Source of the DNA: an uncultured Oscillospiraceae bacterium | Lineage (GTDB): Bacteria > Bacillota > Clostridia > Oscillospirales > Acutalibacteraceae | Reading direction: 5' to 3' | Assembly: GCA_948471205.1 (NCBI GenBank) | Contig: CAOKRT010000003.1 | Coordinates: 62,001 to 126,000 of the forward strand | DNA: 64,000 nucleotides | Shown: piece by piece, positions 1-64,000 of the stretch | Layout of the letters: every line of letters starts with the position of its first letter | Position numbering within the stretch: position 1 is the stretch's first letter | Program-made: the position numbers and the translations under genes | The notes under the pieces: generated by a model | What the model was told of the DNA's origin: nothing | Database searches by the model: none | What the model saw: only the letters and a program-made list of their open reading frames with translations

Positions 1-243
1 TTTTTCTATAAAAGAAGCAGAATTATGCTGATATGTTCGTTTTTTATTATTTATACGTTTCTTGAAATATTATTGGAAACTTTTGGTTTAAGCGAATTTT
101 GCGCATCCACTTATATTTTTGGAGCGCAGCCGATTCGCGGTCAATCCATCAGAGGAATGATTGTTGTTTTTATGCTTCTTGCAGCGGCTGCCATTCTTCC
201 GATACCGTTTGCAAAGAAAAGGCTGAATAATTTTTATGAATAA
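1..243 (+). CDS. C-terminal part of a membrane protein (cut by left edge)
   Basis: The frame is open from base 1 to the TAA at 241-243, so this is the 3' end of a longer gene. An in-frame ATG at 25 exists but need not be the start. The visible 80 residues contain two hydrophobic segments (roughly visible residues 9-26 and 52-66) and a basic end (KKRLNN), which suggests an integral membrane protein. The next gene starts at 236 inside its last codons, so the two are translationally coupled. Together with 236-991 and 1041-1697 it probably forms an ABC-2-type transport cassette. I do not recognise the family. Confidence 0.6.
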   Translation, partial: FFYKRSRIMLICSFFIIYTFLEILLETFGLSEFCASTYIFGAQPIRGQSIRGMIVVFMLLAAAAILPIPFAKKRLNNFYE

Positions 244-991
244 GATTTTGTTTAAAAGAAAAGATGTATTGTCTTTATTCGGGTTAAGCGTTTTGTTCGG
301 AATATTTAAGACATGTATTCTGCTTCCGGCGGATATGGAATTTAATATTGAAAATGCCTTTTTACTTGCAAGAGACGGAAATATGAATTTCGGCGACGGT
401 GAATACAATGCGGAAATTTTGTTGACTACTTTTACGCTTCTTATGCTTTATCCGGTTGTTTCAAGAATTTTTTCCGATGATTATAACATTGCCAAATCTT
501 ATATTCTGTTCAGAATGAAAAGCAATGCAAAATGGTATTATTTCAAGGTTTTTCAAAGCTTTGCTTATTGCCTGCATGTTTCATTCTGGAACAATCTTGC
601 CATTTTGCTTACTGCCGCGGCCATGGGTTATAAAGCAGACAGCACGGCAGATATTATTTTTTATTTTCTGTTTGGCGTTTTTGCAAACTGCATTATACTT
701 TTTATGTTTGTTTATTTAAACAATCTATGCAGTCTTGTGTTTAAGCCCCATATCAGTGCCATCATAAGCTATTCTGTTTTTATTGCGTCAGTGGGTTTTG
801 CAAGTTTTGCCACAACGAAAAACGGGCAGTATCATTTGTTTATAAACTATTTTATATCCTGGCATTTAAGAGAGGATGTAAGTATGGTAAAATCGCTTCC
901 TTCCTTTGCATATTATCTGATTATTTCTTTTATTATTTTGGCTGCGTTTTTTATCGGCAGGCACCTTATAAAAAACGCAGATATGCTGTAA
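236..991 (+). CDS. Membrane protein, probable ABC-2-type permease
   Basis: A 251-residue hydrophobic protein with about six predicted membrane segments, among them residues 10-30, 60-78, 105-130, 140-160, 175-195 and 230-245. The order fits a permease subunit: it overlaps the upstream membrane gene by 8 bases and is followed 49 bases later by an ABC ATPase. No family motif is obvious, so 'permease' rests on topology and context. Small ABC-2 cassettes of this kind export peptides or give self-immunity, but nothing here fixes the substrate. Confidence 0.65.
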   Translation: MNKILFKRKDVLSLFGLSVLFGIFKTCILLPADMEFNIENAFLLARDGNMNFGDGEYNAEILLTTFTLLMLYPVVSRIFSDDYNIAKSYILFRMKSNAKWYYFKVFQSFAYCLHVSFWNNLAILLTAAAMGYKADSTADIIFYFLFGVFANCIILFMFVYLNNLCSLVFKPHISAIISYSVFIASVGFASFATTKNGQYHLFINYFISWHLREDVSMVKSLPSFAYYLIISFIILAAFFIGRHLIKNADML

Positions 992-1040
992 GCGGCTTAA
1001 GAAAATACTTTGTGTTCTCGGAAAGGGTTAAAGGAATTAT

Positions 1041-1697
1041 ATGGGCTATATTGAAATACAAAATTTCTCAAAAGAAATTAAGAGAAATGTTATATTGGAT
1101 AATCTGAATTTACAGTTGGAAAAACATAAAATTTATGGTTTTGTCGGCATAAACGGCTCCGGAAAAACCATGCTTCTTCGCGCAATTGCAGGGCTGATAT
1201 CCGCAACAGACGGAAAAATAATTGTAGACGGTGTGCAGGTGGGAAAAGGAATTCATCCCAAAAGCATGGGTTTATTAATTGAAAATGCAGATTTATGGAA
1301 TGATTTGTCTGCTTTTGAAAATCTGGATATTCTGAATTCCATGGGCAAAACAAAAATAAGCAAGGAAGAAATAAAAAAACTGATTTCGGATTTTGGACTG
1401 GACCCGAACAGCAAAAAAAGTTTTAAGGCTTTTTCGCTTGGAATGAAACAAAAATTAAGAATTGCTCAGGCGTTTATGGGCAATCCCGATTTGCTTGTGC
1501 TGGATGAACCTACAAATGCACTTGATGAAAAAAGCGTTGCCTATTTAAGACAGCGGATTAAGGATTTTAAGGCAAACGGGGGTACGGTTTTATTGGCCAG
1601 CCATTCAAGTGTTGATATAGAAATGCTTTGCGATGAAATTATATTTATGGATTCCGGAAAAATTACTGCGCAAAGGCAGGTGGCACATAATGGTTAA
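1041..1697 (+). CDS. ABC transporter ATP-binding protein
   Basis: A 218-residue single ABC ATPase domain that energises a membrane partner, presumably the product of 236-991. All core motifs are visible: Walker A GINGSGKT (about residues 36-43), a signature variant FSLGMKQKLRIAQ, Walker B LLVLDEPTNALD and the switch histidine in ASHS. The signature SLGMKQK is typical of ABC-2/bacitracin-type exporters. The length is a bare nucleotide-binding domain. Its end overlaps the next start (ATG at 1690) by 8 bases, so it is in one operon with 1690-2379. Confidence 0.88.
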   Translation: MGYIEIQNFSKEIKRNVILDNLNLQLEKHKIYGFVGINGSGKTMLLRAIAGLISATDGKIIVDGVQVGKGIHPKSMGLLIENADLWNDLSAFENLDILNSMGKTKISKEEIKKLISDFGLDPNSKKSFKAFSLGMKQKLRIAQAFMGNPDLLVLDEPTNALDEKSVAYLRQRIKDFKANGGTVLLASHSSVDIEMLCDEIIFMDSGKITAQRQVAHNG

Positions 1698-2379
1698 AAA
1701 TCAGAGAATCTCTGTTACAAAGGCTTCGGTTTCGGTGATGCTGTTGCTGCTGGCTGCGGCGGTTTTGTTCGGAATTCTAACAAGAAGCAGCTATCAGGTT
1801 TATAATAAAAGTTATAATCCTGATGATGCCCAAGTGTTTTTTAGTCAGCAAATAATGAATGAGGCATTTGAAAATCTGGATTCGGCAGCACTGCTGAATG
1901 AAACAAAAATGATATCGTCTGCCTTTGTTGTTACAGTTGAAAAGAATGAAACAATTAACAGAGCAACAAAATCAACGGTTTTGGTAAACAGGGTTATTAA
2001 AGGAGATCAAAATCTGCTTGGCAGCAAAATTGCAATTCATCAGATAAATCATGTGAAACATGATCAAAGAATAGGCAAGGTAATATTTGATAATGTCGGT
2101 TTTTTCAGCAATGTTATGCAAGAGGGCAGACAGTATCTTGTGTTTGCCGATAAAGTTGATTTTTATGAAGAATTCCAGAATAAGTTGGAGTGTTATGAAT
2201 TTATTACCCGACCGGACATAGCTCTGTATTATTTTCCAACAGATTCAAAAGTAGAGTATATGGAATATATACCTGAAAAATACGGCGATATGAAATCTTT
2301 GGATTATCTTTGTTTTAATCAGAAAAATGCACAAAAAATACAGATGCTTGTTGATGATATACTAGAATATTATCTGTAA
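1690..2379 (+). CDS. Membrane-anchored protein of unknown function in ABC cassette
   Basis: A 229-residue protein with one N-terminal membrane segment (about residues 12-32, rich in L, A and V) and a long soluble remainder probably outside the membrane. An upstream in-frame ATG (1633) lies deep inside the ATPase gene, so the ATG at 1690 is chosen. It overlaps the ATPase end by 8 bases, which argues for coupled translation. I recognise no domain. The context (last gene of an ABC cassette, single anchor plus outer domain) suggests an accessory or immunity-type protein, but this is inference. A bidirectional terminator follows. Confidence 0.7.
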   Translation: MVKNQRISVTKASVSVMLLLLAAAVLFGILTRSSYQVYNKSYNPDDAQVFFSQQIMNEAFENLDSAALLNETKMISSAFVVTVEKNETINRATKSTVLVNRVIKGDQNLLGSKIAIHQINHVKHDQRIGKVIFDNVGFFSNVMQEGRQYLVFADKVDFYEEFQNKLECYEFITRPDIALYYFPTDSKVEYMEYIPEKYGDMKSLDYLCFNQKNAQKIQMLVDDILEYYL

Positions 2380-2421
2380 TAAACTATCTGTAAATAAGCA
2401 GCTTATATGCGGGAAAGCATA

Positions 2422-2459
2422 AAAAAATCCTATGCCAAAATACAGGCATAGGATTTTTT
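2422..2459. terminator. Bidirectional terminator between convergent genes
   Basis: A perfect 15-bp inverted repeat (2422-2436 with 2445-2459, loop 2437-2444) whose outer arms are A-run and T-run. It can end transcription from both the ABC cassette and the lipoprotein gene. Confidence 0.88.
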
Positions 2460-2469
2460 GCATTGCAGT

Positions 2470-3333
2470 TTATTTATCTCCGTCTGTTAAATATTCAAAT
2501 ACACAGGCTTCTTTATATCCAAAGTGCTTTTCAACAAGCGGTGTAAGTGTATCGCCGTCGCCATAATCGGCAGACTGCATTTCCCTTATTGCTTCGTTGA
2601 AGCTCCAGGAATAATCATCATTTTTGGCAAACTGATAGGCATACTCTATTTTATCAAGCATACCCGGCAGTGCGGTATATTTTTCATGACCGTCAAAACA
2701 ATAGAAATCAAAATCTTCTGTTATCACGGCGTCGATTTCGCCGCTGTCAAGTGCGGCAAAAGCCTCAGCCGCAGAAGCGTATTCCGTAACGGTTTGAAAA
2801 TTGCTTTTAAATGCTGAATTTTTATTCAGTGCCTGCATAGCTGTTTTTGATATTACGCCGGCTTTTGCTTCGGCAGGAATATCGGCATGCAGCAATTCGC
2901 TTTCGGCAGGAACAACGGTAATAATGTTGTTTTCAATAATATTAACGCTCCAGTTAACATCTTCATTTGCTGTGCCGATGTTTTTTTGTGTGCCGCCGCA
3001 CATTATTTTTGCTTTGTATTCCGTTTTGTTTTCGTCAGTATAGCACACATCTTCATTAAGTTTATAATCTTTATCAACCTGAATAAATGAATAATTTTTA
3101 TATTCGCCTTTTACGGAATCAAAAATATTTTCTATTATTTCCGCATCAAAGCCGGCGAACTTGCCGTTTTCGTCTTTATATAAAAACGGCTTGTTTTCCT
3201 GCGTATAAGCAATAAGCAGGGTTTCTTCCGTAATTTCTGCCGTGTAATTTTCTGCTTTGGAGCATCCTGCAAATATGCAGCCGATCAAAACTGCGCAAAC
3301 AGCGGCAGAAATAAATTTCTTTATATTTTTCAA
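2470..3333 (-). CDS. Extracellular solute-binding lipoprotein, family 3 (amino-acid type)
   Basis: A 287-residue lipoprotein with a lipobox IFAGC (Cys24) after a short basic hydrophobic signal, so it should be anchored on the outer face of the membrane. The mature part resembles polar-amino-acid binding proteins: the segment LLIAYTQENKPFLYKDENG followed by GFDAEI is the usual family opening, and YASAAEAFAALDSGEIDAV followed by TEDF is the usual hinge and second-lobe motif. There is no permease or ATPase next to it, so it is an orphan binding protein. It is divergent from ilvA and both promoters share a palindrome at 3395-3411, hinting at common control with threonine catabolism. Confidence 0.85.
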   Translation of the reverse strand: MKNIKKFISAAVCAVLIGCIFAGCSKAENYTAEITEETLLIAYTQENKPFLYKDENGKFAGFDAEIIENIFDSVKGEYKNYSFIQVDKDYKLNEDVCYTDENKTEYKAKIMCGGTQKNIGTANEDVNWSVNIIENNIITVVPAESELLHADIPAEAKAGVISKTAMQALNKNSAFKSNFQTVTEYASAAEAFAALDSGEIDAVITEDFDFYCFDGHEKYTALPGMLDKIEYAYQFAKNDDYSWSFNEAIREMQSADYGDGDTLTPLVEKHFGYKEACVFEYLTDGDK

Positions 3334-3370
3334 TATTTTTCCTCCTTAAAAAAGTGGATTGAACATTTTA

Positions 3371-3399
3371 ATTTTATATCATATTTTTTTTAAAGTCAA
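3371..3399 (-). promoter_or_regulatory. Promoter of the solute-binding lipoprotein
   Basis: On the minus strand TTGACT (3399-3394), a 17-base spacer and TAAAAT (3376-3371). The -35 is the left arm of the palindrome at 3395-3411. Confidence 0.6.
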
Positions 3400-3411
3400 T
3401 CCTTGATTGAC
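3395..3411. promoter_or_regulatory. Palindromic operator candidate GTCAATC-N3-GATTGAC
   Basis: A perfect 7-3-7 inverted repeat whose two arms supply the -35 hexamers of the divergent promoters for the lipoprotein and ilvA. A sister site with the same consensus GTCAAYC-N3-GRTTGAC lies at 19121-19141. Confidence 0.5.
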
Positions 3412-3435
3412 AAAATGATTTAATAGTATTAAAAT
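3407..3435 (+). promoter_or_regulatory. Promoter of ilvA-ridA
   Basis: TTGACA (3407-3412), 17-base spacer, TAAAAT (3430-3435). It lies 30 bases before the ilvA start. Confidence 0.7.
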
Positions 3436-3464
3436 AACTGAAAAATAAACAAGAAGGCGAAAAA

Positions 3465-4664
3465 ATGTTAACAATTGATAAGGTTTACAAAGCTTCACGT
3501 GTTTTAAAAGAAATTATCCGTGAAACAGATATGATACTTGCACCGAATATCAGAAGCGGCACAAACATCTACCTTAAAACAGAAAATCTGCAGATTACAG
3601 GTTCATTTAAAATCAGAGGTTCTTATTTTAAAATAAGCCAGCTTACAGACGAAGAACGAAAAAAAGGTGTTATTGCCTGTTCAGCGGGAAATCATGCGCA
3701 GGGTGTGGCGCTTGCGGCAACAAAAAGCGGCATTAAAAGTCTTATCTGCCTGCCTGACGGGGCTCCTATTTCAAAGGTTGAAGCAACAAAACGCTATGGG
3801 GCCGATGTCTGCCTTGTTAAAGGTGTTTATGATGATGCTTACAATAAAGCCATTGAACTGAAAAATGAACTCGGGTACAGTTTTATCCATCCGTTTAACG
3901 ACCCGGATGTTATAGCCGGTCAGGGCACAATCGGGCTTGAAATTCTGGAACAGCTTCCGGATGCGGATGCTGTTGTTGTGCCTATCGGCGGCGGCGGTTT
4001 GATAGCCGGTGTTGCCTATACAATAAAACAGATAAATCCGAACTGTAAGGTTTATGGAGTGCAGGCGGCAGGCGCGCCGAGTATGGAAAAATCTATATCA
4101 GACGGTGAAATTGAAACACTTTCAAAAGTACAGACCATTGCAGACGGTATAGCCGTAAAAACGCCGGGTGATTTAACATATGATTTGGTAAAAGAATATG
4201 TTGATGGAATTTTCACGGTTACCGATGATGAAATTGCACTTGCAATTCTTACGCTGCTTGAACAGCAGAAGCTGATTTCAGAGGGGGCCGGTGCAGTTCC
4301 GGTTGCCGCTGTGCTTGCAGGAAAAATACCGGATATGGACGGAAAGAATATCTGCTGTCTTGTTTCAGGCGGAAATATAGACGTTACCATTCTTTCAAGA
4401 GTTATTGAACGTGGTCTTAAAATGAGCGGCAGAAAGGCAAACATTACAATTGCGCTTTCGGATAAACCGGGTCAGCTTTCAGATGTTTCAAGTATCATTG
4501 CGCAGACAGGTGCAAATGTTACAAGCGTAAGCTATGACAGTACGGATCTTGATATGAATATTACAGACTGTTATCTTCGTATAGCTGTTGAAACAAGAGA
4601 TAATGCACATATTGATGCAATTAAACAAACACTTAAATCGGCGGGCTTTGAAGTTTGCGATTAA
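3465..4664 (+). CDS. ilvA: Threonine ammonia-lyase (threonine dehydratase) with ACT domain
   Basis: Converts threonine (or serine) to 2-oxobutyrate (or pyruvate) and ammonia in the cytoplasm. The 399-residue fold-type II PLP enzyme shows the PLP lysine in TGSFKIRG (Lys49), the substrate loop SAGNHAQG (about 73-80), the phosphate-binding GGGGL (175-179) and a C-terminal ACT domain from about residue 325 (ITIALSDKPGQLSDV). The length and single ACT domain match the catabolic/TdcB-long type rather than the two-ACT biosynthetic type. ridA follows 21 bases downstream in the same operon, matching the need to clear the reactive enamine/imine released by this enzyme. Confidence 0.93.
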   Translation: MLTIDKVYKASRVLKEIIRETDMILAPNIRSGTNIYLKTENLQITGSFKIRGSYFKISQLTDEERKKGVIACSAGNHAQGVALAATKSGIKSLICLPDGAPISKVEATKRYGADVCLVKGVYDDAYNKAIELKNELGYSFIHPFNDPDVIAGQGTIGLEILEQLPDADAVVVPIGGGGLIAGVAYTIKQINPNCKVYGVQAAGAPSMEKSISDGEIETLSKVQTIADGIAVKTPGDLTYDLVKEYVDGIFTVTDDEIALAILTLLEQQKLISEGAGAVPVAAVLAGKIPDMDGKNICCLVSGGNIDVTILSRVIERGLKMSGRKANITIALSDKPGQLSDVSSIIAQTGANVTSVSYDSTDLDMNITDCYLRIAVETRDNAHIDAIKQTLKSAGFEVCD

Positions 4665-4685
4665 TATATAAAGGAGAGTTTTTTA

Positions 4686-5057
4686 ATGGAATATGTATCA
4701 ACAAAAAATGCGCCGGGTGCGATAGGACCGTACAGCCAGGCTGTTAAAGCAAACGGAATGCTTTTCACAAGCGGACAGATTGCGATTAATCCGGCAACCG
4801 GAAATGTTGAGGCGCAAACCATACAGGAGCAGACCGTGCAGGTTTGCGAAAACCTGAAAGCTGTATGTGAAGCAGCAGGCACAAGCATTGAAAAGGCTGT
4901 TAAAACGGTTTGTTTTCTTGCAGATATGGGAGATTTTGCCGCTTTTAATGATGTTTACGGCAGATATTTTACAGGGAAACCGGCAAGAAGCTGTGTTGCA
5001 GTTAAAACGCTTCCTAAGAATGTGCTTTGTGAAATAGAGGTTATTGCAGAATTATAA
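4686..5057 (+). CDS. ridA: RidA family reactive-intermediate deaminase
   Basis: A 123-residue YjgF/YER057c/UK114 protein, the usual full length. The family markers GAIGPYSQAV, TSGQIA and PARSCVAV with Arg101 (the residue that binds the substrate carboxylate in RidA) and the C-terminal glutamate motif CEIEVIAEL are all present, so it should hydrolyse 2-aminoacrylate/2-aminocrotonate to the keto acid plus ammonia. It sits directly behind threonine dehydratase, the classic source of these intermediates. RBS GGAG is seen at 4673-4676. A strong terminator follows. Confidence 0.93.
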   Translation: MEYVSTKNAPGAIGPYSQAVKANGMLFTSGQIAINPATGNVEAQTIQEQTVQVCENLKAVCEAAGTSIEKAVKTVCFLADMGDFAAFNDVYGRYFTGKPARSCVAVKTLPKNVLCEIEVIAEL

Positions 5058-5070
5058 TGTATTTTTTATA

Positions 5071-5110
5071 AAAAAGAGAGGATGTTCCATACGAAACATC
5101 CTCTCTTTTT
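5071..5110. terminator. Bidirectional terminator after ridA
   Basis: A 16-bp perfect stem (5071-5086 with 5095-5110), loop 5087-5094, A-run and T-run on the outer ends. It serves ridA and the convergent sulfatase-type gene. Confidence 0.9.
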
Positions 5111-5127
5111 GTTATGATAAGGTATCC

Positions 5128-6993
5128 TTATTTTTTTGCTGCTGTGGTTTTTTCCTGCGGTCTGTTCGGATCAACAAGAATGGTGTTGTTGTAAATATCG
5201 CTTTTCTTTTCAAGTTCTTTATTTGCGTTTTCTACACCGTATTCTTCAAAAACTGTTTTTTTGCCAGAGAAAAGGTCCGTTCCGATTCCAAGACGACTTC
5301 CTTTTATTTCAATTCCCATGCTTGAAAGAATGGTGGGGAACATGTCAAAGTTTGAATATTTGCGGTTCCGCATTCTGTCCTGCGGAATATTTTTTACATT
5401 AGGTGCAGGATTAAGAATTAAATTAAACTGTGTGCGCAGATAATCCTCTTTAAAATTATAGTTAATAAAAAAGTCAGTATCCATGCTAAGATGATCGCCG
5501 ATTAAAACAATGGTTGTGTTTTCATAAAACGGCTGCTGCTGAATCCATTTTACAAATTTAACCGTTTCTGCCGTGCTGTATGCAATTGCATTTGCATAAT
5601 GATCACTGTAAGGTTTAGGTGCTTTTTCACTCAGATAGCCTCCGGGACGGTGGGTATCTGCCGTTTCCATTGTGAAATTAAACGGTTTGCCTGTGTCATA
5701 AAGCCTTGTTAATTCATCTTTGGCAAATTCATAAAGCTTGTCATCCTCATAGCCCCACCAAACCTTGTAGTCCTCTGGGATAAGACCGTTGCTTTTTGCA
5801 AAGCGGTGGTCCATAATCTTGTAATTGCCGTGTGACTGATAATAATATGACAAACCGCCGAAATTTGCGTCTGCGCCGAACATAACGGTTTGTTCATAGC
5901 CTTGCTCTGCAAGAATATCCCCCAAAGTCCATGCGCCGGGAAGGAAATTATCCTTTGAACCGTATGCATTCGGCTCAGTAGGTGTTTTCATCGGAAGTCC
6001 TGTTGTCATATTAATCATGGCTGCAACAGACCACTGTGTGCCGGGAGCCTGAAGCGGACCGCCGAATTTTGTGCCGTTATCGGAAAAAACGATTCCCTCA
6101 TCAGCCAGCTTTGTAAGTTCCGGCATAAGGTTGGTTTCAATATTTCCGCCAAGTTCCTTTGATAAAAAGCTGTTTTCAAGTGATTCAAGATAAATGTGAA
6201 TTAAATTTCTTTTCTTTTCGGGAAATGTTAATTTGGCTTTTTTCGGATATACATAGTTATCATCAATAATATTGGATTCCGCATAATAAGCGTTATAAAG
6301 CTGCTGAAGCTGGAACTGCTGAACGCCGTATACAATGCCGCCCGCAAGGCAGGCAACTGAAAGCAGCAGGCTGATGATACGGTGCGCAAGGTCGTTGAAA
6401 ACGGTTTTGACCCTGTGGTTCATTATATAAACAATTTTAAAATTGCAGAAGGCAAACAGACAGAAAATCGTGGTAACAAGCATTGTCTGGAAAAAAGGTC
6501 CCTCAAACGCTTCAAGATAAACGCCGGGGTCTGTTCCTTCCGTAGGTGAAAACAGGTTTATTACAAGCTGATCTGCAGTAACATCTCCGAAAGCGCTTTT
6601 GCCCCAGATTGTTCCGAAGTAACATGCACTGCCAAGTGCGGTGAAGATTGCAGAAAGCACTTTTATAAATCTTGCGCCAACACTTTTTTTCGGCGTTTCT
6701 TTTTCAAATGCAATGTGACCGTTGAATACCGCAAACAGTAATAATAATGCGGCGCCGATGCCTAAGGCAAGAAAGAAAAACATAATAAATGAATCTGCCT
6801 TGTATTTTTCGGTTACCAAAAAATGTTCGAATTTTAAAACATATTTAAGAATTGCCAGTGAAATAAGGTTTACTGCAAATAAATTTTTTATAATGCAGTG
6901 AATGCATTTTCCTGCGCTTCTTTTTTCAAAAAACAATAGTATTTGTATTGCGCTTATTATGAAAGCGGCAATGCTTCCTGTCAGAATAAACAT
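5128..6993 (-). CDS. LTA synthase-like membrane sulfatase (phosphoglycerol transferase family)
   Basis: A 621-residue protein with about five N-terminal membrane segments (residues 1-22, 36-53, 68-92, 110-128, 165-190; a sixth near 207-224) and an extracytoplasmic alkaline-phosphatase/sulfatase domain from about residue 260. Key residues visible are Glu270 in IHIYLESLENSF, the nucleophile threonine Thr319 in APGTQWS and the metal pair Asp500-His501 in LIGDHLS. Family members move phosphoglycerol from phosphatidylglycerol to lipoteichoic acid or to membrane glycans. The GTQWSVAAM context is closer to the MdoB/OpgB-like branch, so the acceptor is uncertain. The gene is a single transcription unit. 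Confidence 0.83.
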   Translation of the reverse strand: MFILTGSIAAFIISAIQILLFFEKRSAGKCIHCIIKNLFAVNLISLAILKYVLKFEHFLVTEKYKADSFIMFFFLALGIGAALLLLFAVFNGHIAFEKETPKKSVGARFIKVLSAIFTALGSACYFGTIWGKSAFGDVTADQLVINLFSPTEGTDPGVYLEAFEGPFFQTMLVTTIFCLFAFCNFKIVYIMNHRVKTVFNDLAHRIISLLLSVACLAGGIVYGVQQFQLQQLYNAYYAESNIIDDNYVYPKKAKLTFPEKKRNLIHIYLESLENSFLSKELGGNIETNLMPELTKLADEGIVFSDNGTKFGGPLQAPGTQWSVAAMINMTTGLPMKTPTEPNAYGSKDNFLPGAWTLGDILAEQGYEQTVMFGADANFGGLSYYYQSHGNYKIMDHRFAKSNGLIPEDYKVWWGYEDDKLYEFAKDELTRLYDTGKPFNFTMETADTHRPGGYLSEKAPKPYSDHYANAIAYSTAETVKFVKWIQQQPFYENTTIVLIGDHLSMDTDFFINYNFKEDYLRTQFNLILNPAPNVKNIPQDRMRNRKYSNFDMFPTILSSMGIEIKGSRLGIGTDLFSGKKTVFEEYGVENANKELEKKSDIYNNTILVDPNRPQEKTTAAKK

Positions 6994-7102
6994 TGGAATT
7001 CCCTCTCTTGTAAAAATTATGCCTTAATATTAGTACATATTTTTATTATTCTTATATTTTAGTAAATATTTGACCGGTAAGCAAATGTTATTTGTAAAGT
7101 AC

Positions 7103-7131
7103 TGGAAATTTAACAAAAACTGTTTTATAAT
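7103..7131 (+). promoter_or_regulatory. Candidate promoter of radC
   Basis: TGGAAA (7103-7108), 17-base spacer, TATAAT (7126-7131). A second TATAAT lies at 7137-7142 without a good -35. Confidence 0.45.
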
Positions 7132-7161
7132 TACTTTATAATTTAATCGGGAGACAGATGA

Positions 7162-7878
7162 ATGAGCAGGGAAGAGGATTACAGAAAAGGGCACAGAGAA
7201 AGGATGCGCAGTTCATATCTTGAAAGAGGCGGTGATGCTTTTGAAGATTATCAGCTTTTGGAAATGCTGCTTTTCTATGCAATACCAAGAATAGATGTAA
7301 AGCCACTGGCAAAAGAACTGATTAAGCATTTCGGCTCTTTTGAAAAGGTTATATCTGCTTCTGCACAGCAGCTTCAGAAAATCAGCGGAATAGGACCGAA
7401 TGCAGCAGTATTGATAAAGCTTGTTTTTGATTCTGCAAGGCGAATCAGTGATAACCGGTGCTGTGGATATAAAGTAATAGATGAATTCGGTACAGCGGTG
7501 AATTATTTTCTTGAAATGTTCAGATTTGAAAACAGAATTGAAAAATTTGCCGTTATGCTTCTTGATAACTTAAACAGAATTATTAAATGCTGTTTTATTT
7601 CGGAAGGTGTTGTGGATTCTGTTGCCGTTAATATAAGAAAATTTATGGAAATTGCATTGGAAAATAATGCAACAGGCATTATTATTGCACATAATCATCC
7701 GGGCGGCGAGGCGTATCCGTCCTGTGAGGATATTGATTTTACGCTGAATCTGCAGCATATTCTGCATAATGTGAATGTTTCTTTGCTGGATCATATTATT
7801 CTGAATGAAAAAGAGGGCTTTTCCATGCATTCAAGCATAGAATTTGTTGCATATTTTGAACGGCACAAAAAAGGTTAA
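7162..7878 (+). CDS. radC: RadC family JAB/MPN-domain protein
   Basis: A 238-residue protein close to the usual 220-230 residues of RadC. The N-terminal half has a helix-hairpin-helix-like stretch (KISGIGPNAAVLI, about 73-85). The C-terminal half carries an intact JAMM zinc motif, His177-x-His179-x10-Asp190 in AHNHPGGEAYPSCED. The family was named for DNA repair but its biochemical role is unsettled; JAMM proteins are usually metallopeptidases or nucleases. RBS GGGAG precedes the ATG. It stands alone between a divergent sulfatase gene and the sugar symporter. Confidence 0.9.
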   Translation: MSREEDYRKGHRERMRSSYLERGGDAFEDYQLLEMLLFYAIPRIDVKPLAKELIKHFGSFEKVISASAQQLQKISGIGPNAAVLIKLVFDSARRISDNRCCGYKVIDEFGTAVNYFLEMFRFENRIEKFAVMLLDNLNRIIKCCFISEGVVDSVAVNIRKFMEIALENNATGIIIAHNHPGGEAYPSCEDIDFTLNLQHILHNVNVSLLDHIILNEKEGFSMHSSIEFVAYFERHKKG

Positions 7879-7951
7879 GCGGAAACGGATATTATTTTTG
7901 TGCTATTAAAAATATTTAACAAAACAGATGCACATTGTTATTAATATTTTG

Positions 7952-7981
7952 TTGACAATATATTAATAAAAGTGTTACAAT
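7952..7981 (+). promoter_or_regulatory. Promoter of the GPH symporter
   Basis: TTGACA (7952-7957), 18-base spacer, TACAAT (7976-7981). This places transcription start near 7988, giving a leader of about 70 bases. Confidence 0.6.
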
Positions 7982-8058
7982 ATGCAAATCACTGCTTTAT
8001 ATTTCTTCGCCAAGGGGTAAAGATCATATTGCAGATTATAAAGACAGGAGAAAAGAAA

Positions 8059-9624
8059 ATGACAAAAACAAAAAGAATTGATTTAAAGAATTCTACAACC
8101 AAAGAAATCATTGCGTTTTCATTGCTTCCGTTTGGTCTTCTTACAATTCAAACATTAATTAACACAGCTTTGAATTTGTATTTAACAGACGTTCTCGGTT
8201 TAACGCTGGCAATGACTTCCGTTGTTCTTTCGGCAACAAAGATATGGGATGCCATTAATGACCCTATGATGGGTATGATTGTTGATAAAACAAGAACAAA
8301 AAAGGGAAAATGCAGGCCGTATGTTTTATGGATGGTATTACCTGCGTGCCTTGCAACAGCTTTGTTGTTTTTCCCTGTAAATTTCGGACAGCGCGGCAAT
8401 TTCATATATGTAATTATTGCATACATAATTTATTACACTTTCTATACTGCGCTTGATATTCCTTATCAGGGTCTTAATACACTTGTTTTCCCAGAAGATA
8501 AAACAAGAGTAAAAGCAGTATCCGTTTCTAACACAGTTGGTTCAATCGGAACCATTTTACCGTCTATTCTTTTCTTTACCGTTGCAGGTTTCTGGGGCAC
8601 CGGCAATGCAAATGAAAAGAAGGGCTATTTCTGGAGTGCGGTAATTTTCTCAGTTATGGCAGGTATTCCGATTCTTATTTCCTATTTCGGAATTAAGGAA
8701 AAGGTATACATCCCCCCCAAGAAAACCAATTATTTCAAGGGTCTTAAAATTGTATTTTCAGACGGCAAAATGAGAGTGCTTACAGTATGTGCTTTCTTTA
8801 CGGCTATTGTTAACCTCGGTGCAATTTTCCTTCCGTATTTTGCAAAATGGAACTGTATCGGCGTTATTCCGATGGATCAGCTCTGCGGCTGGATTAAAGA
8901 TACAATCGGGCTGGAGATTTCGCTTACAAATGAAGGTCTTTTAACACCTCTTCTTCAGATAGGAAGCGGTATTTCATACATGCTTTCCATGGTGCTTATT
9001 CCTCCGCTTCTTAAAAAGATGGATAAGAAAACACTTTGGATATGGATGAGCTTTATCGGCGCAGCTGCAGATATTCTTACCTTTGTAATCGGTATCTGGA
9101 TTATTCCTTACAATACAGTTGCAGGTGCAATTACTTATACAGTGCTTCGTTTCTTCACAAACTTCCCTGTTGGAATGAGCCTTGTTCTTCTGATTGCAAT
9201 GTTCTCTGATACGGTTGACGATATTGAAATGAGAAGCAAGGAAAGACTGGAAGGAACCGTATTCTCTTTCAGAAGTCTTGTAAACAAGGTTTCTATTGCA
9301 GTATTTAATGTTGTTATGTTAAATATTGTTAATTTTGTTGGTTATGAAGCATCTAAGATGGCAGATATTTCAAACAATTATACAGTTCCGCTTATTACAT
9401 CCACAACACAGGCAAGCGTTATAGACGGTGTCAACTATACAACCGTGCTGAATGTAATATTCTTTATGCTTACGGGTCTTGGTGCAATCGGTCTTATTTT
9501 ACAGGCAGTTCCTATGTTCTTCTATAAATTCGATGAAAAAGGTCAGGAAGCAAAACTGAAACAGTTTAGAGAAGAAAAAGAAAAAGAATACCAGGCAGAG
9601 CTTAACAATGCTATGCAGGCATAA
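8059..9624 (+). CDS. GPH-family (MFS_2) sugar:cation symporter
   Basis: A 521-residue, 12-TM transporter of the glycoside-pentoside-hexuronide family. The N-terminal signature is clear: LLPFGLLTIQTLINTALNL, then TKIWDAINDPMMGMIVDKTRTKKGKCRPY broken here as WDAINDPMMG and DKTRTKKGKCRPY, the hallmark first loop of MelB-like symporters. A longer frame exists from 7972, but the ATG at 8059 has the RBS ACAGGAG and the upstream ATG region overlaps the likely promoter. A long periplasmic-side insertion with extra segments is present near residues 270-320. The substrate is probably a sugar or glycoside, unknown. No catabolic gene is adjacent. Confidence 0.85.
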   Translation: MTKTKRIDLKNSTTKEIIAFSLLPFGLLTIQTLINTALNLYLTDVLGLTLAMTSVVLSATKIWDAINDPMMGMIVDKTRTKKGKCRPYVLWMVLPACLATALLFFPVNFGQRGNFIYVIIAYIIYYTFYTALDIPYQGLNTLVFPEDKTRVKAVSVSNTVGSIGTILPSILFFTVAGFWGTGNANEKKGYFWSAVIFSVMAGIPILISYFGIKEKVYIPPKKTNYFKGLKIVFSDGKMRVLTVCAFFTAIVNLGAIFLPYFAKWNCIGVIPMDQLCGWIKDTIGLEISLTNEGLLTPLLQIGSGISYMLSMVLIPPLLKKMDKKTLWIWMSFIGAAADILTFVIGIWIIPYNTVAGAITYTVLRFFTNFPVGMSLVLLIAMFSDTVDDIEMRSKERLEGTVFSFRSLVNKVSIAVFNVVMLNIVNFVGYEASKMADISNNYTVPLITSTTQASVIDGVNYTTVLNVIFFMLTGLGAIGLILQAVPMFFYKFDEKGQEAKLKQFREEKEKEYQAELNNAMQA

Positions 9625-9631
9625 AAAATTA

Positions 9632-9664
9632 CAGGCTGAAGGTAATCCTTCAGCCTGTTTTATT
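9632..9664. terminator. Terminator between the symporter and the MATE gene
   Basis: An 11-bp stem (9632-9642 with 9647-9657), 4-base loop, followed by TTTTATT on the plus strand and an A-run before it. Likely used from both sides. Confidence 0.75.
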
Positions 9665-11054
9665 AATGGAGGAATTGTTCATTCTTTTGAAGTTTTTTAA
9701 GTTCTTTTGAAAATAAAATAAGAAACGGAACGGATATTGCCGCAGATACTATAAAGGAAAGCGGCTGTGCAATTATGATTCCGTTCATTCCGATAACAGC
9801 GGGAAGCACCGTGATAAGCGGAATAAAAAGAAGCCCGTTTTGTGACGCGGCAAGAAACAGCGCTCTCCCGCTTTTTCCTATGCTTTGAAAGGTCATATTT
9901 GCAACCATTATTGTGGGAAGGAATAAAAGAGCTGCACAGATTGCCCGCAGGGCGGCACTTCCTGTTTCAATAACCTGTATGTCTTCGCGGAACAGTTTTA
10001 TAATTTCAGGTGAAAAAATAAAGCATACCAAGGATAAAACAGCTATAACGAATGTTGAAAACAGCCAGGTAAAATTCATTCCCGATTGAACACGGGAATA
10101 TTTTTTTGCCCCGTAGTTAAAGGCGGAAACGGGCTGAAAGCCCTGTCCGATACCAACGCATACGCTGAATATAAAATTGGAACATTTTGAAACAATGCTC
10201 ATTGCCGCAATGCAGGCATCTCCGTAAACAGCGGCCTGATGATTCAGCACCATATTGGAAACGCTGTTTAATCCCTGACGTGCCAGACTGGGCAAACCGG
10301 TTATGATAATTTCAGCAATAAATGGGAATTTAAGCGTGATATAAGCGGCTGAAATTTTGCTTTGTGTTTTTCCGCTTAAAAATATTAAAAGCAATATCAC
10401 CATACTGATATACTGTGAAACGGCGGTTGCGATACCGGCACCTGCAATTCCTAAATTACAGCCGAAAATCAAAACAGGGTCAAGTATTATATTTATTATG
10501 CCGCCGGCTGTTAAGCCAAGCATGGCAAGCGATGCAAGCCCTTCATAACGAAGAATATTATTCATCACACAGCCGGTTGTCATTGCCGGTCCGGCAATCA
10601 GAATAAATAATCCATATGTTTTTGCATAAGGCAGAATTGTATCTGTGCTTCCCAGCATTTTCATCAGCGGGCTCAGGAAAAGTATGCCGAAAATCATAAC
10701 AGCAATTCCGGAAACCGCCGCAAGAAAGAAACCTGTGGAGGAATAACGCTTTGCCTTTTCAAATTCTTCTGCCCCCAGATGTCTGCTGATACAGCTTCCC
10801 GAACCGTGCCCAAACATAAAACCGAAAGCCTGCAGAATTGCCATTAAGCTGAACACAACACCTGTGGCGCCGCTTGCAGGAATGCTTATTTTTGAAACAA
10901 AATAAGTATCCGTAATATTATAAACAGTGGTAATCAGCATACTGATTACAGTTGGTAAGGCAAGAGAAACAATCAGTTTTTTTATAGGTGTCTGCGTCAT
11001 TTTAATAAACTGTTTTTTTGCCGAATCCATTTCATTATTCAGTGTATTTTCCAT
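9663..11054 (-). CDS. MATE family multidrug/cation efflux protein
   Basis: A 463-residue protein with about 12 membrane segments in two similar halves. It opens with the family pattern KLIVSLALPTVISMLITTVYNITDTYFVSKI split here as LIVSLALPTVISMLI and YNITDTYFV. These exchange Na+ or H+ for drugs or metabolites. The frame also has an ATG at 11069, but the sequence GAAGAGG between the two ATGs is a good RBS for the second one, so 11054 is chosen. It is the last gene of a leftward operon with the two ABC exporter genes, starting 26 bases after the previous stop. Confidence 0.9.
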   Translation of the reverse strand: MENTLNNEMDSAKKQFIKMTQTPIKKLIVSLALPTVISMLITTVYNITDTYFVSKISIPASGATGVVFSLMAILQAFGFMFGHGSGSCISRHLGAEEFEKAKRYSSTGFFLAAVSGIAVMIFGILFLSPLMKMLGSTDTILPYAKTYGLFILIAGPAMTTGCVMNNILRYEGLASLAMLGLTAGGIINIILDPVLIFGCNLGIAGAGIATAVSQYISMVILLLIFLSGKTQSKISAAYITLKFPFIAEIIITGLPSLARQGLNSVSNMVLNHQAAVYGDACIAAMSIVSKCSNFIFSVCVGIGQGFQPVSAFNYGAKKYSRVQSGMNFTWLFSTFVIAVLSLVCFIFSPEIIKLFREDIQVIETGSAALRAICAALLFLPTIMVANMTFQSIGKSGRALFLAASQNGLLFIPLITVLPAVIGMNGIIIAQPLSFIVSAAISVPFLILFSKELKKLQKNEQFLH

Positions 11055-11080
11055 ATGCTGCCTCTTCATATTAAAAAGCT

Positions 11081-12865
11081 TTAAGTTTTTTGATATTTTT
11101 CTGCCTGAAGATGAAACATATAGGCATATTTTCCGTTTTGTTTCATTAATTCGTCATGCGTTCCGCTTTCTGCAATTTCACCGTTTTCCATAACATAAAT
11201 TCTGTCTGCATTTCTTGTGGTTGAAAGCCGGTGTGATATAAATATAACCGATTTGTTTTCCGCCGCTTCGGTCATTGCCTTATTAAGCTTATATTCGGCA
11301 ACGGGGTCAAGGTTGGCAGACGGCTCATCCATAATAACATACGGGCAGTTTTTATAAAAAGCACGTGAAACGGCAATTTTCTGTGCTTCTCCGCCGGAAA
11401 GCATGGCGCCTTCATCATCAAATTCACGCAGAAGCTCTGTTTGTATTCCGTGTGCAAGTTTTTTTGAAAAGCCGCTGTGAAACAGCGCTTTTTTAACCCT
11501 GTGTGTATCGGGCTGTAAATCAAGGGAAACATTTTCGCCGAGTGTGGCGGCAAAAAGCTGAAAATCCTGAAAAACTGCGGCAAAGCGGTTTCTGTGTGCA
11601 TTTACGGCTTCTTCTTTTATATTTCTGCCGCCTATAAGAATTTCACCGTCGGTTACATCGTAAAGGCGCAGCAATAGGTTTGTAAGCGTGGTTTTTCCTG
11701 CTCCGTTATAGCCAACCAAAGCAATTTTCTCTTTTGGTTTAATGGTAATATTAATGTTTTTTAAAACAGGAGAACTGTTTCCCGGATAGGTGAAAGAAAC
11801 ATTTTTAAACTCTATTTCTTCTGCCTTGTTGTTTTGTGCAGTATGGTTTCCGTCTTTTATTTTATTTTCCTCTTTCAGAAACAATCTGAATTTTTCAATC
11901 ATTTTTGACTGTTCGGAAAAATTTCTTGTAACAAATATGGTTAAATAGGAAAAGGCCGCGGCAATTGAAAAAGCACCGTTAAAAGATGCGGCAAAATCCC
12001 CTGCTGAAAGGGTATGCTTTACAAGTACGCAGTAACCGAGATAAAGCGGCAGGATAAACATAAATCCTATAATCTGCACGCCGCTCTCCTGAAAGAAATA
12101 CAGCATATCTATTTTTTTTACATACTTTCTTTGGTTGGCAATTACATCATCTGCCGCATTGTTATATTTTTCAATCAGCAGCGGCTTAATGCCGTTCATT
12201 CTTACTTCTTTGGCATAATCCTGAAGATAAAAAATTCTTGCAAAATAATCTGCGCGGCGGTGCAGGCGGTTATTGTCTATCCGTCTCTGCGACTGAAGCG
12301 AGCCGATTTTTCTGCTTACCGGTGTAAAGACCGCAATTGTTGCAAGTATAATCAAAAGGCAAACAGGGTCTATTGCTAAAATAATTGCACCGATTGTGAG
12401 TAACGAAACAAGTTCGGCAACATAGCCCTTTACCATATCAAGAATTCTTTGCATGTTGCCGGCAGATGCTTCTATCGCAAGTATAAAACTGCTGTAAAAA
12501 TGCGGATTGTCATAGGCTTCAAGGTCAAGGCTTTTTGCTTTTTCATAAAATTTTGTGCTTAAACCCTTTGTCATTTTTTCTTTTTCAACATTCAGAAAAA
12601 ATTCACTGTAAATCCATTTTAAAAGCCCGCTTATCAGAAGCAGCGCCGCTATGGCAAGAACAGCATAAAGGATTTGTATTGTATCTTCACCGTTTGCAAC
12701 CGTGTCTGCTACATATTTAACACCCAAAACGGCAATAAGCCTTGTCGGCAGATTTATAAGTATACCAATCAGACATTCGCCTGTAACAAGCCAAGGGGAA
12801 ATTTTAAACATAATTCCAAGAAAATAAAACACATTGGATAAAATTGAATGTTCAGTTTTCTTCAT
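11081..12865 (-). CDS. ABC exporter half-transporter, second subunit
   Basis: A 594-residue ABC half-transporter: six membrane segments in residues 1-320 and a nucleotide-binding domain in about 345-590. Motifs are Walker A GYNGAGKTT, signature LSGGEAQK, Walker B YVIMDEPSANLDP and the switch histidine ISHRLS. It overlaps the first subunit (12852-14681) by 14 bases, so the pair probably makes a heterodimeric exporter. Both Walker B motifs keep the catalytic glutamate, unlike many heterodimers that have one degenerate site. Exported compound unknown; co-transcription with a MATE pump suggests efflux of a toxic or signalling compound. Confidence 0.9.
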   Translation of the reverse strand: MKKTEHSILSNVFYFLGIMFKISPWLVTGECLIGILINLPTRLIAVLGVKYVADTVANGEDTIQILYAVLAIAALLLISGLLKWIYSEFFLNVEKEKMTKGLSTKFYEKAKSLDLEAYDNPHFYSSFILAIEASAGNMQRILDMVKGYVAELVSLLTIGAIILAIDPVCLLIILATIAVFTPVSRKIGSLQSQRRIDNNRLHRRADYFARIFYLQDYAKEVRMNGIKPLLIEKYNNAADDVIANQRKYVKKIDMLYFFQESGVQIIGFMFILPLYLGYCVLVKHTLSAGDFAASFNGAFSIAAAFSYLTIFVTRNFSEQSKMIEKFRLFLKEENKIKDGNHTAQNNKAEEIEFKNVSFTYPGNSSPVLKNINITIKPKEKIALVGYNGAGKTTLTNLLLRLYDVTDGEILIGGRNIKEEAVNAHRNRFAAVFQDFQLFAATLGENVSLDLQPDTHRVKKALFHSGFSKKLAHGIQTELLREFDDEGAMLSGGEAQKIAVSRAFYKNCPYVIMDEPSANLDPVAEYKLNKAMTEAAENKSVIFISHRLSTTRNADRIYVMENGEIAESGTHDELMKQNGKYAYMFHLQAEKYQKT

Positions 12866-14681
12866 ATGTCATGCCCTCCGTATTTTTATAGCTTGATGCC
12901 TGCAATGCAAACATTTCAGCATATTTGCCGTCGGTTTTCATAAGGGCAGAATGATTTCCGCTTTCAATTACCGTTCCGTTTTCCAGCACAAAAATATTAT
13001 CGGAAAGCACCGCGCTTGAAAGTCTGTGTGAAATGTAAATAACCGTTTTATCTTTTGTTGCAAGAATCAGGTTTTCGTACATTTTGTATTCGGCAATCGG
13101 GTCAAGCGCAGAGGACGGCTCATCCAGTATTGCCACATCAAAATTTCCCGCAAACATTCTTGCAACGGCTGTTTTCTGGGCTTCTCCGCCGGAAAGCCCT
13201 GCACCGTTTTCATCAAATTCTTTTGTAAGCACTGTGTCTGCGCCGTTTTCAAGTGCTGAAATTTTATCATAAACACCGCTTTGCCGAAGCGCTTTTTCAG
13301 CACGTATTTTATCAGCCTCGCTGCAGCATCTGCACATAACATTTTCATTTACGGAAAGGGCGAATGTTTTGTAATCCTGAAAAACAGTTGCAAATTTCAG
13401 CCTGAGTTTTTCAAGATTATATTCTTTTATATTCATTCCGTTATATAATATTTCGCCGCTTGTTACATCATAAAAGCGCAGAAGCAGTTTCACAAATGTT
13501 GTTTTTCCTGCACCGTTAATGCCTACCACTGCAACGGTTTCGCCGTTGTTTATTTTCAGATTCACATTATGCAGTGCGTATTTTTCTGCCGAAGGGTATT
13601 TAAAGCAAACATTTTTAAATTCAATGCTTTCAAAATCTCCCGGTTCCTTTTCACCTGAAACAACAGAAGATTTATATTCAAAAAATTCACGCAGATTCTG
13701 AAAATACAGTGAAACAGCGGCAAGCTCCCCGAAATCGTTTGCAATGGACGCTGTAACATTGCGAACAGAATTGATGGAGGACAGCATAACAGAAAAGCCG
13801 GAAACAGAAAGCCTGTCGGTATAAATAAACTGATAGCCGGCAAAAGCATATGTACCGGCAATCGGTATAAATTCACTGAAAAAGGAACGAACTGTTCCCA
13901 AAAGGAAAAGCCGTAATCCGTATTTTTTCAGTATGTCAATATTGGATTTCACAGCATGGTTATACCGTGCAATGATAACAGAAAAAATATTTGATGTTCT
14001 TATATCTTTGGAAAAATCCTTTAAAAAAACAGTTCTTTGTGTATAAGCCTTTATTCTGTTATTGGGTGTCATTTCAAAATCTCTTTTATAAACGGTGCGG
14101 CTTTTCAGCACCTCAACCGGAAAAATTATAAATACAGGAAGCAAAAACAGCAGAAAAACGGCATCAATGGAAGCAACGATTCCGATAATGGATATGAATG
14201 TCAGTATGCTGCCGATAATATTTGAAACAGAATAAGCATAGGCTGAAAAATAACCGCCTGTTAATATTTCGGTTGCCCTTTGATATTTATCGTAAAAAAC
14301 AGGGTCCTCATAACAGCTTATATCTACCTCAGCCGCTTTTTCAAATATTTTATTGTTAAGCGCTTTAAATATTTTCTTTTCGCCTACAAGGTTTTTATAA
14401 TCGCTGAAGGTGGAAATAAATTCATAAATAAGTCCGCTTGCAAGAAACAGAACAAGAATTTTCACATAGTATCCGAAATCCCGGTTTCCCTCTATGATTC
14501 CAAGCAGAACCCGAAGAAACAGAACACTCTGGAAAAAATTTACGAAAAGTACAAACACACATAAATCAATTATATTCCAAATCATATATGTTTTGCTGCA
14601 TTTAAAAAGTATTTTAAATGCATAGATTATGTTTTTCCATACCGGCACTTTGCTGTTGTTTATCTTGGGCACCCATGCCAT
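12852..14681 (-). CDS. ABC exporter half-transporter, first subunit
   Basis: A 609-residue half-transporter with membrane domain (about residues 1-330) and ATPase domain (about 360-600): Walker A GINGAGKTT, signature LSGGEAQKTAVAR, Walker B VAILDEPSSALDP, switch histidine YISHRLSS. The frame is open further upstream (to 14813), but that extension is a hydrophobic low-complexity stretch without RBS. The ATG at 14681 follows GGCAGGTGAAG, so it is preferred. First gene of the three-gene leftward operon. The shared LSGGEAQK signature in both subunits suggests they arose by duplication. Confidence 0.88.
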   Translation of the reverse strand: MAWVPKINNSKVPVWKNIIYAFKILFKCSKTYMIWNIIDLCVFVLFVNFFQSVLFLRVLLGIIEGNRDFGYYVKILVLFLASGLIYEFISTFSDYKNLVGEKKIFKALNNKIFEKAAEVDISCYEDPVFYDKYQRATEILTGGYFSAYAYSVSNIIGSILTFISIIGIVASIDAVFLLFLLPVFIIFPVEVLKSRTVYKRDFEMTPNNRIKAYTQRTVFLKDFSKDIRTSNIFSVIIARYNHAVKSNIDILKKYGLRLFLLGTVRSFFSEFIPIAGTYAFAGYQFIYTDRLSVSGFSVMLSSINSVRNVTASIANDFGELAAVSLYFQNLREFFEYKSSVVSGEKEPGDFESIEFKNVCFKYPSAEKYALHNVNLKINNGETVAVVGINGAGKTTFVKLLLRFYDVTSGEILYNGMNIKEYNLEKLRLKFATVFQDYKTFALSVNENVMCRCCSEADKIRAEKALRQSGVYDKISALENGADTVLTKEFDENGAGLSGGEAQKTAVARMFAGNFDVAILDEPSSALDPIAEYKMYENLILATKDKTVIYISHRLSSAVLSDNIFVLENGTVIESGNHSALMKTDGKYAEMFALQASSYKNTEGMTYEEN

Positions 14682-14806
14682 TTGCTTCACCTGCCTTTTG
14701 CTTTTAAAGTAGATTATAGCATATATTTTTTCTAAAACAATATTATAAACAAAGTAATTATTTAAAAATAAAAAAAGTACGGCAAAAAAAGGAAAACTCA
14801 AACGAT

Positions 14807-14858
14807 TTGACATAGATTTGACATAAAACGAATAAGTATTTGAATGAATTTATATAAT
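14807..14858 (+). promoter_or_regulatory. Candidate PHO-box-like direct repeats and -10 upstream of Na/Pi transporter
   Basis: TTGACA occurs at 14807-14812 and 14818-14823, exactly 11 bases apart, with TTGAAT in the same phase at 14840-14845. A TATAAT lies at 14853-14858 with no -35 at normal spacing. Eleven-base phased TT-A-CA repeats before a weak -35 are the layout of PhoP/PhoB-activated promoters. The nearby two-component genes make this plausible. Confidence 0.4.
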
Positions 14859-14904
14859 CTAATCAGCATGATTAATTGAAAAGGAAGATAAAAGAGGTAG
14901 AAAA

Positions 14905-16653
14905 ATGGATATTTTTTCAATCATTTCACTGCTTGGAGGCATTGCCCTGTTTCTTTACGGAATGAGTTTTATGGGCGATCAGCTTGAAAGGCTTTCAGGC
15001 GGCAAACTGGAACAGATACTTGAAAAGATGACGGATAAAACCTATAAGGGCGTATTGCTGGGTGCGGTTGTTACGGCTGTCATTCAGTCCTCTTCTGCCG
15101 TAACGGTAATGGTGGTAGGTTTTGTAAATTCCGGCATTATGCAGCTTACCCGTGCTATCGGTGTTATAATGGGTGCCAATATCGGTACAACCATTACGGG
15201 CTGGATATTGTCTTTAACACAGATTAACGGTGAAAGTCTTATTATAAGTCTGCTGAAGCCGTCATCCTTTGCGCCGGTGCTTGCAATAATCAGTGTATTT
15301 ATGCTTATGTTCTGCAAAAATGAGAAAAAGAAGAACGTGGGCGGCATTATGATGGGATTTTCCGTGCTGATGATGGGTATGACTCTTATGAGTGATGCAA
15401 TGTCAGGCCTTGCAGACAATGAGAATTTTACATCCCTTATGCTCACTTTCAGTAATCCAGTTGTCGGTATAATTGCAGGAACACTGCTTGCTGCCGTTGT
15501 GCAGTCTTCCAGTGCTTCTGTCGGCATTCTGCAGGCGCTTGCACTTTCCGGCGGCGTAAGCTTCGGAGCGGCATTTCCTATTATTCTGGGTCAGAATATC
15601 GGTTCCTGTGTGCCGGTTCTTATTTCATCGGTAGGCACAAATAAAAATGCAAAGCGTGCGGCATTTATTTATCTTTATTTTAACGTAATCGGTGTTATTG
15701 TAACGGGTGCGCTTTTCTATGGCGTTGATTATTTTGTGGATTTTGCATTTATGGATGAAACCATTTCTTCTGTTCAAATTGCAATTATAAACACGGCCTT
15801 TAAGGTATTTTCAACCATTATTTTACTTCCGTTTACAAAACAGTTGGAATTTCTTGCCGTTAAAACCATCAGAGGAAAAGAAGAAGACCAAAAACAGCAG
15901 CCGCTTATTGACGACAGATTTCTTACCAGCCCTGCATTTGCTGTTGAAAAATGCCGCGAGGTAACAATAAAAATGGCTGATATGGTTGAAGAGACAGCGC
16001 TTTGCGCACTTTCGGTAATTAAAAATTACACGGATGAAAAAGCAGAATTAATTACAAGCAATGAAAAGAAATCCGATAAATATGAAGATTTGCTTGAAAC
16101 TTATCTGATTAAAATAAGCACAATGGATTTATCGGATATTGACAGTAAAAATATTTTTGTGCTGCATCATGCCATTGAAAATTTCGAACAGATAAGCGAC
16201 TACAGCCTGGAGATTCTGAAAGCAAGAAAAACAATGAATAAGAAAAAGGTGAATCTTTCTGAAAAAGCAAAATATGAGCTTTCTGTAATGATTGCGGCAG
16301 CTACAAAAATTGTTGCCATTACAAATGAATCCTTTAAGCTTAACGATGTTAATCTTGCAAGAGAGGTTCAACCTCTTGAGGATGTTATAGACAAACTGAA
16401 AAAAGAACTTAAACACCGTCATATGCAAAGAATTGATGATGGGGAATGTACTGTGGAACAGGGCTTGCCTTATCTTGATATTGTAAGCGCTATTGAACAT
16501 ATAGCTGACCATTGCTGTGATCTTGCACTTTCCATGATTGAAATTAAGAGTGGTGATTATAATATTCATTCTTATGTACATAATGTAAAAAAATCCGATG
16601 AAGATTTTACGGAAAATCTTGATTCTTATCTTGAAAAATATTCATTAAACTGA
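14905..16653 (+). CDS. Na/Pi cotransporter family protein with PhoU-like C-terminal domain
   Basis: A 582-residue protein. Residues 1-330 form two inverted Na/Pi-cotransporter repeats, each with the family QSSS motif (QSSSAVTVMVVGFVNSG and QSSSASVGILQALALSGG). Residues about 350-560 form a soluble helical PhoU-like domain. It should import phosphate with sodium, or act in phosphate export/sensing as suggested for some homologues. The gene is followed 36 bases later by an OmpR-type regulator and a histidine kinase, so the operon joins a phosphate transporter to a PhoB/PhoR-like system. A close paralogue lies at 20204-21949. Confidence 0.9.
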   Translation: MDIFSIISLLGGIALFLYGMSFMGDQLERLSGGKLEQILEKMTDKTYKGVLLGAVVTAVIQSSSAVTVMVVGFVNSGIMQLTRAIGVIMGANIGTTITGWILSLTQINGESLIISLLKPSSFAPVLAIISVFMLMFCKNEKKKNVGGIMMGFSVLMMGMTLMSDAMSGLADNENFTSLMLTFSNPVVGIIAGTLLAAVVQSSSASVGILQALALSGGVSFGAAFPIILGQNIGSCVPVLISSVGTNKNAKRAAFIYLYFNVIGVIVTGALFYGVDYFVDFAFMDETISSVQIAIINTAFKVFSTIILLPFTKQLEFLAVKTIRGKEEDQKQQPLIDDRFLTSPAFAVEKCREVTIKMADMVEETALCALSVIKNYTDEKAELITSNEKKSDKYEDLLETYLIKISTMDLSDIDSKNIFVLHHAIENFEQISDYSLEILKARKTMNKKKVNLSEKAKYELSVMIAAATKIVAITNESFKLNDVNLAREVQPLEDVIDKLKKELKHRHMQRIDDGECTVEQGLPYLDIVSAIEHIADHCCDLALSMIEIKSGDYNIHSYVHNVKKSDEDFTENLDSYLEKYSLN

Positions 16654-16689
16654 AATAATATAAAGGAAGAATAAATTCGGAGGACGAAT

Positions 16690-17364
16690 ATGGCGCTTAT
16701 TTATGTTGTTGAAGATGATGAAAGTGTAAGAGAGCTTGAAACATATGCCATTTCAGGCAGCGGACATGAAGCTGCGGGCTTTGCGGAACCGAAAAGCTTT
16801 TATGCGGCACTTGGAAAAAGAAAGCCGGATTTGGTGGTTATTGATGTTATGCTTCCTGTTGAGGACGGGCTTTCCATTACAAAAAAGTTAAGAAGTTCTG
16901 CAGAATACAGGGACATGCCGATTATAATGGTTACGGCGAAGGATTCCGAAATAGATTATGTTAAAGGACTTGACAGCGGTGCGGATGATTACATAACGAA
17001 GCCGTTTTCGGTGATGATTTTTCTTTCCCGGATTAAAGCACTTCTGCGCCGTACACAGAAAAAGGATGACAGAAAATATTTTGAATATAAATCAATAACA
17101 CTTGATGATAAAAAGCATAAAGTTTATTCTTTTGATCAGGAAGTGGATTTAACTTATAAAGAATTTGAAATTCTGAAGTATCTTATTCTTAACCGGGGAA
17201 TTGCCGTTACAAGAGAACAGCTTCTGAACACCGTGTGGGGGTATGACAGCGACAGCGAAACGCGCACGGTAGACAGCCATATTCTTACATTAAGAAAAAA
17301 ACTCGGTGAAAGCGGCGGGCTGATAGAAACAATCAGAAATGTGGGGTATAAACTGGGTGAATAG
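16690..17364 (+). CDS. OmpR/PhoB-family response regulator
   Basis: A 224-residue regulator with receiver domain (1-118) and winged-helix DNA-binding domain (about 130-224). Phosphorylation residues are all present: acidic pair Asp9-Asp10, phospho-acceptor Asp52 in VIDVMLPVEDG, and Lys104 in DYITKPF. The winged helix shows TYKEFEILKYLI, TREQLLNTVWGYD and the RTVDSHI wing typical of OmpR/PhoB. It directly precedes the kinase (17366) and follows the Na/Pi transporter, which suggests a phosphate-related regulon. RBS GGAGGA lies at 16679-16684. Confidence 0.92.
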   Translation: MALIYVVEDDESVRELETYAISGSGHEAAGFAEPKSFYAALGKRKPDLVVIDVMLPVEDGLSITKKLRSSAEYRDMPIIMVTAKDSEIDYVKGLDSGADDYITKPFSVMIFLSRIKALLRRTQKKDDRKYFEYKSITLDDKKHKVYSFDQEVDLTYKEFEILKYLILNRGIAVTREQLLNTVWGYDSDSETRTVDSHILTLRKKLGESGGLIETIRNVGYKLGE

Positions 17365-17365
17365 T

Positions 17366-18376
17366 ATGTCAAACAGAATTTTTTCCAAAACCGTTTTGCT
17401 TTCCGCTTGCTGTGTTTGCGTAACTGTGGTTGTTTTTTGTGCTGTTTTTCTGATTGCCGGGGAAATCGAACCGGAAAGACTGCTTCACCTTATGGCAAAA
17501 TACAGTTATATTTTGGTTGTTCTTTTTATTCTGATTACAATATTTGCGTTGCTTGCCGCAAGGGCAATAACAAAAAAAATAGTGAAACCTATTGAGAAAA
17601 TGGGTGGTAATCTGAAGAATATAAATGAAAACTGCCCGTATGAGGAACTGCTGCCTTTTACAGATAAAATTAAGTCCCAGCTTTATGAAAAAGACAGGCT
17701 TGAAAAGCTGACGAAGCAGTTTACAGCCAATCTTTCACATGAGCTTAAAACACCGCTTACAGCCATTTCGGGTTATGGCGAACTGCTTCAGAATACACAA
17801 GTTACGCCGGAAAATGCTGCACGGTTCGGTGAAATCATTTACAAGGAATCGCAAAGGCTTATTCATCTTACACATGATATTATTCAGCTTTCCCAATTGG
17901 AAGAATATGATTTTAAGCCTATTATAGATTCCGTTGATTTAATGGCAGTTGCCTCTTCCTGTGCAGATGCCTTATCGGTGGGGGCACAAAAAAGAAATAT
18001 AGAAATTGTTTTAAACTGTGAACAGGCATTTGCAAGGGGCACAAAGCCTCTGCTTGAAGAACTGGTTTATAACCTTGTTGAAAATGCCATACGTTATAAT
18101 GTTGAAAACGGAAAAGTTTATATAACCGTAAAAAACGACGGTGATCATTCTCTGTTGATTGTTAGGGACACCGGTATAGGCATTCCCGAAAAATATCAAA
18201 GCAGAATATTCGAACGCTTTTTCAGGGTAGACAAATCACGTTCTAAGGAAACGGGCGGAACAGGGCTTGGACTTGCAATTGTAAAGCACAGTGCGGAATA
18301 TCTTGGTGGCACAGTGAAACTGGAAAGTGAAGAGGGCAAAGGCACGACGGTTACAGTGACCCTGATGAAAAGATAA
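17366..18376 (+). CDS. Sensor histidine kinase, PhoR-like, almost no extracellular domain
   Basis: A 336-residue kinase: TM1 about 8-30, TM2 about 46-67 with only some 15 residues between them, then HisKA with His125 in NLSHELKTPLTAISGYGELL, and HATPase_c with N box LVENAIRYN, G1 DTGIGIPE and G2 TGLGLAIVKH. There is no PAS or HAMP of normal length, so the signal is probably sensed in the membrane or through a partner such as the Na/Pi-PhoU protein. An in-frame ATG at 17339 lies inside the regulator gene; 17366, just after the regulator stop, is taken. Confidence 0.9.
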   Translation: MSNRIFSKTVLLSACCVCVTVVVFCAVFLIAGEIEPERLLHLMAKYSYILVVLFILITIFALLAARAITKKIVKPIEKMGGNLKNINENCPYEELLPFTDKIKSQLYEKDRLEKLTKQFTANLSHELKTPLTAISGYGELLQNTQVTPENAARFGEIIYKESQRLIHLTHDIIQLSQLEEYDFKPIIDSVDLMAVASSCADALSVGAQKRNIEIVLNCEQAFARGTKPLLEELVYNLVENAIRYNVENGKVYITVKNDGDHSLLIVRDTGIGIPEKYQSRIFERFFRVDKSRSKETGGTGLGLAIVKHSAEYLGGTVKLESEEGKGTTVTVTLMKR

Positions 18377-18445
18377 ATATTATCATATTGCAGTCCATGT
18401 TTTTTTGTGATAAAATAGTAAAAAAATTTTTAAAGGGTGATACGC

Positions 18446-19081
18446 TTGTCCATAAAGCAGGGCGTTTATTTAAAGGAACTTAGAGTAAAAAATAAATTAA
18501 GCCAGGAAAAACTCGGTGAAAAGCTGGGGCTTTCAAGGCAGTCAATTTCAAAATGGGAACAGGGGTATGCTACGCCTGATACGGAAAACCTGTTAAAGTT
18601 ATCTGAAATTTATAATGTATCGGTAGACACTATTTTAAAGTGCGGTGAAACAGAAGAAACGGATGAAGCAGAACCTGCCGAAAAAATAAATGATGAAGTA
18701 AATTTAAATGAAAAAGATGTAAAGCCGGAAATTATTGTTGTGGAAAGACCTGCAAGCAAGGAACCTGAAAAATATAAAAAAAGAGGATGGTTTTACATAT
18801 CCTATCCAATTATTATGGTTATGGCATATGCTGTTATCGGTGTTGGATGCGGTGTACGCGGCTGGATAACAGGTTGGATTGTGTTTTTAACCATACCCTT
18901 ATTTTATACAGGGATTGCTGCATATGAAAAAAGAAAGCCCATTATATTCTGCTATCCTGTTTTGGTGCTGATTATATATCTTTTGCTTGGGTTCTTTTCC
19001 GCCTTGTGGCATCCGATGTGGATTATTTTTCTGACCATTCCGATATTTTATATTGTTTGTGCCGTCAAAAAAAGCAAATAA
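18446..19081 (+). CDS. XRE-family HTH protein with C-terminal membrane domain
   Basis: The start is taken as TTG at 18446, because AAAGGGTGA ends 5 bases before it; a GTG at 18437 falls inside that RBS. The 211-residue product has an XRE helix-turn-helix (about 3-60: LSQEKLGEKLGLSRQSISKWEQG), an acidic linker, then four membrane segments. The membrane part looks like an internal duplication: GWIVFLTIPLFY and MWIIFLTIPIFY recur about 60 residues apart. Such one-component membrane regulators sense envelope or membrane states. It follows the kinase by 69 bases and may be in the same operon. Target unknown. Confidence 0.8.
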   Translation: MSIKQGVYLKELRVKNKLSQEKLGEKLGLSRQSISKWEQGYATPDTENLLKLSEIYNVSVDTILKCGETEETDEAEPAEKINDEVNLNEKDVKPEIIVVERPASKEPEKYKKRGWFYISYPIIMVMAYAVIGVGCGVRGWITGWIVFLTIPLFYTGIAAYEKRKPIIFCYPVLVLIIYLLLGFFSALWHPMWIIFLTIPIFYIVCAVKKSK

Positions 19082-19083
19082 AC

Positions 19084-19119
19084 AAAGCACTCGTTTTTGG
19101 CTTAAAACGGGTGCTTTTT
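19084..19119 (+). terminator. Terminator after the membrane XRE gene
   Basis: AAAGCAC-TCGTTTT pairs with AAAACGG-GTGCTTT across a 6-base loop (one G-U pair), followed by a T-run. Confidence 0.8.
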
Positions 19120-19120
19120 C

Positions 19121-19141
19121 ATGTCAACCAGCGGTTGACAT
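19121..19141. promoter_or_regulatory. Palindromic operator candidate GTCAACC-N3-GGTTGAC
   Basis: A perfect 9-3-9 inverted repeat (arms ATGTCAACC and GGTTGACAT). Its core fits the consensus GTCAAYC-N3-GRTTGAC shared with the site at 3395-3411. It lies just upstream of the promoter of the E2-like gene. Confidence 0.5.
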
Positions 19142-19163
19142 CCGGCTTGTAAACCCAAGTTGA

Positions 19164-19192
19164 TTGAGAAGTGAAGACAGATGTTTTATTAT
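19164..19192 (+). promoter_or_regulatory. Promoter of the E2-like acyltransferase gene
   Basis: TTGAGA (19164-19169), 17-base spacer, TATTAT (19187-19192), 42 bases before the start codon. Confidence 0.55.
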
Positions 19193-19234
19193 ATCGTCAC
19201 AGCAAAGAAAAATGCATAAAGGAGAACATATAGA

Positions 19235-20158
19235 ATGTCTGTATATAAAAAAGAATATTTTGGAATAGCAAGAAAAATCGTATCAAATATGACCACACAG
19301 AGCTGGGAAGAAATTCCGCACGCTACAATGGGATATGAAGCAGATATAACAGAATTTTTAAACGAATGCAAAAAACTTAATGCAGCAGGTGTGCAGGCTG
19401 CAGATAAGATAACCATTAATACAGTTGTAATGAAAGTTATATGTGAGGGACTGAAGGCTGCCCCTAAAATGAACTGCACGCTTGAATTCAAAAGAAAGCT
19501 TGTACGCGGGTCTCTTAAATATCATGATAATATTGATATTTCAATGCCGATGATTTTGCATACAGGTGAAATGATGACGGTTAATATGCATGATATGGGT
19601 AATAAAACATTAAGCGAAATGACCGCGTCCATTAACGATAAAATCCGCCGTGCCAATAATTCAAATATGAATGAAGTAATGTATGAGGTTTCGCTTGACA
19701 ATACGCTTACCGGACTGAAAAACGGAAAACTTGCACAAACGCTCAGCCGTCTTTACGGTTCCAAAATGCCGGGTAGACACAAGGTGCACACACTTTCGGG
19801 AAGCAAAAAGAAAATGTATTATTCCATTCCTGTTGAGGACAGACTTACAAAACATGACATAGAACAGGGCACAACAACCATTACAAATTTGGGTTCGGTT
19901 TACAGAGAACAGAAAGGCTGCTGTTTCCTGCTGGAGATTATTCCGCCGCAGACTACTGCTTTTGCTATTAATGCTGCGCAGAAACGTCCGGTTGTCACAA
20001 CGGATGAAAACGGAAATGAACGCATTGAAATCCGCACAATTCTTCCGATTACAATAGCAATAGACCATCGTTCGCTTGATTACGGCGACTGTATTCCGTT
20101 TTTCAGAAAGTTAGATGAAATTTTTGAAAATCCTTCTGTAATACAAAGCTGGAAATAA
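19235..20158 (+). CDS. Stand-alone 2-oxoacid dehydrogenase E2-type acyltransferase
   Basis: A 307-residue protein matching the catalytic (CoA-acyltransferase/CAT-fold) domain of E2 subunits, but without lipoyl or peripheral-subunit-binding domains and with no E1 or E3 genes nearby. The active-site histidine is recognisable as His278 in AIDHRSLDYGD. Classical E2 has HxxxDG, whereas here Tyr is inserted before Gly. ITINTVVMKVICEGLKAAPKMN and GTTTITNLGS also fit E2. It may be a free acetyl/acyltransferase with an unknown acceptor. RBS AAGGAGAA precedes the ATG. It is its own transcription unit with a terminator behind. Confidence 0.8.
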   Translation: MSVYKKEYFGIARKIVSNMTTQSWEEIPHATMGYEADITEFLNECKKLNAAGVQAADKITINTVVMKVICEGLKAAPKMNCTLEFKRKLVRGSLKYHDNIDISMPMILHTGEMMTVNMHDMGNKTLSEMTASINDKIRRANNSNMNEVMYEVSLDNTLTGLKNGKLAQTLSRLYGSKMPGRHKVHTLSGSKKKMYYSIPVEDRLTKHDIEQGTTTITNLGSVYREQKGCCFLLEIIPPQTTAFAINAAQKRPVVTTDENGNERIEIRTILPITIAIDHRSLDYGDCIPFFRKLDEIFENPSVIQSWK

Positions 20159-20168
20159 TCAGATTAAC

Positions 20169-20203
20169 AAAAAGCAAGGATACTTTTGTATCCTTGCTTT
20201 TTT
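20169..20203. terminator. Bidirectional terminator between E2-like gene and second Na/Pi gene
   Basis: A 14-bp perfect stem (20169-20182 with 20189-20202), 6-base loop, A-run on one side and T-run on the other. Confidence 0.9.
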
Positions 20204-21949
20204 CTATAATTTATATTTATTCAAATATTTTTCAAACGCTTCTGCAAAGGTTTTGCTTTCATCATTTTTTATAACTCGTAAATAAGAATGGGGCTTAAAA
20301 CTGTTTTGCGAAAGTTCTATAATGCAAACGGCAATGTTTGAACAGTGATCTGCAATTCTTTCAAATGAATTCACAATGTCAAAAAACATGATTCCGTTTT
20401 CAACGGTGCATTCACCGTTTTGTATCCGTTTTGAATGCTTTGCTCTGAGTTCAACTTTAAGATTGTCTATCACCTGCTCAAGCGGTTCAATTGTTTTGGC
20501 AAGTGAAATATCATCGTCAATAAATGCCTGTATGGATTTTTCAACAATTTCGCTGACGGCATTGCTCATAACCTCAAGCCCGTCATTTGCCTGTGATGAA
20601 AAATGAATTTTGTTTTGGTGCATTTTTCTTTTGGTTTTCAGTATATTAATTCCGTAATCGCCTATTCTTTCAAAATTGCCGATTGCGTGTGTCAGCTTTG
20701 ACATTTTCACCGAATCCTCTAAATTCAGCCGCATAGAATTGATTTTAACAAGGTATGTTTCAAGCTTGTCCTCATAAGCGTCAAGCAATTTTTCATTTTC
20801 ACTTATCCGTTCATCGTTTATTTTTGAATATTCATTGATAAAATCAAGGCAAAGCATAATATTTTCCTTTGCAATCATTCCCATTTTTGTACATTCCTCC
20901 ATTGCTTTGTTAATAGCGTAAGAGGATGAAATAAGAAATTTTTTATCAACCAGTGTTTCTCCGCCTTCCGAACGGCTGTCTTTAACAATAATGCATGCCA
21001 GCTTTTCAAGAATTTTTCCGAAAGGAAACAGCGCCGCTGTTGCAAATACATTAAACAATGTATGAATAACAGCAATATCCGACGGACTGACAATATTTTC
21101 AATAAACGGCAGTTTAAACACAGAATTGATTCCGTAAAAAAGCAGCATGGCAAGCAGCACGCCAACTGTGTTGAATAAAAGATGCACAACGGCGGTGCGC
21201 TTTGCATTTTTATTGGCGCCTACTGATGAAAGAAGCGCAGTCACGCAGGTGCCTATGTTCTGCCCTAAAATTATGGGGAACGCAGACGCAACTGTAATTG
21301 AACCTGTAACCGTAAGCGCCTGCAGAATTCCTACAGAAGCGGAAGAAGACTGAATTACGGCAGTAAGGATCATACCCGCCGTTACGCCTAAAACCGGATT
21401 GGAAAAGGCTGTGAGCAGACTTGTAAACTGCGGAACATCCTTTAACGGTTCAACAGCGGCACTCATAGCCTCCATTCCAAACATAAGAACGGAAAATCCA
21501 AGAAGTATGGAACCAAGATTTTTCTTCCTGTCACTTTTGCAGAATAAATAAAGTATAATGCCTATAAGTGCCAATACCGGCGTAAAGGAAGACGGCTTCA
21601 GCAAACTGATAAATATATTGGAACTTTGTATTCCTGTAAGTGAAAGCAGCCAGCTTGTTATGGTGGTGCCGATATTTGCACCCATAATTATGCCCACAAC
21701 CTGGCTTAAACTCATAATTTTTGAATTAACAAAGCCAACTGCCATAACCGTTACGGCAGAAGAGGATTGAATTACGGCTGTGATTCCTGCGCCGAGAAGC
21801 AGCCCTTTTAAACGGTTGCTTGTCATTTTTTCAAGTATTTCTTCAAATTTTCCTCCGCCCAGCCGTTCAAGCGAACTGCCCATATAATTCATTCCGAATA
21901 AAAACAGTGCAAGACCGCCGGTTAAAGACAAAATATTAAATATGCTCAT
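20204..21949 (-). CDS. Na/Pi cotransporter family protein with PhoU-like domain (second paralogue)
   Basis: A 581-residue paralogue of 14905-16653 with the same architecture: two Na/Pi repeats with QSSSAVTVMAVGFVNS and QSSSASVGILQALTVTGS, then a PhoU-like helical domain (about 350-560; LEQVIDNLKVELRAKHSKR matches the first copy). Many identical blocks (GANIGTTIT, LLKPSSF, NECTVE-type ends) show recent duplication. It is monocistronic, between an E2-like gene and the FGGY kinase, transcribed leftward. On the minus strand upstream, TTTACA (22052-22047) and TTGAAA (22041-22036) are also 11 bases apart, as in the candidate PHO box of the first copy. Confidence 0.9.
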   Translation of the reverse strand: MSIFNILSLTGGLALFLFGMNYMGSSLERLGGGKFEEILEKMTSNRLKGLLLGAGITAVIQSSSAVTVMAVGFVNSKIMSLSQVVGIIMGANIGTTITSWLLSLTGIQSSNIFISLLKPSSFTPVLALIGIILYLFCKSDRKKNLGSILLGFSVLMFGMEAMSAAVEPLKDVPQFTSLLTAFSNPVLGVTAGMILTAVIQSSSASVGILQALTVTGSITVASAFPIILGQNIGTCVTALLSSVGANKNAKRTAVVHLLFNTVGVLLAMLLFYGINSVFKLPFIENIVSPSDIAVIHTLFNVFATAALFPFGKILEKLACIIVKDSRSEGGETLVDKKFLISSSYAINKAMEECTKMGMIAKENIMLCLDFINEYSKINDERISENEKLLDAYEDKLETYLVKINSMRLNLEDSVKMSKLTHAIGNFERIGDYGINILKTKRKMHQNKIHFSSQANDGLEVMSNAVSEIVEKSIQAFIDDDISLAKTIEPLEQVIDNLKVELRAKHSKRIQNGECTVENGIMFFDIVNSFERIADHCSNIAVCIIELSQNSFKPHSYLRVIKNDESKTFAEAFEKYLNKYKL

Positions 21950-22058
21950 TTATTTCACCTCGTGCAAATCATAAACAACGGCAGTTAAATATCGGTTTAG
22001 TATTTGTAAAAAAGCGGTGAAATAATACTTGAATATTTCAAATTTCTGTAAAAAATAT

Positions 22059-22085
22059 AAAGCCTGCTTAAAAGAAGCAGGCTTT
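22059..22085 (-). terminator. Terminator after FGGY kinase
   Basis: An 11-bp perfect stem (22059-22069 with 22075-22085), 5-base loop, followed on the minus strand by an AT-rich tract with T5. Confidence 0.75.
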
Positions 22086-22102
22086 GTCGGCGAAAATTGA
22101 TT

Positions 22103-23713
22103 TTATCCGTTTAAAATTGCAAAGTTCTCTTTGTTGGATTTGTAAAGATTCTGGAATACTCTGAAGTTTCTGTCATAAACAGCTTTATTGTTTTTGTTCG
22201 GATGATACAGCTTTTTAGCCGGAATAAGTGATTTAACATGTTCGATTGACGGAATAAGCTGAAGACCGACTGCAATGCAGGCCGCAGCACCGACAGCGCC
22301 TACATTCTGCGGACTGTCAACAACTTCTATATCACGCTGAAGAATATCCGAAAGAATCTGGCAGGTAACAGCGCCGAGCGCGCCGCCGCCGCAGAAGCGG
22401 ATGGATTTGGAGGTGTTTACCTTTTTCTCCTGTCTTTCAAGCATCCATCTCATATGGAAGCAGATGCCTTCAACAACCGCTCTTATCATTTCAGTTTTTC
22501 CTGTTTCTATTTTAATGTTAAAGAACATGCCGGCAGCATTCGGGTCTTCAAACGGGCAGCGGTTACCGTGAAGCCACGGCGTGAAAATTGTTCCGTTTGC
22601 ACCTGCCGGAATGGAATCGATAACATCCTCCATATAATCATAAAGGTTAAGCTGAAGCGCCTCTACGGCATCCGAAACATTTTTATCATGCAGATAAACC
22701 TTTATATCATCCAGTGCAAGATGATTTTTCACCCATTCAACGCATTTGTTTGATGTTTCAAGCTCGCCGAAATAATTGTATTTTCCCGGGTCTGCACCTA
22801 CAATTGCGGCCATCATGGCGCCCGCATCAACCACCTGTTTGTCAACAACAGTGCCAACCCAGCCGGAAGTGCCGCTGTATATATGCGTATCACAAACGCC
22901 TACTGCACCGGCGCCTACGCCGATAAGCGAAGCGTCTCCGCCTCCGCCGAAAACAGCGGTTCCCGGTGCAAGCCCAAGTTCTTCAGCTGCTTTTTCTGTA
23001 ATTTCGCCCACTTTTTCCATGCATTTTTTAATCTGCGGAAGATGATTGATATTTACTCCAACCATATCGCAAATCGGTTTGCACCAGCCCTCATGACCTT
23101 TTCTTGTATCATAAAGAAGTGTGGCAAATGCACTGTCCTCTGTCATAACAAATTCACCGCTTGCACGGCAGATAAGATATTCTTTTACATCAAGCCATTT
23201 ATAAACCTTTGCAAAAATTTCAGGCTCATGTGCCTCAACCCATTTATATTTCCAAATAGGGTCTTTAACGGAAGAACTTACGGCACCTGTGTATTTAAGA
23301 TATTTAAGAAGCTTGGAAACCTCTGCACCGGCAATCTGAACGCCGTGTGCAATTCCTTTTTTCAGTTCCTCTCTTGCACGCTGGTCCATATAACTCATAG
23401 GATGGCGCACACAGTTGCCTTCCTTATCAACAAGAACAAGTCCCTGCATCTGGGAACAGAAGGAAATACCCTCAATCTGTTCCTTGCTTATGTACGGCAC
23501 CTTTTCAAAAACGGTTTTGGTTGAAACACACATTGCATTCCACCATTCGTCTGCGTGTTGTTCGGCTCCGCCCTTATATCCTGTTTCATCGTCAACATAA
23601 AGACCGTAGCCAAGCGTGGATGAACCCAGGATTTTCATTTCCTTATCAATTTCAATAAGGCAGGTTTTTATTCCTGTGGTGCCGATGTCATAAGTAATTA
23701 CATATTTACTCAT
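22103..23713 (-). CDS. FGGY-family carbohydrate kinase
   Basis: A 536-residue sugar kinase with the two-domain FGGY/actin-like fold. The N-terminal phosphate-1 motif ITYDIGTTGIKTCLIEI is seen at residues 4-20. The C-terminal half has VFGGGGDASLIGVGAGAVG, SGTSGWVGT and the adenosine-side motif RFCGGGALGAVTCQILSDI. It should use ATP to phosphorylate a ketose or polyol; closest in feel to xylulokinase/glycerol kinase relatives, substrate unknown. Its ATG overlaps the stop of the TetR gene by 4 bases (23710-23713), so regulator and kinase are co-translated. It is divergent from an aminotransferase and an aldolase that probably belong to the same pathway. Confidence 0.88.
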   Translation of the reverse strand: MSKYVITYDIGTTGIKTCLIEIDKEMKILGSSTLGYGLYVDDETGYKGGAEQHADEWWNAMCVSTKTVFEKVPYISKEQIEGISFCSQMQGLVLVDKEGNCVRHPMSYMDQRAREELKKGIAHGVQIAGAEVSKLLKYLKYTGAVSSSVKDPIWKYKWVEAHEPEIFAKVYKWLDVKEYLICRASGEFVMTEDSAFATLLYDTRKGHEGWCKPICDMVGVNINHLPQIKKCMEKVGEITEKAAEELGLAPGTAVFGGGGDASLIGVGAGAVGVCDTHIYSGTSGWVGTVVDKQVVDAGAMMAAIVGADPGKYNYFGELETSNKCVEWVKNHLALDDIKVYLHDKNVSDAVEALQLNLYDYMEDVIDSIPAGANGTIFTPWLHGNRCPFEDPNAAGMFFNIKIETGKTEMIRAVVEGICFHMRWMLERQEKKVNTSKSIRFCGGGALGAVTCQILSDILQRDIEVVDSPQNVGAVGAAACIAVGLQLIPSIEHVKSLIPAKKLYHPNKNNKAVYDRNFRVFQNLYKSNKENFAILNG

Positions 23714-24396
23714 ATTTTTTCCTCCGTTAAATCACTTGTTCTTTTTTCAAAAGTAAATGCAGATTCAATAAATTTCAAAAGCTGATTTACTATTTCATCG
23801 TCATTCATTGCGTCTGTGTCAACGCCGGTGTAGATTTTTAAACGCTCTTTGTAGTATTCGCAGGAAAACGAAAACTGAAGCGTGGTAAGAAGATTATCAA
23901 GAAAAAAAGCAAATAATCTTGGGTCAAGATCCTGCCTTACATCGCCGCCGGCAAGCGCCTGGGCAATAGATGTAATATATATGCGGCTTGTATGGCTTTC
24001 AATTTCCTTTGCAAGCATAACGGCACGCGCACCGTCTTTTTCGGAAGTGATTTCATTATATAGTCTTATATAATTCATATTTTTTCTTGAAAGTACGCAG
24101 GTGGCTCTGATAAGTTTTTCAGCTTTTATCAGCAGTTTGTCACGGCTTGCCATAATTTCTTTCAGCGCATCCTCAAGAATGCTCATTCCTCTTGAAATGC
24201 AGGTAAAAAACAAATCCTCTTTTGTTGAAAAATATTTATACATTAAGCCAATGCTGATACCGGCATTGCGTGCAATCACGTTTATATTGGCATTTTCATA
24301 TCCTTTTGAAGAAAATTCCTCTATACCTACTTCAAGAATGCGTTCTTTGCGTTCTTCCGGAATTTTTTCAAAAGCCTCTTTATAATGTTTTATCAT
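23710..24396 (-). CDS. TetR/AcrR-family transcriptional regulator
   Basis: A 228-residue TetR repressor. The N-terminal HTH is typical: RKERILEVGIEEFSSKGYENANINVIARNAGIS followed by GLMYKYFSTKEDLF (quoted in pieces: ILEVGIEEFSSKGYENANI, NVIARNAGISIGLMYKYF). The C-terminal ligand domain is about 70-210. The frame is open to 24642, but that extension is hydrophobic and unlike TetR; the ATG at 24396 puts the HTH at the usual distance. No strong RBS is seen, so the start is moderately sure. It is the first gene of a leftward operon with the kinase and probably controls the divergent promoter region 24481-24645. Confidence 0.85.
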   Translation of the reverse strand: MIKHYKEAFEKIPEERKERILEVGIEEFSSKGYENANINVIARNAGISIGLMYKYFSTKEDLFFTCISRGMSILEDALKEIMASRDKLLIKAEKLIRATCVLSRKNMNYIRLYNEITSEKDGARAVMLAKEIESHTSRIYITSIAQALAGGDVRQDLDPRLFAFFLDNLLTTLQFSFSCEYYKERLKIYTGVDTDAMNDDEIVNQLLKFIESAFTFEKRTSDLTEEKI

Positions 24397-24480
24397 TTTT
24401 TTTAATTTTGTAGCATTGCACAAAACAGAAAATATTTTTTTATGCAACTGCCACAAATCCCTCTCTATACAGTTGAAGAT

Positions 24481-24540
24481 ACTGCAAGTATAGTAACATA
24501 AATTTAAAACAACTGCAATAATTAGTAACAAATTTAAACA
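24481..24540. repeat. Tandem imperfect direct repeat, about 30 bp x2
   Basis: Copy 1 is 24481-24511 and copy 2 is 24512-24540. Both begin ACTGCAA, continue with TAGTAACA and end AATTTAAA(A)CA; copy 1 is two bases longer. The repeat lies between the TetR gene and the promoter of the aminotransferase and may be a regulator-binding array. Confidence 0.6.
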
Positions 24541-24559
24541 AAAAATATTAAATATGTGT

Positions 24560-24587
24560 TTGACAAATCGTTGAAAAGTGATATACT
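24560..24587 (+). promoter_or_regulatory. Promoter of the aminotransferase-aldolase operon
   Basis: TTGACA (24560-24565), 16-base spacer, TATACT (24582-24587). An AGTGA motif sits inside the spacer (24577-24581). Confidence 0.75.
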
Positions 24588-24601
24588 TAAAGTGCAGATT
24601 T

Positions 24602-24645
24602 AGTGAGCAATGGCTCACTTTAATATGAAAAGTGAAATTCACTTT
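24602..24645. promoter_or_regulatory. Two AGTGA/TCACT palindromes just downstream of the promoter
   Basis: Palindrome 1 is AGTGAGC-N4-GCTCACT (24602-24619). Palindrome 2 is AAAGTGA-N3-TCACTTT (24629-24645). Both carry AGTGA...TCACT arms and cover the region from about +8 to +50, a position where a bound TetR protein would block transcription. Operator function is inferred. Confidence 0.5.
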
Positions 24646-24665
24646 ATTTTTAAGGAGGAAAATTT

Positions 24666-26147
24666 ATGGATACAAGATTTGCAATTTCAGAGTATCCTGA
24701 TGCAGCGGTTCTTACTGCACAGCTTGATGCACTCATCAAAAAACCAATTTATTCAATCAACAGAGATGCTCTTAAAGAGTACGAAGAAGAATACTTTGCT
24801 AAAAAGTGTAAAAAATCAAAAGAGCAGATTGAAGAAGCAAAGAACATTATTCCGGGCGGTGTTCAGCACAACCTTGCGTTCAACTATCCTTTCCCGATTG
24901 TTATGGTAAAGGCTAAGGGCAACAGGCTTTATGATATAGACGGAAATGAATATTACGATTTTCTTCAGGCAGGCGGTCCTACCATTATCGGCTCCAACGA
25001 TGATGTTGTTAAGGAAAAGGTAAAGGAACTTCTTGATGACTGCGGTCCTTCAACAGGTCTTTTCCATCCTTATGAATATAAACTTGCAAAGAAGATTTCC
25101 GAATGTGTTCCGTCTGTTGAAATGTTCCGTATGCTTGGTTCGGGTACAGAGGCTTGCATGTGTGCCGTTCGTGTTGCACGTCTTGCAACAGGTCATAAAA
25201 ACATTATCAAAATGGGCGGTGCTTACCACGGCTGGTCAGATCAGCTTGCATGGGGCATGCGTGTTCCGGGTACACTGAATCTTCAGTCACACGGTGTTCC
25301 TATGTTCGTATTCAAACATACACAGGAATTCTTCCCGAATGATCTTAAATCACTTGAAAAGAAACTTATACTTAATAAATTCCGCGGCGGCACGGCTGCT
25401 GTATTCATTGAGCCTATCGGCCCTGAATCCGCAACACGCCCTGTTGATAAGGATTTCCCGAAGGGTGTTCAGGCTCTTTGCCGCAAGTACGGTGCACTTC
25501 TTGTATGCGATGAAGTTGTAAGCGGCTTCCGTATCGGTCTTTCAGGCGCACAGGGTTATTATGGAATTGACCCAGATATCTCCATTTTCGGTAAAATTAT
25601 TGCAGGCGGTTATCCGGGTGCCGGCGGTATCGGCGGTCACAAGGAAGTTATGAAATATCTTGGTGCCGGTCTTGATAAGTCTGAAGGCAAGAAAATTCAT
25701 AAGGCTATGTGCGGCGGCACAATGGCTGCAACTCCACTTTCATGCTGCGCAGGTTACACTGTTATTTGTGAAATTGAAAAGAGAAATGCATGTCAGGTTG
25801 CAGGTCAGATGGCAGACCGTCTTGTTAAAGGTCTTAACGAATCAATTAAGAAATACGACCTTCCGTTCGTATGCTACAATATCGGTTCTGTTTGTCATCT
25901 TCATACAGTTGCAACTATGCACTTCAAGGTTGACTGGAAAAAGCCTTGGACAATTCCGAACACCTTAAAGCAGACAGGTATCCGTCAGTCAGAAATGCAG
26001 TTTATGGGTGCTGCTTATATGGCAGAGGGTCTTGTTACGCTTGCAGGTTCACGTCTTTACACCTCAAGTGCTTATACTGAAGAGGATATTGATGAATGCA
26101 TCCGCCGTTTTGACAGAGTACTTTCAAAGTGCGAAAAAATCGGCTGA
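24666..26147 (+). CDS. Class III PLP-dependent aminotransferase (GSA-aminomutase-like)
   Basis: A 493-residue fold-type I PLP enzyme resembling glutamate-1-semialdehyde aminomutase, longer than the usual 430 because of an extra N-terminal 50 residues. Seen are IIPGGVQHN (61-69), LGSGTEACMCAVRVAR (158-172), KMGGAYHGW (182-190), the cofactor aspartate in CDEVVSGFR (Asp282) and the PLP lysine in IFGKIIAGGYP (Lys310). It is not in a haem cluster, so a catabolic transaminase or aminomutase for an amino-sugar or amino acid is more likely. Strong RBS AAGGAGG at 24652-24658. Next gene is an aldolase 67 bases downstream, beyond a small hairpin. Confidence 0.86.
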   Translation: MDTRFAISEYPDAAVLTAQLDALIKKPIYSINRDALKEYEEEYFAKKCKKSKEQIEEAKNIIPGGVQHNLAFNYPFPIVMVKAKGNRLYDIDGNEYYDFLQAGGPTIIGSNDDVVKEKVKELLDDCGPSTGLFHPYEYKLAKKISECVPSVEMFRMLGSGTEACMCAVRVARLATGHKNIIKMGGAYHGWSDQLAWGMRVPGTLNLQSHGVPMFVFKHTQEFFPNDLKSLEKKLILNKFRGGTAAVFIEPIGPESATRPVDKDFPKGVQALCRKYGALLVCDEVVSGFRIGLSGAQGYYGIDPDISIFGKIIAGGYPGAGGIGGHKEVMKYLGAGLDKSEGKKIHKAMCGGTMAATPLSCCAGYTVICEIEKRNACQVAGQMADRLVKGLNESIKKYDLPFVCYNIGSVCHLHTVATMHFKVDWKKPWTIPNTLKQTGIRQSEMQFMGAAYMAEGLVTLAGSRLYTSSAYTEEDIDECIRRFDRVLSKCEKIG

Positions 26148-26160
26148 TTAAGTAAAAACA

Positions 26161-26184
26161 GGGCGGTTTGAATACCGCCCTTTC
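26161..26184 (+). terminator. Intercistronic hairpin (weak terminator or mRNA stabiliser)
   Basis: GGGCGGT (26161-26167) pairs with ACCGCCC (26174-26180), loop of 6, followed by only TTTCTC. It probably gives partial termination between aminotransferase and aldolase. Confidence 0.6.
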
Positions 26185-26214
26185 TCAAATTAAACAGGTA
26201 AAGGAGAGCTGATT

Positions 26215-27432
26215 ATGGCTTATGAAATAGAAGAAGCAAAAAGACTGGTTGTTGAAGCCGGAAAAAAGCTTATTGAAACAGGTCTGATTGCACGCACATG
26301 GGGCAATGTTTCTGCCCGTATTTCAGACACTCAGTTTGTTATTACGCCGTCCGGAAGAGCATATGAGGACTTAACGCCTGAGGAAATTGTTGTTGTTAAT
26401 ATTGAAGACTGTGCATATGAGGGTGATATTAAACCGTCATCCGAAAAGGGTGTTCATGCTGCTGCTTACAGACATCATCCGGAAGTTGATTTTGTTATTC
26501 ATACGCATCAAAGAGCGGCTACTATTGTAAGTATTACAGGCATGGAAATCAGAAATGTTTATTCTGAATATAAGGAAGTGCTCGGTGAAAGAGTTCCGAC
26601 AGCCGATTATGCTATGTCAACCACAAATTCTCTTCGTAAAAAGGTTGAAAACTGCATAATGCTTAATCCTGACTGCCGTGCAATCATGCTTATGCACCAC
26701 GGCACCATATGTATGGGTAATTCTTATGATGAGGCATTTGCTATTGCCGAAACACTTGAAAAGTGTTGTGAAAGAGTGCTGAAGGATAATTATCTTCGTC
26801 ATTCCTGGGCAAAGTCTTATTCTGATGATGATAAAAGAAATTATTTCCTCAGAAAGAAAGATGCCGGAAAAATGCCGGAAACAATTTGTGATCTTGGCGC
26901 ATCTGTAAGAAATGAAAATATGTTCACCATTACCGTTGGCGGTGAAACGGTTGACGTTGATATTGAAACAGGTCTTGGCATTAACGGAATTGCACCGAAA
27001 TGTGCAAAAATTCACAGGGCAATTTATCTTTCTGAAAAATGTGCAATGATAAAGCATATCACTACACCTGATGTGATTGCGGTTTCCTGCACAGGAGATC
27101 CGATGATTCCGATGATTGATGATTTTGCGCAGATTGTGGGTCTTGATGTTAAATGCAGCCCGTGGATTGACGGCGATACAGATGATTGTGCAAAGAATAT
27201 TGCAAAGGCAATGAAAGGCAGAAATGCTGTGCTTGTTCAGGGAAACGGTGCACTTGTAACAGGAAATAATGACGGTGATATGCAGGCACTTGAAATTATT
27301 ATGGATAAGGGCTGTGCGGCTGTTGTGGATGTGGATATATTCAACCGTGCACACTATGTTCCGAAAATGGAATGTTTCCTTATGCGAACCGTTTATCTTG
27401 CAAAGTATTCAAAGCAAATTGACAAAAAATAA
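26215..27432 (+). CDS. Class II aldolase/adducin-family protein with a second, degenerate aldolase-like domain
   Basis: A 405-residue protein, nearly twice the normal size for class II aldolases. Residues 1-215 are a complete domain: TWGNVSARIS, SSEKGVHAA, zinc histidines in FVIHTHQRAA (His96, His98) and in MHHGTICMG (His161/162). Residues about 235-400 look like a second copy with the same order of elements (IKHITTPDVIAVSCTG, then NAVLVQGNGALVTGN in place of the HHG loop) but without the metal histidines. Domain one should cleave or isomerise a sugar phosphate via a zinc enediolate; the second may be structural. RBS AAAGGAG is clear. It is probably in one pathway with the divergent FGGY kinase. 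Confidence 0.82.
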   Translation: MAYEIEEAKRLVVEAGKKLIETGLIARTWGNVSARISDTQFVITPSGRAYEDLTPEEIVVVNIEDCAYEGDIKPSSEKGVHAAAYRHHPEVDFVIHTHQRAATIVSITGMEIRNVYSEYKEVLGERVPTADYAMSTTNSLRKKVENCIMLNPDCRAIMLMHHGTICMGNSYDEAFAIAETLEKCCERVLKDNYLRHSWAKSYSDDDKRNYFLRKKDAGKMPETICDLGASVRNENMFTITVGGETVDVDIETGLGINGIAPKCAKIHRAIYLSEKCAMIKHITTPDVIAVSCTGDPMIPMIDDFAQIVGLDVKCSPWIDGDTDDCAKNIAKAMKGRNAVLVQGNGALVTGNNDGDMQALEIIMDKGCAAVVDVDIFNRAHYVPKMECFLMRTVYLAKYSKQIDKK

Positions 27433-27442
27433 TTTTACAAAT

Positions 27443-27472
27443 AAAAGAGCAGTTCATTGGAACTGCTCTTTT
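27443..27472. terminator. Bidirectional terminator after the aldolase gene
   Basis: A 12-bp perfect stem (27443-27454 with 27461-27472), 6-base loop, A-run/T-run outer ends. Confidence 0.88.
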
Positions 27473-27473
27473 G

Positions 27474-27680
27474 TCATTTATCGGGGTTGTCTGTTAGTCC
27501 TAAAATATAATCCGTTGTGGTATTGTGAATTTTTGCAAGCGCAGTTAAAATGGCAGTAGGAATATCTCTTTGTCCTAATTCATAATTGGAATATACCTGC
27601 TGAGAGCAATTCAGCAATTCTGCTATTTGCTCCTGTGTTAAATCTGCATCTTCACGTAAATCTCTAATTCTTCTATACAT
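27474..27680 (-). CDS. Small XRE-family HTH regulator
   Basis: A 68-residue protein that is almost only a Cro/CI-type helix-turn-helix: RIRDLREDADLTQEQIAELL, then NCSQQVYSNYELGQRDIP and LAKIHNTTTDYILGLT. A longer frame starts at 27737, but the ATG at 27680 has the RBS GGTGATT and gives the normal start before RIRDLR. It overlaps the terminator of the aldolase gene. The upstream inverted repeat 27706-27745 is a likely autoregulatory operator. Target genes unknown. Confidence 0.85.
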   Translation of the reverse strand: MYRRIRDLREDADLTQEQIAELLNCSQQVYSNYELGQRDIPTAILTALAKIHNTTTDYILGLTDNPDK

Positions 27681-27705
27681 ATAATCACCAAATTTATTAT
27701 ATGTA

Positions 27706-27745
27706 ACTGCATTTTGTTGTATTGACAAATACCGCAAAATGCAGT
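27706..27745. promoter_or_regulatory. Inverted repeat with 11-bp arms upstream of the small XRE gene
   Basis: ACTGCATTTTG (27706-27716) and CAAAATGCAGT (27735-27745) are perfect inverses, 18 bases apart. The repeat encloses TTGACA (27722-27727), which with TAAAAT (27745-27750) at 17 bases would be a rightward promoter. On the other strand TATAAT at 27701-27696 is a possible -10 for the XRE gene. Confidence 0.5.
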
Positions 27746-27852
27746 AAAATATATATAAAAAATGAACTGAAATTTAAATATTCGTTCGATTTTTCAGAAA
27801 ATATACTGTTTTATTTATGGGTTTGGGGTTGAAAACAGCTTAGGCAAAATAA

Positions 27853-27880
27853 AACTGCCGGCAAATAAATTCCGGCAGTT
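27853..27880 (-). terminator. Terminator after the 102-residue XRE gene
   Basis: AACTGCCGG (27853-27861) pairs with CCGGCAGTT (27872-27880), 10-base loop. On the minus strand the stem is followed by TTTTATTTT. Confidence 0.8.
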
Positions 27881-27907
27881 AAAATTTTGTATTTATATAT
27901 AAATTAT

Positions 27908-28216
27908 TTAATTTGTTATTTCCATAATCAGTTTCAGTATTGCATTTCTTTGTCCGGAAGACAGCTTTACCCATTTATTAAGAAGTTCTTTTTGTTCGTC
28001 AGAAAGAGAAGATGTATCATCGTTATCTGAGAAGAATTGACTTAAAGTAATTCCGAATGCGCTGCACATGATTTCCAATGTCGGAATAGACGGCAGTGTG
28101 TTTCGCTTAAATATGTTAGATATAGTTGACTGTGACAGACCTGCTTCTTTTGCAAGGCGATATTCAGACCAACCACGCATATTCATATGATATTTAATTC
28201 GTTCAATTGTTTCCAT
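27908..28216 (-). CDS. XRE-family HTH regulator
   Basis: A 102-residue DNA-binding protein with an N-terminal helix-turn-helix (about residues 5-62: EYRLAKEAGLSQSTISNIFK, LEIMCSAFGITLSQFF) and a helical tail (LSDEQKELLNKWVKLSSGQR) common in clostridial Xre-type regulators. RBS AAAGGAG lies 8-9 bases before the ATG. TCAATTG motifs occur at its start codon region and upstream (28250-28259, 28296-28305), suggesting autoregulation. It is separate from the 68-residue XRE gene, with a terminator between. Confidence 0.88.
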   Translation of the reverse strand: METIERIKYHMNMRGWSEYRLAKEAGLSQSTISNIFKRNTLPSIPTLEIMCSAFGITLSQFFSDNDDTSSLSDEQKELLNKWVKLSSGQRNAILKLIMEITN

Positions 28217-28249
28217 AGACGCTTACTCCTTTCTTCTTATATTTTACTG

Positions 28250-28305
28250 TTCAATTGAATTTATTTGTACTGTTTCTTTGAATATGACAATGCAACTCAA
28301 TTGAG
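28250..28305. promoter_or_regulatory. Two TCAATTGA palindromes upstream of XRE gene
   Basis: TTCAATTGAA at 28250-28259 and CTCAATTGAG at 28296-28305 are perfect 10-bp palindromes 46 bases apart. A third TTCAATTG lies over the first codons of the XRE gene (28202-28209). Likely operators, by inference. Confidence 0.4.
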
Positions 28306-28348
28306 AGTCAATTTATCCGTCAACTGAATATCGTTGTATTATTTGTAT

Positions 28349-28433
28349 TTATGAAAAGCACAAATGTGTTTTTCTGTAAATAAACTCTCTTTATTTTGGT
28401 AGGATGGGGGATTCCCCCATCCGTTTTGTTTTT
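28349..28433 (+). ncRNA. Candidate small RNA ending in a strong terminator
   Basis: A GC-rich perfect hairpin (28402-28410 with 28414-28422, loop ATT) followed by GTTTTGTTTTTT is a strong rightward terminator, yet no rightward gene precedes it. A second hairpin (28353-28361 with 28366-28374) lies just upstream. TATTAT at 28337-28342 could be its -10, but no good -35 is visible. It may instead be a leader fragment or part of an unrecognised element. Confidence 0.35.
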
Positions 28434-28464
28434 TAAATTTAATTATTTTTTAACATTTACAAAA

Positions 28465-28493
28465 TTGACTTTTATGTAAATTTATGGTAATAT
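28465..28493 (+). promoter_or_regulatory. Promoter of the riboswitch-ATPase transcript
   Basis: TTGACT (28465-28470), 17-base spacer, TAATAT (28488-28493). Transcription would start near 28500, right at the riboswitch 5' end. Confidence 0.65.
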
Positions 28494-28500
28494 ATAAATA

Positions 28501-28640
28501 ACTTATGAGGGAGTAGTTCCGTGCAAAGCACGAACTAAATCAACATCATGCAATAAACATTATAAAAAGGTTTAAGGCTGGTTTAGTTTTAAAGAATGAG
28601 ACTCGTATGTAGTAGCAATACTATATACGGGTCTTTTTTG
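28501..28640 (+). ncRNA. yybP-ykoY (Mn2+-sensing) riboswitch with terminator expression platform
   Basis: The leader has the conserved yybP-ykoY segments: GAGGGAGTAG near 28507-28516, a hairpin (28516-28524 with 28528-28535), TCAACATCAT at 28540-28549, GGCTGGTTTAG at 28576-28586, and a closing GAGACTCG. It ends in a terminator hairpin (28600-28613 with 28620-28633) and T6. This family binds Mn2+ and turns on Mn export or homeostasis genes by preventing termination. The gene behind it is a P-type ATPase, a known target type. Assignment is from motif memory; a covariance-model search would confirm it. Confidence 0.82.
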
Positions 28641-28687
28641 TTAATAAGCTATTGTTGAACATCCTGATTAAAGAAAGGAGCAATATA

Positions 28688-31387
28688 ATGAGGGAATATC
28701 TTAATACCGTTGAAGATGTTTTAAAAGAAAAAGAAACCTCTGTAAACGGTCTCTCATCAGAAGAGGCGAAAATCCGCCTTGAGAAAAACGGAAAAAACAA
28801 ATTAAAAGAGGGTAAAAAAGAAAGTCTGCTTCACCGTTTTGTAATGCAGCTTGCAGACCCTATGATTATTATTCTTATTGCTGCCGCAGTTATCTCGGCA
28901 GTAACCTCGGTTGTTCAGAAAGAATTTCCGTCAGATGTAATCATTATTATGTTTGTTGTTATTATAAATGCAATTCTTGGTGTTTATCAGGAATCAAAAG
29001 CAGAAAAAGCAATTGAAGCCCTGCAGGAAATTGCTGCGGCAACCAGCCATGTTATAAGAAACGGAAAAATTGAAACCATTCATTCCGAAGATCTTGTAAC
29101 AGGTGATATTATTGTGCTTGAAGCCGGAGACAGTGTTCCGGCAGACTGCCGCATTATAGAAAGTGCATCTATGAAAATTGAAGAGGCTGCACTTACGGGA
29201 GAATCTGTTCCTGTAAACAAAATTGTTGATGTAATTGATCCCGAAGGCTCAGACGATGTTCCGCTTGGCGACAGAAAAAATATGTGCTACATGGGTTCAA
29301 ATGTTGTTTACGGCCGCGGAAAAGCTGTTGTTGCCGCAACAGGTATGGATACTGAAATGGGCAAAATTGCCGATGCACTTAATGATTCTAAGGACGGAGA
29401 TACACCGCTTCAGATTAAACTTAATCAGCTTTCTAAAATCCTTTCATTCCTTGTGCTTGGAATTTGTGTATTTATTTTTGCACTGGATGTTATCCGCAGT
29501 GCCGTTACAGGCGGCGGAGTAACTTTCCAGGGTATGCTGGGCACATTTATGGTGGCAGTTTCCCTTGCTGTTGCAGCTATTCCGGAAGGTTTGGCGGCAG
29601 TTGTTACCATTGTGCTTTCAATCGGTGTAACCAAAATGAGCAAACGAAGTGCGGTTATCAGAAAACTTACTGCTGTTGAAACACTGGGCTGCACGCAGGT
29701 TATATGCTCTGATAAAACAGGAACGCTTACACAGAATAAAATGACAGTTGTTGATTTTAAGGGCGATAATGAAAAGCTGATTGCACAGGCAATGGCGCTT
29801 TGCTCCGATGCAACAATTGAAGACGGCGTTGTTAAAGGTGAACCTACGGAAGCGGCGCTTGTTGAATGGGCTGATAAGCTTGAAATGCCGAAATCTGAAC
29901 TTGTCGGCGAATTTCCGAGAGTGGCCGAAGCACCTTTTGATTCTATGAGAAAAATGATGTCTACGGTGCATTCTTCTGTTAAAAAGGGTTATGTTCAGTA
30001 TACAAAAGGCGCGCCCGATGTTGTTTTAAACCATTGCACAAAGGCTTATATAGACGGTAAAAAGGTTGATATGACAGAAGATGTGCGTGAAAGCATTCTT
30101 GCACTTAATAAGGAAATGGCAGATCAGGCATTGCGCGTGCTTTGCGTAGCAATGAAATCATATAATGAAATGCCGGAGAGCGAAGAAGCAGATTATCTTG
30201 AAAAAGAGCTTTGCTATATCGGTCTTGCAGGTATGATAGATCCTGTACGTCCCGAGGTGGTTGATGCTATTGCAGAATGCCGCAGTGCAGGTATACGCCC
30301 TGTTATGATTACAGGCGATCATAAGGACACGGCGGTTGCCATTGCCAAACAGCTTGGTATTATTTCTGATGCCGGCGAAGCGTTAACCGGCTCAGAATTA
30401 AATAAAATTTCCGATGAAGAGATGAATGAAAATATTGAAAAATACAGCGTATATGCCCGTGTTCAGCCGGAGCATAAGGTAAGAATTGTTAAGGCTTGGA
30501 GAAATAAGGGCATGGTAACTGCCATGACTGGTGACGGTGTTAACGACGCACCGTCAATCAAAAGCGCGGATATCGGTGTCGGTATGGGTATTACAGGTAC
30601 AGACGTAACAAAAAATGTTGCCGATATGGTGCTTGCCGATGATAACTTTGCAACCATTGTTTCCGCTGTTGAAGAAGGCAGAAGAATATATGACAATATC
30701 AGAAAGTCCATACAGTTCCTGCTTTCCTCAAACCTTTCAGAGGTTTTAACTATTTTCATTGCAACGCTGTTCGGTGTGATTGTTCTTGAACCTGTTCATC
30801 TTCTCTGGATTAACTTGATTACAGACTGTTTCCCTGCATTGGCTCTTGGTATGGAAAAGGGAGAAGACAGCATTATGCAGCGTGCTCCGAGAAGCAGTAA
30901 AGACGGTATTTTTGCAAACGGCATGGGTGTTGATGTAGCATGGCAGGGATTCATGGTTACGGTTGTAACACTTGCCGCTTATGTGCTGGGTTTAATTATG
31001 ACGCCGGAGGGTTCGGCACTGCTGCATCAGAACGGTATGACATTCTGGAACTTCCTGAAAGAAGCAGGTGATACGCTGATTGTTCATCAGAACGGTATGA
31101 CAATGGCATTTTTAACGCTTTCCATGGCAGAAATCTTCCATTCGTTCAATATGCGTTCAAGGCGTGAATCCATCTTCAGAATGAAGAGTCATAATAAGTA
31201 TTTAACAGGTGCAATGGTGCTCAGTTTTATTCTTTCCACGCTTGTTATTTATGTTCCTTTCCTGGCAGATGCTTTTGATTTTGCTCCGATTTCCGCTGCG
31301 GAATATGCAACGGCAATTGCTTTGGCAATTTCGGTTATTCCGATTGTTGAGTTTATCAAATTCATTCAAAGAAAAGTTGAAAAATAA
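28688..31387 (+). CDS. P-type cation ATPase, Ca2+/Mn2+ type (P2A)
   Basis: An 899-residue ion pump with about ten membrane segments. Motifs: TGES at 170-173 (ALTGESVPV), PEGL in TM4 (AAIPEGLAAVVTI), phosphorylated Asp342 in CSDKTGTLTQNKMT, KGAPD in the nucleotide domain, MTGDGVNDAP in the hinge, and NLITDCFPALALGMEKGE in TM6, the SERCA-like ion site. The start at 28688 has the RBS AAAGGAG; an upstream in-frame ATG is inside the terminator region. The Mn2+ riboswitch in front suggests that this pump exports Mn2+ (possibly also Ca2+). It is a single-gene operon. Confidence 0.93.
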   Translation: MREYLNTVEDVLKEKETSVNGLSSEEAKIRLEKNGKNKLKEGKKESLLHRFVMQLADPMIIILIAAAVISAVTSVVQKEFPSDVIIIMFVVIINAILGVYQESKAEKAIEALQEIAAATSHVIRNGKIETIHSEDLVTGDIIVLEAGDSVPADCRIIESASMKIEEAALTGESVPVNKIVDVIDPEGSDDVPLGDRKNMCYMGSNVVYGRGKAVVAATGMDTEMGKIADALNDSKDGDTPLQIKLNQLSKILSFLVLGICVFIFALDVIRSAVTGGGVTFQGMLGTFMVAVSLAVAAIPEGLAAVVTIVLSIGVTKMSKRSAVIRKLTAVETLGCTQVICSDKTGTLTQNKMTVVDFKGDNEKLIAQAMALCSDATIEDGVVKGEPTEAALVEWADKLEMPKSELVGEFPRVAEAPFDSMRKMMSTVHSSVKKGYVQYTKGAPDVVLNHCTKAYIDGKKVDMTEDVRESILALNKEMADQALRVLCVAMKSYNEMPESEEADYLEKELCYIGLAGMIDPVRPEVVDAIAECRSAGIRPVMITGDHKDTAVAIAKQLGIISDAGEALTGSELNKISDEEMNENIEKYSVYARVQPEHKVRIVKAWRNKGMVTAMTGDGVNDAPSIKSADIGVGMGITGTDVTKNVADMVLADDNFATIVSAVEEGRRIYDNIRKSIQFLLSSNLSEVLTIFIATLFGVIVLEPVHLLWINLITDCFPALALGMEKGEDSIMQRAPRSSKDGIFANGMGVDVAWQGFMVTVVTLAAYVLGLIMTPEGSALLHQNGMTFWNFLKEAGDTLIVHQNGMTMAFLTLSMAEIFHSFNMRSRRESIFRMKSHNKYLTGAMVLSFILSTLVIYVPFLADAFDFAPISAAEYATAIALAISVIPIVEFIKFIQRKVEK

Positions 31388-31394
31388 AATTTTT

Positions 31395-31422
31395 ACGGAC
31401 AGCTTAGGCTGTCCGTTTTTTT
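31395..31422 (+). terminator. Terminator after the P-type ATPase
   Basis: ACGGACAGC (31395-31403) pairs with GCTGTCCGT (31408-31416), 4-base loop, followed by T6-7. Confidence 0.88.
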
Positions 31423-31488
31423 ATAAAATTTACGGCTTTGGCTTTATATTTAATTTTATATATGCTATTATTACTTTGGTGATGTATT

Positions 31489-32850
31489 TTGGAGCTTAAA
31501 AAGAATGATAAAATTGAATTGTTTATTGATGCTGTTACATCTGAAGGAAGCGGCATCGGCAGATATAACGGCTTTGCGGTTTTTGTAAGGGGAACCGTTC
31601 CCGGAGACAGAATATCTGCGCATATTATAAAAGTTTCAAAAAATTATGCTGTCGGCATTGTTGATGAAATTCTTTCCGCTTCGCCTGAAAGAACAGAATC
31701 CGATTGCCCTGTTTCAAATAAATGCGGCGGCTGCTCGTTCAGAAATATGTCATATAAGGAAGAATTGAAATATAAACTTTCCAGAGTGCAGGATGCGGTT
31801 AGCAGAATAGGCAATATTGATTTTCCTGTTGAAAAAATAATCGGCGCCGAAAGCCTTAACCATTACAGAAATAAGGCGCAGTATCCTGTTTTTATTGAAA
31901 ACGGAAATTTAACAGCAGGTTTTTATGCTTATAAAAGCCATCGCATCATTCCGTGCAGTCATTGTCTGCTGCAGCCTGCCGAATTTGAAAAAGGAATTAA
32001 GGCTTTTTCAAAGTGGGTAAAGAAGAACAATATCACTTCTTTTGATGAAAAAACAGGCAGGGGGCTTTTGCGGCATATTTATTTCCGAAAAGCGTTCGGA
32101 ACAGGTGAAATAATGGCCTGCGCAGTTGTGAATGCAAATGATATTCCCGATAAGGAATATTTAATCGGCATGCTGCAGCAGGCATTTGAAAATCTGAAAA
32201 GCGTAGTTATCAATATCAATAAAAAGAATACAAATGTCATTCTCGGCAGCGAAACAAAAACGCTTTGGGGCAGTGAAAAAATCTGTGATATTCTGCTTGG
32301 CAGAAAATTTGTGATTTCGCCGCAGAGCTTCTATCAGGTAAATCATGACCAATGTGAAAAGCTGTACTCGGTTGCTGCTGAATATGCGGATTTAAAAGGG
32401 AATGAAACCGTTGTGGATATGTATTGCGGTGCAGGCACAATCGGGCTTACCCTTGCCGGTAATTGCAAAAGACTTGTGGGAATAGAAATTGTGCCGTCTG
32501 CAATAGAAAATGCAAAAGAAAATGCGGAAATAAACGGAATAAAAAATGCCGAATTTATCTGTGCAGATGCATTTGAGGGTGCTAAGCAAATTGAAAAAAT
32601 GGGCTTAAAGCCGGATTTGGTTATTGTTGATCCGCCAAGAAAAGGCTGCCAAAAAGAACTTTTTGATGTTATAGAAAATATGGGCGCAGGGCGTATTGTC
32701 TATGTTTCGTGCGACAGTGCCACCCTTGCCCGTGACCTTGCCGTGCTGAAAGAAAAAGGCTGGCAGCTTCAACACCTTTGTGCTGTGGATATGTTTCCCC
32801 GCACCCCGCATGTGGAAGCAGTGGCGCTGATACAAAATAAGATTTTTTAG
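31489..32850 (+). CDS. rlmD: 23S rRNA (uracil-5-)-methyltransferase, RlmD/RlmCD type
   Basis: A 453-residue TrmA/RumA-family enzyme that methylates uridine C5 in 23S rRNA using SAM. It has an N-terminal TRAM domain (about 1-60), the Fe-S cysteines in CPVSNKCGGCSF, the SAM motif VVDMYCGAGTIGLTLA, DPPRKGCQ, and the catalytic cysteine in YVSCDSATLARDL. Starts at TTG (31489), preceded by GGTGATG; no ATG fits. In Gram-positives one such enzyme often modifies both U747 and U1939, so the target is not certain. Monocistronic. Confidence 0.9.
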   Translation: MELKKNDKIELFIDAVTSEGSGIGRYNGFAVFVRGTVPGDRISAHIIKVSKNYAVGIVDEILSASPERTESDCPVSNKCGGCSFRNMSYKEELKYKLSRVQDAVSRIGNIDFPVEKIIGAESLNHYRNKAQYPVFIENGNLTAGFYAYKSHRIIPCSHCLLQPAEFEKGIKAFSKWVKKNNITSFDEKTGRGLLRHIYFRKAFGTGEIMACAVVNANDIPDKEYLIGMLQQAFENLKSVVININKKNTNVILGSETKTLWGSEKICDILLGRKFVISPQSFYQVNHDQCEKLYSVAAEYADLKGNETVVDMYCGAGTIGLTLAGNCKRLVGIEIVPSAIENAKENAEINGIKNAEFICADAFEGAKQIEKMGLKPDLVIVDPPRKGCQKELFDVIENMGAGRIVYVSCDSATLARDLAVLKEKGWQLQHLCAVDMFPRTPHVEAVALIQNKIF

Positions 32851-32927
32851 AAAATCTTTAGAAGTGAATAAAAAGGATATGCTGATAACAGTAGCATAGT
32901 TTTATTTTATCGGTTAAGGAGCGGAAC

Positions 32928-33203
32928 ATGATTTATAAATATAATGCTCAAATACATCTTGTGCCTGATAAAGGCGGTGCCTATGTTGAATTTCCGTATG
33001 ATATCAGGAAAGAATTCGGCTGCGGACGGGTTAAGGTGCATGTAACTTTTGACGGAATTCCCTATGACGGAAGCATTGTAAATATGGGAATTAAAAAAGA
33101 AGACGGCAGTATATGTTATATCATCGGCATGCTTAAAAGTATCAGAGAACAGCTTGGAAAAACAGCAGGAGACGAAGTTGAGATAACTGTTTCTGCAAGA
33201 TAA
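32928..33203 (+). CDS. DUF1905-domain protein
   Basis: A 91-residue protein that is just one DUF1905 domain, a small beta-barrel of unknown function. Typical features are VPDKGGAYVEFPYDIRKEFG near the start, FDGIPYDGSIVNMG in the middle and the closing REQLGKTAGDEVEI. RBS AAGGAG precedes the ATG. A GNAT acetyltransferase follows after 120 bases and may be co-transcribed. Confidence 0.8.
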   Translation: MIYKYNAQIHLVPDKGGAYVEFPYDIRKEFGCGRVKVHVTFDGIPYDGSIVNMGIKKEDGSICYIIGMLKSIREQLGKTAGDEVEITVSAR

Positions 33204-33323
33204 GCTTATATAAAAAATACAAAGCTAACAGTTTGCATATTTGATGATGAAAGTAAGAATGAAATGCTGTGGAATTGTAAATGGATAACGTCGGAATACA
33301 TTTATTAAATCGGAGTAATATAT

Positions 33324-33836
33324 ATGATACTTGAAACAAAAAGGCTATATCTGCGGCAATTAACGCAGGATGATTTCGGCTCACTTTGCAAAATTTTGCA
33401 GGACAAAGATGTAATGTATGCCTATGAGCACGCCTTTTCTGATGAAGAGGTGCAGGACTGGCTGAACAGGCAGCTTGAAAGATATAATCAGTATGGCTTT
33501 GGATTATGGGCAGTTTTCCTGAAAGAAAATGATGAATTGATCGGGCAGTGCGGATTGACTATGCAGCCGTGTATTAACAGCGAAGTGCTTGAAATCGGTT
33601 ATCTGTTTCAGAAAAAATACTGGCACAGGGGGTATGCCACTGAATCTGCCTCTGCGTGCAAAAAGTATGCGTTTGAGGTGCTGAATGCGGATGAAGTTTA
33701 TTCCATAATAAGGGATAATAATTTTGCTTCACAAATGGTTGCAGAGCGGAATGGGATGACTGTGTGCGGCAGTTTTACAAAGCATTATTATGGAATGGAT
33801 ATGCCGCATCTGGTTTATTCTGTAAAAAAGGAATAA
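33324..33836 (+). CDS. GNAT-family N-acetyltransferase (RimJ/RimL-like)
   Basis: A 170-residue acetyltransferase of the RimJ/RimL group: the opening ILETKRLYLRQLTQDDF is the classic start of this family, and EIGYLFQKKYWHRGYATESA is the acetyl-CoA-binding motif A. It acetylates an amine (ribosomal protein, antibiotic or metabolite), substrate unknown. RBS GGAG is weak but present (33311-33314). Confidence 0.87.
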   Translation: MILETKRLYLRQLTQDDFGSLCKILQDKDVMYAYEHAFSDEEVQDWLNRQLERYNQYGFGLWAVFLKENDELIGQCGLTMQPCINSEVLEIGYLFQKKYWHRGYATESASACKKYAFEVLNADEVYSIIRDNNFASQMVAERNGMTVCGSFTKHYYGMDMPHLVYSVKKE

Positions 33837-33846
33837 GAGTAAAAAC

Positions 33847-33891
33847 GAACTGCATCTGATTTTTTCGGGCGCAGTTCATTTCTTGTTTTTT
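33847..33891 (+). terminator. Terminator after the GNAT gene
   Basis: GAACTGC (33847-33853) pairs with GCAGTTC (33871-33877) with an inner CTGA/TCGG helix, followed by TTTCTTGTTTTTT. Confidence 0.65.
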
Positions 33892-34043
33892 GAAGCAAAA
33901 CAAAATATTCTGTTTTCAATTTTGTATTATCTGAATAAAGGGAAGAAATTTTAATTTTTTAAATTTTATATAATTTTAGAGCAGTTTTTAATATAACAAT
34001 CTCACGCATATTCTCAAAGTATTTTAAAAAATATTGTTTTTCC

Positions 34044-34070
34044 TGTCACAAAGACAAGAAAATGCTGTCT
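34044..34070 (+). promoter_or_regulatory. Candidate ECF-type promoter of the sigma factor gene
   Basis: TGTCAC (34044-34049) and CTGTCT (34065-34070) are 15 bases apart, just before the RBS AGGAGGAAG. This GTC-containing pattern does not look like a sigma-A promoter and could be recognised by the ECF factor itself. Confidence 0.35.
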
Positions 34071-34093
34071 AATTAAATAGGAGGAAGAAATCT

Positions 34094-34945
34094 ATGAATA
34101 AAAAAACAAATGAAGAATTACAGGTTTTAGTTGACAAAGCTACAGCCGGTGACAAAGAAGCTCTTGAAATCCTTGTTACAGAAGTGCAGGACATCGTATT
34201 CAATTTATCCCTGCGGATGCTTGGTACATTTGCAGATGCACAAGATGCCGCACAGGATATTTTGCTGAAAATAATTACACATCTGTCGTCTTTTAGAGGG
34301 AACAGTTCGTTTACAACATGGGTATTCAGCATTGCAGCCAATCATTTGAAAAATTACAAAAAACATATGTTCGCGCATTATCCGCTGAGCTTTGAGTATT
34401 ATGGAGACGATATAGAAAACGGAAAAATACAGGATGTGCCGGATTTTACACAGAATGTTGAAAAGGATATTTTGGCACAGGAACTTAAAATGTCCTGTAC
34501 CAACGTGATGCTTCAATGTCTTGATGCGGAAAGCAGATGTATTTTTATATTGGGAACCATGTTTAAAATTGACAGCCGAATCGCAGGGGATATTTTAGAA
34601 TTGACACCGGAAGCGTATCGGCAGCGGCTTTCCCGCATACGCAAAAAAATGGCGGACTTTCTTAGACAGTACTGCGGAGAATATGGCAGCGGTAGCTGCA
34701 AGTGCAAAAACAGGGTGAATTATGCAATCCAAAATCACAGAATAAATCCGTTTCAACTGGATTATACGTCGACCAAAGAAATTCCCGTTAAAACTGTTTT
34801 AGAGGTGACAAGTGCCATGGAAGCTATGGATGATTTATCACAGGATTTTTCATTTTGCAAGTTTTACCATTCGCCTGAACGTTTAAAGCATCTGATACAG
34901 GAATTATTAGATTCTGCGCAGTTTTCCGTTATCCGTAATTCGTAA
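34094..34945 (+). CDS. ECF-type RNA polymerase sigma factor with long C-terminal extension
   Basis: Residues 1-195 form a sigma-70-family ECF factor: region 2 (LSLRMLGTFADAQDAAQDI, SSFRGNSSFTTWVFSIAAN) and region 4 (ILGTMFKIDSRIAGDILELT followed by PEAYRQRLSRIRKKM). It then continues for about 90 residues with a cysteine cluster CGEYGSGSCKCKNRV and a helical tail. Total 283 residues against about 170-190 for a simple ECF. The extension may replace an anti-sigma factor; none is encoded next door. RBS AGGAGG is strong. The DUF2461 gene begins 14 bases after it, same operon. Confidence 0.85.
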   Translation: MNKKTNEELQVLVDKATAGDKEALEILVTEVQDIVFNLSLRMLGTFADAQDAAQDILLKIITHLSSFRGNSSFTTWVFSIAANHLKNYKKHMFAHYPLSFEYYGDDIENGKIQDVPDFTQNVEKDILAQELKMSCTNVMLQCLDAESRCIFILGTMFKIDSRIAGDILELTPEAYRQRLSRIRKKMADFLRQYCGEYGSGSCKCKNRVNYAIQNHRINPFQLDYTSTKEIPVKTVLEVTSAMEAMDDLSQDFSFCKFYHSPERLKHLIQELLDSAQFSVIRNS

Positions 34946-34959
34946 AGGAGGAACCGTTT

Positions 34960-35646
34960 ATGAATAATACACAGATTATTTTGAATTACTTATCGGCATT
35001 AAGCATGAATAACAGCCGAGACTGGTATCATGCGAACAAGGATGATTATAAAAAAGCAAATGCCGGGTTTGAAGAACTGCTGCAGACTTTAATATTGGAA
35101 ATCGGCAGATTTGACAGCAGTGTTTTACATAACCGTCCGAAAGATCTGACATTTAAAATTGTAAGAGACACTCGCTTCAGCCATGATAAATCACCCTATA
35201 ATCCTGCGTTTCGCGCCCATATTTCTTCAAAAGGCAAACTGCCTGTTCCTGTTGGATATTATCTTATGATAAAGCCCGGAAATCATTCGTTTTTAGGCGG
35301 CGGATTGTTTGCGGATATGTTTAAGGATGCAACAGCAATGGTTCGTAATTATATTGCTTTAAACGGCGAAGAATGGGAAAGAATCATTTATGAACCTGAG
35401 TTTAAAAAATATTTTAACGTACAGGGAACGGCATTAAAGAATGTTCCTGCAGGATATGAAAAAGAGCATCCGCAGGCGGATTATCTGAAATTTAAGAGCT
35501 GGTATCTGGAATATCCGATAAAAGATGAAGAATTACAGGATACGGAAGCTTTTATTGCAAAGGCGGCTGAACTTTTCCGAATCATGAAACCCTTTAACGA
35601 TTATCTGAATAAAGCGCTTGCGGGTTTTCAGATGCCGGCAAGATAA
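34960..35646 (+). CDS. DUF2461-family protein
   Basis: A 228-residue protein of the DUF2461/TIGR02453 family, function unknown. The family opening is visible (FLSALSMNNSRDWYHANKDDY-like; here LSMNNSRDWYHANKDDYKKA), followed by FKIVRDTRFSHDKSPYNPAF and GGGLFADMFKD. The arginine/aspartate-rich KIVRDTRFS block is the conserved core. It is co-transcribed with the ECF sigma factor (RBS AAAGGAGG in the 14-base gap). A terminator follows. Confidence 0.87.
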   Translation: MNNTQIILNYLSALSMNNSRDWYHANKDDYKKANAGFEELLQTLILEIGRFDSSVLHNRPKDLTFKIVRDTRFSHDKSPYNPAFRAHISSKGKLPVPVGYYLMIKPGNHSFLGGGLFADMFKDATAMVRNYIALNGEEWERIIYEPEFKKYFNVQGTALKNVPAGYEKEHPQADYLKFKSWYLEYPIKDEELQDTEAFIAKAAELFRIMKPFNDYLNKALAGFQMPAR

Positions 35647-35682
35647 CAAAATATTCAAATTAAAACGAATAGAAATGTAAAT

Positions 35683-35717
35683 AAAGCGGATGGCAGTTGA
35701 AAAGCTATCCGCTTTTT
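35683..35717 (+). terminator. Terminator after the DUF2461 gene
   Basis: A 12-bp stem with one G-U pair (35683-35694 with 35704-35715), 9-base loop, T-run. Confidence 0.8.
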
Positions 35718-35856
35718 CGGTTACGGATACTGTTTTTAAACAGCATCCGTTAAAATATTAAATGCAGATTTGTGTTTGAATGCCGGCTTGATTTTTTTGC
35801 TGTTATTATTTATAATAATATAATAATATTTAATTATTACTGCGGAGGATACGCAT

Positions 35857-37674
35857 TTGGCTGTTAATAAAAATAATATAAGAAATTTTTCAATTATTGC
35901 ACATATAGACCACGGAAAATCCACATTGGCAGACAGGCTGCTGGAGCTTACACGGTCTGTTGAAAAACGGGATATGCAGGCGCAGATTCTGGATGATATG
36001 GATTTGGAGCGTGAGCGCGGAATTACAATAAAGGCACACGCCGTTAAATTGGATTACACTGCGAAAAACGGTGAAAATTATGTTTTTAACTTGATTGATA
36101 CACCGGGGCATGTGGATTTCAACTATGAAGTTTCCCGTTCCCTTGCCGCCTGTGAGGGGGCCATTCTTATTGTGGATGCTTCACAGGGAGTGGAAGCGCA
36201 GACGCTTGCAAACACATATCTTGCACTTGATCATGACCTGGATATTCTGCCTGTTATCAATAAAATTGATTTGCCTGCCGCTGATCCTGAAAGAGTAGCG
36301 GAGGAGGTTGAGGATGTTGTGGGCATTCCCTGTCTTGAAGCGCCCAGAGTTTCCGCGAAAACAGGTGAAAATGTGGTTGATGTTCTGGAATATATCGTAA
36401 ACGAAATCCGTCCGCCGCAGGCAGACGACAATAAACCGCTTAAAGCGCTTATTTTTGATTCTATTTATGATTCCTACCGCGGCGTTATTGTTTATGTGCG
36501 TGTTATGGAAGGCAAAATCAAAGCGGGCGATACAATGCGCATGATGTCCACAGGCGCAGAGTTTACGGTTGTTGAAGTTGGCTACATGCGTGCAACCTCC
36601 ATGGAAAAAACAAATGAGCTTACATCCGGTGAGGTTGGCTATATAACCGCTTCAATTAAAACGGTTCATGATGCGCTTGTAGGCGATACGGTTACAACAG
36701 CACAGAATCCGGCTGCTGAAGCTTTGCCGGGCTACCGTACGGTTAACCCTATGGTGTTCTGCGGTGTTTATCCTGCTGACGGTGCGGATTATGAAGCACT
36801 GCGCGATGCGCTTGAAAAGCTGCAGCTTAACGATGCTTCTCTTTCATATGAACCTGAAACATCCGGAGCGCTCGGCTTTGGCTTCAGATGCGGCTTTTTA
36901 GGGCTGTTACACCTTGAAATCATACAGGAACGGCTTGAAAGAGAATATAATTTAGACCTTGTAACAACGGTTCCGAGTGTTGTATATAAAATTTATATGA
37001 CAGACGGCACGATGATGGAAATAGACAATCCAACAAATTATCCCGACCCGGCAAATATAGATTACAGTGAAGAACCGTTTTGTGATGCGCATATTTACGC
37101 ACCAAGCGAGTTTGTGGGCACGGTTATGGATATGTGCCAGGACAGACGAGGTATATTCAAAACCATGAATTATATTACACCTGAAAGAGTGGATATTAAT
37201 TACGAACTTCCGCTTAATGAAATTATTTATGACTTTTTTGATGCGCTTAAATCGCGCACAAGGGGCTATGCTTCGTTTGATTATGAAATAGCGGATTACA
37301 GACAGAGCAAACTGGTTAAGGTTGATGTAATGCTGAACGGCGATATTATTGATGCACTGTCCTTTATTATTCATACAGACAAGGCATATCCGCGCGCCAG
37401 AAAAATTGCCGAAAAGCTGAAGGAGCATATTCCGCGCCATCTGTTTGAAATACCTATTCAGGTGGCAATCGGTGGCAAGGTTATTGCAAGAGAAACGGTG
37501 AAAGCGCTTCGCAAGGATGTGCTTGCAAAATGTTACGGCGGCGATGTTACGCGAAAGAAAAAGCTTCTTGAAAAACAGAAAGAGGGCAAAAAGAGAATGC
37601 GTCAGTTCGGTTCTGTTGAAGTTCCGCAGGAGGCGTTTATGGCGGTTCTTAAATTATCTTCGGATGATGAATAA
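35857..37674 (+). CDS. lepA: Elongation factor 4 (LepA), translational GTPase
   Basis: A 605-residue GTPase of normal LepA length that acts on the ribosome during translation/assembly. G1 is [10 protein letters not shown] (about 15-24), G2 RGITIKAH, G3 DTPGH, G4 NKID, with the LepA-specific C-terminal domain ([61 protein letters not shown] in pieces). Starts with TTG at 35857, decided by GGAGGAT 7 bases upstream. It may run into trmN6, 44 bases downstream. Confidence 0.96.
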
Positions 37675-37718
37675 GGCATTTGAAGTAAAATAAAAATCAG
37701 GAAAATAAAGAAAATTAT

Positions 37719-38450
37719 ATGTATACCTTTGAAAGATTATCAGATGAAGTTTATATTGCAACAAGCGCGGATCATACCTTTGGCACAGATGCTTTGCTTC
37801 TTTCGTATTTTGCAAAGCCGAAGGCAAGGGACACAGCGCTTGATATGGGTACAGGGTGCGGAATTATTCCGCTTTTGTGGCTGAGAAACGAATATCCTAA
37901 AACGGTGCACTGTCTGGATATTCAGCAGAATGCTTATGAACAGGTAAAATGCAGTATTGAACGAAACGGTTTTCAGAACAGGCTTATCCCGCATCTTTGT
38001 GATTTGCGTATGATAAATCGGGAATTCACAGCAGAAAGTTTTACCCTTGTTACAATGAATCCGCCTTACAAGCCTGTTGGAACGGGAATAGAATCTTTAA
38101 GCGAAAGCGCAAAAATTGCAAGGCACGAAATATGCTGTAATATTGAAGATGCCGTTAAGGCGGCCGCCTATCTTTTAAAATACGGCGGCAGATTCTGTAT
38201 GTGTCACCGTCCCGAAAGACTTGCCGATGCAATAAGTATTATGCGCAATTACAGGCTTGAGCCGAAAAGGCTTCGTTTTGTTGTTGACAAGGCAGGAGAA
38301 GAGCCGTTTTTGTTTCTGATTGAGGGACGAAAAAATTCCAAGCCTTTTTTAAGGGTGGAACCTACCCTCTCTATAAAAAAAGAAAACGGAAAGTTCACAG
38401 AAGAAATGTTAAAGGTTTACGGCTCATTTGCCGATGGTTATGATAAATGA
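37719..38450 (+). CDS. trmN6: tRNA1(Val) (adenine37-N6)-methyltransferase-like SAM methyltransferase
   Basis: A 243-residue class I methyltransferase of the YfiC/TrmN6 type. It shows the SAM motif LDMGTGCGIIPLLW, a GTDALLLSYFA segment and the N6-adenine catalytic motif VTMNPPYKP. The family modifies A37 of tRNA-Val in E. coli; the exact substrate in Firmicutes is less certain. ATGA overlap (38447-38450) couples it to rsmI. The usual clostridial order (methyltransferase, rsmI) supports the assignment. Confidence 0.88.
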   Translation: MYTFERLSDEVYIATSADHTFGTDALLLSYFAKPKARDTALDMGTGCGIIPLLWLRNEYPKTVHCLDIQQNAYEQVKCSIERNGFQNRLIPHLCDLRMINREFTAESFTLVTMNPPYKPVGTGIESLSESAKIARHEICCNIEDAVKAAAYLLKYGGRFCMCHRPERLADAISIMRNYRLEPKRLRFVVDKAGEEPFLFLIEGRKNSKPFLRVEPTLSIKKENGKFTEEMLKVYGSFADGYDK

Positions 38451-39265
38451 ACGGAAAATTATTTGTTGTGGGCACGCCTATCGGAAATCTTTCTGATTTT
38501 TCCCCGCGTGCCGTAAACACTCTTGAAGAAGTGGATTTTATTGCTGCCGAGGATACAAGAGTAACGATGAAATTGTTAAACCATTTCGGAATAAAAAAAG
38601 AAATGGTAAGCTATTATGAACATAACAAGCGTGAACGCGGTGAAATAATCTGCAGGCGTATTCAGCAGGGAGAGAACTGTGCCATTGTAACGGATGCCGG
38701 AATGCCTGCCGTTTCAGACCCGGGCGAAGATTTGGTTAAGCTGTGTCACGAACTGGGAATTCAGGTGGTTTCGGTGCCGGGTCCCACTGCCTTTGCAACA
38801 GCACTTGCAATTTCGGGCATGGAATCGGGCAGATTTACATTTGAAGGCTTTTTAAGTGTTTCAAAAAAATCGCGCTTTGAGCATCTTGAAGAAATCAAGG
38901 ATGAAAAGCGGACCGTTATTTTTTATGAAGCACCGCACAAACTGGCCAATACACTCAGGGATTTATATGCGGCGCTCGGCAACAGGCGGATTTCCATTGT
39001 TCGTGAAATAACAAAAATTCACGAAGAAGTAATTCATACAACGCTCAAAGAGGCAAATGAACTTTATGCCGGCGGAACGCTTAAAGGTGAAATCGTTCTT
39101 ATTATTGAGGGAAAAAAAGAGGAAAAGACGGAAATTTCACTTGAAACGGCTGTTGAACAGGCAAAAGAATTGGTTGCCAAAGGGTTAAGCATGAATCAAG
39201 CATCAAAGGAAATTGCATCAAAAACGCCTTTTAAAAAGGGCGATATCTATAAGGCTTTATTATGA
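38447..39265 (+). CDS. rsmI: 16S rRNA (cytidine1402-2'-O)-methyltransferase
   Basis: A 272-residue tetrapyrrole-methylase-fold enzyme that 2'-O-methylates C1402 in the ribosomal decoding centre. Family motifs are VVGTPIGNLSDFSPRAVNTL, AAEDTRVTMKLLNHFGI, VTDAGMPAVSDPGEDLV and VPGPTAFATALAISGM. The C-terminal small HTH-like extension (MNQASKEIASKTPFKKGDIY) is intact. It overlaps the upstream gene by 4 bases and the downstream radical SAM gene by 4 bases. Confidence 0.95.
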   Translation: MNGKLFVVGTPIGNLSDFSPRAVNTLEEVDFIAAEDTRVTMKLLNHFGIKKEMVSYYEHNKRERGEIICRRIQQGENCAIVTDAGMPAVSDPGEDLVKLCHELGIQVVSVPGPTAFATALAISGMESGRFTFEGFLSVSKKSRFEHLEEIKDEKRTVIFYEAPHKLANTLRDLYAALGNRRISIVREITKIHEEVIHTTLKEANELYAGGTLKGEIVLIIEGKKEEKTEISLETAVEQAKELVAKGLSMNQASKEIASKTPFKKGDIYKALL

Positions 39266-40131
39266 TTTGCAGTATATGTCCGAGAAAATGTAATGCTGAC
39301 AGAAAATTTGAACAGGGGTATTGCCGTTCGCCTGAAAATTTCAGGGTGGCAAGGGCTGCGCTTCATTTTTGGGAAGAGCCGTGTATAAGCGGAAAAAACG
39401 GAAGCGGCACAGTGTTTTTCAGCGGCTGTAATTTAAAGTGCGTTTACTGTCAGAATTATGAAATCAGCCGAAAGAATAAAGGAATAGAAATAAGCAGAGA
39501 AAGGCTTGTTGAAGTATTTGAAAATCTTGTTGACCAAGGTGCTGAAAATATTAATCTTGTGAATCCGACACATTATGCGCCTATGCTTGCCGATATTTTA
39601 AAAAACTGGAACTGTCCTGTTCCCGTTGTTTATAATTCAAGCGGCTATGAAAGCACGGAAACTTTAAAAATGCTTGACGGACTTATTGATATTTATCTTC
39701 CGGATTTTAAGTATATCAGATCGGATAAAGCGCTGCGGTACAGTGCGGCTGCCGATTATCCCGATGTTGCATTGGCAGCACTGAAGGAGATGTACCGCCA
39801 AACAGGGAAAGCTGTTTTTGACGGTGCTGTTATGAAAAAGGGAATGATTATACGCCATCTTATTCTTCCGCAGAATACGAATTCTTCCCTTGAAATTACG
39901 GATATGGTTTTGCATAGTTTTCCCGATGCGTATTTAAGTCTTATGGCACAGTATGTTCCATGCACGGATTTAACGGACTTTAAGGAAATAAACCGTAAAA
40001 TTACAAAGCGTGAATACAGCAAAGTTGTTGATTATGCAATGAACAGCGGTGCTGAAAATATATTTATTCAGGATTTATCGTCCGCAGACAAAACATATAT
40101 TCCGCCGTTTGATTTCAGCGGCATTATATAA
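39262..40131 (+). CDS. Radical SAM protein, PflX-like
   Basis: A 289-residue radical SAM protein with the cluster motif C56-x3-C60-x2-C63 (SGCNLKCVYCQN) and an additional N-terminal cysteine set (Cys3, Cys6, Cys10, Cys21; ICSICPRKC, YCRSP) that could hold another metal. The segment ALHFWEEPCISG-GSGTVFFSGCN is typical of the PflX group, relatives of glycyl-radical activases with no proven substrate. No glycyl-radical enzyme lies nearby. ATGA overlap with rsmI (39262-39265) places it in the lepA-trmN6-rsmI operon. Confidence 0.87.
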   Translation: MICSICPRKCNADRKFEQGYCRSPENFRVARAALHFWEEPCISGKNGSGTVFFSGCNLKCVYCQNYEISRKNKGIEISRERLVEVFENLVDQGAENINLVNPTHYAPMLADILKNWNCPVPVVYNSSGYESTETLKMLDGLIDIYLPDFKYIRSDKALRYSAAADYPDVALAALKEMYRQTGKAVFDGAVMKKGMIIRHLILPQNTNSSLEITDMVLHSFPDAYLSLMAQYVPCTDLTDFKEINRKITKREYSKVVDYAMNSGAENIFIQDLSSADKTYIPPFDFSGII

Positions 40132-40162
40132 TCATAATTAAATTTTAAAGGGGATGTTTCAA

Positions 40163-40579
40163 ATGAAAAAATTTTTAAAGGAATTCAGAGAATTTATTTC
40201 AAAGGGCAATGTGCTTGATTTGGCTGTGGGTGTTATTATCGGCGGCGCCTTTTCATCCATTGTAACCTCGCTTACGGATAATATTATAAAGCCGGTAATA
40301 AACTGTATCGGCGGTGCTGAAATTCAGGGAAAAATCCATCTTGTCGGGGATAATTATATTGATTACGGCGCCTTTATTTCTGCTGTAATTAATTTCCTTA
40401 TTATGGCGCTTATTATTTTCTGCATTGTTAAGGCAGTTAACAGGGCAATGTCGCTTGGGCACAAGAAGGAAGAACCGGTTCAGGAAGCGCCGGCAGTGAA
40501 AATCTGTCCGTTCTGCCAAAGTGAAATTGCGGAAAATGCGGTTAAATGTCCGCACTGTACATCTGATTTAACGGCGTAA
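40163..40579 (+). CDS. mscL: Large-conductance mechanosensitive channel with C-terminal zinc ribbon
   Basis: A 138-residue MscL: N-terminal amphipathic helix and pore helix (FREFISKGNVLDLAVGVIIG GAFSS, about 8-32, here in two pieces), second membrane segment about 70-92, acting as an osmotic release valve. An unusual extra end carries Cys115-x2-Cys118 and Cys129-x2-Cys132 (KICPFCQSE, KCPHCTSD), a zinc ribbon. The start at ATG 40163 is chosen over 40154 because AAAGGGG lies 9 bases upstream. It follows the radical SAM gene by 31 bases. Confidence 0.92.
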   Translation: MKKFLKEFREFISKGNVLDLAVGVIIGGAFSSIVTSLTDNIIKPVINCIGGAEIQGKIHLVGDNYIDYGAFISAVINFLIMALIIFCIVKAVNRAMSLGHKKEEPVQEAPAVKICPFCQSEIAENAVKCPHCTSDLTA

Positions 40580-40603
40580 TTAATACTTTAAGGGGTGTTT
40601 TAT

Positions 40604-41539
40604 ATGAAAATCAAAGAATACAGTTTTAAGTCTGCAACAGGTGTATGTACCATTCACGGATGTGAATACACACCGGATACAGATAAGGTAAAGGCCGTTA
40701 TTGTGCTTCATCACGGAATGGCGGAACATCAGGAAAGATACCGCGGTTTTATAGAATTTTTAACATCAAACGGTATTGCTGTTTTTATGCATGATATGGC
40801 CAATCACGGTAAATCAAACGTAAATTTTGAGGATACCGGCTATTTTGGAGAAAAGGACGGCTATAAATTTCTTGTTAAGGATTTAAAAACCACCTTTGAT
40901 ATGGCTAAAACAGCATATCCGAATGAAAAAATAATTGTTATGGGTCATTCAATGGGTTCGTTTATTACAAGATGCTTCACTGCGTGGTATGCGGATGCCG
41001 GTTTTTCAGGTGCAATATATATGGGTACAGGTGGTTCTAATCCTGCCGCTGCAGCAGGTGATATTTTATCTGCCTTTCTTTCAAAAATGCAGGGTTCAAA
41101 GCATAAATCAAAGTTTATAGATAAGGTTACTTTCGGGTCTTACAATAAACGTTTCGAGGGCAGAACAAATTACGATTGGCTTACAAGAGACAATGAAATT
41201 GTAGATAAGTACATTGCGGATGAATACTGCGGCTTTTTATTTTCTGTGCAGGGTATGAATGATCTTGTAAAACTTAATATAAATGCAAACAGTGCCGAAT
41301 GGTATAACAGCGTGCCGAAGGATATACCGATTCTTGTTATAAGCGGTGATATGGATCCGGTGGGAAATTACGGCGCTGGACTTAATGAAATACATACCAA
41401 ACTGCTTGAAAGCGGTCATGCAAAGGCACAGCTTAAACTTTATGAAGGCGGCCGCCATGAAATTCTGAATGAGATAAATAAAGGCGAAGTTTATGCAGAT
41501 ATTCTTTCCTTTGTTGAAAATAATGTTTTGGGAGAATGA
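40604..41539 (+). CDS. Alpha/beta hydrolase, monoacylglycerol lipase-like
   Basis: A 311-residue serine hydrolase of the lysophospholipase/monoglyceride lipase group. The nucleophile elbow is VMGHSMGSF, the oxyanion region HHGMAEHQERYRGF is family-typical, and a C-terminal Asp (SGDMDPVGNYG) and His (GGRHEILNE) complete the triad. It probably hydrolyses lipid or small esters in the cytoplasm. Start at ATG 40604, with AAGGGGTG 6-7 bases ahead; a GTG at 40595 lies in the RBS. RBS spacing and 24-base gap after mscL suggest one operon. The next gene (IolB) begins 6 bases after its stop. Confidence 0.87.
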   Translation: MKIKEYSFKSATGVCTIHGCEYTPDTDKVKAVIVLHHGMAEHQERYRGFIEFLTSNGIAVFMHDMANHGKSNVNFEDTGYFGEKDGYKFLVKDLKTTFDMAKTAYPNEKIIVMGHSMGSFITRCFTAWYADAGFSGAIYMGTGGSNPAAAAGDILSAFLSKMQGSKHKSKFIDKVTFGSYNKRFEGRTNYDWLTRDNEIVDKYIADEYCGFLFSVQGMNDLVKLNINANSAEWYNSVPKDIPILVISGDMDPVGNYGAGLNEIHTKLLESGHAKAQLKLYEGGRHEILNEINKGEVYADILSFVENNVLGE

Positions 41540-41545
41540 TTGTTT

Positions 41546-42319
41546 ATGTTATTTAAACCTGAATATGACGAAAAAGGCAAAAAAATTCTTTGCGAAATGA
41601 ACGGCATAAATTCCGATATGCTTATGGATATTTATGTGAAAAAACTTAAAAAGGGCGAAGTGCTTGATATTTCAGAAGAAAAAAATGAATGTGCAGTGCT
41701 GCTTCTTTCGGGAAAAGTTCAGTTTATTGTCGGTGACTGCATAAATGAAACTTGTGAAAGAAAAAATCCTTTTGAAAAAAAGCCCTATGCAGTTCATTTT
41801 TCGAAAAAGGTAAGGGCTGTGATAACGGCGTATGAAGAAAGTGAAGTGCTTGTTCAGAAAACAGATAATGACAAGGATTGGAAACCTGTTTTTTATAGTC
41901 CCGAAAACTGCCTGTATCAGGAATTCGGAAAGGGGCAGTGGAACGGAACGGGTCACAGAATTGTTTCAACTGTGTTTGATCTTGACAATGCCCCGTATTC
42001 CAATATGGTTATGGGCGAGGTATTTAATCAGCCAGGCAGATGGTCCTCCTATCCTCCGCATCATCACCCGCAGCCGGAGCTGTATTATTATCAGTTTGAT
42101 CATCCCGAGGGCTTCGGAGCCGGATTTGAGGGCGATACGCCTTATAAAACGGAGAACGGCACCTGCCTTTGCATCAGGGGCGGTAATGCCCATCAGCAGG
42201 TAACAGCGCCGGGCTATGAAATGTATTATGTGTGGCTTATTCGCCATTTAGACGGAGACCCGTGGGATAAAACAAGAATCTATGTTCCGGAATATGAGTG
42301 GCTTGCCAATGCAGAATAA
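41546..42319 (+). CDS. iolB: 5-deoxy-glucuronate isomerase (IolB) family cupin
   Basis: A 257-residue bicupin. The metal-binding motif is clear: GEVFNQPGRWSSYPPHHHP with a distal glutamate (PELYYYQ) and the late histidine in GNAHQQVTAPGYEMYYVW. IolB converts 5-deoxy-glucuronate to 5-dehydro-2-deoxy-gluconate in inositol breakdown. No other iol gene is in the window, so the true role may be different. Start taken at ATG 41546 (RBS GGGAGAA); a TTG at 41540 is too near the RBS. Its end overlaps the Fe-ADH gene. Confidence 0.83.
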   Translation: MLFKPEYDEKGKKILCEMNGINSDMLMDIYVKKLKKGEVLDISEEKNECAVLLLSGKVQFIVGDCINETCERKNPFEKKPYAVHFSKKVRAVITAYEESEVLVQKTDNDKDWKPVFYSPENCLYQEFGKGQWNGTGHRIVSTVFDLDNAPYSNMVMGEVFNQPGRWSSYPPHHHPQPELYYYQFDHPEGFGAGFEGDTPYKTENGTCLCIRGGNAHQQVTAPGYEMYYVWLIRHLDGDPWDKTRIYVPEYEWLANAE

Positions 42320-43406
42320 GGGTGTAATATTAGATAATCTGAATGAACTTGAAAAGGTTTCTTGCTTTAAGAAGCCTTTTCTTTGCTGCGGAAACAGTTT
42401 TAAAAATACAGAGGCGTTCAGATTTCTGAATGAAAAATATGATTTAGCCGTATGGGACAAAATACGGCCGAATCCCAGATTTGAGGATATGATTGCTGCG
42501 GCAGAGCTTTTTAAAAGAAACAAATGCGAATTTATAATCGGTGCAGGCGGCGGCTCCGTGCTTGATTCAGCAAAAATGATAAAACTGCTTGTAACAAACA
42601 GCGCCGAAACGGCTTTAACGCAGCCGATGCAGTCAAACAATATTGGTTTTCTTGCCATTCCCACCACAGCCGGCACAGGCTCGGAAGCAACAAGATATTC
42701 AATTTTTTATGTAAACGAAAATGAAAAGCATTCTATTACGCATGATGATTTTTTGCCGGATTATGTTATTCTTAACGAAGAATTTTTAAAAACAGTTCCG
42801 CCGTATCAAAGGCAATGCACCTGTATGGATGCCTTGTGTCACGCGATAGAAAGCTATTGGAATGTTAAAAGCAACAAAGAAAGCAGGGAGTATGCTGAAA
42901 GGGCAATCCGCCTTTTTGTGCAGAATAAAGACGGTTATATTGCAAACCAACCTGAGGCAAACAGGGGCATGCTGATGGCATCCTATTATGCCGGTAAAGC
43001 AATTAACATCACTTCCACCACCTCTGCCCATGCAATGTGCTATAATATCACAATCAACTGCGGTACGGCACACGGTCATTCGGTGGCAGTTAATCTTGCG
43101 GAAATATGGGATTATATGAATGTTCATAACGAACAAATCAATGATGCAAGGGGCAGGAATTTTGTTTTAAAAACATTTGATGAGCTTGGCATTCTTCTGG
43201 GCGGCAGAAATTCGGCAGACGGTGCCCGGATTTTCAGAGCTCTTATTGAGGAATTTGGGCTTTATACACCAAAAGCAGAATCGGCACAGGTGCTTTCTTT
43301 TGCTGAAAACGTAAATGCAGACAGGCTGCTGAACAACCCTACAACGCTTTTATCCGCAGATGTAACGGAAATATATAAAAGGGTATTTAAAATAAATGAA
43401 TATTAA
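42309..43406 (+). CDS. Iron-containing (group III) alcohol dehydrogenase family protein
   Basis: A 365-residue NAD(P)-dependent dehydrogenase. The dinucleotide motif GAGGGSVLDSAK is present and the iron ligands are recognisable in CMDALCHAIESYW (Asp, His), SAHAMCY and GTAHGHS (His, His). Substrate unknown; family members reduce aldehydes. Possible starts are ATG 42282, 42294 and 42309; none has a strong RBS, so 42309 with the least overlap (11 bases with iolB) is chosen. Likely co-transcribed with iolB and the EamA transporter. Confidence 0.85.
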   Translation: MQNKGVILDNLNELEKVSCFKKPFLCCGNSFKNTEAFRFLNEKYDLAVWDKIRPNPRFEDMIAAAELFKRNKCEFIIGAGGGSVLDSAKMIKLLVTNSAETALTQPMQSNNIGFLAIPTTAGTGSEATRYSIFYVNENEKHSITHDDFLPDYVILNEEFLKTVPPYQRQCTCMDALCHAIESYWNVKSNKESREYAERAIRLFVQNKDGYIANQPEANRGMLMASYYAGKAINITSTTSAHAMCYNITINCGTAHGHSVAVNLAEIWDYMNVHNEQINDARGRNFVLKTFDELGILLGGRNSADGARIFRALIEEFGLYTPKAESAQVLSFAENVNADRLLNNPTTLLSADVTEIYKRVFKINEY

Positions 43407-44352
43407 ATTAAAGCTGACAAAATCATATGTTTTTATACCGCTGGCACTGCTTTGCTGTTTTTTGTGGGGCTCTGCCTTTCCGTGCGTAAAAATCGGATAC
43501 GGGCTTTTTAATATAGAAGCGGCGGATTCCTGTTCGCAGATACTTTTTGCAGGAATCAGATTTTTTCTTGCCGGCATTATGGTTGTGATTGCAGGCTCTG
43601 TTATGCAGCAAAGGGTGCTTTATCCGAAGAACAGGGCAGAAACGGGCAGAATCATACTGCTTTCTCTTTTTCAGACGGTATTGCAGTATACGCTTTTTTA
43701 TATCGGGCTTGCGCATACAAGCGGTGTAAAATCAAGTGTGCTGATTGCAGTAAATGTCTTTTTTTCTATTTTAATTTCAACACTTGTTTTTAAAATTGAA
43801 AAACTGACCGTTCAAAAATTAATCGGCGCTGTTACAGGTTTTATCGGAATTGTGGTAATCAATTTAAACTCCGGCGGTTTTGGCGGCGGATTTTCTTTTA
43901 ACGGTGAGGGCGCATTGCTTTTGTCTGCACTTGCGTATTCGGTTTCCGGTGTATTGATAAAACGGTTTTCCGAACAATCGGATACAGTGATGCTTTCAGG
44001 CTGGCAGTTTATTTTCGGCGGTGCAGTGATGATTCTTTTCGGTTTTGCGGCAGGCGGGCGGATTATATATACAGGCGGAATACGCGGTGTATTAATCATT
44101 TTGTATCTTGCTTTTGTATCTGCGGCGGCATATACAGTTTGGGGCATTCTTCTTAAATATAATTCGGTTTCCAGGCTGTCCGTTATCGGGCTCACAAATC
44201 CTGTTTTCGGTGTTTTGCTGTCTGCTCTTCTTCTTGGCGAAGCGGCAGAGGCATTCCGTTTTAAAAATCTTTGTGCTTTAATTCTTGTTTGTTTGGGAAT
44301 AGCGGCTGTAAACGCAAAGCTTCCTTATAAAAAAAGAAAAGTTGACAAATAA
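43396..44352 (+). CDS. DMT-superfamily (EamA) transporter
   Basis: A 318-residue protein with ten membrane segments in two EamA repeats. Typical lines are LLCCFLWGSAFPCVKIGY at the start of repeat 1 and ALLLSALAYSVSGVLIKRF at the start of repeat 2, with NPVFGVLLSALLLGE near the end. These export or import small metabolites such as amino acids. It overlaps the Fe-ADH gene by 11 bases and ends the mscL-hydrolase-iolB-ADH run. The promoter of the next unit lies over its last codons. Confidence 0.88.
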   Translation: MNIKLKLTKSYVFIPLALLCCFLWGSAFPCVKIGYGLFNIEAADSCSQILFAGIRFFLAGIMVVIAGSVMQQRVLYPKNRAETGRIILLSLFQTVLQYTLFYIGLAHTSGVKSSVLIAVNVFFSILISTLVFKIEKLTVQKLIGAVTGFIGIVVINLNSGGFGGGFSFNGEGALLLSALAYSVSGVLIKRFSEQSDTVMLSGWQFIFGGAVMILFGFAAGGRIIYTGGIRGVLIILYLAFVSAAAYTVWGILLKYNSVSRLSVIGLTNPVFGVLLSALLLGEAAEAFRFKNLCALILVCLGIAAVNAKLPYKKRKVDK

Positions 44353-44370
44353 TTTTCGGTTTGCTATTAT
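44342..44370 (+). promoter_or_regulatory. Strong promoter ahead of the leader ORF
   Basis: TTGACA (44342-44347), 17-base spacer, TATTAT (44365-44370), overlapping the end of the EamA gene. Confidence 0.8.
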
Positions 44371-44397
44371 GTTTTTATAAACTGAAAGGAAAAAATT

Positions 44398-44502
44398 ATG
44401 TTTTGTTTTAATTTTGAAATGGATTACAGAACCGCAGATTCTATGTTTTTTCAGCATAGAACTGATTTTCTGTACTCATTTTCGGAATTAATGCAGGTAT
44501 AG
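44398..44502 (+). CDS. Phe-rich 34-residue leader peptide candidate
   Basis: An ATG with the RBS GAAAGGA opens a 34-codon frame: 7 Phe and 2 Tyr residues (MFCFNFEMDY..., ...MFFQH..., ...FLYSF). It lies between a near-consensus promoter and a terminator hairpin (44530-44560) and ends 27 bases before that hairpin. This is the layout of translational attenuation. The downstream gene (44589) has no known link to aromatic amino acids, so the function is unproven. It could also be a free small protein. Confidence 0.5.
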   Translation: MFCFNFEMDYRTADSMFFQHRTDFLYSFSELMQV

Positions 44503-44529
44503 TTGGTACATTGTATTTGTGTGATTATA

Positions 44530-44563
44530 AAACCGCTGATGAGTATATCGTCAGCGGTTTTTT
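44530..44563 (+). terminator. Terminator/attenuator between leader ORF and kinase
   Basis: AAACCGCTGA (44530-44539) pairs with TCAGCGGTTT (44551-44560), extended by a short inner helix, then T-run. The P-loop kinase gene starts 26 bases after it with its own RBS AAGGAGGAAC. Confidence 0.78.
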
Positions 44564-44588
44564 ATATTTATTTTAAGGAGGAACAGGA

Positions 44589-45140
44589 ATGAAATTAGTA
44601 TTTATTTTAGGAGATGCCGCCGTAGGAAAAATGACGGTTGGGCAGGAGCTTATGAAAATAACGGATTTGCGCCTTTTTCATAACCATGTAACAATAGAAC
44701 CTGTTTTAGAGGTATTCGGAGAATGGAACTTCCATGTCATTTCCTCTTTAAGGGATATTATGTTTGAAGAATTTGCAAAATCAGAACAGTACGGCATGAT
44801 TGTTACACTGATGCTTGCATTTGACGAACAGGAGGATTGGGATTACCTTGAACATATTAAAGATTTTTTCAGACCGTATAACACAGAATTTTATTATGTT
44901 GAACTGTTTGCGCCGCAGGAAATCCGCCTGAAAAGAAATACAACGGAAAACCGATTAAGGCATAAGGCATCAAAACGTGATATTGAACAATCGAACCGGC
45001 GTTTGCTGAATGATGATGCCGCACACCGTTTTGTAAGCTATGACGGTGAAATTCCGTTTGAAAATTATATTAAAATAGATAATTCCGATTTGCCGCCCGA
45101 ACAGGCAGCTCAGATAATAAAGAAACAATTTCATTTATAG
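44589..45140 (+). CDS. P-loop kinase-like NTPase (AAA-17/shikimate-kinase-like fold)
   Basis: A 183-residue small-molecule kinase-like protein. Walker A is GDAAVGKMT (8-16), where Met replaces the usual Ser/Thr; GKMTVGQEL-plus-LFHNHVT is typical of this uncharacterised family rather than a defect. A lid-like region with several Arg (RLKRNTTENRLRHKASKR) is seen about residues 118-136. Substrate unknown. RBS AAGGAGGAAC. It is downstream of an attenuator-like element. Confidence 0.82.
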   Translation: MKLVFILGDAAVGKMTVGQELMKITDLRLFHNHVTIEPVLEVFGEWNFHVISSLRDIMFEEFAKSEQYGMIVTLMLAFDEQEDWDYLEHIKDFFRPYNTEFYYVELFAPQEIRLKRNTTENRLRHKASKRDIEQSNRRLLNDDAAHRFVSYDGEIPFENYIKIDNSDLPPEQAAQIIKKQFHL

Positions 45141-45149
45141 GAGAAGACT

Positions 45150-45255
45150 ATGCTTGAAAACAAAATACAGACGGCGGCAGGGATTTGACCGGGAGCTTGC
45201 ATCTGCCGCTGATGCAGCAATACCTGATTTAAAGAAAGGAGAAGTTATTTATTAA
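45150..45255 (+). pseudogene. Short broken ORF, possible remnant
   Basis: After the kinase stop an RBS (AGGAG at 45139-45143) and ATG at 45150 open a frame that stops after 12 codons (MLENKIQTAAGI). The +1 frame from TTG 45154 stays open to TAA at 45253-45255 (ending LASAADAAIPDLKKGEVIY). A single-base shift would join the two into a peptide of about 35 residues. It could be a decayed small gene or chance. Confidence 0.3.
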
Positions 45256-45394
45256 TAATACCGGCACACAGGAAATAAAAACGTATAGACTGTTTTTAAG
45301 TAAAGTTCAGACATCCGATTATCGTTTTTCATCAAAAATCATATTCTGTTACAGGGCGTAAATGTAATCTCTTATTATTAAAGGAGAATAAACG

Positions 45395-45613
45395 ATGAAA
45401 TTCACAAAAGAAACCTTTAACAGAATGATAAGAACTTTTATTCAGACAGCCGTAAGCTATATTGCAGTTCATATTGCAACAGTTGATTTTTCAGAAAGCA
45501 AAAATCTTCTTCGCGCTGCGCTTACAGGTATCGGTGTTTCGGCCGCAGCGGCGGGGCTTTCGGCAGTTATGAATCTTGAAAAAAAGCAAATTGATGAAAG
45601 CGGTGAAAAATAA
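45395..45613 (+). CDS. Holin-like small membrane protein
   Basis: A 72-residue protein with a basic amphipathic N-terminus (ETFNRMIRTFIQTAVSYIAV) and a second small hydrophobic segment (LTGIGVSAAAAGLSAVMNL) and a charged tail. The RTFIQTA pattern and size resemble r1t-type phage holins. It ends one base before the GH25 lysozyme start, the standard holin-endolysin order. RBS AAAGGAGAA. No other phage genes are adjacent, so it may be a domesticated lysis module. Confidence 0.65.
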   Translation: MKFTKETFNRMIRTFIQTAVSYIAVHIATVDFSESKNLLRAALTGIGVSAAAAGLSAVMNLEKKQIDESGEK

Positions 45614-45614
45614 T

Positions 45615-46673
45615 ATGGCATATTTCGGAGTGGATTTGTCAGAGCACAACGGCTCTGTTAATTGGAATGAACTTGCAAAAAATGTTGATTTTGCCATTAT
45701 AAGAATAGGCTGGGTGGGCAATAAAAATAACCACACGGTTGATGACAGGTTTGAAGAATATTACCGTGCTGCAAAAGCGGCAGGTGTAAAAATAGGCGTA
45801 TATGTTTATATTTATTCAAACAGCGAAACTTCTGCAAGAGAGGGTGCTGAATGGGCTGTAAAACGTCTTGCCGGCAAAACAGTTGAATTGCCTGTATACT
45901 GTGATATGGAGGACAGTAGCCTTACAAGTCTCGGGCGCACAAAAATAACTTCCATTGCAAAGGCGTTTAATTCCGTTATTGAAAAAAACGGATTTTGGGC
46001 CGGTATTTATGCAAATAAAAACTGGTATGATAATTATCTTGAAAAAGGTATTGAAAAGCGCTATACAAGCTGGATAGCCCATTATACAAGCGGAACAGAT
46101 AAATACAAGGGCGAATACGATGTATGGCAGAATTCTTCCGACGGTACGGTAGGCGGATTAAGCTCAAGAGTAGACACCAACTATATGTATCGTAACCTGT
46201 TCAGGGCGGTCAGCGGAAGCAATGAACCTGAAAAGCCGGCAGAGGGCAGTTTTCCGGTGCCTGTTAAATGGCAGAACGGTTACAGCAATGAGACGGTGTA
46301 TAAAAGAAATGATTTTTCTGAAAAAATAGGTACAATTTTTCCGTATTCTTCAGAACTGTGTTACAGCAAAGCAGGCAATGCCTTGCTGATTGTTTATGAT
46401 ATTGAAGGAACGAACAAACACAAGGCAGGTTTTGTAAGCTATAAGGGCGGAGTTGAAAAAGCGCCGCCGGAAAGCAAAACATGGGTTAACGGTTATACTC
46501 CCGAAGTTGTATATGCCGATACAGCAAAGCGGCTTTCTGTGGGCAGCATGAATCCTTACGGAAAGGCATATTGCCTTGGTATTATAGACGGCATGTACCT
46601 TGTGCTTTATTATGTAAGCGGAACCAGTATTCAGAAAGCAGGCTTTGTTGATTATCACGGCGGAATAAAATAA
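45615..46673 (+). CDS. GH25 muramidase (endolysin-like) with two C-terminal repeats
   Basis: A 352-residue lysozyme. The GH25 catalytic domain is residues 2-195: FGVDLSEHNGSVNW (Asp7), AIIRIGWVG, GVYVYIYSNS, LPVYCDMEDSS with the catalytic acid pair, and VDTNYMYRNLF. Behind it are two repeats of about 60 residues (WQNGYSNETVYKR...KAGFVSYKGGV and WVNGYTPEVVYAD...KAGFVDYHGGI), probably cell-wall binding. It has no signal peptide, as expected for a holin-dependent endolysin. Start 45615 is one base after the holin stop; the upstream in-frame ATG (45576) lies inside the holin gene. Confidence 0.9.
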   Translation: MAYFGVDLSEHNGSVNWNELAKNVDFAIIRIGWVGNKNNHTVDDRFEEYYRAAKAAGVKIGVYVYIYSNSETSAREGAEWAVKRLAGKTVELPVYCDMEDSSLTSLGRTKITSIAKAFNSVIEKNGFWAGIYANKNWYDNYLEKGIEKRYTSWIAHYTSGTDKYKGEYDVWQNSSDGTVGGLSSRVDTNYMYRNLFRAVSGSNEPEKPAEGSFPVPVKWQNGYSNETVYKRNDFSEKIGTIFPYSSELCYSKAGNALLIVYDIEGTNKHKAGFVSYKGGVEKAPPESKTWVNGYTPEVVYADTAKRLSVGSMNPYGKAYCLGIIDGMYLVLYYVSGTSIQKAGFVDYHGGIK

Positions 46674-46682
46674 AAAAAGATT

Positions 46683-46712
46683 CCCCTTATTTTGAATAAG
46701 GGGATGTTTTTC
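46683..46712. terminator. Terminator after the GH25 gene
   Basis: CCCCTTAT (46683-46690) pairs with ATAAGGGG (46696-46703), 5-base loop, then TGTTTTT; A-run on the other side. Confidence 0.8.
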
Positions 46713-46729
46713 GTTGTGCCGATATTAAA

Positions 46730-47071
46730 TTATACAGTGGCAGTCGCTTCGGTTCTTTGTATATCGGCAACAATAATGGCAATCAGTTCTGAAACAGATG
46801 GTTCAGAGGAAAGCTTATAGCCGGCAGTTTTGCAAAGCGCCTCTTTGTTTTTCTTCCATATTTTATGTGAAAGCGTGCGGATATTGCGCTCAACCGTGTA
46901 GTACGGACAGCCGCATTTAACGGAAACAGGAAAATAAATTTCTTTAAAAACAGACTGCAGGCGGAAATCGTCTTCAAGCGCAAGCTCAACCGATAACAAA
47001 AGCTGGCGGTATCCTTTATAGTTTTTTGTAATGCCAAGTGAAATCAGCTTTTCTTCAATTATAGTATTCAA
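46730..47071 (-). CDS. Stand-alone Spo0A C-terminal (DNA-binding) domain protein, copy 1
   Basis: A 113-residue protein that matches the effector domain of Spo0A and nothing else; the receiver domain is absent. Family marks: LGITKNYKGYRQLLLSVELA, LEDDFRLQSVFKEIYFPVS, the recognition-helix motif YTVERNIRTLSHKIW and EPSVSELIAIIVADIQR. It should bind DNA without phosphorylation control. A close paralogue is 47270-47620, on the same strand and upstream. Role could be to modulate sporulation genes or a separate regulon. Confidence 0.83.
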   Translation of the reverse strand: MNTIIEEKLISLGITKNYKGYRQLLLSVELALEDDFRLQSVFKEIYFPVSVKCGCPYYTVERNIRTLSHKIWKKNKEALCKTAGYKLSSEPSVSELIAIIVADIQRTEATATV

Positions 47072-47229
47072 TTTAAAATCTCCTTAAAATCATCATTAAG
47101 GAAAGTTTATTATAAATTTAACGGCCGATAAAATATTTAGTCATTAAAATACGTTTAACGACGTTATTATGTAATTTGCGACATTGCGCCGTATTATGCA
47201 GGCATTTTCATAAATATTTTTGGATAAAA

Positions 47230-47270
47230 AAACACAAACCCTCTGTTTAAATAACAGAGGGTTTGTGTTT
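47230..47270 (-). terminator. Terminator between the two Spo0A-like genes
   Basis: An 18-bp perfect stem (47230-47247 with 47253-47270), 5-base loop, T-run on the minus strand. It shows the upstream copy is a separate transcript. Confidence 0.9.
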
Positions 47271-47620
47271 TAAGGTAAAATAAAAAGAGCTTCTGTGCGC
47301 TGAATATCGGCGACCAGAATCGATATCATTTCAGACACAGAAGGCTCCTTGGTTAACTCGTAGCGGGCAATTTTATTCAGTTCTTTTCGGTTGCTTTTCC
47401 ATGCTTTATATAATACAGTGCGGATATTTCTTTCCACACAGCAAGGGTTGCATTTGTACTTTTCGGCAACCGGAGTGTAGATTTCCTTAATAACCGATTG
47501 CAGCCTCAAATCATCCTCCAGTGCCAGTTCAACAGCATGTTTCAGCAGGTAATAGCCGTTATATTTTTTGGTTATTCCAAGTTTTTGCAGTTTATCATCA
47601 ATTTGTATCGTTCTTTTCAT
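47270..47620 (-). CDS. Stand-alone Spo0A C-terminal (DNA-binding) domain protein, copy 2
   Basis: A 116-residue paralogue of copy 1, sharing identical runs such as VELALEDD, VERNIRT, EPSVSE and VADIQRTEA. Spo0A features KLGITKKYNGYYLLKHAVEL, SVIKEIYTPVAEKYKC and CVERNIRTVLYKAW are clear. No receiver domain or membrane segment. RBS AAGGAGGG precedes ATG 47620. Conserved tandem copies suggest a real function rather than decay. Confidence 0.83.
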   Translation of the reverse strand: MKRTIQIDDKLQKLGITKKYNGYYLLKHAVELALEDDLRLQSVIKEIYTPVAEKYKCNPCCVERNIRTVLYKAWKSNRKELNKIARYELTKEPSVSEMISILVADIQRTEALFILP

Positions 47621-47771
47621 AATAAACCCTCCTTAAATTTAGTAAGAAAAGTTTATAGTAAAAAATCAAAATTATTTTTCAACCTGCAATATTACAAAAG
47701 AAAACTGCGAAAGTGTATATTTCAAAGACAGAAACTGTATATTTTTCAGCATAAAAGAGATGTTTATAAAG

Positions 47772-47798
47772 AAAAAGCAGGTCAAAGACCTGCTTTTT
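47772..47798 (-). terminator. Terminator of tRNA-Pro
   Basis: A 12-bp perfect stem (47772-47783 with 47787-47798), 3-base loop, T-run on the minus strand directly after the tRNA. Confidence 0.88.
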
Positions 47799-47875
47799 TG
47801 GTCGAGGTGACAAGATTCGAACTTGCGACCCCCACGTCCCGAACGTGGTGCTCTACCAAACTGAGCCACACCTCG
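47799..47875 (-). tRNA. tRNA-Pro (anticodon CGG)
   Basis: A full cloverleaf on the minus strand: acceptor CGAGGTG/CACCTCG, D arm with GCTC/GAGC, anticodon stem CCACG/CGTGG around the loop TTCGGGA (anticodon CGG), T arm with TTCGAAT, discriminator A and an encoded CCA. 77 bases. It reads the CCG codon. A single tRNA followed by its own terminator. Confidence 0.95.
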
Positions 47876-48083
47876 ATTAACTTTAGCAGAGATATTATTA
47901 CATATTTTTCAGGATTTTGCAAGAGTTATTTTTATTTTATTAAAAATTAGCGAAATAAAATAATAAATTTGTTACTTGTGCCGTATATAAAAAGAAAACA
48001 GCCCGTATATAATTGTGCATAAAAAATATGAATCAAACTGTTTCATTTTTTATAAAATACCACTTTAAATATGAAAGTGCATT

Positions 48084-48092
48084 TGATATAAT
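48084..48092 (+). promoter_or_regulatory. Extended -10 promoter of the PurF-like gene
   Basis: TGATATAAT (48084-48092) is an extended -10; the -35 region (TTTAAA, 48064-48069) is weak. The rest of 47876-48141 is AT-rich, with CCGTATATA twice (near 47983 and 48003) and no other feature that I see. Confidence 0.5.
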
Positions 48093-48141
48093 ATTTATAT
48101 ACTCATTTATAACAAACGAAATATTATGCAGGAGGATGATT

Positions 48142-49548
48142 ATGGGCGGATTTTTTGGTGCAGCGTCAAAAGACGATTGTGTATTTGATTTGTTTTTCGG
48201 TGTGGATTATCATTCGCATCTTGGAACAAGACGTGCCGGAATGGCTGTTTACAGCGAAGAAAACGGGTTTGATAAAGCGATTCACAATATTGAGAATGCA
48301 CCGTTCAGAACAAAGTTTACGAAAGAATCAAATTCTATGCACGGTTCGCTGGGAATAGGATGTATTTCTGATTTTGAAGCGCAGCCAATTCTTGTGCGTT
48401 CACATCATGGCACATTTGCCATTACAACAGTGGGAAAAATCAACAATGCGGATGAAATAGTTGAAGATATTATCAAAACCAATACGCATTTTTTTGAAAT
48501 GCAGAATGGTGAAATCAATCCTACAGAACTTGTGGCGGCAATTATTAATCAGAAAGATAATTTTATTGACGGAATTAAATATGCCCAGGAAATCATTGAA
48601 GGCTCCATGAGCATGCTGATTCTTACTTCTAAGGGAATTTTTGCCGCAAGGGACAAGCTGGGAAGAACCCCGATTGTTGCCGGGAAAAAAGACAGCGGTT
48701 ACTGCTTCAGCTTTGAAAGCTTTGCCTATCTTAATCTTGGCTACACCGATTACAGGGAACTTGGTCCCGGAGAAATCGCTGTCATGACAGCAGACGGCAT
48801 CAAAACAATAGTCGCACCCGGAAAGGATATGAAAATATGCACGTTCCTTTGGATTTATTACGGCTATCCGTCATCCTCTTATGAGGGAATAAGCGTTGAA
48901 AAAATGCGTTATAACTGCGGACAGGCACTTGCCCGCCGTGATAATGTAAAACCGGATATTGTTGCCGGTGTTCCGGATTCGGGAATTGCCCATGCCATAG
49001 GATATGCAAATGAATCAGGCGTGCCGTTTTCCAGACCGTTTGTTAAATATACGCCCACATGGCCGCGTTCGTTTATGCCTACACATCAGAGCAAAAGAGA
49101 TTTGATTGCAAAAATGAAACTGATTCCGATTCATGATTTGATAGAGGGAAAAAGTCTGCTTTTAATTGACGATTCCATTGTAAGGGGCACACAGCTTCGT
49201 GAAACAACAGAATTTCTTTATGCAAGCGGCGCAAAAGAAGTGCATATACGTCCGGCATGTCCTCCTTTGTTTTATGGCTGTAAATATCTTAATTTTTCAC
49301 GTTCAACTTCTGAGATGGAACTGATTACACGCCGTGTAATCAAGGAATTTGAAGGTGATAATGTAAGCGATGATGTGTTTGCGGAATATACGAATCCTGA
49401 CAGTGAAAAATATCAGAAAATGATGGACAGAATTTGCGAATTGCTTCATTTTACATCTCTTCGGTATCATCGTCTTGATGATATGATTGAAGCAGTCGGA
49501 ATAGAGCCTGAAAAGCTTTGCACATATTGCTGGAACGGAAAAGAATAA
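48142..49548 (+). CDS. PurF-like amidophosphoribosyltransferase homologue lacking the N-terminal cysteine
   Basis: A 468-residue protein with the PurF layout: N-terminal Ntn glutaminase-like domain (1-230) and C-terminal phosphoribosyltransferase domain (about 260-440). The PRPP loop is intact (LLLIDDSIVRGTQ, Asp343-Asp344) and so are VPDSGIAHAIGYA and FVKYTPTW. True PurF starts (after processing) with Cys-Gly; here the start is MGGFFGAASKDDC, so the glutamine-hydrolysing nucleophile is missing. It may use ammonia or do something else. No pur genes are adjacent. The start at 48142 is set by GGAGG 6 bases upstream. C-terminal CTYCW is odd. Confidence 0.85.
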   Translation: MGGFFGAASKDDCVFDLFFGVDYHSHLGTRRAGMAVYSEENGFDKAIHNIENAPFRTKFTKESNSMHGSLGIGCISDFEAQPILVRSHHGTFAITTVGKINNADEIVEDIIKTNTHFFEMQNGEINPTELVAAIINQKDNFIDGIKYAQEIIEGSMSMLILTSKGIFAARDKLGRTPIVAGKKDSGYCFSFESFAYLNLGYTDYRELGPGEIAVMTADGIKTIVAPGKDMKICTFLWIYYGYPSSSYEGISVEKMRYNCGQALARRDNVKPDIVAGVPDSGIAHAIGYANESGVPFSRPFVKYTPTWPRSFMPTHQSKRDLIAKMKLIPIHDLIEGKSLLLIDDSIVRGTQLRETTEFLYASGAKEVHIRPACPPLFYGCKYLNFSRSTSEMELITRRVIKEFEGDNVSDDVFAEYTNPDSEKYQKMMDRICELLHFTSLRYHRLDDMIEAVGIEPEKLCTYCWNGKE

Positions 49549-49565
49549 ACTGTATAATATATTTC

Positions 49566-49600
49566 ACCCTGTAAAATATGCATTTTGCAGGGTCTTTTTT
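49566..49600 (+). terminator. Terminator after the PurF-like gene
   Basis: ACCCTG-t-AAAAT (49566-49577) pairs with ATTTT-g-CAGGGT (49582-49593), followed by CTTTTTT. Confidence 0.85.
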
Positions 49601-49663
49601 GTTCTGCAAAAAATAAAAAATGCAACCGGTTTCGGCTGCATTAATTTTTTATAAAAAGCTGAT

Positions 49664-50494
49664 TTATTTTAAAATACTGTAAGGATTGGAATATAAATCC
49701 ATTTCAGGATTAGCCGCAATGGGTTTTGCATTCTTTAAACAAGCACCTTTGATTAAAAAAACGGCAACTTCTTTTCCGATTTTTTCATAATTTCTGTTAA
49801 GAATTTTTGATGATACGGTTTTGTTGAACAGATTAATTAACGGTCCCATACAGAATGCTGTTATGATTGTGCCGATTCCTATATTGCGGATTTCCGAAAA
49901 ATCACCACTGAACACTGCAGTCATTCCGCCGCTGATGATAAGTCCTATAAGAATAACGGTTACATCTGTAATAATTCTTACCCATTTATGCGGAAGTTTT
50001 GTTTTACGGCTAAGCATAAATCCCAGTGCATCGTAAGGGCCGACACCGATATTCGCGGTGAAAAATAATGAACAGGCAAAACAAAGTGTTACAATTCCTG
50101 CAAGCAAAAGCGGAATCCTTACCGCCAATGTATAATTGTTCTGCACAAAAGGCTGGAATATACTTTGGAAGAATTCACATGCATAGCCGCAGCCAATCAT
50201 ATTGAATACGGTGCCGATTCCCACAAGACCTCTGTGGGCAATCAGAATAACATATAAAAGAATAGCGGCATTAACAATAAGCTGGTACGTGCCAAAGCCT
50301 ATTCCGAATGCAGAGGCTATATTCATATTCATGGAAGTGAAAGGATCAACACCAAATCCGGAAACGGAAAAAAGTGAAATACCCAAACCCATTATTATAA
50401 TGCTTATGAAAGATATAATGACTCTTTTCGGCATATTGCCCTGTGAAAACATATCTTTTAAATAACCGATGATTTCTGTTTCAAGCTTTTTCAT
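49664..50494 (-). CDS. YczE/YyaS/YitT-family membrane protein
   Basis: A 276-residue protein with about five membrane segments in the first 210 residues and a soluble tail. The family motif SVSGFGVDPFTSMNMNIA and its second-half echo NIGVGPYDALGFML are plain. Function unknown; YczE is linked to surfactin production in B. subtilis but this is not general. A hairpin (50571-50578 with 50586-50593) lies in its likely 5' leader. RBS AGAGGT. The sRNA candidate 50665-50759 is upstream on the same strand. Confidence 0.85.
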   Translation of the reverse strand: MKKLETEIIGYLKDMFSQGNMPKRVIISFISIIIMGLGISLFSVSGFGVDPFTSMNMNIASAFGIGFGTYQLIVNAAILLYVILIAHRGLVGIGTVFNMIGCGYACEFFQSIFQPFVQNNYTLAVRIPLLLAGIVTLCFACSLFFTANIGVGPYDALGFMLSRKTKLPHKWVRIITDVTVILIGLIISGGMTAVFSGDFSEIRNIGIGTIITAFCMGPLINLFNKTVSSKILNRNYEKIGKEVAVFLIKGACLKNAKPIAANPEMDLYSNPYSILK

Positions 50495-50664
50495 GATTAC
50501 CTCTGTAAATGACTATTTTGTTCTTTTGCTTTCATTATTATATTACCGAAAATAATTAAATCAAGCAGATTTCAGCACTTTCTGTGTGCTGAACATAATA
50601 TACAAAGAAAAGTTAAAACTTTTGTGAAATATTAACAAACAAAAAGATCTGTTTTTTAAAAATG

Positions 50665-50759
50665 AAAAAAGCTGCCGAGGGGACGACAGCTTTTTCCAAA
50701 GGGGTAAAAATTTATGTGAAAGCCAAAGGCTTTTCAACAAAGCAGTGTTTCGCTTTGTT
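50665..50759 (-). ncRNA. Candidate C-rich small RNA (about 95 nt)
   Basis: On the minus strand, a promoter (50793-50766) is followed by hairpin 1 (50760-50752 with 50743-50735), hairpin 2 (50734-50728 with 50724-50719), a linker with CCCC (50704-50701) and a terminator hairpin (50694-50686 with 50674-50666) whose loop shows TCCCCT, ending in T6 (50670-50665). There is no ORF. Exposed CCCC motifs are a hallmark of Firmicute sRNAs (such as RsaE) that pair with ribosome-binding sites. Family unknown. It could also be an attenuator for the YczE-like gene 170 bases further on. Confidence 0.65.
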
Positions 50760-50765
50760 GATTTA

Positions 50766-50793
50766 ATTATATATCAGAATGCAGAAAAGTCAA
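50766..50793 (-). promoter_or_regulatory. Promoter of the candidate sRNA
   Basis: Minus strand TTGACT (50793-50788), 16-base spacer, TATAAT (50771-50766). Confidence 0.75.
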
Positions 50794-50902
50794 TATATTT
50801 GTGCAATATTCTGTTTTTTATCTATAAATAAACGCAATATACTTGTCTATTTTGTTACTTATTAACAATAATTTGGCAAAAACAGACTGTTGTAAAATGA
50901 AA

Positions 50903-50929
50903 AACCGCCCAGCAGTATGCACGGCGGTT
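50903..50929 (-). terminator. Terminator after spoVT
   Basis: AACCGCC (50903-50909) pairs with GGCGGTT (50923-50929); on the minus strand the stem is followed by TTTTTCATTTT. Confidence 0.75.
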
Positions 50930-50942
50930 AAAATTATTTTCA

Positions 50943-51479
50943 TTACTCCATCTGTTTACCTAAAAATGCGGCGGCAACCTGAACGAGTTTAATATCTGTT
51001 TCACTTGGCGGTTCATGGGATTCATCTTCAATCAGTGCTACTGCACCTGAAACATCCCCGCCGTATATAATCGGATAAACAACATTCGCTTTTCGGTTAA
51101 AGCCTTCTATGGCATTAATTGCCGGAACATCATTTGTTCTGATATGAATTGCTCTGTTTTCCATGAGTTCTTCAACATTTTTTGTAATTCGTCTTTCCAG
51201 TATTTCACGTTTGCTTATGCCGGAAGCGGCAATAACATGATCGTTATCCATTATGGCAATCGGCAGTCCGCCGCTTTTGTGAAGTACTTCTGCATATTGG
51301 TTTGCAAAATTTGAAAGTTCGCCGATTGGTGAATACTTTTTAAAAATCACCTCTCCCTCAGCGTCCGTGAAAATTTCAAGCGGGTCTCCTTCTTTAATTC
51401 GAAAAGAACGCCTGATTTCTTTCGGAATCACAATTCTTCCCAAATCATCAATTCGTCTTACAATTCCTGTTGCTTTCAT
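50943..51479 (-). CDS. spoVT: Stage V sporulation protein T (AbrB-type regulator)
   Basis: A 178-residue transcription factor of normal SpoVT length. The N-terminal AbrB swapped-hairpin DNA-binding domain reads MKATGIVRRIDDLGRIVIPK, then EIRRSFRIKEGDPLEIF. The C-terminal GAF domain is about 55-178 (LPIAIMDNDHVIAASG). In Bacillus it tunes forespore sigma-G genes, so its presence points to an endospore-forming lineage. Monocistronic, with terminator at 50903-50929. Confidence 0.93.
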   Translation of the reverse strand: MKATGIVRRIDDLGRIVIPKEIRRSFRIKEGDPLEIFTDAEGEVIFKKYSPIGELSNFANQYAEVLHKSGGLPIAIMDNDHVIAASGISKREILERRITKNVEELMENRAIHIRTNDVPAINAIEGFNRKANVVYPIIYGGDVSGAVALIEDESHEPPSETDIKLVQVAAAFLGKQME

Positions 51480-51677
51480 AATATAATTCTCCCTTAAAAT
51501 GTAATTTTCTCTGTAATATTTTGCACATAAACCGGAATTGTATACGCAATAAAAGCTGTATTTTTTTGGAAATTTATTATTTTAATTTTTATATAATATT
51601 TGCAGATAATATTGATATTTTAAAACAATATGTGATAAGATTGTACACAAAGAATAGGAACGGAAAAGTGATACCTT

Positions 51678-52337
51678 ATGCGTTATATTTATGAAATGCA
51701 CTGCCATACGGGCTGTACATCACAGTGCGGACGGGTAGAGCCTGAAGAAATTGTAAGATTATATAAAGAAAAAGGATACAGCGGAATTGTTGTTACAGAC
51801 CATTACAGCCCGCTTACTTTTGTGCCGAACTGGTGTCCGCAAAAGCAGATTGATTTTTATCTTGAGGGTTACAGAAGAATGAAAGCTGCCGCCGGAAAGG
51901 ATTTTACGGTTTTGCTTGGAATGGAACTTCGCCATTATGCCTCCGGAAATGATTATCTGATTTACGGAGTTACAGAGGATTTTCTTTACAATGCAGGGAA
52001 TCTTATGATGTGCGGTGTTAAGAAAATAAGAAAATTCTGTGATGAAAACGGATTTCTTCTTTATCAGGCGCATCCGTTTCGTCCGTATATTACCCGCGGC
52101 GGTTTAAAATATCTTGACGGCATAGAAGTTTATAACGGAAAATGCTCTGAAAAAGAAAATGCAAAGGCTTTTGCATGGGCAAAGAAAAACGGCAGGCTTA
52201 TGGTAAGCGGCTCGGATTTTCACACAGTTAAAAATCTTGCCAAGGGTGGCATAATAACTGAAAAAATTATACAATGTAATGATGATTTAGTACAAATCCT
52301 GAAAAACCAGGAATTTTCTATTGTAAAAAATAAATAG
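51678..52337 (+). CDS. PHP-domain phosphoesterase
   Basis: A 219-residue protein of the polymerase-and-histidinol-phosphatase superfamily. Metal motifs are visible: EMHCHTGCTSQCG (HxH), VVTDHYSP (DH), LLGMELRHY (E), YQAHPFRPY (H) and SGSDFHTVKNL (DxH). It should be a metal-dependent phosphoesterase, substrate unknown. A weak promoter TTGATA-N18-TAAGAT is seen around 51610-51639. It is followed by the NfnAB-like pair after 106 bases but probably separate. Confidence 0.87.
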   Translation: MRYIYEMHCHTGCTSQCGRVEPEEIVRLYKEKGYSGIVVTDHYSPLTFVPNWCPQKQIDFYLEGYRRMKAAAGKDFTVLLGMELRHYASGNDYLIYGVTEDFLYNAGNLMMCGVKKIRKFCDENGFLLYQAHPFRPYITRGGLKYLDGIEVYNGKCSEKENAKAFAWAKKNGRLMVSGSDFHTVKNLAKGGIITEKIIQCNDDLVQILKNQEFSIVKNK

Positions 52338-52443
52338 TTAATATATAATTTTTAATCAATAAAACCGCAGGCAAAATCAATCATTTAAGATGCGGTTTCA
52401 TATATTAAGTATAAAAAAGTGATAAAATCGGAGATGATTTATT

Positions 52444-53277
52444 TTGTATAAAATTGTAAAAAAAGACAGACTGAACGATTCTGTTACAAGAATGGTGATT
52501 GAAGCGCCGTTTGTTGCAAAAAAGGCAGAACCGGGTCAGTTTATTATTCTTCGTGTTGATAAAAACGGAGAAAGAGTGCCGCTTACCATTGCGGATTTTG
52601 ACAGGGAAGCAGAAACCGTAACAATTATTTTTCAGATTGTGGGTGCCGAAACTTCTCTTCTTAATCAGAAGGAAGAGGGCGATTATATAGAGGATTTTGT
52701 AGGTCCTCTCGGTAATGCCACAAAAACAGAGGGCTACAAAAAAGTTGCTGTTATCGGCGGCGGTGTAGGCTCAGCTATTGCATATCCTGTTGCCAAAAAG
52801 TTTTTCGGTATCGGCACAGAGGTTCATTCTGTAGTTGGATTCAGAAATAAAGATATTGTTATATTGGAAGATGAATTTAAGGCTGTTTCCGATAAATATG
52901 TGCTTGTTACGGATGACGGCTCTGCCGGAGATAAGGGATTTGTAACCGATGCGCTTAAAAAACTGATAGACAGCGGCGAGAAGTATGATCTTGTTATTGC
53001 AATCGGTCCGCTTCCTATGATGAAATTTGTATCGCTTCTTACAAAGGAGTACGGTATTAAAACGGTTGTTTCAATGAATCCGATTATGGTGGACGGCACG
53101 GGAATGTGCGGCGGCTGCCGTTTAACGGTTGGCGGTGAAACAAAATTCGCCTGTGTTGATGGACCTGAATTTGACGGACACCTTGTTGATTTTGATGAAG
53201 CAATGGAGCGCAGCGGAATTTATAAAAGATTTGAAAGAGAAGCAAGCTGCAATCTTCTGAACAAGGAGGTTGAATGA
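52444..53277 (+). CDS. Ferredoxin-NADP+ reductase-like subunit (NfnA / sulfide dehydrogenase beta type)
   Basis: A 277-residue FAD/NAD-binding protein of the ferredoxin reductase type with a C-terminal [2Fe-2S] site (GMCGGC, Cys near FACVDGPEF). Motifs are VPLTIADFDREAETV for FAD and KVAVIGGGVGSAIAYP for the nucleotide. Together with 53274-54653 it forms an NfnAB-like pair. NfnAB couples NADH and reduced ferredoxin to NADPH by electron bifurcation; the same fold pair is also called SudAB. Starts at TTG 52444 after GGAG. Ends in ATGA overlapping the next gene. Confidence 0.87.
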   Translation: MYKIVKKDRLNDSVTRMVIEAPFVAKKAEPGQFIILRVDKNGERVPLTIADFDREAETVTIIFQIVGAETSLLNQKEEGDYIEDFVGPLGNATKTEGYKKVAVIGGGVGSAIAYPVAKKFFGIGTEVHSVVGFRNKDIVILEDEFKAVSDKYVLVTDDGSAGDKGFVTDALKKLIDSGEKYDLVIAIGPLPMMKFVSLLTKEYGIKTVVSMNPIMVDGTGMCGGCRLTVGGETKFACVDGPEFDGHLVDFDEAMERSGIYKRFEREASCNLLNKEVE

Positions 53278-54653
53278 TGGATATTACAAAAAGAAATCCT
53301 ATGCCGAATCAGGATCCGCTTGTCAGAAATAAGAATTTTAAAGAGGTAGCTCTCGGTTATGATGCAGAAACCGCAGTTGCAGAGGCGAAACGCTGCCTTA
53401 ACTGCAAAAATAAGCCCTGCGTAAGCGGTTGTCCCGTAAATATTTATATTCCGGAATTTATTGCGTATGTTGCAGCCGGTGAATTTGAAAAAGCTTATGA
53501 AGTTATCAGCCGTACATCTGCGCTTCCTGCCGTATGCGGCAGAGTATGTCCGCAGGAAAAGCAGTGTGAGTCAAAGTGTGTCAGAGGCATTAAGGGTGAA
53601 GCAGTATCCATCGGCAGGCTGGAACGCTTTGTGGCCGATTATCATAATGCCAATGCTGAAATCAGCAAATCAGATATTCAGAAAAACGGAAAAAAAGTTG
53701 CCGTTATCGGTTCAGGTCCCAGTTCACTTACGTGTGCGGGGGATTTGGCAAAAAAGGGATACGATGTCACTGTTTTTGAAGCGCTTCATATTGCCGGCGG
53801 TGTTCTTGTTTACGGAATTCCGGAGTTCAGACTTCCAAAAGCAATTGTTGCCAGAGAGGTGGAAGGTCTGAAAGCAGCAGGCGTTGAATTTAAAACAAAT
53901 GTTGTTGTAGGAAAAAGTATTTCCATTGATGATATTTTTAATGATTTTGATTCGGTATTTATCGGTTCCGGTGCAGGATTGCCAAGATTTATGGGCATTG
54001 AGGGTGAAAACCTGAAAGGTGTTTATTCTGCAAATGAATTTCTTACAAGAATTAATCTTATGAAGGCTTATAAGGAAGACAGCAGAACACCTGTTCAGCG
54101 CGGCAAGCGTGTTGCTGTTGTGGGCGGCGGAAATGTTGCAATGGATGCGGCACGTTCTGCGATCAGGCTCGGTGCGGATAAGGTGTATGTAATTTACCGC
54201 CGCTCGCTTGAAGAAATTCCTGCAAGGGCAGAAGAAGTTGAGCATGCGATAGAAGAAACCATTGAATTTAAAACACTTACAAACCCAATCAGAATTGTGG
54301 GTGATGAAGATAAGAATGTTTGCGGAATAGAATGCGTTAAAATGGAACTTGGAGAGCCTGATGAATCAGGAAGAAGAAGACCGTCTGTTGTTAAAGGCAG
54401 TGAACATATCATTGATGTGGATTGTGTTATTATGGCAATCGGCACATCGCCAAATCCGCTCATTAAAGCAACAACCGCAGGGCTTGAAGTAAACAGCCGC
54501 GGCGGTATTGTTACAGATGAAACGGGCAAAACTTCCAGAGAAGGTGTGTTTGCCGGCGGAGATGCCGTTACGGGTGCGGCAACAGTCATTAAAGCTATGG
54601 GCGCAGGAAAAGCTGCAGCTATAGCAATTGATGAATATATTAAAAGTAAATAA
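53274..54653 (+). CDS. NADPH oxidoreductase large subunit (NfnB / GltA-type, glutamate synthase small-subunit family)
   Basis: A 459-residue flavoprotein: N-terminal Fe-S domain with cysteines in RCLNCKNKPCVSGCPVN and CGRVCPQEKQCESKC, then two Rossmann domains (VAVIGSGPSSLTCAGDLAKK for FAD, RVAVVGGGNVAMDAARSAI for NAD(P)) and the late motif GVFAGGDAVTGAATVI. Often annotated as NADPH-glutamate synthase, but the coupled upstream reductase and absence of a large gltB point to NfnB. 4-base overlap with its partner (an alternative ATG is at 53277). Confidence 0.9.
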   Translation: MMDITKRNPMPNQDPLVRNKNFKEVALGYDAETAVAEAKRCLNCKNKPCVSGCPVNIYIPEFIAYVAAGEFEKAYEVISRTSALPAVCGRVCPQEKQCESKCVRGIKGEAVSIGRLERFVADYHNANAEISKSDIQKNGKKVAVIGSGPSSLTCAGDLAKKGYDVTVFEALHIAGGVLVYGIPEFRLPKAIVAREVEGLKAAGVEFKTNVVVGKSISIDDIFNDFDSVFIGSGAGLPRFMGIEGENLKGVYSANEFLTRINLMKAYKEDSRTPVQRGKRVAVVGGGNVAMDAARSAIRLGADKVYVIYRRSLEEIPARAEEVEHAIEETIEFKTLTNPIRIVGDEDKNVCGIECVKMELGEPDESGRRRPSVVKGSEHIIDVDCVIMAIGTSPNPLIKATTAGLEVNSRGGIVTDETGKTSREGVFAGGDAVTGAATVIKAMGAGKAAAIAIDEYIKSK

Positions 54654-54664
54654 TACGAAACAGA

Positions 54665-54695
54665 AAAGAGCACGGGAAGTTACCGCGCTCTTTTT
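54665..54695 (+). terminator. Terminator after the NfnB-like gene
   Basis: AAAGAGC-a-CGG (54665-54675) pairs with CCG-c-GCTCTTT (54683-54693), T-run. Confidence 0.82.
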
Positions 54696-54715
54696 GTATA
54701 CTGTGAAATTTTATA

Positions 54716-55345
54716 TCAGTTTTCTGCGTTCATTATTTTATCTATGATTTCATCGTCAAATTTTCTGTTTTTAAAGTAATACGGTTTGTCTGCTTCTGTT
54801 ATTTCGCGGATAACCTTGCATGGATTGCCTGCGGCGCATACATTGTCCGGAATATCCTTTGTAACAACACTCCCCGCGCCGATAACAACATTGTTTCCGA
54901 TTGTAATTCCGGGAAGAACCGTGCAGTTGCCGCCTATCCATACATTATCGCCTATTGTAATCGGTATGCCGTATTCATAGCGTGAATTTCTGCTTTCGGG
55001 ATGAATCGGATGTCCTGCTGTAAGCAGATAAACATGCGGGCCGAATAATACATTGCTTCCAATTGTAATTTTGGCCACATCCAGCATAACACAGCCTGTA
55101 TTTGCATAAAAATTATCTCCGGTACTTATATGGCTGCCGTATTCGCAGTGAAACGGGGGTTCAAAATATATTAATCCCGTGTGTCGGATTCCCATTTTAT
55201 TTATCAGGCGCATACCGCGAAAGATGTTAAAGGGCATACATTTGTTGTATTTTTTTACTTTTATTTTCGTTTTAAGCTGCTGCAGGAAAACCGAATTGTC
55301 GGTAATATAAGCCATTTCGTGATCTCTTCGGTATTTGTTATTCAT
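54716..55345 (-). CDS. Sugar O-acetyltransferase, hexapeptide-repeat (Maa/LacA type)
   Basis: A 209-residue left-handed beta-helix acetyltransferase. Hexapeptide repeats start near TIGSNVLFGPHVYL and continue through ITIGDNVWIGGNCTVLPGI and TIGNNVVIGAGSVVTKDIP. The catalytic histidine is in LTAGHPIHPESR. It acetylates maltose/galactoside-like sugars with acetyl-CoA. The frame extends to 55381, but ATG 55345 is preceded by AGGGGGAA and fits the family start. Monocistronic. Confidence 0.88.
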   Translation of the reverse strand: MNNKYRRDHEMAYITDNSVFLQQLKTKIKVKKYNKCMPFNIFRGMRLINKMGIRHTGLIYFEPPFHCEYGSHISTGDNFYANTGCVMLDVAKITIGSNVLFGPHVYLLTAGHPIHPESRNSRYEYGIPITIGDNVWIGGNCTVLPGITIGNNVVIGAGSVVTKDIPDNVCAAGNPCKVIREITEADKPYYFKNRKFDDEIIDKIMNAEN

Positions 55346-55512
55346 ATATATTTCCCCCTGTTGATTCGATAATACAATCATACAGCAAAATGGAAAACAA
55401 GTCTATCAGAATGCCGCTTTTTATTTATCGTATTCGCTTTTAATGAAAAGAAAGGTTTATTAATCCGGAAAAATTCATAATTAAATGGTTTATATTGCTT
55501 GTAATCATAAAA

Positions 55513-55537
55513 CAGCCGGAAACCATTATTCCGGCTG
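55513..55537 (-). terminator. Terminator after trxA
   Basis: CAGCCGGAA (55513-55521) pairs with TTCCGGCTG (55529-55537), 7-base loop, T-run on the minus strand. Confidence 0.82.
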
Positions 55538-55545
55538 CGTTTCAT

Positions 55546-55857
55546 TTATAATGATTTTTCAAGCATTTTTACAAGTGCGTCCTTTTGCATAAAGCCGATT
55601 GAAGTATCTGCAAGCTTTCCGTCTTTAATAATTACAACTGTGGGAATGCTTGCGATGCCGAATTGGGCGGCAAGGGCACCTTCTTCATCCACATTTATTT
55701 TTCCTACCTTGATTTTTCCGCTATACTCTTTTTCAATTTCCTCTATAATCGGTGAAAGCATACGGCACGGACCGCACCATGAAGCCCAGAAATCAAGCAA
55801 AACTGGCTTATCTGATTGAACAACTTCTGCTTCAAAATTATTTTGGGTAATTTCCAT
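55546..55857 (-). CDS. trxA: Thioredoxin
   Basis: A 103-residue thioredoxin of normal size with active site WCGPCRM (Cys28, Cys31), the preceding DFWASW, and the cis-proline loop ASIPTVVI. It reduces protein disulphides in the cytoplasm. No thioredoxin reductase is in the window. RBS GGAGG is just before ATG 55857. Confidence 0.95.
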   Translation of the reverse strand: MEITQNNFEAEVVQSDKPVLLDFWASWCGPCRMLSPIIEEIEKEYSGKIKVGKINVDEEGALAAQFGIASIPTVVIIKDGKLADTSIGFMQKDALVKMLEKSL

Positions 55858-55984
55858 AATTTATCCTCCGTTAATTTTTTATATTATTATAACCAAAAAG
55901 TTGTGAAAAGAAAAGGGAAAATTGAAGTTTTCATTTATGCGGCTGTATATGTTATATTTATTAAAATTAACAATAAAAAACAGA

Positions 55985-56020
55985 AAATCCCTGCCGTTAT
56001 AGTTTTATCGGCAGGGATTT
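55985..56020 (-). terminator. Terminator after the nad operon
   Basis: A 12-bp perfect stem (55985-55996 with 56009-56020), 12-base loop, followed on the minus strand by TCTGTTTTTT. Confidence 0.82.
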
Positions 56021-56037
56021 ACACTATAAAATCGTGT

Positions 56038-56223
56038 TTAAAGTACAAGCGCTTTTTTGGGGCAGAACGTTGAACATTTTCCGCATTTTATGCACTTGTC
56101 ATGGTTTATTTTGGGCGCATCAAAATCATTTTGTGTCAACGCTCCGACAGGGCAGATTTTAACTGCGGGGCATTTATGGTTTTGCGGGCAGTTTTCCAGA
56201 ATAATTTTAAGCTTTTTTTCCAT
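56038..56223 (-). CDS. Small 4Fe-4S ferredoxin-type protein at the end of the nad operon
   Basis: A 61-residue iron-sulphur protein with Cys-x5-Cys-x5-CysPro (CPQNHKCPAVKICP) and a standard [4Fe-4S] motif CIKCGKCSTFCP. It begins 45 bases after nadC and shares its terminator, so it belongs to the nadA-nadB-nadC operon. It may supply electrons or clusters to NadA (a 4Fe-4S enzyme) or be a chance member. Start is ATG 56223 with AGAGGAG 11 bases upstream; GTG 56235 would sit on the RBS. Confidence 0.8.
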   Translation of the reverse strand: MEKKLKIILENCPQNHKCPAVKICPVGALTQNDFDAPKINHDKCIKCGKCSTFCPKKALVL

Positions 56224-56268
56224 AGCTGTGCTCACTCCTCTTATAAATGTATTATATGGGAATAAAAA

Positions 56269-57108
56269 TTATTCAATCGGTGCCAGGTTTTTAAGGCTTA
56301 TATCCATTATCGGTGCAGAATGCGTTAATGCTCCGCAGGAAACAAAATCAACGCCGATTTCGGCAATTTCCTTCAAACGTTCTTTTGTAACATTTCCGGA
56401 GCATTCGGTTTCAGCTCTTCCGTTAATCATTTCAACGGCCTTGCGCATGGTTTCGTTATCCATATTGTCAAGCATTATAATATCTGCGCCTGCCTCAAGT
56501 GCTTCTTTTACCTGTTCCAGATTTTCTGTTTCTATTTCAATTTTTCTTACAAACGGTGCATATGCCTTTGCCATTTGAACAGCTTTTGTAATGGAACCTG
56601 CGGCACCGATGTGATTGTCTTTAAGAAGCACGCCGTCCGAAAGATTATAACGGTGGTTTGTTGCTCCGCCCACTGTTACGGCATATTTTTCAAACGGACG
56701 CATATTCGGTGTTGTTTTTCTTGTGTCAAGCAAAACGGTTTTATATCCGTTAAGCTCGTTCATATATTCTTTTGTAATGGTGGCAATTCCGCTCATGCGC
56801 TGCAGATAGTTAAGACCTGTTCTTTCACCTGAAAGGATAGCCTTTATATCACCGTAAATTATGCCGATAAGCTGACCTTTTTTTACAAAATCGCCGTCTT
56901 TGACATCTGTTTCAAAATGTGCTGTGCTGTCTAAAAGTTTAAATGTGCGTTCAAAAATTCCAAGTCCGCAAATAATGCCGTCCTGCTTGCAGATTAAATC
57001 TGCTTTACCTTGCATATCATTCGGCATTACAGCGTTGGTGGAAACATCCTCGCTTGTAATATCTTCTTTTAAAGTGTTGAGAATATAATCGTCAACATTA
57101 ATTTTCAT
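56269..57108 (-). CDS. nadC: Nicotinate-nucleotide pyrophosphorylase (carboxylating)
   Basis: A 279-residue quinolinate phosphoribosyltransferase: makes nicotinate mononucleotide from quinolinate and PRPP. Motifs are ERTGLNYLQRMSGIAT, LLDTRKTTPNMRPFEKYAV, GGATNHRYNLSDGVLLKDNH and IMLDNMDNE. The frame also starts at 57126, but ATG 57108 (11-base overlap with nadB) gives the usual short N-terminus. Third gene in the nadA-nadB-nadC operon. Confidence 0.94.
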   Translation of the reverse strand: MKINVDDYILNTLKEDITSEDVSTNAVMPNDMQGKADLICKQDGIICGLGIFERTFKLLDSTAHFETDVKDGDFVKKGQLIGIIYGDIKAILSGERTGLNYLQRMSGIATITKEYMNELNGYKTVLLDTRKTTPNMRPFEKYAVTVGGATNHRYNLSDGVLLKDNHIGAAGSITKAVQMAKAYAPFVRKIEIETENLEQVKEALEAGADIIMLDNMDNETMRKAVEMINGRAETECSGNVTKERLKEIAEIGVDFVSCGALTHSAPIMDISLKNLAPIE

Positions 57109-58423
57109 TGTTACACCATTTATCATAAAAAGCTTTGTCCTTCCTTTTTATTTCATTCATTATAAGCTGTTTGAATTCTTTTTCACGAATCGGTTTTTCA
57201 GGATATTTTGTTAAATCTATATAGGGGATATCCTTGTTTTTTATATCGTGTGTTTCGGCAATTACATCTGCTGCACGCTTTGCGAACACAAGGCTTTCAA
57301 GCAGACTGTTTGAAGCCAGTCTGTTTTTTCCGTGTACGCCGTTGCATGCGGTTTCTCCCACAGCATAAAGATGCTGCATAGATGTTTTGCCGTTTATATC
57401 TGTTTTAACGCCGCCCATCATATAATGCTGACCGGGTGTAACAGGCACTTTGTCTTTCGTGATATCATAGCCTTCTTCCATACAGGCCTCAAATATGTTT
57501 GGAAAACGTTTTTGCGCTTCCTCGCTTGTCATGCCCGGGAGGGTAATATAAACATGGTCTGTATTGAATTTTTCCATTTCATCGCATATGGCATTTGTAA
57601 CGATATCCCGTGGTTGAAGCTCATCCGTAAATCTTTCGCCGTTTTCGTTAAGAAGAACTGCACCCTCGCCTCTTACGCTTTCGCTTATCAAAAAGCGTCT
57701 GCCGCTTTTCTTGCTGTACAATGTGGTGGGATGTATCTGAATATAATGCATATCCTGAAGCTCGATTTTGTGCTTTAATGCAAGGGCAAAAGCATCGCCT
57801 GTAATATGCGGAAAATTTGTGGAATTATTGAACAATCCGCCTAAACCGCCTGTTGCAAGAATAACATCATCACAAACAATGGTTCCCATTTCGCCGAATT
57901 CATCTTCACAGACAATACCGAAGCAAACATTATCCTTTTCAATAATATCAATCATGGTTGTCTGTGTAACAAAAGTAATGTTTTTACGCTGCTGCGCAAT
58001 GGAAAGCAGTGTGGCGGTTATTTCTTTTCCGGTTTCATCCTTATGGTGAAGAATGCGGTTTTGCCGGTGGGCGCCTTCCCGTGTATAGTCAAATCCGCCT
58101 GCTGTATCCGTATCAAACTGAACACCAAGCTGCACAAGCGTGCTGATTACATCGGGTGAGGATTCAATCATTACTTTAACACTTTCGGGATTGTTTTCGT
58201 AATGACCTGCTTTCATTGTATCTTCAAAATAGCAGTCAAAATCCTCAATGCTTTTTAAAACGCATACACCGCCTTGTGCAAGGAAAGAATCACATTCCTT
58301 TAACTGTTCTTTGGTTATAACAAGAATTTCTCTGCCCTCAGGCAGACATAATGCGGCAAAAAGCCCGGCAACGCCGCTGCCTACAATGGTTATGTCTGTT
58401 TTAATAACATTTTTGTTTTCCAT
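57098..58423 (-). CDS. nadB: L-aspartate oxidase
   Basis: A 441-residue flavoprotein that oxidises aspartate to iminoaspartate for NadA. FAD motif TIVGSGVAGLFAALCLPEG is at the start; substrate loop REGAHRQNRILHHKDETGKE and RRFLISESVRGEGAVLLNENG(ERF) plus GVHGKNRLASNSLLESLVF mark the succinate dehydrogenase/NadB family. It is shorter than the E. coli enzyme (540) because the C-terminal helical domain is reduced. Start ATG 58423 has AAGGT 6-7 bases ahead and lies 4 bases after nadA. Confidence 0.93.
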   Translation of the reverse strand: MENKNVIKTDITIVGSGVAGLFAALCLPEGREILVITKEQLKECDSFLAQGGVCVLKSIEDFDCYFEDTMKAGHYENNPESVKVMIESSPDVISTLVQLGVQFDTDTAGGFDYTREGAHRQNRILHHKDETGKEITATLLSIAQQRKNITFVTQTTMIDIIEKDNVCFGIVCEDEFGEMGTIVCDDVILATGGLGGLFNNSTNFPHITGDAFALALKHKIELQDMHYIQIHPTTLYSKKSGRRFLISESVRGEGAVLLNENGERFTDELQPRDIVTNAICDEMEKFNTDHVYITLPGMTSEEAQKRFPNIFEACMEEGYDITKDKVPVTPGQHYMMGGVKTDINGKTSMQHLYAVGETACNGVHGKNRLASNSLLESLVFAKRAADVIAETHDIKNKDIPYIDLTKYPEKPIREKEFKQLIMNEIKRKDKAFYDKWCNNEN

Positions 58424-58427
58424 AATT

Positions 58428-59333
58428 TTACCTTGCAAGTTCCAGCATTCTGTCAAGAGAGATTAATGCTTTTTCCCTTGTTTCATCATCAATTTCAACT
58501 GCATTCAGATTATCCTTCAGGCAATCGTAAACTTTTTGTAAAGTTATTTTTTTCATATCGGCACAAACAGGAAGCGGTTCCGGAAAATAGAATGTTTTAT
58601 CAGGATTTCTTTTCTGCAGTTCATAAGCAACGCCGGTTTCGGTTATAATAATGAATTCATTTTCACTGCTTTTTTCTGCATAATTAATAATGCCGCTTGT
58701 TGAACCTATATAATCTGCATATGCAAGAACATCATCGGTGCATTCAGGGTGCATTAACACCTGAACACCGCTGTGCTGCTGTTTAACAGCTTTAATATCT
58801 TCTGCTGTTATATTGTTGTGAATCGGGCACCAGCCTTCGTTCAAAATAACATTTTTGTCTGAATTCTGTTTCACAAAGCTTCCTAAATTTTTATCCGGAA
58901 TAAAATAAATATTTTTATTTGGAAGTGCCTTAACGATTTTAAGTGCATTTGCGCTTGTAACGCAGACATCGGAAACCGTTTTTAATGCTGCCGAAGAATT
59001 TATGTAGCAAACAACAGCGATGTCATCATATTCTTCTTTTATTTTCAGCACATTTTCAACAGATGCCATGTGCGCCATTGCACAGTCTGCCGAAGCATCG
59101 GGCATAAGCACAGTTTTTTCCGGGCTTAGTATTTTTGCCGATTCGCCCATAAATTCAACGCCGCAGAAAACAATGGTATCTGCATCTGACGATTTTGCAA
59201 TTTTTGCAAGATAAAAGCTGTCGCCCACATAGTCTGCAATTTCCTGCACTTCCGGCGCAACATAGTAGTGGGCCAGAATAACCGCATTTTTTTCCGCTTT
59301 AAGCTGTGAGATTTTTTCTTTTAAATGATTCAT
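58428..59333 (-). CDS. nadA: Quinolinate synthase A
   Basis: A 301-residue enzyme that condenses iminoaspartate with dihydroxyacetone phosphate to quinolinate on a [4Fe-4S] cluster. The three cluster cysteines are present: Cys84 (SADCAMAHM), Cys198 (MHPECTD) and Cys257 (LPVCADM). ILAHYYVAPEVQEIADYVGD and FCGVEFMGESAKIL are signature lines. First gene of the de novo NAD operon. RBS AAAGGAAC. Confidence 0.95.
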   Translation of the reverse strand: MNHLKEKISQLKAEKNAVILAHYYVAPEVQEIADYVGDSFYLAKIAKSSDADTIVFCGVEFMGESAKILSPEKTVLMPDASADCAMAHMASVENVLKIKEEYDDIAVVCYINSSAALKTVSDVCVTSANALKIVKALPNKNIYFIPDKNLGSFVKQNSDKNVILNEGWCPIHNNITAEDIKAVKQQHSGVQVLMHPECTDDVLAYADYIGSTSGIINYAEKSSENEFIIITETGVAYELQKRNPDKTFYFPEPLPVCADMKKITLQKVYDCLKDNLNAVEIDDETREKALISLDRMLELAR

Positions 59334-59359
59334 ATAATTAAGTTCCTTTCGAAACGCTG

Positions 59360-59408
59360 ATATTAGATATACTTATTCTAATATATAATTAAATCTTATT
59401 GATGTCAA
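59360..59408 (-). promoter_or_regulatory. nad operon promoter with overlapping inverted-repeat operator
   Basis: Minus strand TTGACA (59408-59403), 17-base spacer, TATATT (59385-59380). An inverted repeat ATATTAGA-N9-TCTAATAT (59360-59384) covers the -10 and start site. Such a position suits a repressor that responds to nicotinate or NAD. Confidence 0.6.
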
Positions 59409-59520
59409 GATTTTAATGATAATATTATAAAATAATAACTGAAAAGCCGTTATTTGTTGATTTATTTAGGCGAATTTGTTACTATGTTTTAAAAGCAGTA
59501 AAAACAGGCGGTGACTTGTG

Positions 59521-60093
59521 TTGAATGTAAATGTTTATGATTTTGACAATACTATATATGACGGTGAAACGCTTGTAGACTTTATTTTATATTATGTTCG
59601 CCGTGATATAAGAATATGGAAATACATTCCGAAACTCATTGTTATTGCAATAAAAGATGCATTTCATCTTTTTAATATAGAAGAGGCGATAAATGCATAT
59701 GCCTCGTTTTTGGAGGGCTATTATGTCAATCTGAATGATATAGAGGATAGCGTTGTTGATTTCTGGAATAAAAATCAGAAGAAAATTAAGCCGTGGTATG
59801 CCGAAGTCAGGAAAGAAAACGATATTGTTGTTTCAGGAACAACGGATTTTATTTTGGATGAAATCATGAAAAGAATGGATATAAAAAACTATGTCGGTTC
59901 AAGCATAGATAAAAAAACGGGAAAGTTTACCCGCCTTTGTTTTCTTGAAAATAAAGTGAAAATTTTCAGGGAACTTTATCCGGAATGCCATATTGAAAAT
60001 TTTTATACGGATTCCATGAACGACAGGGCAATGATGGATATTGCCGAGAATGTTTATTTTGTGAAAGGTGATAAAATAACGAAAATAAAATAG
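59521..60093 (+). CDS. HAD-IB family phosphatase
   Basis: A 190-residue phosphoserine-phosphatase-like HAD protein. Motif I is YDFDNTIYDGETLVDF, motif II Thr/Ser in VVSGTTDFI, motif III Lys in FLENKVKIF, motif IV FYTDSMNDRAMM. A long helical cap is inserted (about 20-85). Substrate unknown. TTG at 59521 is taken as the start because GGCGGTGA lies 6 bases ahead; the GTG at 59518 is less well spaced. It is followed 21 bases later by the metallophosphoesterase gene. Confidence 0.85.
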   Translation: MNVNVYDFDNTIYDGETLVDFILYYVRRDIRIWKYIPKLIVIAIKDAFHLFNIEEAINAYASFLEGYYVNLNDIEDSVVDFWNKNQKKIKPWYAEVRKENDIVVSGTTDFILDEIMKRMDIKNYVGSSIDKKTGKFTRLCFLENKVKIFRELYPECHIENFYTDSMNDRAMMDIAENVYFVKGDKITKIK

Positions 60094-60114
60094 AAAGGAT
60101 TTATAAAAAACGGT

Positions 60115-61485
60115 ATGAAACTTACTTTTATAGCAGATATGCATTATTATTCCAAAACACTCGGCACAAGCGGCAAGGCATATGAACTTAAATGTGAAAA
60201 AGAGCGTCAATGCCTTGCGGAAACAGGCGATATTATTGATTCGGCTTTCAGGCAGATTTCAGAAAGTGATACGCAGGCCGTTTTTATTATTGGAGATTTA
60301 ACACATTGCGGTGAAACCGCTTCTCATTTTGAAATTCGTGAAAAGCTGTATGAACTGAACAAAACCAAGCAGGTATATGTGATTACCGGTGCATATGACC
60401 GTTGCGGCGATAAGAATTCGGGAAAATCCGATGCTGACAGCGTTTATGATAACACAGATGGTATGAACAGCAGGGATTTGTCAGAATTTTATTATGATTT
60501 CGGACCAAAGCAGGCGATTGACCGTTTTATTACAGAAACAGGCACAATCTGCTATACGGTTCAGCCCGGTGAAAATCTGAGAGTGCTTTGTTTGAATCAT
60601 GATAAAAATGAAAACAGATGGGCAGACTATGCCCCGGATTGCCGGAAATGGATTGAAAAACAGATAAAGCTCGCAAAGCAGGACGGTTGTCTGTTAATCG
60701 GAATGCAGCATTGTCTTCTTATTCCGCATGTTTCTCCGCTTATTACCGGCGGATCTGTTTGTACTGAAAATTGGGAAACGGCAGCTTCCCGTTTTGCAGA
60801 CCTTGGTTTGAAATATATGTTTGCGGGTCACAGCCATATTCAGGCAACGGATACATTTACCAGCAAAAACGGAAATACCATAACAGAAGTGAACGTGGGC
60901 TCGCTGTGCAGCTATCCTGCGCCGATTGTTCATGTTGCTGTAAATGAAGACAATACGCTTGCATATAATGTAGACCATGTAAAAACATTCATACACAACG
61001 GAAAAGAAACAGATGCGCTTTCTTTTCTTGCAGAGTATGCGGCAGCTTTCGTTCACAGAATTTTTGAATGCCGCACCGCAGCGGCTTTTGAAGAACGGCT
61101 TTCAGCGCTTCAGCTTGACGGAAGAAAATTCGGAAAATACTGGAATATAATCAGACCCGTTCTTCAGAAACTTGATCATATGAAAACATATGAGGCTTAT
61201 AAATTCCTGAAAGTTTTCGGTTTTGCAAAAGGCGTATCCAAAGAAGATGCAAAGGAATTCAGTGATAAGCCGCTGAAAGAATTTGTAAGTGAAATATGGC
61301 TTTCGGTGCTGGACGGCGCAATGTTTCCGAAAGATAAAAACAGCACATACTACAGGCTGGTAATGTCTGTTGCGGCTGTACCGTCAAAGGTATTTAAAAA
61401 CAGCAAAAATATGAAAAAGATAACAGAAGCGGCAGATTATGCCTTAACGGGCGGCGAAATCAATAATCAGCATGCTGTAATATAG
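60115..61485 (+). CDS. Calcineurin-like metallophosphoesterase with altered GNH motif
   Basis: A 456-residue protein. Most metal-site motifs are seen: Asp8-x-His10 (FIADMHYY), Asp61 (FIIGDLTHCGET), a His in GMQHCLL and GHSH (FAGHSHIQ). The GNHD/E motif, which gives a metal ligand and the catalytic His, is replaced by TGAYDR (92-95). A helical C-terminal domain of about 170 residues follows. It may be a modified hydrolase. Operon with the HAD phosphatase. Confidence 0.78.
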   Translation: MKLTFIADMHYYSKTLGTSGKAYELKCEKERQCLAETGDIIDSAFRQISESDTQAVFIIGDLTHCGETASHFEIREKLYELNKTKQVYVITGAYDRCGDKNSGKSDADSVYDNTDGMNSRDLSEFYYDFGPKQAIDRFITETGTICYTVQPGENLRVLCLNHDKNENRWADYAPDCRKWIEKQIKLAKQDGCLLIGMQHCLLIPHVSPLITGGSVCTENWETAASRFADLGLKYMFAGHSHIQATDTFTSKNGNTITEVNVGSLCSYPAPIVHVAVNEDNTLAYNVDHVKTFIHNGKETDALSFLAEYAAAFVHRIFECRTAAAFEERLSALQLDGRKFGKYWNIIRPVLQKLDHMKTYEAYKFLKVFGFAKGVSKEDAKEFSDKPLKEFVSEIWLSVLDGAMFPKDKNSTYYRLVMSVAAVPSKVFKNSKNMKKITEAADYALTGGEINNQHAVI

Positions 61486-61491
61486 CGTGAC

Positions 61492-61521
61492 GGGCGGATA
61501 AAATCCGCCCACTGTTTTTTT
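61492..61521 (+). terminator. Terminator after the metallophosphoesterase gene
   Basis: GGGCGGAT (61492-61499) pairs with ATCCGCCC (61503-61510), 3-base loop, then ACTG and T7. Confidence 0.85.
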
Positions 61522-61956
61522 GTAAAATTTAAGAAAAAAATTCAATAAAATAACTTTTGATTTTCAGTAATAAGTAAACTTTTTTCTCTAATAATATACG
61601 TGAAAAGATTATGATAAAAATGTAGCAAAAATAAAACAAATGTACGTGAAAATGCCTGTAATGCTTTTGTAAACATTGTAAATAGAGAATTTTAAAATTT
61701 TTTATAAAAATTTTTTAATACGATATTTTGCATGAAATTATGACGGTTTGCCATATATATTGTTGTTTTGCGACAATATTAAATATTACAAAAGAGTTTC
61801 GAAATATTAAAAGGGGTTTATTTTTTTTTCACACTTTGTTATAATGTCAAAAGTATGAGCAGAGCAGGTAATTTTTGCTTTCTGAAACTCATATATTTAT
61901 ATGTTTATTTCTGCTATGTTTTTATATATTATGTTACAATTTAAGAGGTAATCGTT
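61522..61956 (+). promoter_or_regulatory. Long AT-rich intergenic region with murA promoter
   Basis: An extended -10, TGTTATAAT (61837-61845), gives a start near 61852 and a leader of about 105 bases. The -35 is poor (TTTATT, 61817-61822). The remaining 61522-61830 is AT-rich with ACGTGAAAA twice (near 61610 and 61645). I see no ORF with a ribosome-binding site and no stable hairpin. Confidence 0.5.
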
Positions 61957-63243
61957 TTGGAGAATTTTGTTATCAACGGCGGTCACGAACTTTTTGGTGA
62001 TGTTAATATCAGCGGTGCGAAAAATGCTGCAGTTGCTATTATCCCTGCTGCAATTCTTGCCAATGATGTTGTCAGAATAGAAAATATTCCTAAAATTTCA
62101 GATGTTTCACTTATTATTAAAATACTGGATTGTATGGGCGCATCTGTGAAGATGATAAATTCCGATACAATTGAAATAGATTCAAAAGCGCTTCAGAATA
62201 AAAGTGTGCCTTATGAGCTTGCCTCGCATTTCCGCGCAAGCTATTATCTTATCGGCGCAATGCTGGGCAGATTTAAAAATGCTGAGGTTGCAATGCCGGG
62301 CGGCTGCGATTTCGGCACCCGTCCTATTGATCTTCATATCAAAGGCTTTAAAATGCTTGGTGCAGATGTTGATATTGTAAACGGAATGGTATGTGCCAAG
62401 GCAGAAAAGCTTGTGGGTGCATCAATATATATGGATAATGTTTCGGTTGGTGCAACAATTAATGTTATGCTTGCCGCTGTTCTTGCAAGGGGTCTTACGG
62501 TTATTGAAAATGCCGCCAAAGAACCGCATATTGTTGACCTTGCAAACTTTCTTAACTCAATGGGTGCGGATGTAAGAGGCGCAGGAACGGATGTTATCAA
62601 AATCAGAGGCGCAGAAAAACTTCACGGATGCACATATTCTATTATTCCCGATCAGATTGAAGCAGGCACCTATATGGTTGCCGCTGCTGCCTGCGGCGGA
62701 GATGTGCTTGTTAAAAATGTTATTCCGAAGCATCTTGAATCTATCAGTGCAAAGCTTATTGAAGCAGGCGCTGAAGTGATTGAATATGATGATGCTGTGC
62801 GTGTAACAAGATATAAAGCGCTTAATAAATGCAATGTTAAAACCATGCCGCATCCCGGTTTTCCAACGGATATGCAGCCACAGATGGCCGTGTTGCTTTC
62901 AGTTGCAAACGGCACTTCGCTGTTGTCGGAATCGGTTTGGGATAACCGTTTTCAGTATGTGGGTCAGCTTACCCGAATGGGTGCCAATATTCAGGTTGAC
63001 GGTAAGCTTGCGGTTATTGACGGTGTAGATGAACTAACAGGTGTTAAGGTTAAGGCTACCGATTTGCGCGCCGGTGCAGCAATGATTATTGCGGGGCTGA
63101 TTGCAAACGGAGAAACCGTTATAGAAGATATTAAGTATATAGACCGCGGATATGAAGATGTTGTAAGAAAATTTGCCGCTTTGGGTGCAGATATCAAACG
63201 AGCAGAGATTACGGAAGCGGACAATATGGTAAATGCAGGTTAA
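61957..63243 (+). CDS. murA: UDP-N-acetylglucosamine 1-carboxyvinyltransferase
   Basis: A 428-residue enzyme for the first committed step of peptidoglycan synthesis (enolpyruvyl transfer to UDP-GlcNAc). Lys22-Asn23 in ISGAKNAAV and the active-site Cys117 in PGGCDFGTRPIDLHI are present, so it should be fosfomycin-sensitive (not Asp-type). Other marks: GFPTDMQPQMAVLL and AADLRAGAAMIIAGL-like TDLRAGAAMIIAGLIANGE. Starts with TTG 61957, with AAGAGGT 8 bases ahead. A terminator separates it from the MBL gene. Confidence 0.95.
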   Translation: MENFVINGGHELFGDVNISGAKNAAVAIIPAAILANDVVRIENIPKISDVSLIIKILDCMGASVKMINSDTIEIDSKALQNKSVPYELASHFRASYYLIGAMLGRFKNAEVAMPGGCDFGTRPIDLHIKGFKMLGADVDIVNGMVCAKAEKLVGASIYMDNVSVGATINVMLAAVLARGLTVIENAAKEPHIVDLANFLNSMGADVRGAGTDVIKIRGAEKLHGCTYSIIPDQIEAGTYMVAAAACGGDVLVKNVIPKHLESISAKLIEAGAEVIEYDDAVRVTRYKALNKCNVKTMPHPGFPTDMQPQMAVLLSVANGTSLLSESVWDNRFQYVGQLTRMGANIQVDGKLAVIDGVDELTGVKVKATDLRAGAAMIIAGLIANGETVIEDIKYIDRGYEDVVRKFAALGADIKRAEITEADNMVNAG

Positions 63244-63252
63244 AATTACAGA

Positions 63253-63277
63253 GGGTGACGTTCAGTCACCCTTTTTT
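63253..63277 (+). terminator. Terminator after murA
   Basis: GGGTGAC (63253-63259) pairs with GTCACCC (63265-63271), 5-base loop, T6. Confidence 0.85.
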
Positions 63278-63298
63278 GAATGAAATACGGAGAATAAT

Positions 63299-64000
63299 AT
63301 GTCAAAGGCTTGTCAGCTCTTTTCAGGAAGCAGCGGAAATTCAATATACATAGGAAATAACAGCGGCGGAGTGCTTGTGGATATAGGCGTTTCGGCAAGA
63401 AGGTGCGAATATGCGCTTAACAGAATCGGTGTGTCACCGGAAAGTCTGAAAGCAGTTTTTGTTACACATGAACATAGTGACCATATTTCCGGCATAAGGG
63501 TGTTTGCATCAAAATATAAACTTCCTGTTTTTGCCGCTCCGGAAACATTGGAGGAAATGATGCGAACGGGCACTGTTAACGAAAAAGTAAACGGATTTGA
63601 AATAAATAAAGCACTTGATTTGGATGGTTTTGGGGTTGAAGCTTTCAGAAATTCTCACGATTCCTCTGCCTGTATCGGCTATAAGTTTACAATGCCGGAT
63701 GGACGAAAAATATCTGTATGTACGGATACCGGCTATGTAACAGACGATGCTAAAAAAACGCTTGCAGGCACAGATATGATATTTCTTGAATCAAATCATG
63801 AGATATCTATGCTGGAAAACAGCGCATATCCGTATATTCTGAAAAAAAGAATCCTTTCCGCCAAGGGGCATCTGTCCAATTTTGCGGCAGGTGAATTTAT
63901 GAAAGAACTTTTACAGAGCGGAACAACCAGGTTTGTGCTTTCGCATTTAAGCAGGGAAAATAATATGCCTGAAATTGCAAGGCAGAATGCCGTTTCGGCA
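63299..64000 (+). CDS. yycJ: MBL-fold metallohydrolase, YycJ/WalJ type (cut by right edge)
   Basis: From ATG 63299 (RBS ACGGAGAA) the frame is open to the window end, giving 234 residues without a stop. It opens with CQLFSGSSGNSIYIG, typical of the YycJ/WalJ group, followed by VFVTHEHSDHISGI (HxHxDH metal site), VCTDTGYV (Asp) and LSAKGHLSN (late His). These are small metallo-beta-lactamase-fold exonuclease-like enzymes often near walRK, which is not seen here. The last 20-30 residues lie beyond the window. Confidence 0.9.
   Translation, partial: MSKACQLFSGSSGNSIYIGNNSGGVLVDIGVSARRCEYALNRIGVSPESLKAVFVTHEHSDHISGIRVFASKYKLPVFAAPETLEEMMRTGTVNEKVNGFEINKALDLDGFGVEAFRNSHDSSACIGYKFTMPDGRKISVCTDTGYVTDDAKKTLAGTDMIFLESNHEISMLENSAYPYILKKRILSAKGHLSNFAAGEFMKELLQSGTTRFVLSHLSRENNMPEIARQNAVSA

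Follow-up and report, generated by a model that had tools for sequence, protein, structure and literature searches.

A probable new family of C-rich-seed small RNAs, predicted to block translation starts of carbohydrate genes in a genus of uncultured Clostridia

Between spoVT and a gene for a YczE-like membrane protein, the minus strand of the DNA analysed here (the window, a stretch of 64,000 nt from an uncultured clostridial bacterium) carries about 100 nt that a first-pass annotation took for a discrete small RNA gene. The locus raises the question of whether this is a gene in its own right and, if so, on what its RNA would act. The features of the region are given below; the name YczE is that of the first-pass annotation, the Pfam match being to DUF6198.

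50943..51479, minus strand: spoVT, the upstream neighbour (Pfam SpoVT_C, 1e-39)
~50929-50903, minus strand: terminator-like hairpin of spoVT (read from the sequence, partly in the terminator listing)
50766..50793, minus strand: promoter, TTGACT (50793-50788), 16 nt, TATAAT (50771-50766)
50660..50760, minus strand: sRNA gene, ~100 nt (fold z -6.9; related copies in 43 of the 80 genomes searched in the genus)
50735..50760, minus strand: hairpin 1, 10 pairs (fold and ten-locus alignment)
50719..50733, minus strand: hairpin 2, AAAGCC-UUU-GGCUUU (fold; almost invariant in the near clade)
50699..50718, minus strand: CACAUAAAUUUUUACCCCUU, the unpaired core and predicted seed (reverse complement of a Shine-Dalgarno sequence, 9 nt and AUG)
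50701..50704, minus strand: conserved CCCC, centre of the predicted Shine-Dalgarno pairing (invariant in 34 of 34 aligned rows)
50658..50698, minus strand: intrinsic terminator, a 15-pair hairpin and U-rich tail (stem-loop 50698-50663 in the fold)
50682-50679, minus strand: CCCC in the terminator loop (not conserved)
50537..50564, minus strand: promoter-like site TTGATT-16-TATAAT, before yczE and after the sRNA terminator (10 of 12 consensus matches)
49664..50494, minus strand: YczE-like membrane protein (DUF6198), the downstream neighbour (Pfam DUF6198, 6e-9)

The promoter proposed earlier, TTGACT-N16-TATAAT, was confirmed with 11 of 12 consensus matches and is the best of the 13 promoter-like sites between 49500 and 52000, although a single site of this kind is weak evidence, since shuffled versions of that region average 9.4 of them. 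The proposed anatomy of two hairpins, a single-stranded stretch with CCCC and a terminator was borne out by the fold of 50760-50655, which has a free energy of -38.7 kcal/mol (z = -6.9) that none of 200 shuffled sequences equalled, and in which the 20 nt from 50718 to 50699 are unpaired with a probability of 0.95-1.0. From the promoter, transcription would begin near 50759, and the RNA would end near 50660; the six T residues noted at its 3′ end are present, but the full end reads T6-CA-T5. The RNA carries no open reading frame of at least 60 amino acids, in keeping with the earlier claim that it has none, except that one 59-amino-acid frame with a TTG start crosses it. In its own genome the sequence is single-copy, with one full match and 21 others that are short and have E-values of 0.6 or worse. 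In the window's clade the gene thus has, by sequence, the promoter of its own and the intrinsic terminator without an open reading frame that mark trans-acting sRNAs, and promoter, fold and terminator together support the view that it is a discrete sRNA-like gene.

Relatives of the RNA are carried by 43 of the 80 genomes of the genus, counting both exact cores and diverged copies. A DNA search of these genomes gave some match at E ≤ 0.01 in 48, among which ten, the window's own included, matched over at least 110 of the 146 nt of the query; among the remaining 38, 27 had their best match over the unpaired core (query positions 80-111 or a piece of them), not over the hairpins. The exact 17-mer core, ATAAATTTTTACCCCTT, was found at the sRNA locus in 32 genomes, and a backwards-control pattern occurred three times in total across the 80 genomes with one mismatch permitted. 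In eleven more genomes the core has diverged, examples being ACATAAATTTTACCCCTT, CATATAATTTTTACCCC and CATAAATTTTTTCACCCCTT, and precedes a hairpin and a T-run; these copies were found by a sequence profile (R1) and inspection of the sequences, three of them (G054, G078 and G042) having weak profile E-values (1e-5 to 3e-4) and resting on the core-plus-hairpin pattern. Beyond the genus, an exact search with the 19-nt core, which does not reach diverged cores, found it in 2 of 398 genomes of the bacterial family, both of them among the seven sampled from this genus, and in none of the 391 genomes from 134 other genera. The 19-nt core had no exact match in viral contigs and the 146-nt stretch no match at all in plasmid records, and a phage or plasmid origin was rejected on these grounds.

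The part of the RNA that is kept is the unpaired stretch. In an alignment of 34 rows (A1), TTTACCCCTT is invariant and each position of CATAAATT is retained in 32 or 33 rows, whereas the letters of the adjoining terminator change; among the ten closest loci AGCCTTTGGCTTTCACATAAATTTTTACCCCTTTG is invariant, so that the conserved unit far exceeds the CCCC on which attention had first been fixed. Conservation at homologous loci therefore holds for the unpaired CCCC and for the presence of a terminator, but not for the second CCCC: this is present in the terminator loop as described, but in 1 of the 34 rows, that of the window, and was rejected as a motif. Hairpin 1 is paired in 82.5% of cells across ten loci, two of which aligned poorly, with two pairs changed on both sides. 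Hairpin 2 shows no compensatory change in the ten loci of the near clade, because it hardly varies there, and in several other clades, read by eye, a different AAAGC..GCUUU-like hairpin takes its place. For the three-helix structure as a whole, 92.4% of cells are paired in the ten nearest loci, five pairs are changed on both sides (reached by 20 of 500 shuffles), and the covariation score exceeds that of all 500 shuffles and of all slid versions; further pair types are not in excess, with 465 of 500 shuffles reaching the observed number. RNAalifold returned no pairs on the mixed alignment A1, probably because the variable-length terminators misalign.

The reverse complement of the core, AAGGGGTAAAAATTTATG, reads as a start codon preceded by a spacer of 9 nt and a Shine-Dalgarno-like sequence, which upholds the earlier proposal of a C-rich unpaired seed facing ribosome-binding sites. 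In the window's genome (G000), 37 other matches to the core with at most three mismatches were listed and 29 of these fetched, of which 12 coincide in register with the start of a gene. Pfam scans of ten of these identified an MFS_2 transporter, L-arabinose isomerase, GH20 and GH3 glycoside hydrolases, an ABC ATPase with a MalK-type OB fold, the N-terminal half of a transketolase, a GFO/IDH/MocA dehydrogenase, an FAD oxidoreductase, a DUF2804 protein and an LRR/dockerin protein. Perfect 17-nt antisense matches stand at MFS_2 gene starts in two further genomes (G039 and G055), and a match with one mismatch in a third (G007).

Most weight is carried by a sample of the window's own genome, 464 kb with 390 gene starts (400 kb of contigs C1 and C4 plus the window), in which starts were ranked by the energy of their duplex with the core. 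The seven MFS_2-type genes rank 1, 3, 7, 11, 16, 60 and 309 (rank-sum p = 6e-4), a result reached by 0 of 60 shuffled seeds, and the 16S tail used as seed in the same test gave p = 0.08. Four MFS_2 query genes were taken from the top of the energy list and their relatives then gathered, a procedure that could overlook very distant MFS_2 genes in the sample. A GGGG in the leader, found at 28 of the 390 starts, precedes the start codon in 5 of the 7 MFS_2 sugar transporters compared with 23 of the 383 other genes (Fisher 2.5e-5); in the leader of the gene ranked seventh it lies unusually far from the called start.

A related pattern was followed in five RNA-bearing genomes (G005, G010, G036, G037 and G030), where 34 of 37 AGGGGTAAA-N2-7-ATG sites are gene starts. 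The 37 are those of 38 listed non-sRNA sites that were counted, G005:C22:7978, an MFS_2 gene, being left out, and three G075 sites were excluded; 32 of the 34 gene starts were scanned with Pfam and two (L351 and L357) named by likeness. At Pfam cut-offs, 13 of the 34 are carbohydrate genes (eight MFS_2, two GH2, one GH28, one class II aldolase and one with a CBM4_9 domain), compared with 0 of 12 gene starts from 20 of the 75 sites of an anagram control, AGGGGAAAT, in RNA-bearing genomes (p = 0.011). If the control gene L372, which has no Pfam match and looks MFS-like by eye, is counted, the control rises to 1 of 12 and the contrast weakens to p = 0.07. Where no RNA was detected, the same AGGGGTAAA pattern gave carbohydrate genes at 2 of 17 gene starts (p = 0.06), drawn from 20 sites in eight such genomes among the sites listed. 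One further gene, L349, fell just below its cut-off (27.6 bits against 28); counting it would give 14 of 34, with p-values of 0.009 and 0.053, and our assessment is unaffected by this choice, as the own-genome test carries most of the weight. Genes for DUF2804 proteins, FlK thioesterases, SDR proteins and metallophosphoesterases recur in two to three of the five genomes. In G005, G010 and G037 the fluoroacetyl-CoA-type thioesterase (FlK; L333, L341 and L357, the first two identified by Pfam and the third by likeness) shares the leader AGGGGTAAAAGAAATG, which makes it a conserved candidate target outside sugar metabolism.

These starts might, on the other hand, carry GGGG for some other reason, such as weak or otherwise regulated translation, and the sRNA might have a different and smaller set of targets. 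We regard this as unlikely, yet several results lean towards it. The DUF2804 genes by themselves speak for the sRNA: a leader GGGG precedes them in 24 of 34 RNA-bearing genomes compared with 2 of 21 others (Fisher 1.5e-5), and within the MRNHEV subfamily in 9 of 17 compared with 2 of 21 (p = 0.005). Starts were read by eye with the best copy taken per genome; the 34 come from 37 RNA-bearing genomes with a match, two of which (G004 and G036) were not fetched and one (G078) left out for its unclear start, counting it as negative giving 24 of 35, and the comparison group is 21 of the 30 other genomes. However, a tree of 30 DUF2804 proteins divides by clade, into 11 genomes with neither RNA nor GGGG and a group of 19, 17 of which have the RNA; the other two, G029 and G038, whose assemblies comprise about 210 and 420 contigs, carry GGGG, so that the association across genomes amounts to about one event. 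In an independent-pairs test, which with three pairs has no power, cases in which the DUF2804 GGGG accompanied the RNA did not outnumber those in which it ran counter to it. One DUF2804 copy, at G037:C10:3242-4264, has an in-frame TGA.

The site counts and the duplex energies are open to the same explanation. Sites of the AGGGGTAAA pattern are more numerous in RNA-bearing genomes (p = 7e-7), but so are control AGGGGAAAT sites (p = 0.004), so that the excess lacks specificity (pooled Fisher 0.14), AGGGG starts in general being more frequent in the RNA-bearing group. When the CCCC was kept and its flanks were shuffled, 4 of 40 seeds formed at least as many duplexes below -16 kcal/mol as the real core did, and 2 of 40 at least as many below -18 kcal/mol; since shuffling the flanks loses only part of the signal, most of it is the CCCC:GGGG pairing. 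Permuting the spacer did not single out the core in the 390-gene sample, the observed counts being reached by 9, 14 and 23 of 84 permutations at 10, 11 and 12 of 15 matches, respectively. No significant difference between the groups emerged across 30 MFS_2 loci in 14 genomes (p = 0.15). A strongly matching MFS_2 start also occurs in G059 and G026, in neither of which the RNA was detected. In G059, which is 98% complete and in which no RNA copy was found, the MFS_2 gene L440 has AAAGGGGTAAATTTATG; this may reflect a lost RNA, a missed RNA or chance. The target prediction called for earlier, with CCCC against start sites, has thus yielded an MFS_2 excess in the window's genome, while several other tests were not significant. 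Against an independent origin of the GGGG starts stand the matches of 16 to 17 of 17 nt at MFS_2 genes in three genomes and the absence of carbohydrate genes, by Pfam, from the 12 anagram controls.

Where the RNA lies in other genomes bears on its function. Among 33 loci with the core at one mismatch or fewer, a count that leaves diverged copies aside, it follows yczE in 16 and spoVT in 12 (the window included), and has neither adjacent in five, two of which (L190 and L193) are contig ends. In the yczE-type arrangement the yczE stop codon lies 44-67 nt before the core in all 13 loci read, so that the RNA looks like a 3′-UTR RNA, and no separate promoter could be seen by eye at these loci. In the spoVT-type arrangement TTGA(C/T)T-16-TATAAT stands 47-50 nt before the core in all ten loci examined; at two more loci after spoVT, outside that check (L191 and L198), no such promoter was seen by eye. 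The conserved unpaired seed occurs independently of the neighbouring genes, as is characteristic of trans-acting sRNAs. At three loci away from spoVT and yczE (L183, L199 and L200, in G004, G046 and G050) the RNA stands beside a divergent long frame, which at L199, the one scanned, is spoIIE by Pfam; with spoVT and this spoIIE-like gene as neighbours, two of the arrangements touch sporulation genes. In G073 and G079 (L208 and L213) the gene next after the RNA encodes DUF2804; it has a GGGG leader and is also one of the predicted targets.

The 16 loci in 3′-UTR position would also suit an RNA that is at heart a stability element or terminator of yczE, detached from it in the window's clade, with the core retained for an RNA-binding protein. 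A U-rich unpaired stretch before a terminator is consistent with this, and a protein-binding core would be invariant too. We nevertheless think it quite improbable, given that the promoter is conserved in the window's clade (10 of 10 examined) where spoVT has a terminator-like hairpin of its own, and that the core mirrors a Shine-Dalgarno sequence, spacer and AUG with many matches falling on sugar-gene starts. Moreover, the obvious candidate protein, Hfq (PF17209), had no match in the window's genome, which is estimated to be 98.9% complete; 5 of 14 control genomes did match. No Hfq was thus found on which an Hfq-dependent sRNA would rely. According to PMC8216469, sRNA regulation in Firmicutes is generally taken to work with other chaperones or without any.

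The attenuation of the YczE-like gene that the first-pass annotation had kept in reserve fares worse. The RNA and its terminator hairpin are on the same strand as yczE, which is the next gene in the window, 166 nt downstream, and the linkage to yczE recurs across the genus; a cis-acting attenuator or leader is nonetheless very improbable, as the RNA follows yczE in 16 of 33 loci and lies elsewhere without yczE nearby in others, which means that attenuation of yczE is not its common function. In addition, yczE has a promoter-like site of its own past the RNA terminator, and neither the minimum-energy nor the centroid fold of 50760-50655, the span folded, contains an alternative pairing. Just upstream of that promoter-like site, at 50569-50591, lies a perfect inverted repeat, TTCAGCAC-ACAGAAA-GTGCTGAA, which could be an operator or a leader hairpin. 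It is highly improbable that a small protein is encoded by the RNA or by the strand opposite it: the plus strand does carry AAAGGGGTAAAAATTTATG, but its ATG directly precedes TGA in the window and other codons in the TTTAACATAAA loci, and the conserved letters are those of the unpaired core beside a variable terminator.

Given that the anatomy and the unpaired core are conserved, that this core is complementary to translation starts and that sugar transporters are in excess among such starts in the own genome, we consider it likely that the locus belongs to a new family of trans-acting small RNAs with a C-rich seed that blocks Shine-Dalgarno sequences of carbohydrate genes. The RNA is probably a regulator that lowers the translation of a number of genes for taking up and digesting sugars, because its near-invariant exposed stretch mirrors their ribosome-binding site and start codon. 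In the window the gene stands alone, between a promoter and a terminator of its own, and would be transcribed presumably in answer to a signal. Its unpaired core (ACAUAAAUUUUUACCCCUU) would pair in the cell with the Shine-Dalgarno region, and often with part of the spacer and the start codon, of target mRNAs whose starts are predicted to read like AAGGGGUAAAAAUUUAUG. Most probably ACCCC would pair with GGGGU(AAA) leaders, the duplex extending into the AU-rich core as far as each target allows, and so block ribosome binding or initiation; an exact 17-nt match seems not to be required, as suggested by the varying length of the U-run in diverged members. The A/U part of the core may pair with the spacer and AUG, or may bind a protein. 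The predicted regulon is centred on the uptake and breakdown of carbohydrates, with MFS_2 sugar transporters, genes for arabinose use and glycoside hydrolases, together with DUF2804 proteins.

A wider version of this proposal is more tentative, and we hold it to be somewhat doubtful: the seed might be a nearly invariant 'anti-start' of 17-20 nt that mirrors the whole translation start (Shine-Dalgarno sequence, spacer and AUG) and serves as a general brake on genes for sugar uptake and polysaccharide breakdown in a genus in which no Hfq was found, the stand-alone and the yczE 3′-UTR forms sharing the seed, and target sites having evolved towards GGGGUAAA to join the regulon. If the proposal is right, it adds a concrete RNA layer of carbon control in uncultured Clostridia, several genomes of this genus coming from gut and rumen samples. 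It offers a seed that can be read from the sequence, a predicted sugar regulon, a comparison between genomes with and without the RNA, and one conserved core in two gene arrangements, stand-alone and 3′-UTR.

The family appears to be undescribed, as the first-pass annotation had supposed. The Rfam/Infernal search it had called for, run over 4227 families at the gathering thresholds, matched a tRNA at 47802-47875 and nothing else in the window, and relatives occur in more than half of the 80 genomes of the genus, as counted above; in the literature searched no mention of a small RNA together with Acutalibacteraceae was found, though a description may exist elsewhere. The 23 permissive Rfam matches at E up to 10, SurA and GibS among them, are all below cut-off, lie for the most part on the plus strand, and were rejected. 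The assignment to the RsaE class stands as a likeness of the C-rich seed facing the Shine-Dalgarno sequence, whereas membership of the RsaE/RoxS family itself was rejected, the RsaE model (RF01820) scoring 14.6 bits against a gathering cut-off of 79 and being absent from the gathering matches; a further mark of that family is control by ResDE/SrrAB and Rex.

The closest systems are the sRNAs with C-rich regions known from Bacilli and Staphylococci, RoxS/RsaE, FsrA and CsfG (PMC8216469). RoxS/RsaE is likewise a short RNA with hairpins and an unpaired C-rich region, and the invariant ACCCC here is such an unpaired motif complementary to the Shine-Dalgarno sequence, a property shared by other C-rich sRNAs as well. 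Unlike in RsaE, the seed here is a single AU-rich core of 17-20 nt that ends in ACCCCUU and mirrors the stretch from Shine-Dalgarno sequence to AUG, and the predicted targets are genes of sugar uptake and breakdown, so far in one genus of Clostridia. CsfG, a C-rich sporulation sRNA of endospore formers (PMC8216469), offers a parallel in its link to sporulation, which here is one of position alone, with spoVT as neighbour and spoIIE at the one locus scanned, and the RNA matches no Rfam family at gathering score. RsaI (RsaOG) of Staphylococcus aureus is described in PMC9266662 and PMC8216469 as repressing the glucose-uptake gene glcU_2 by Shine-Dalgarno pairing, as using a C-rich region for its mRNA targets while also having G-rich regions, and as being controlled by CcpA; the comparison with it is confined to the C-rich and Shine-Dalgarno features, again with no Rfam family at gathering score here. 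The RNA would thus resemble RoxS/RsaE and FsrA in its manner of working and RsaI in its predicted sugar-transport target.
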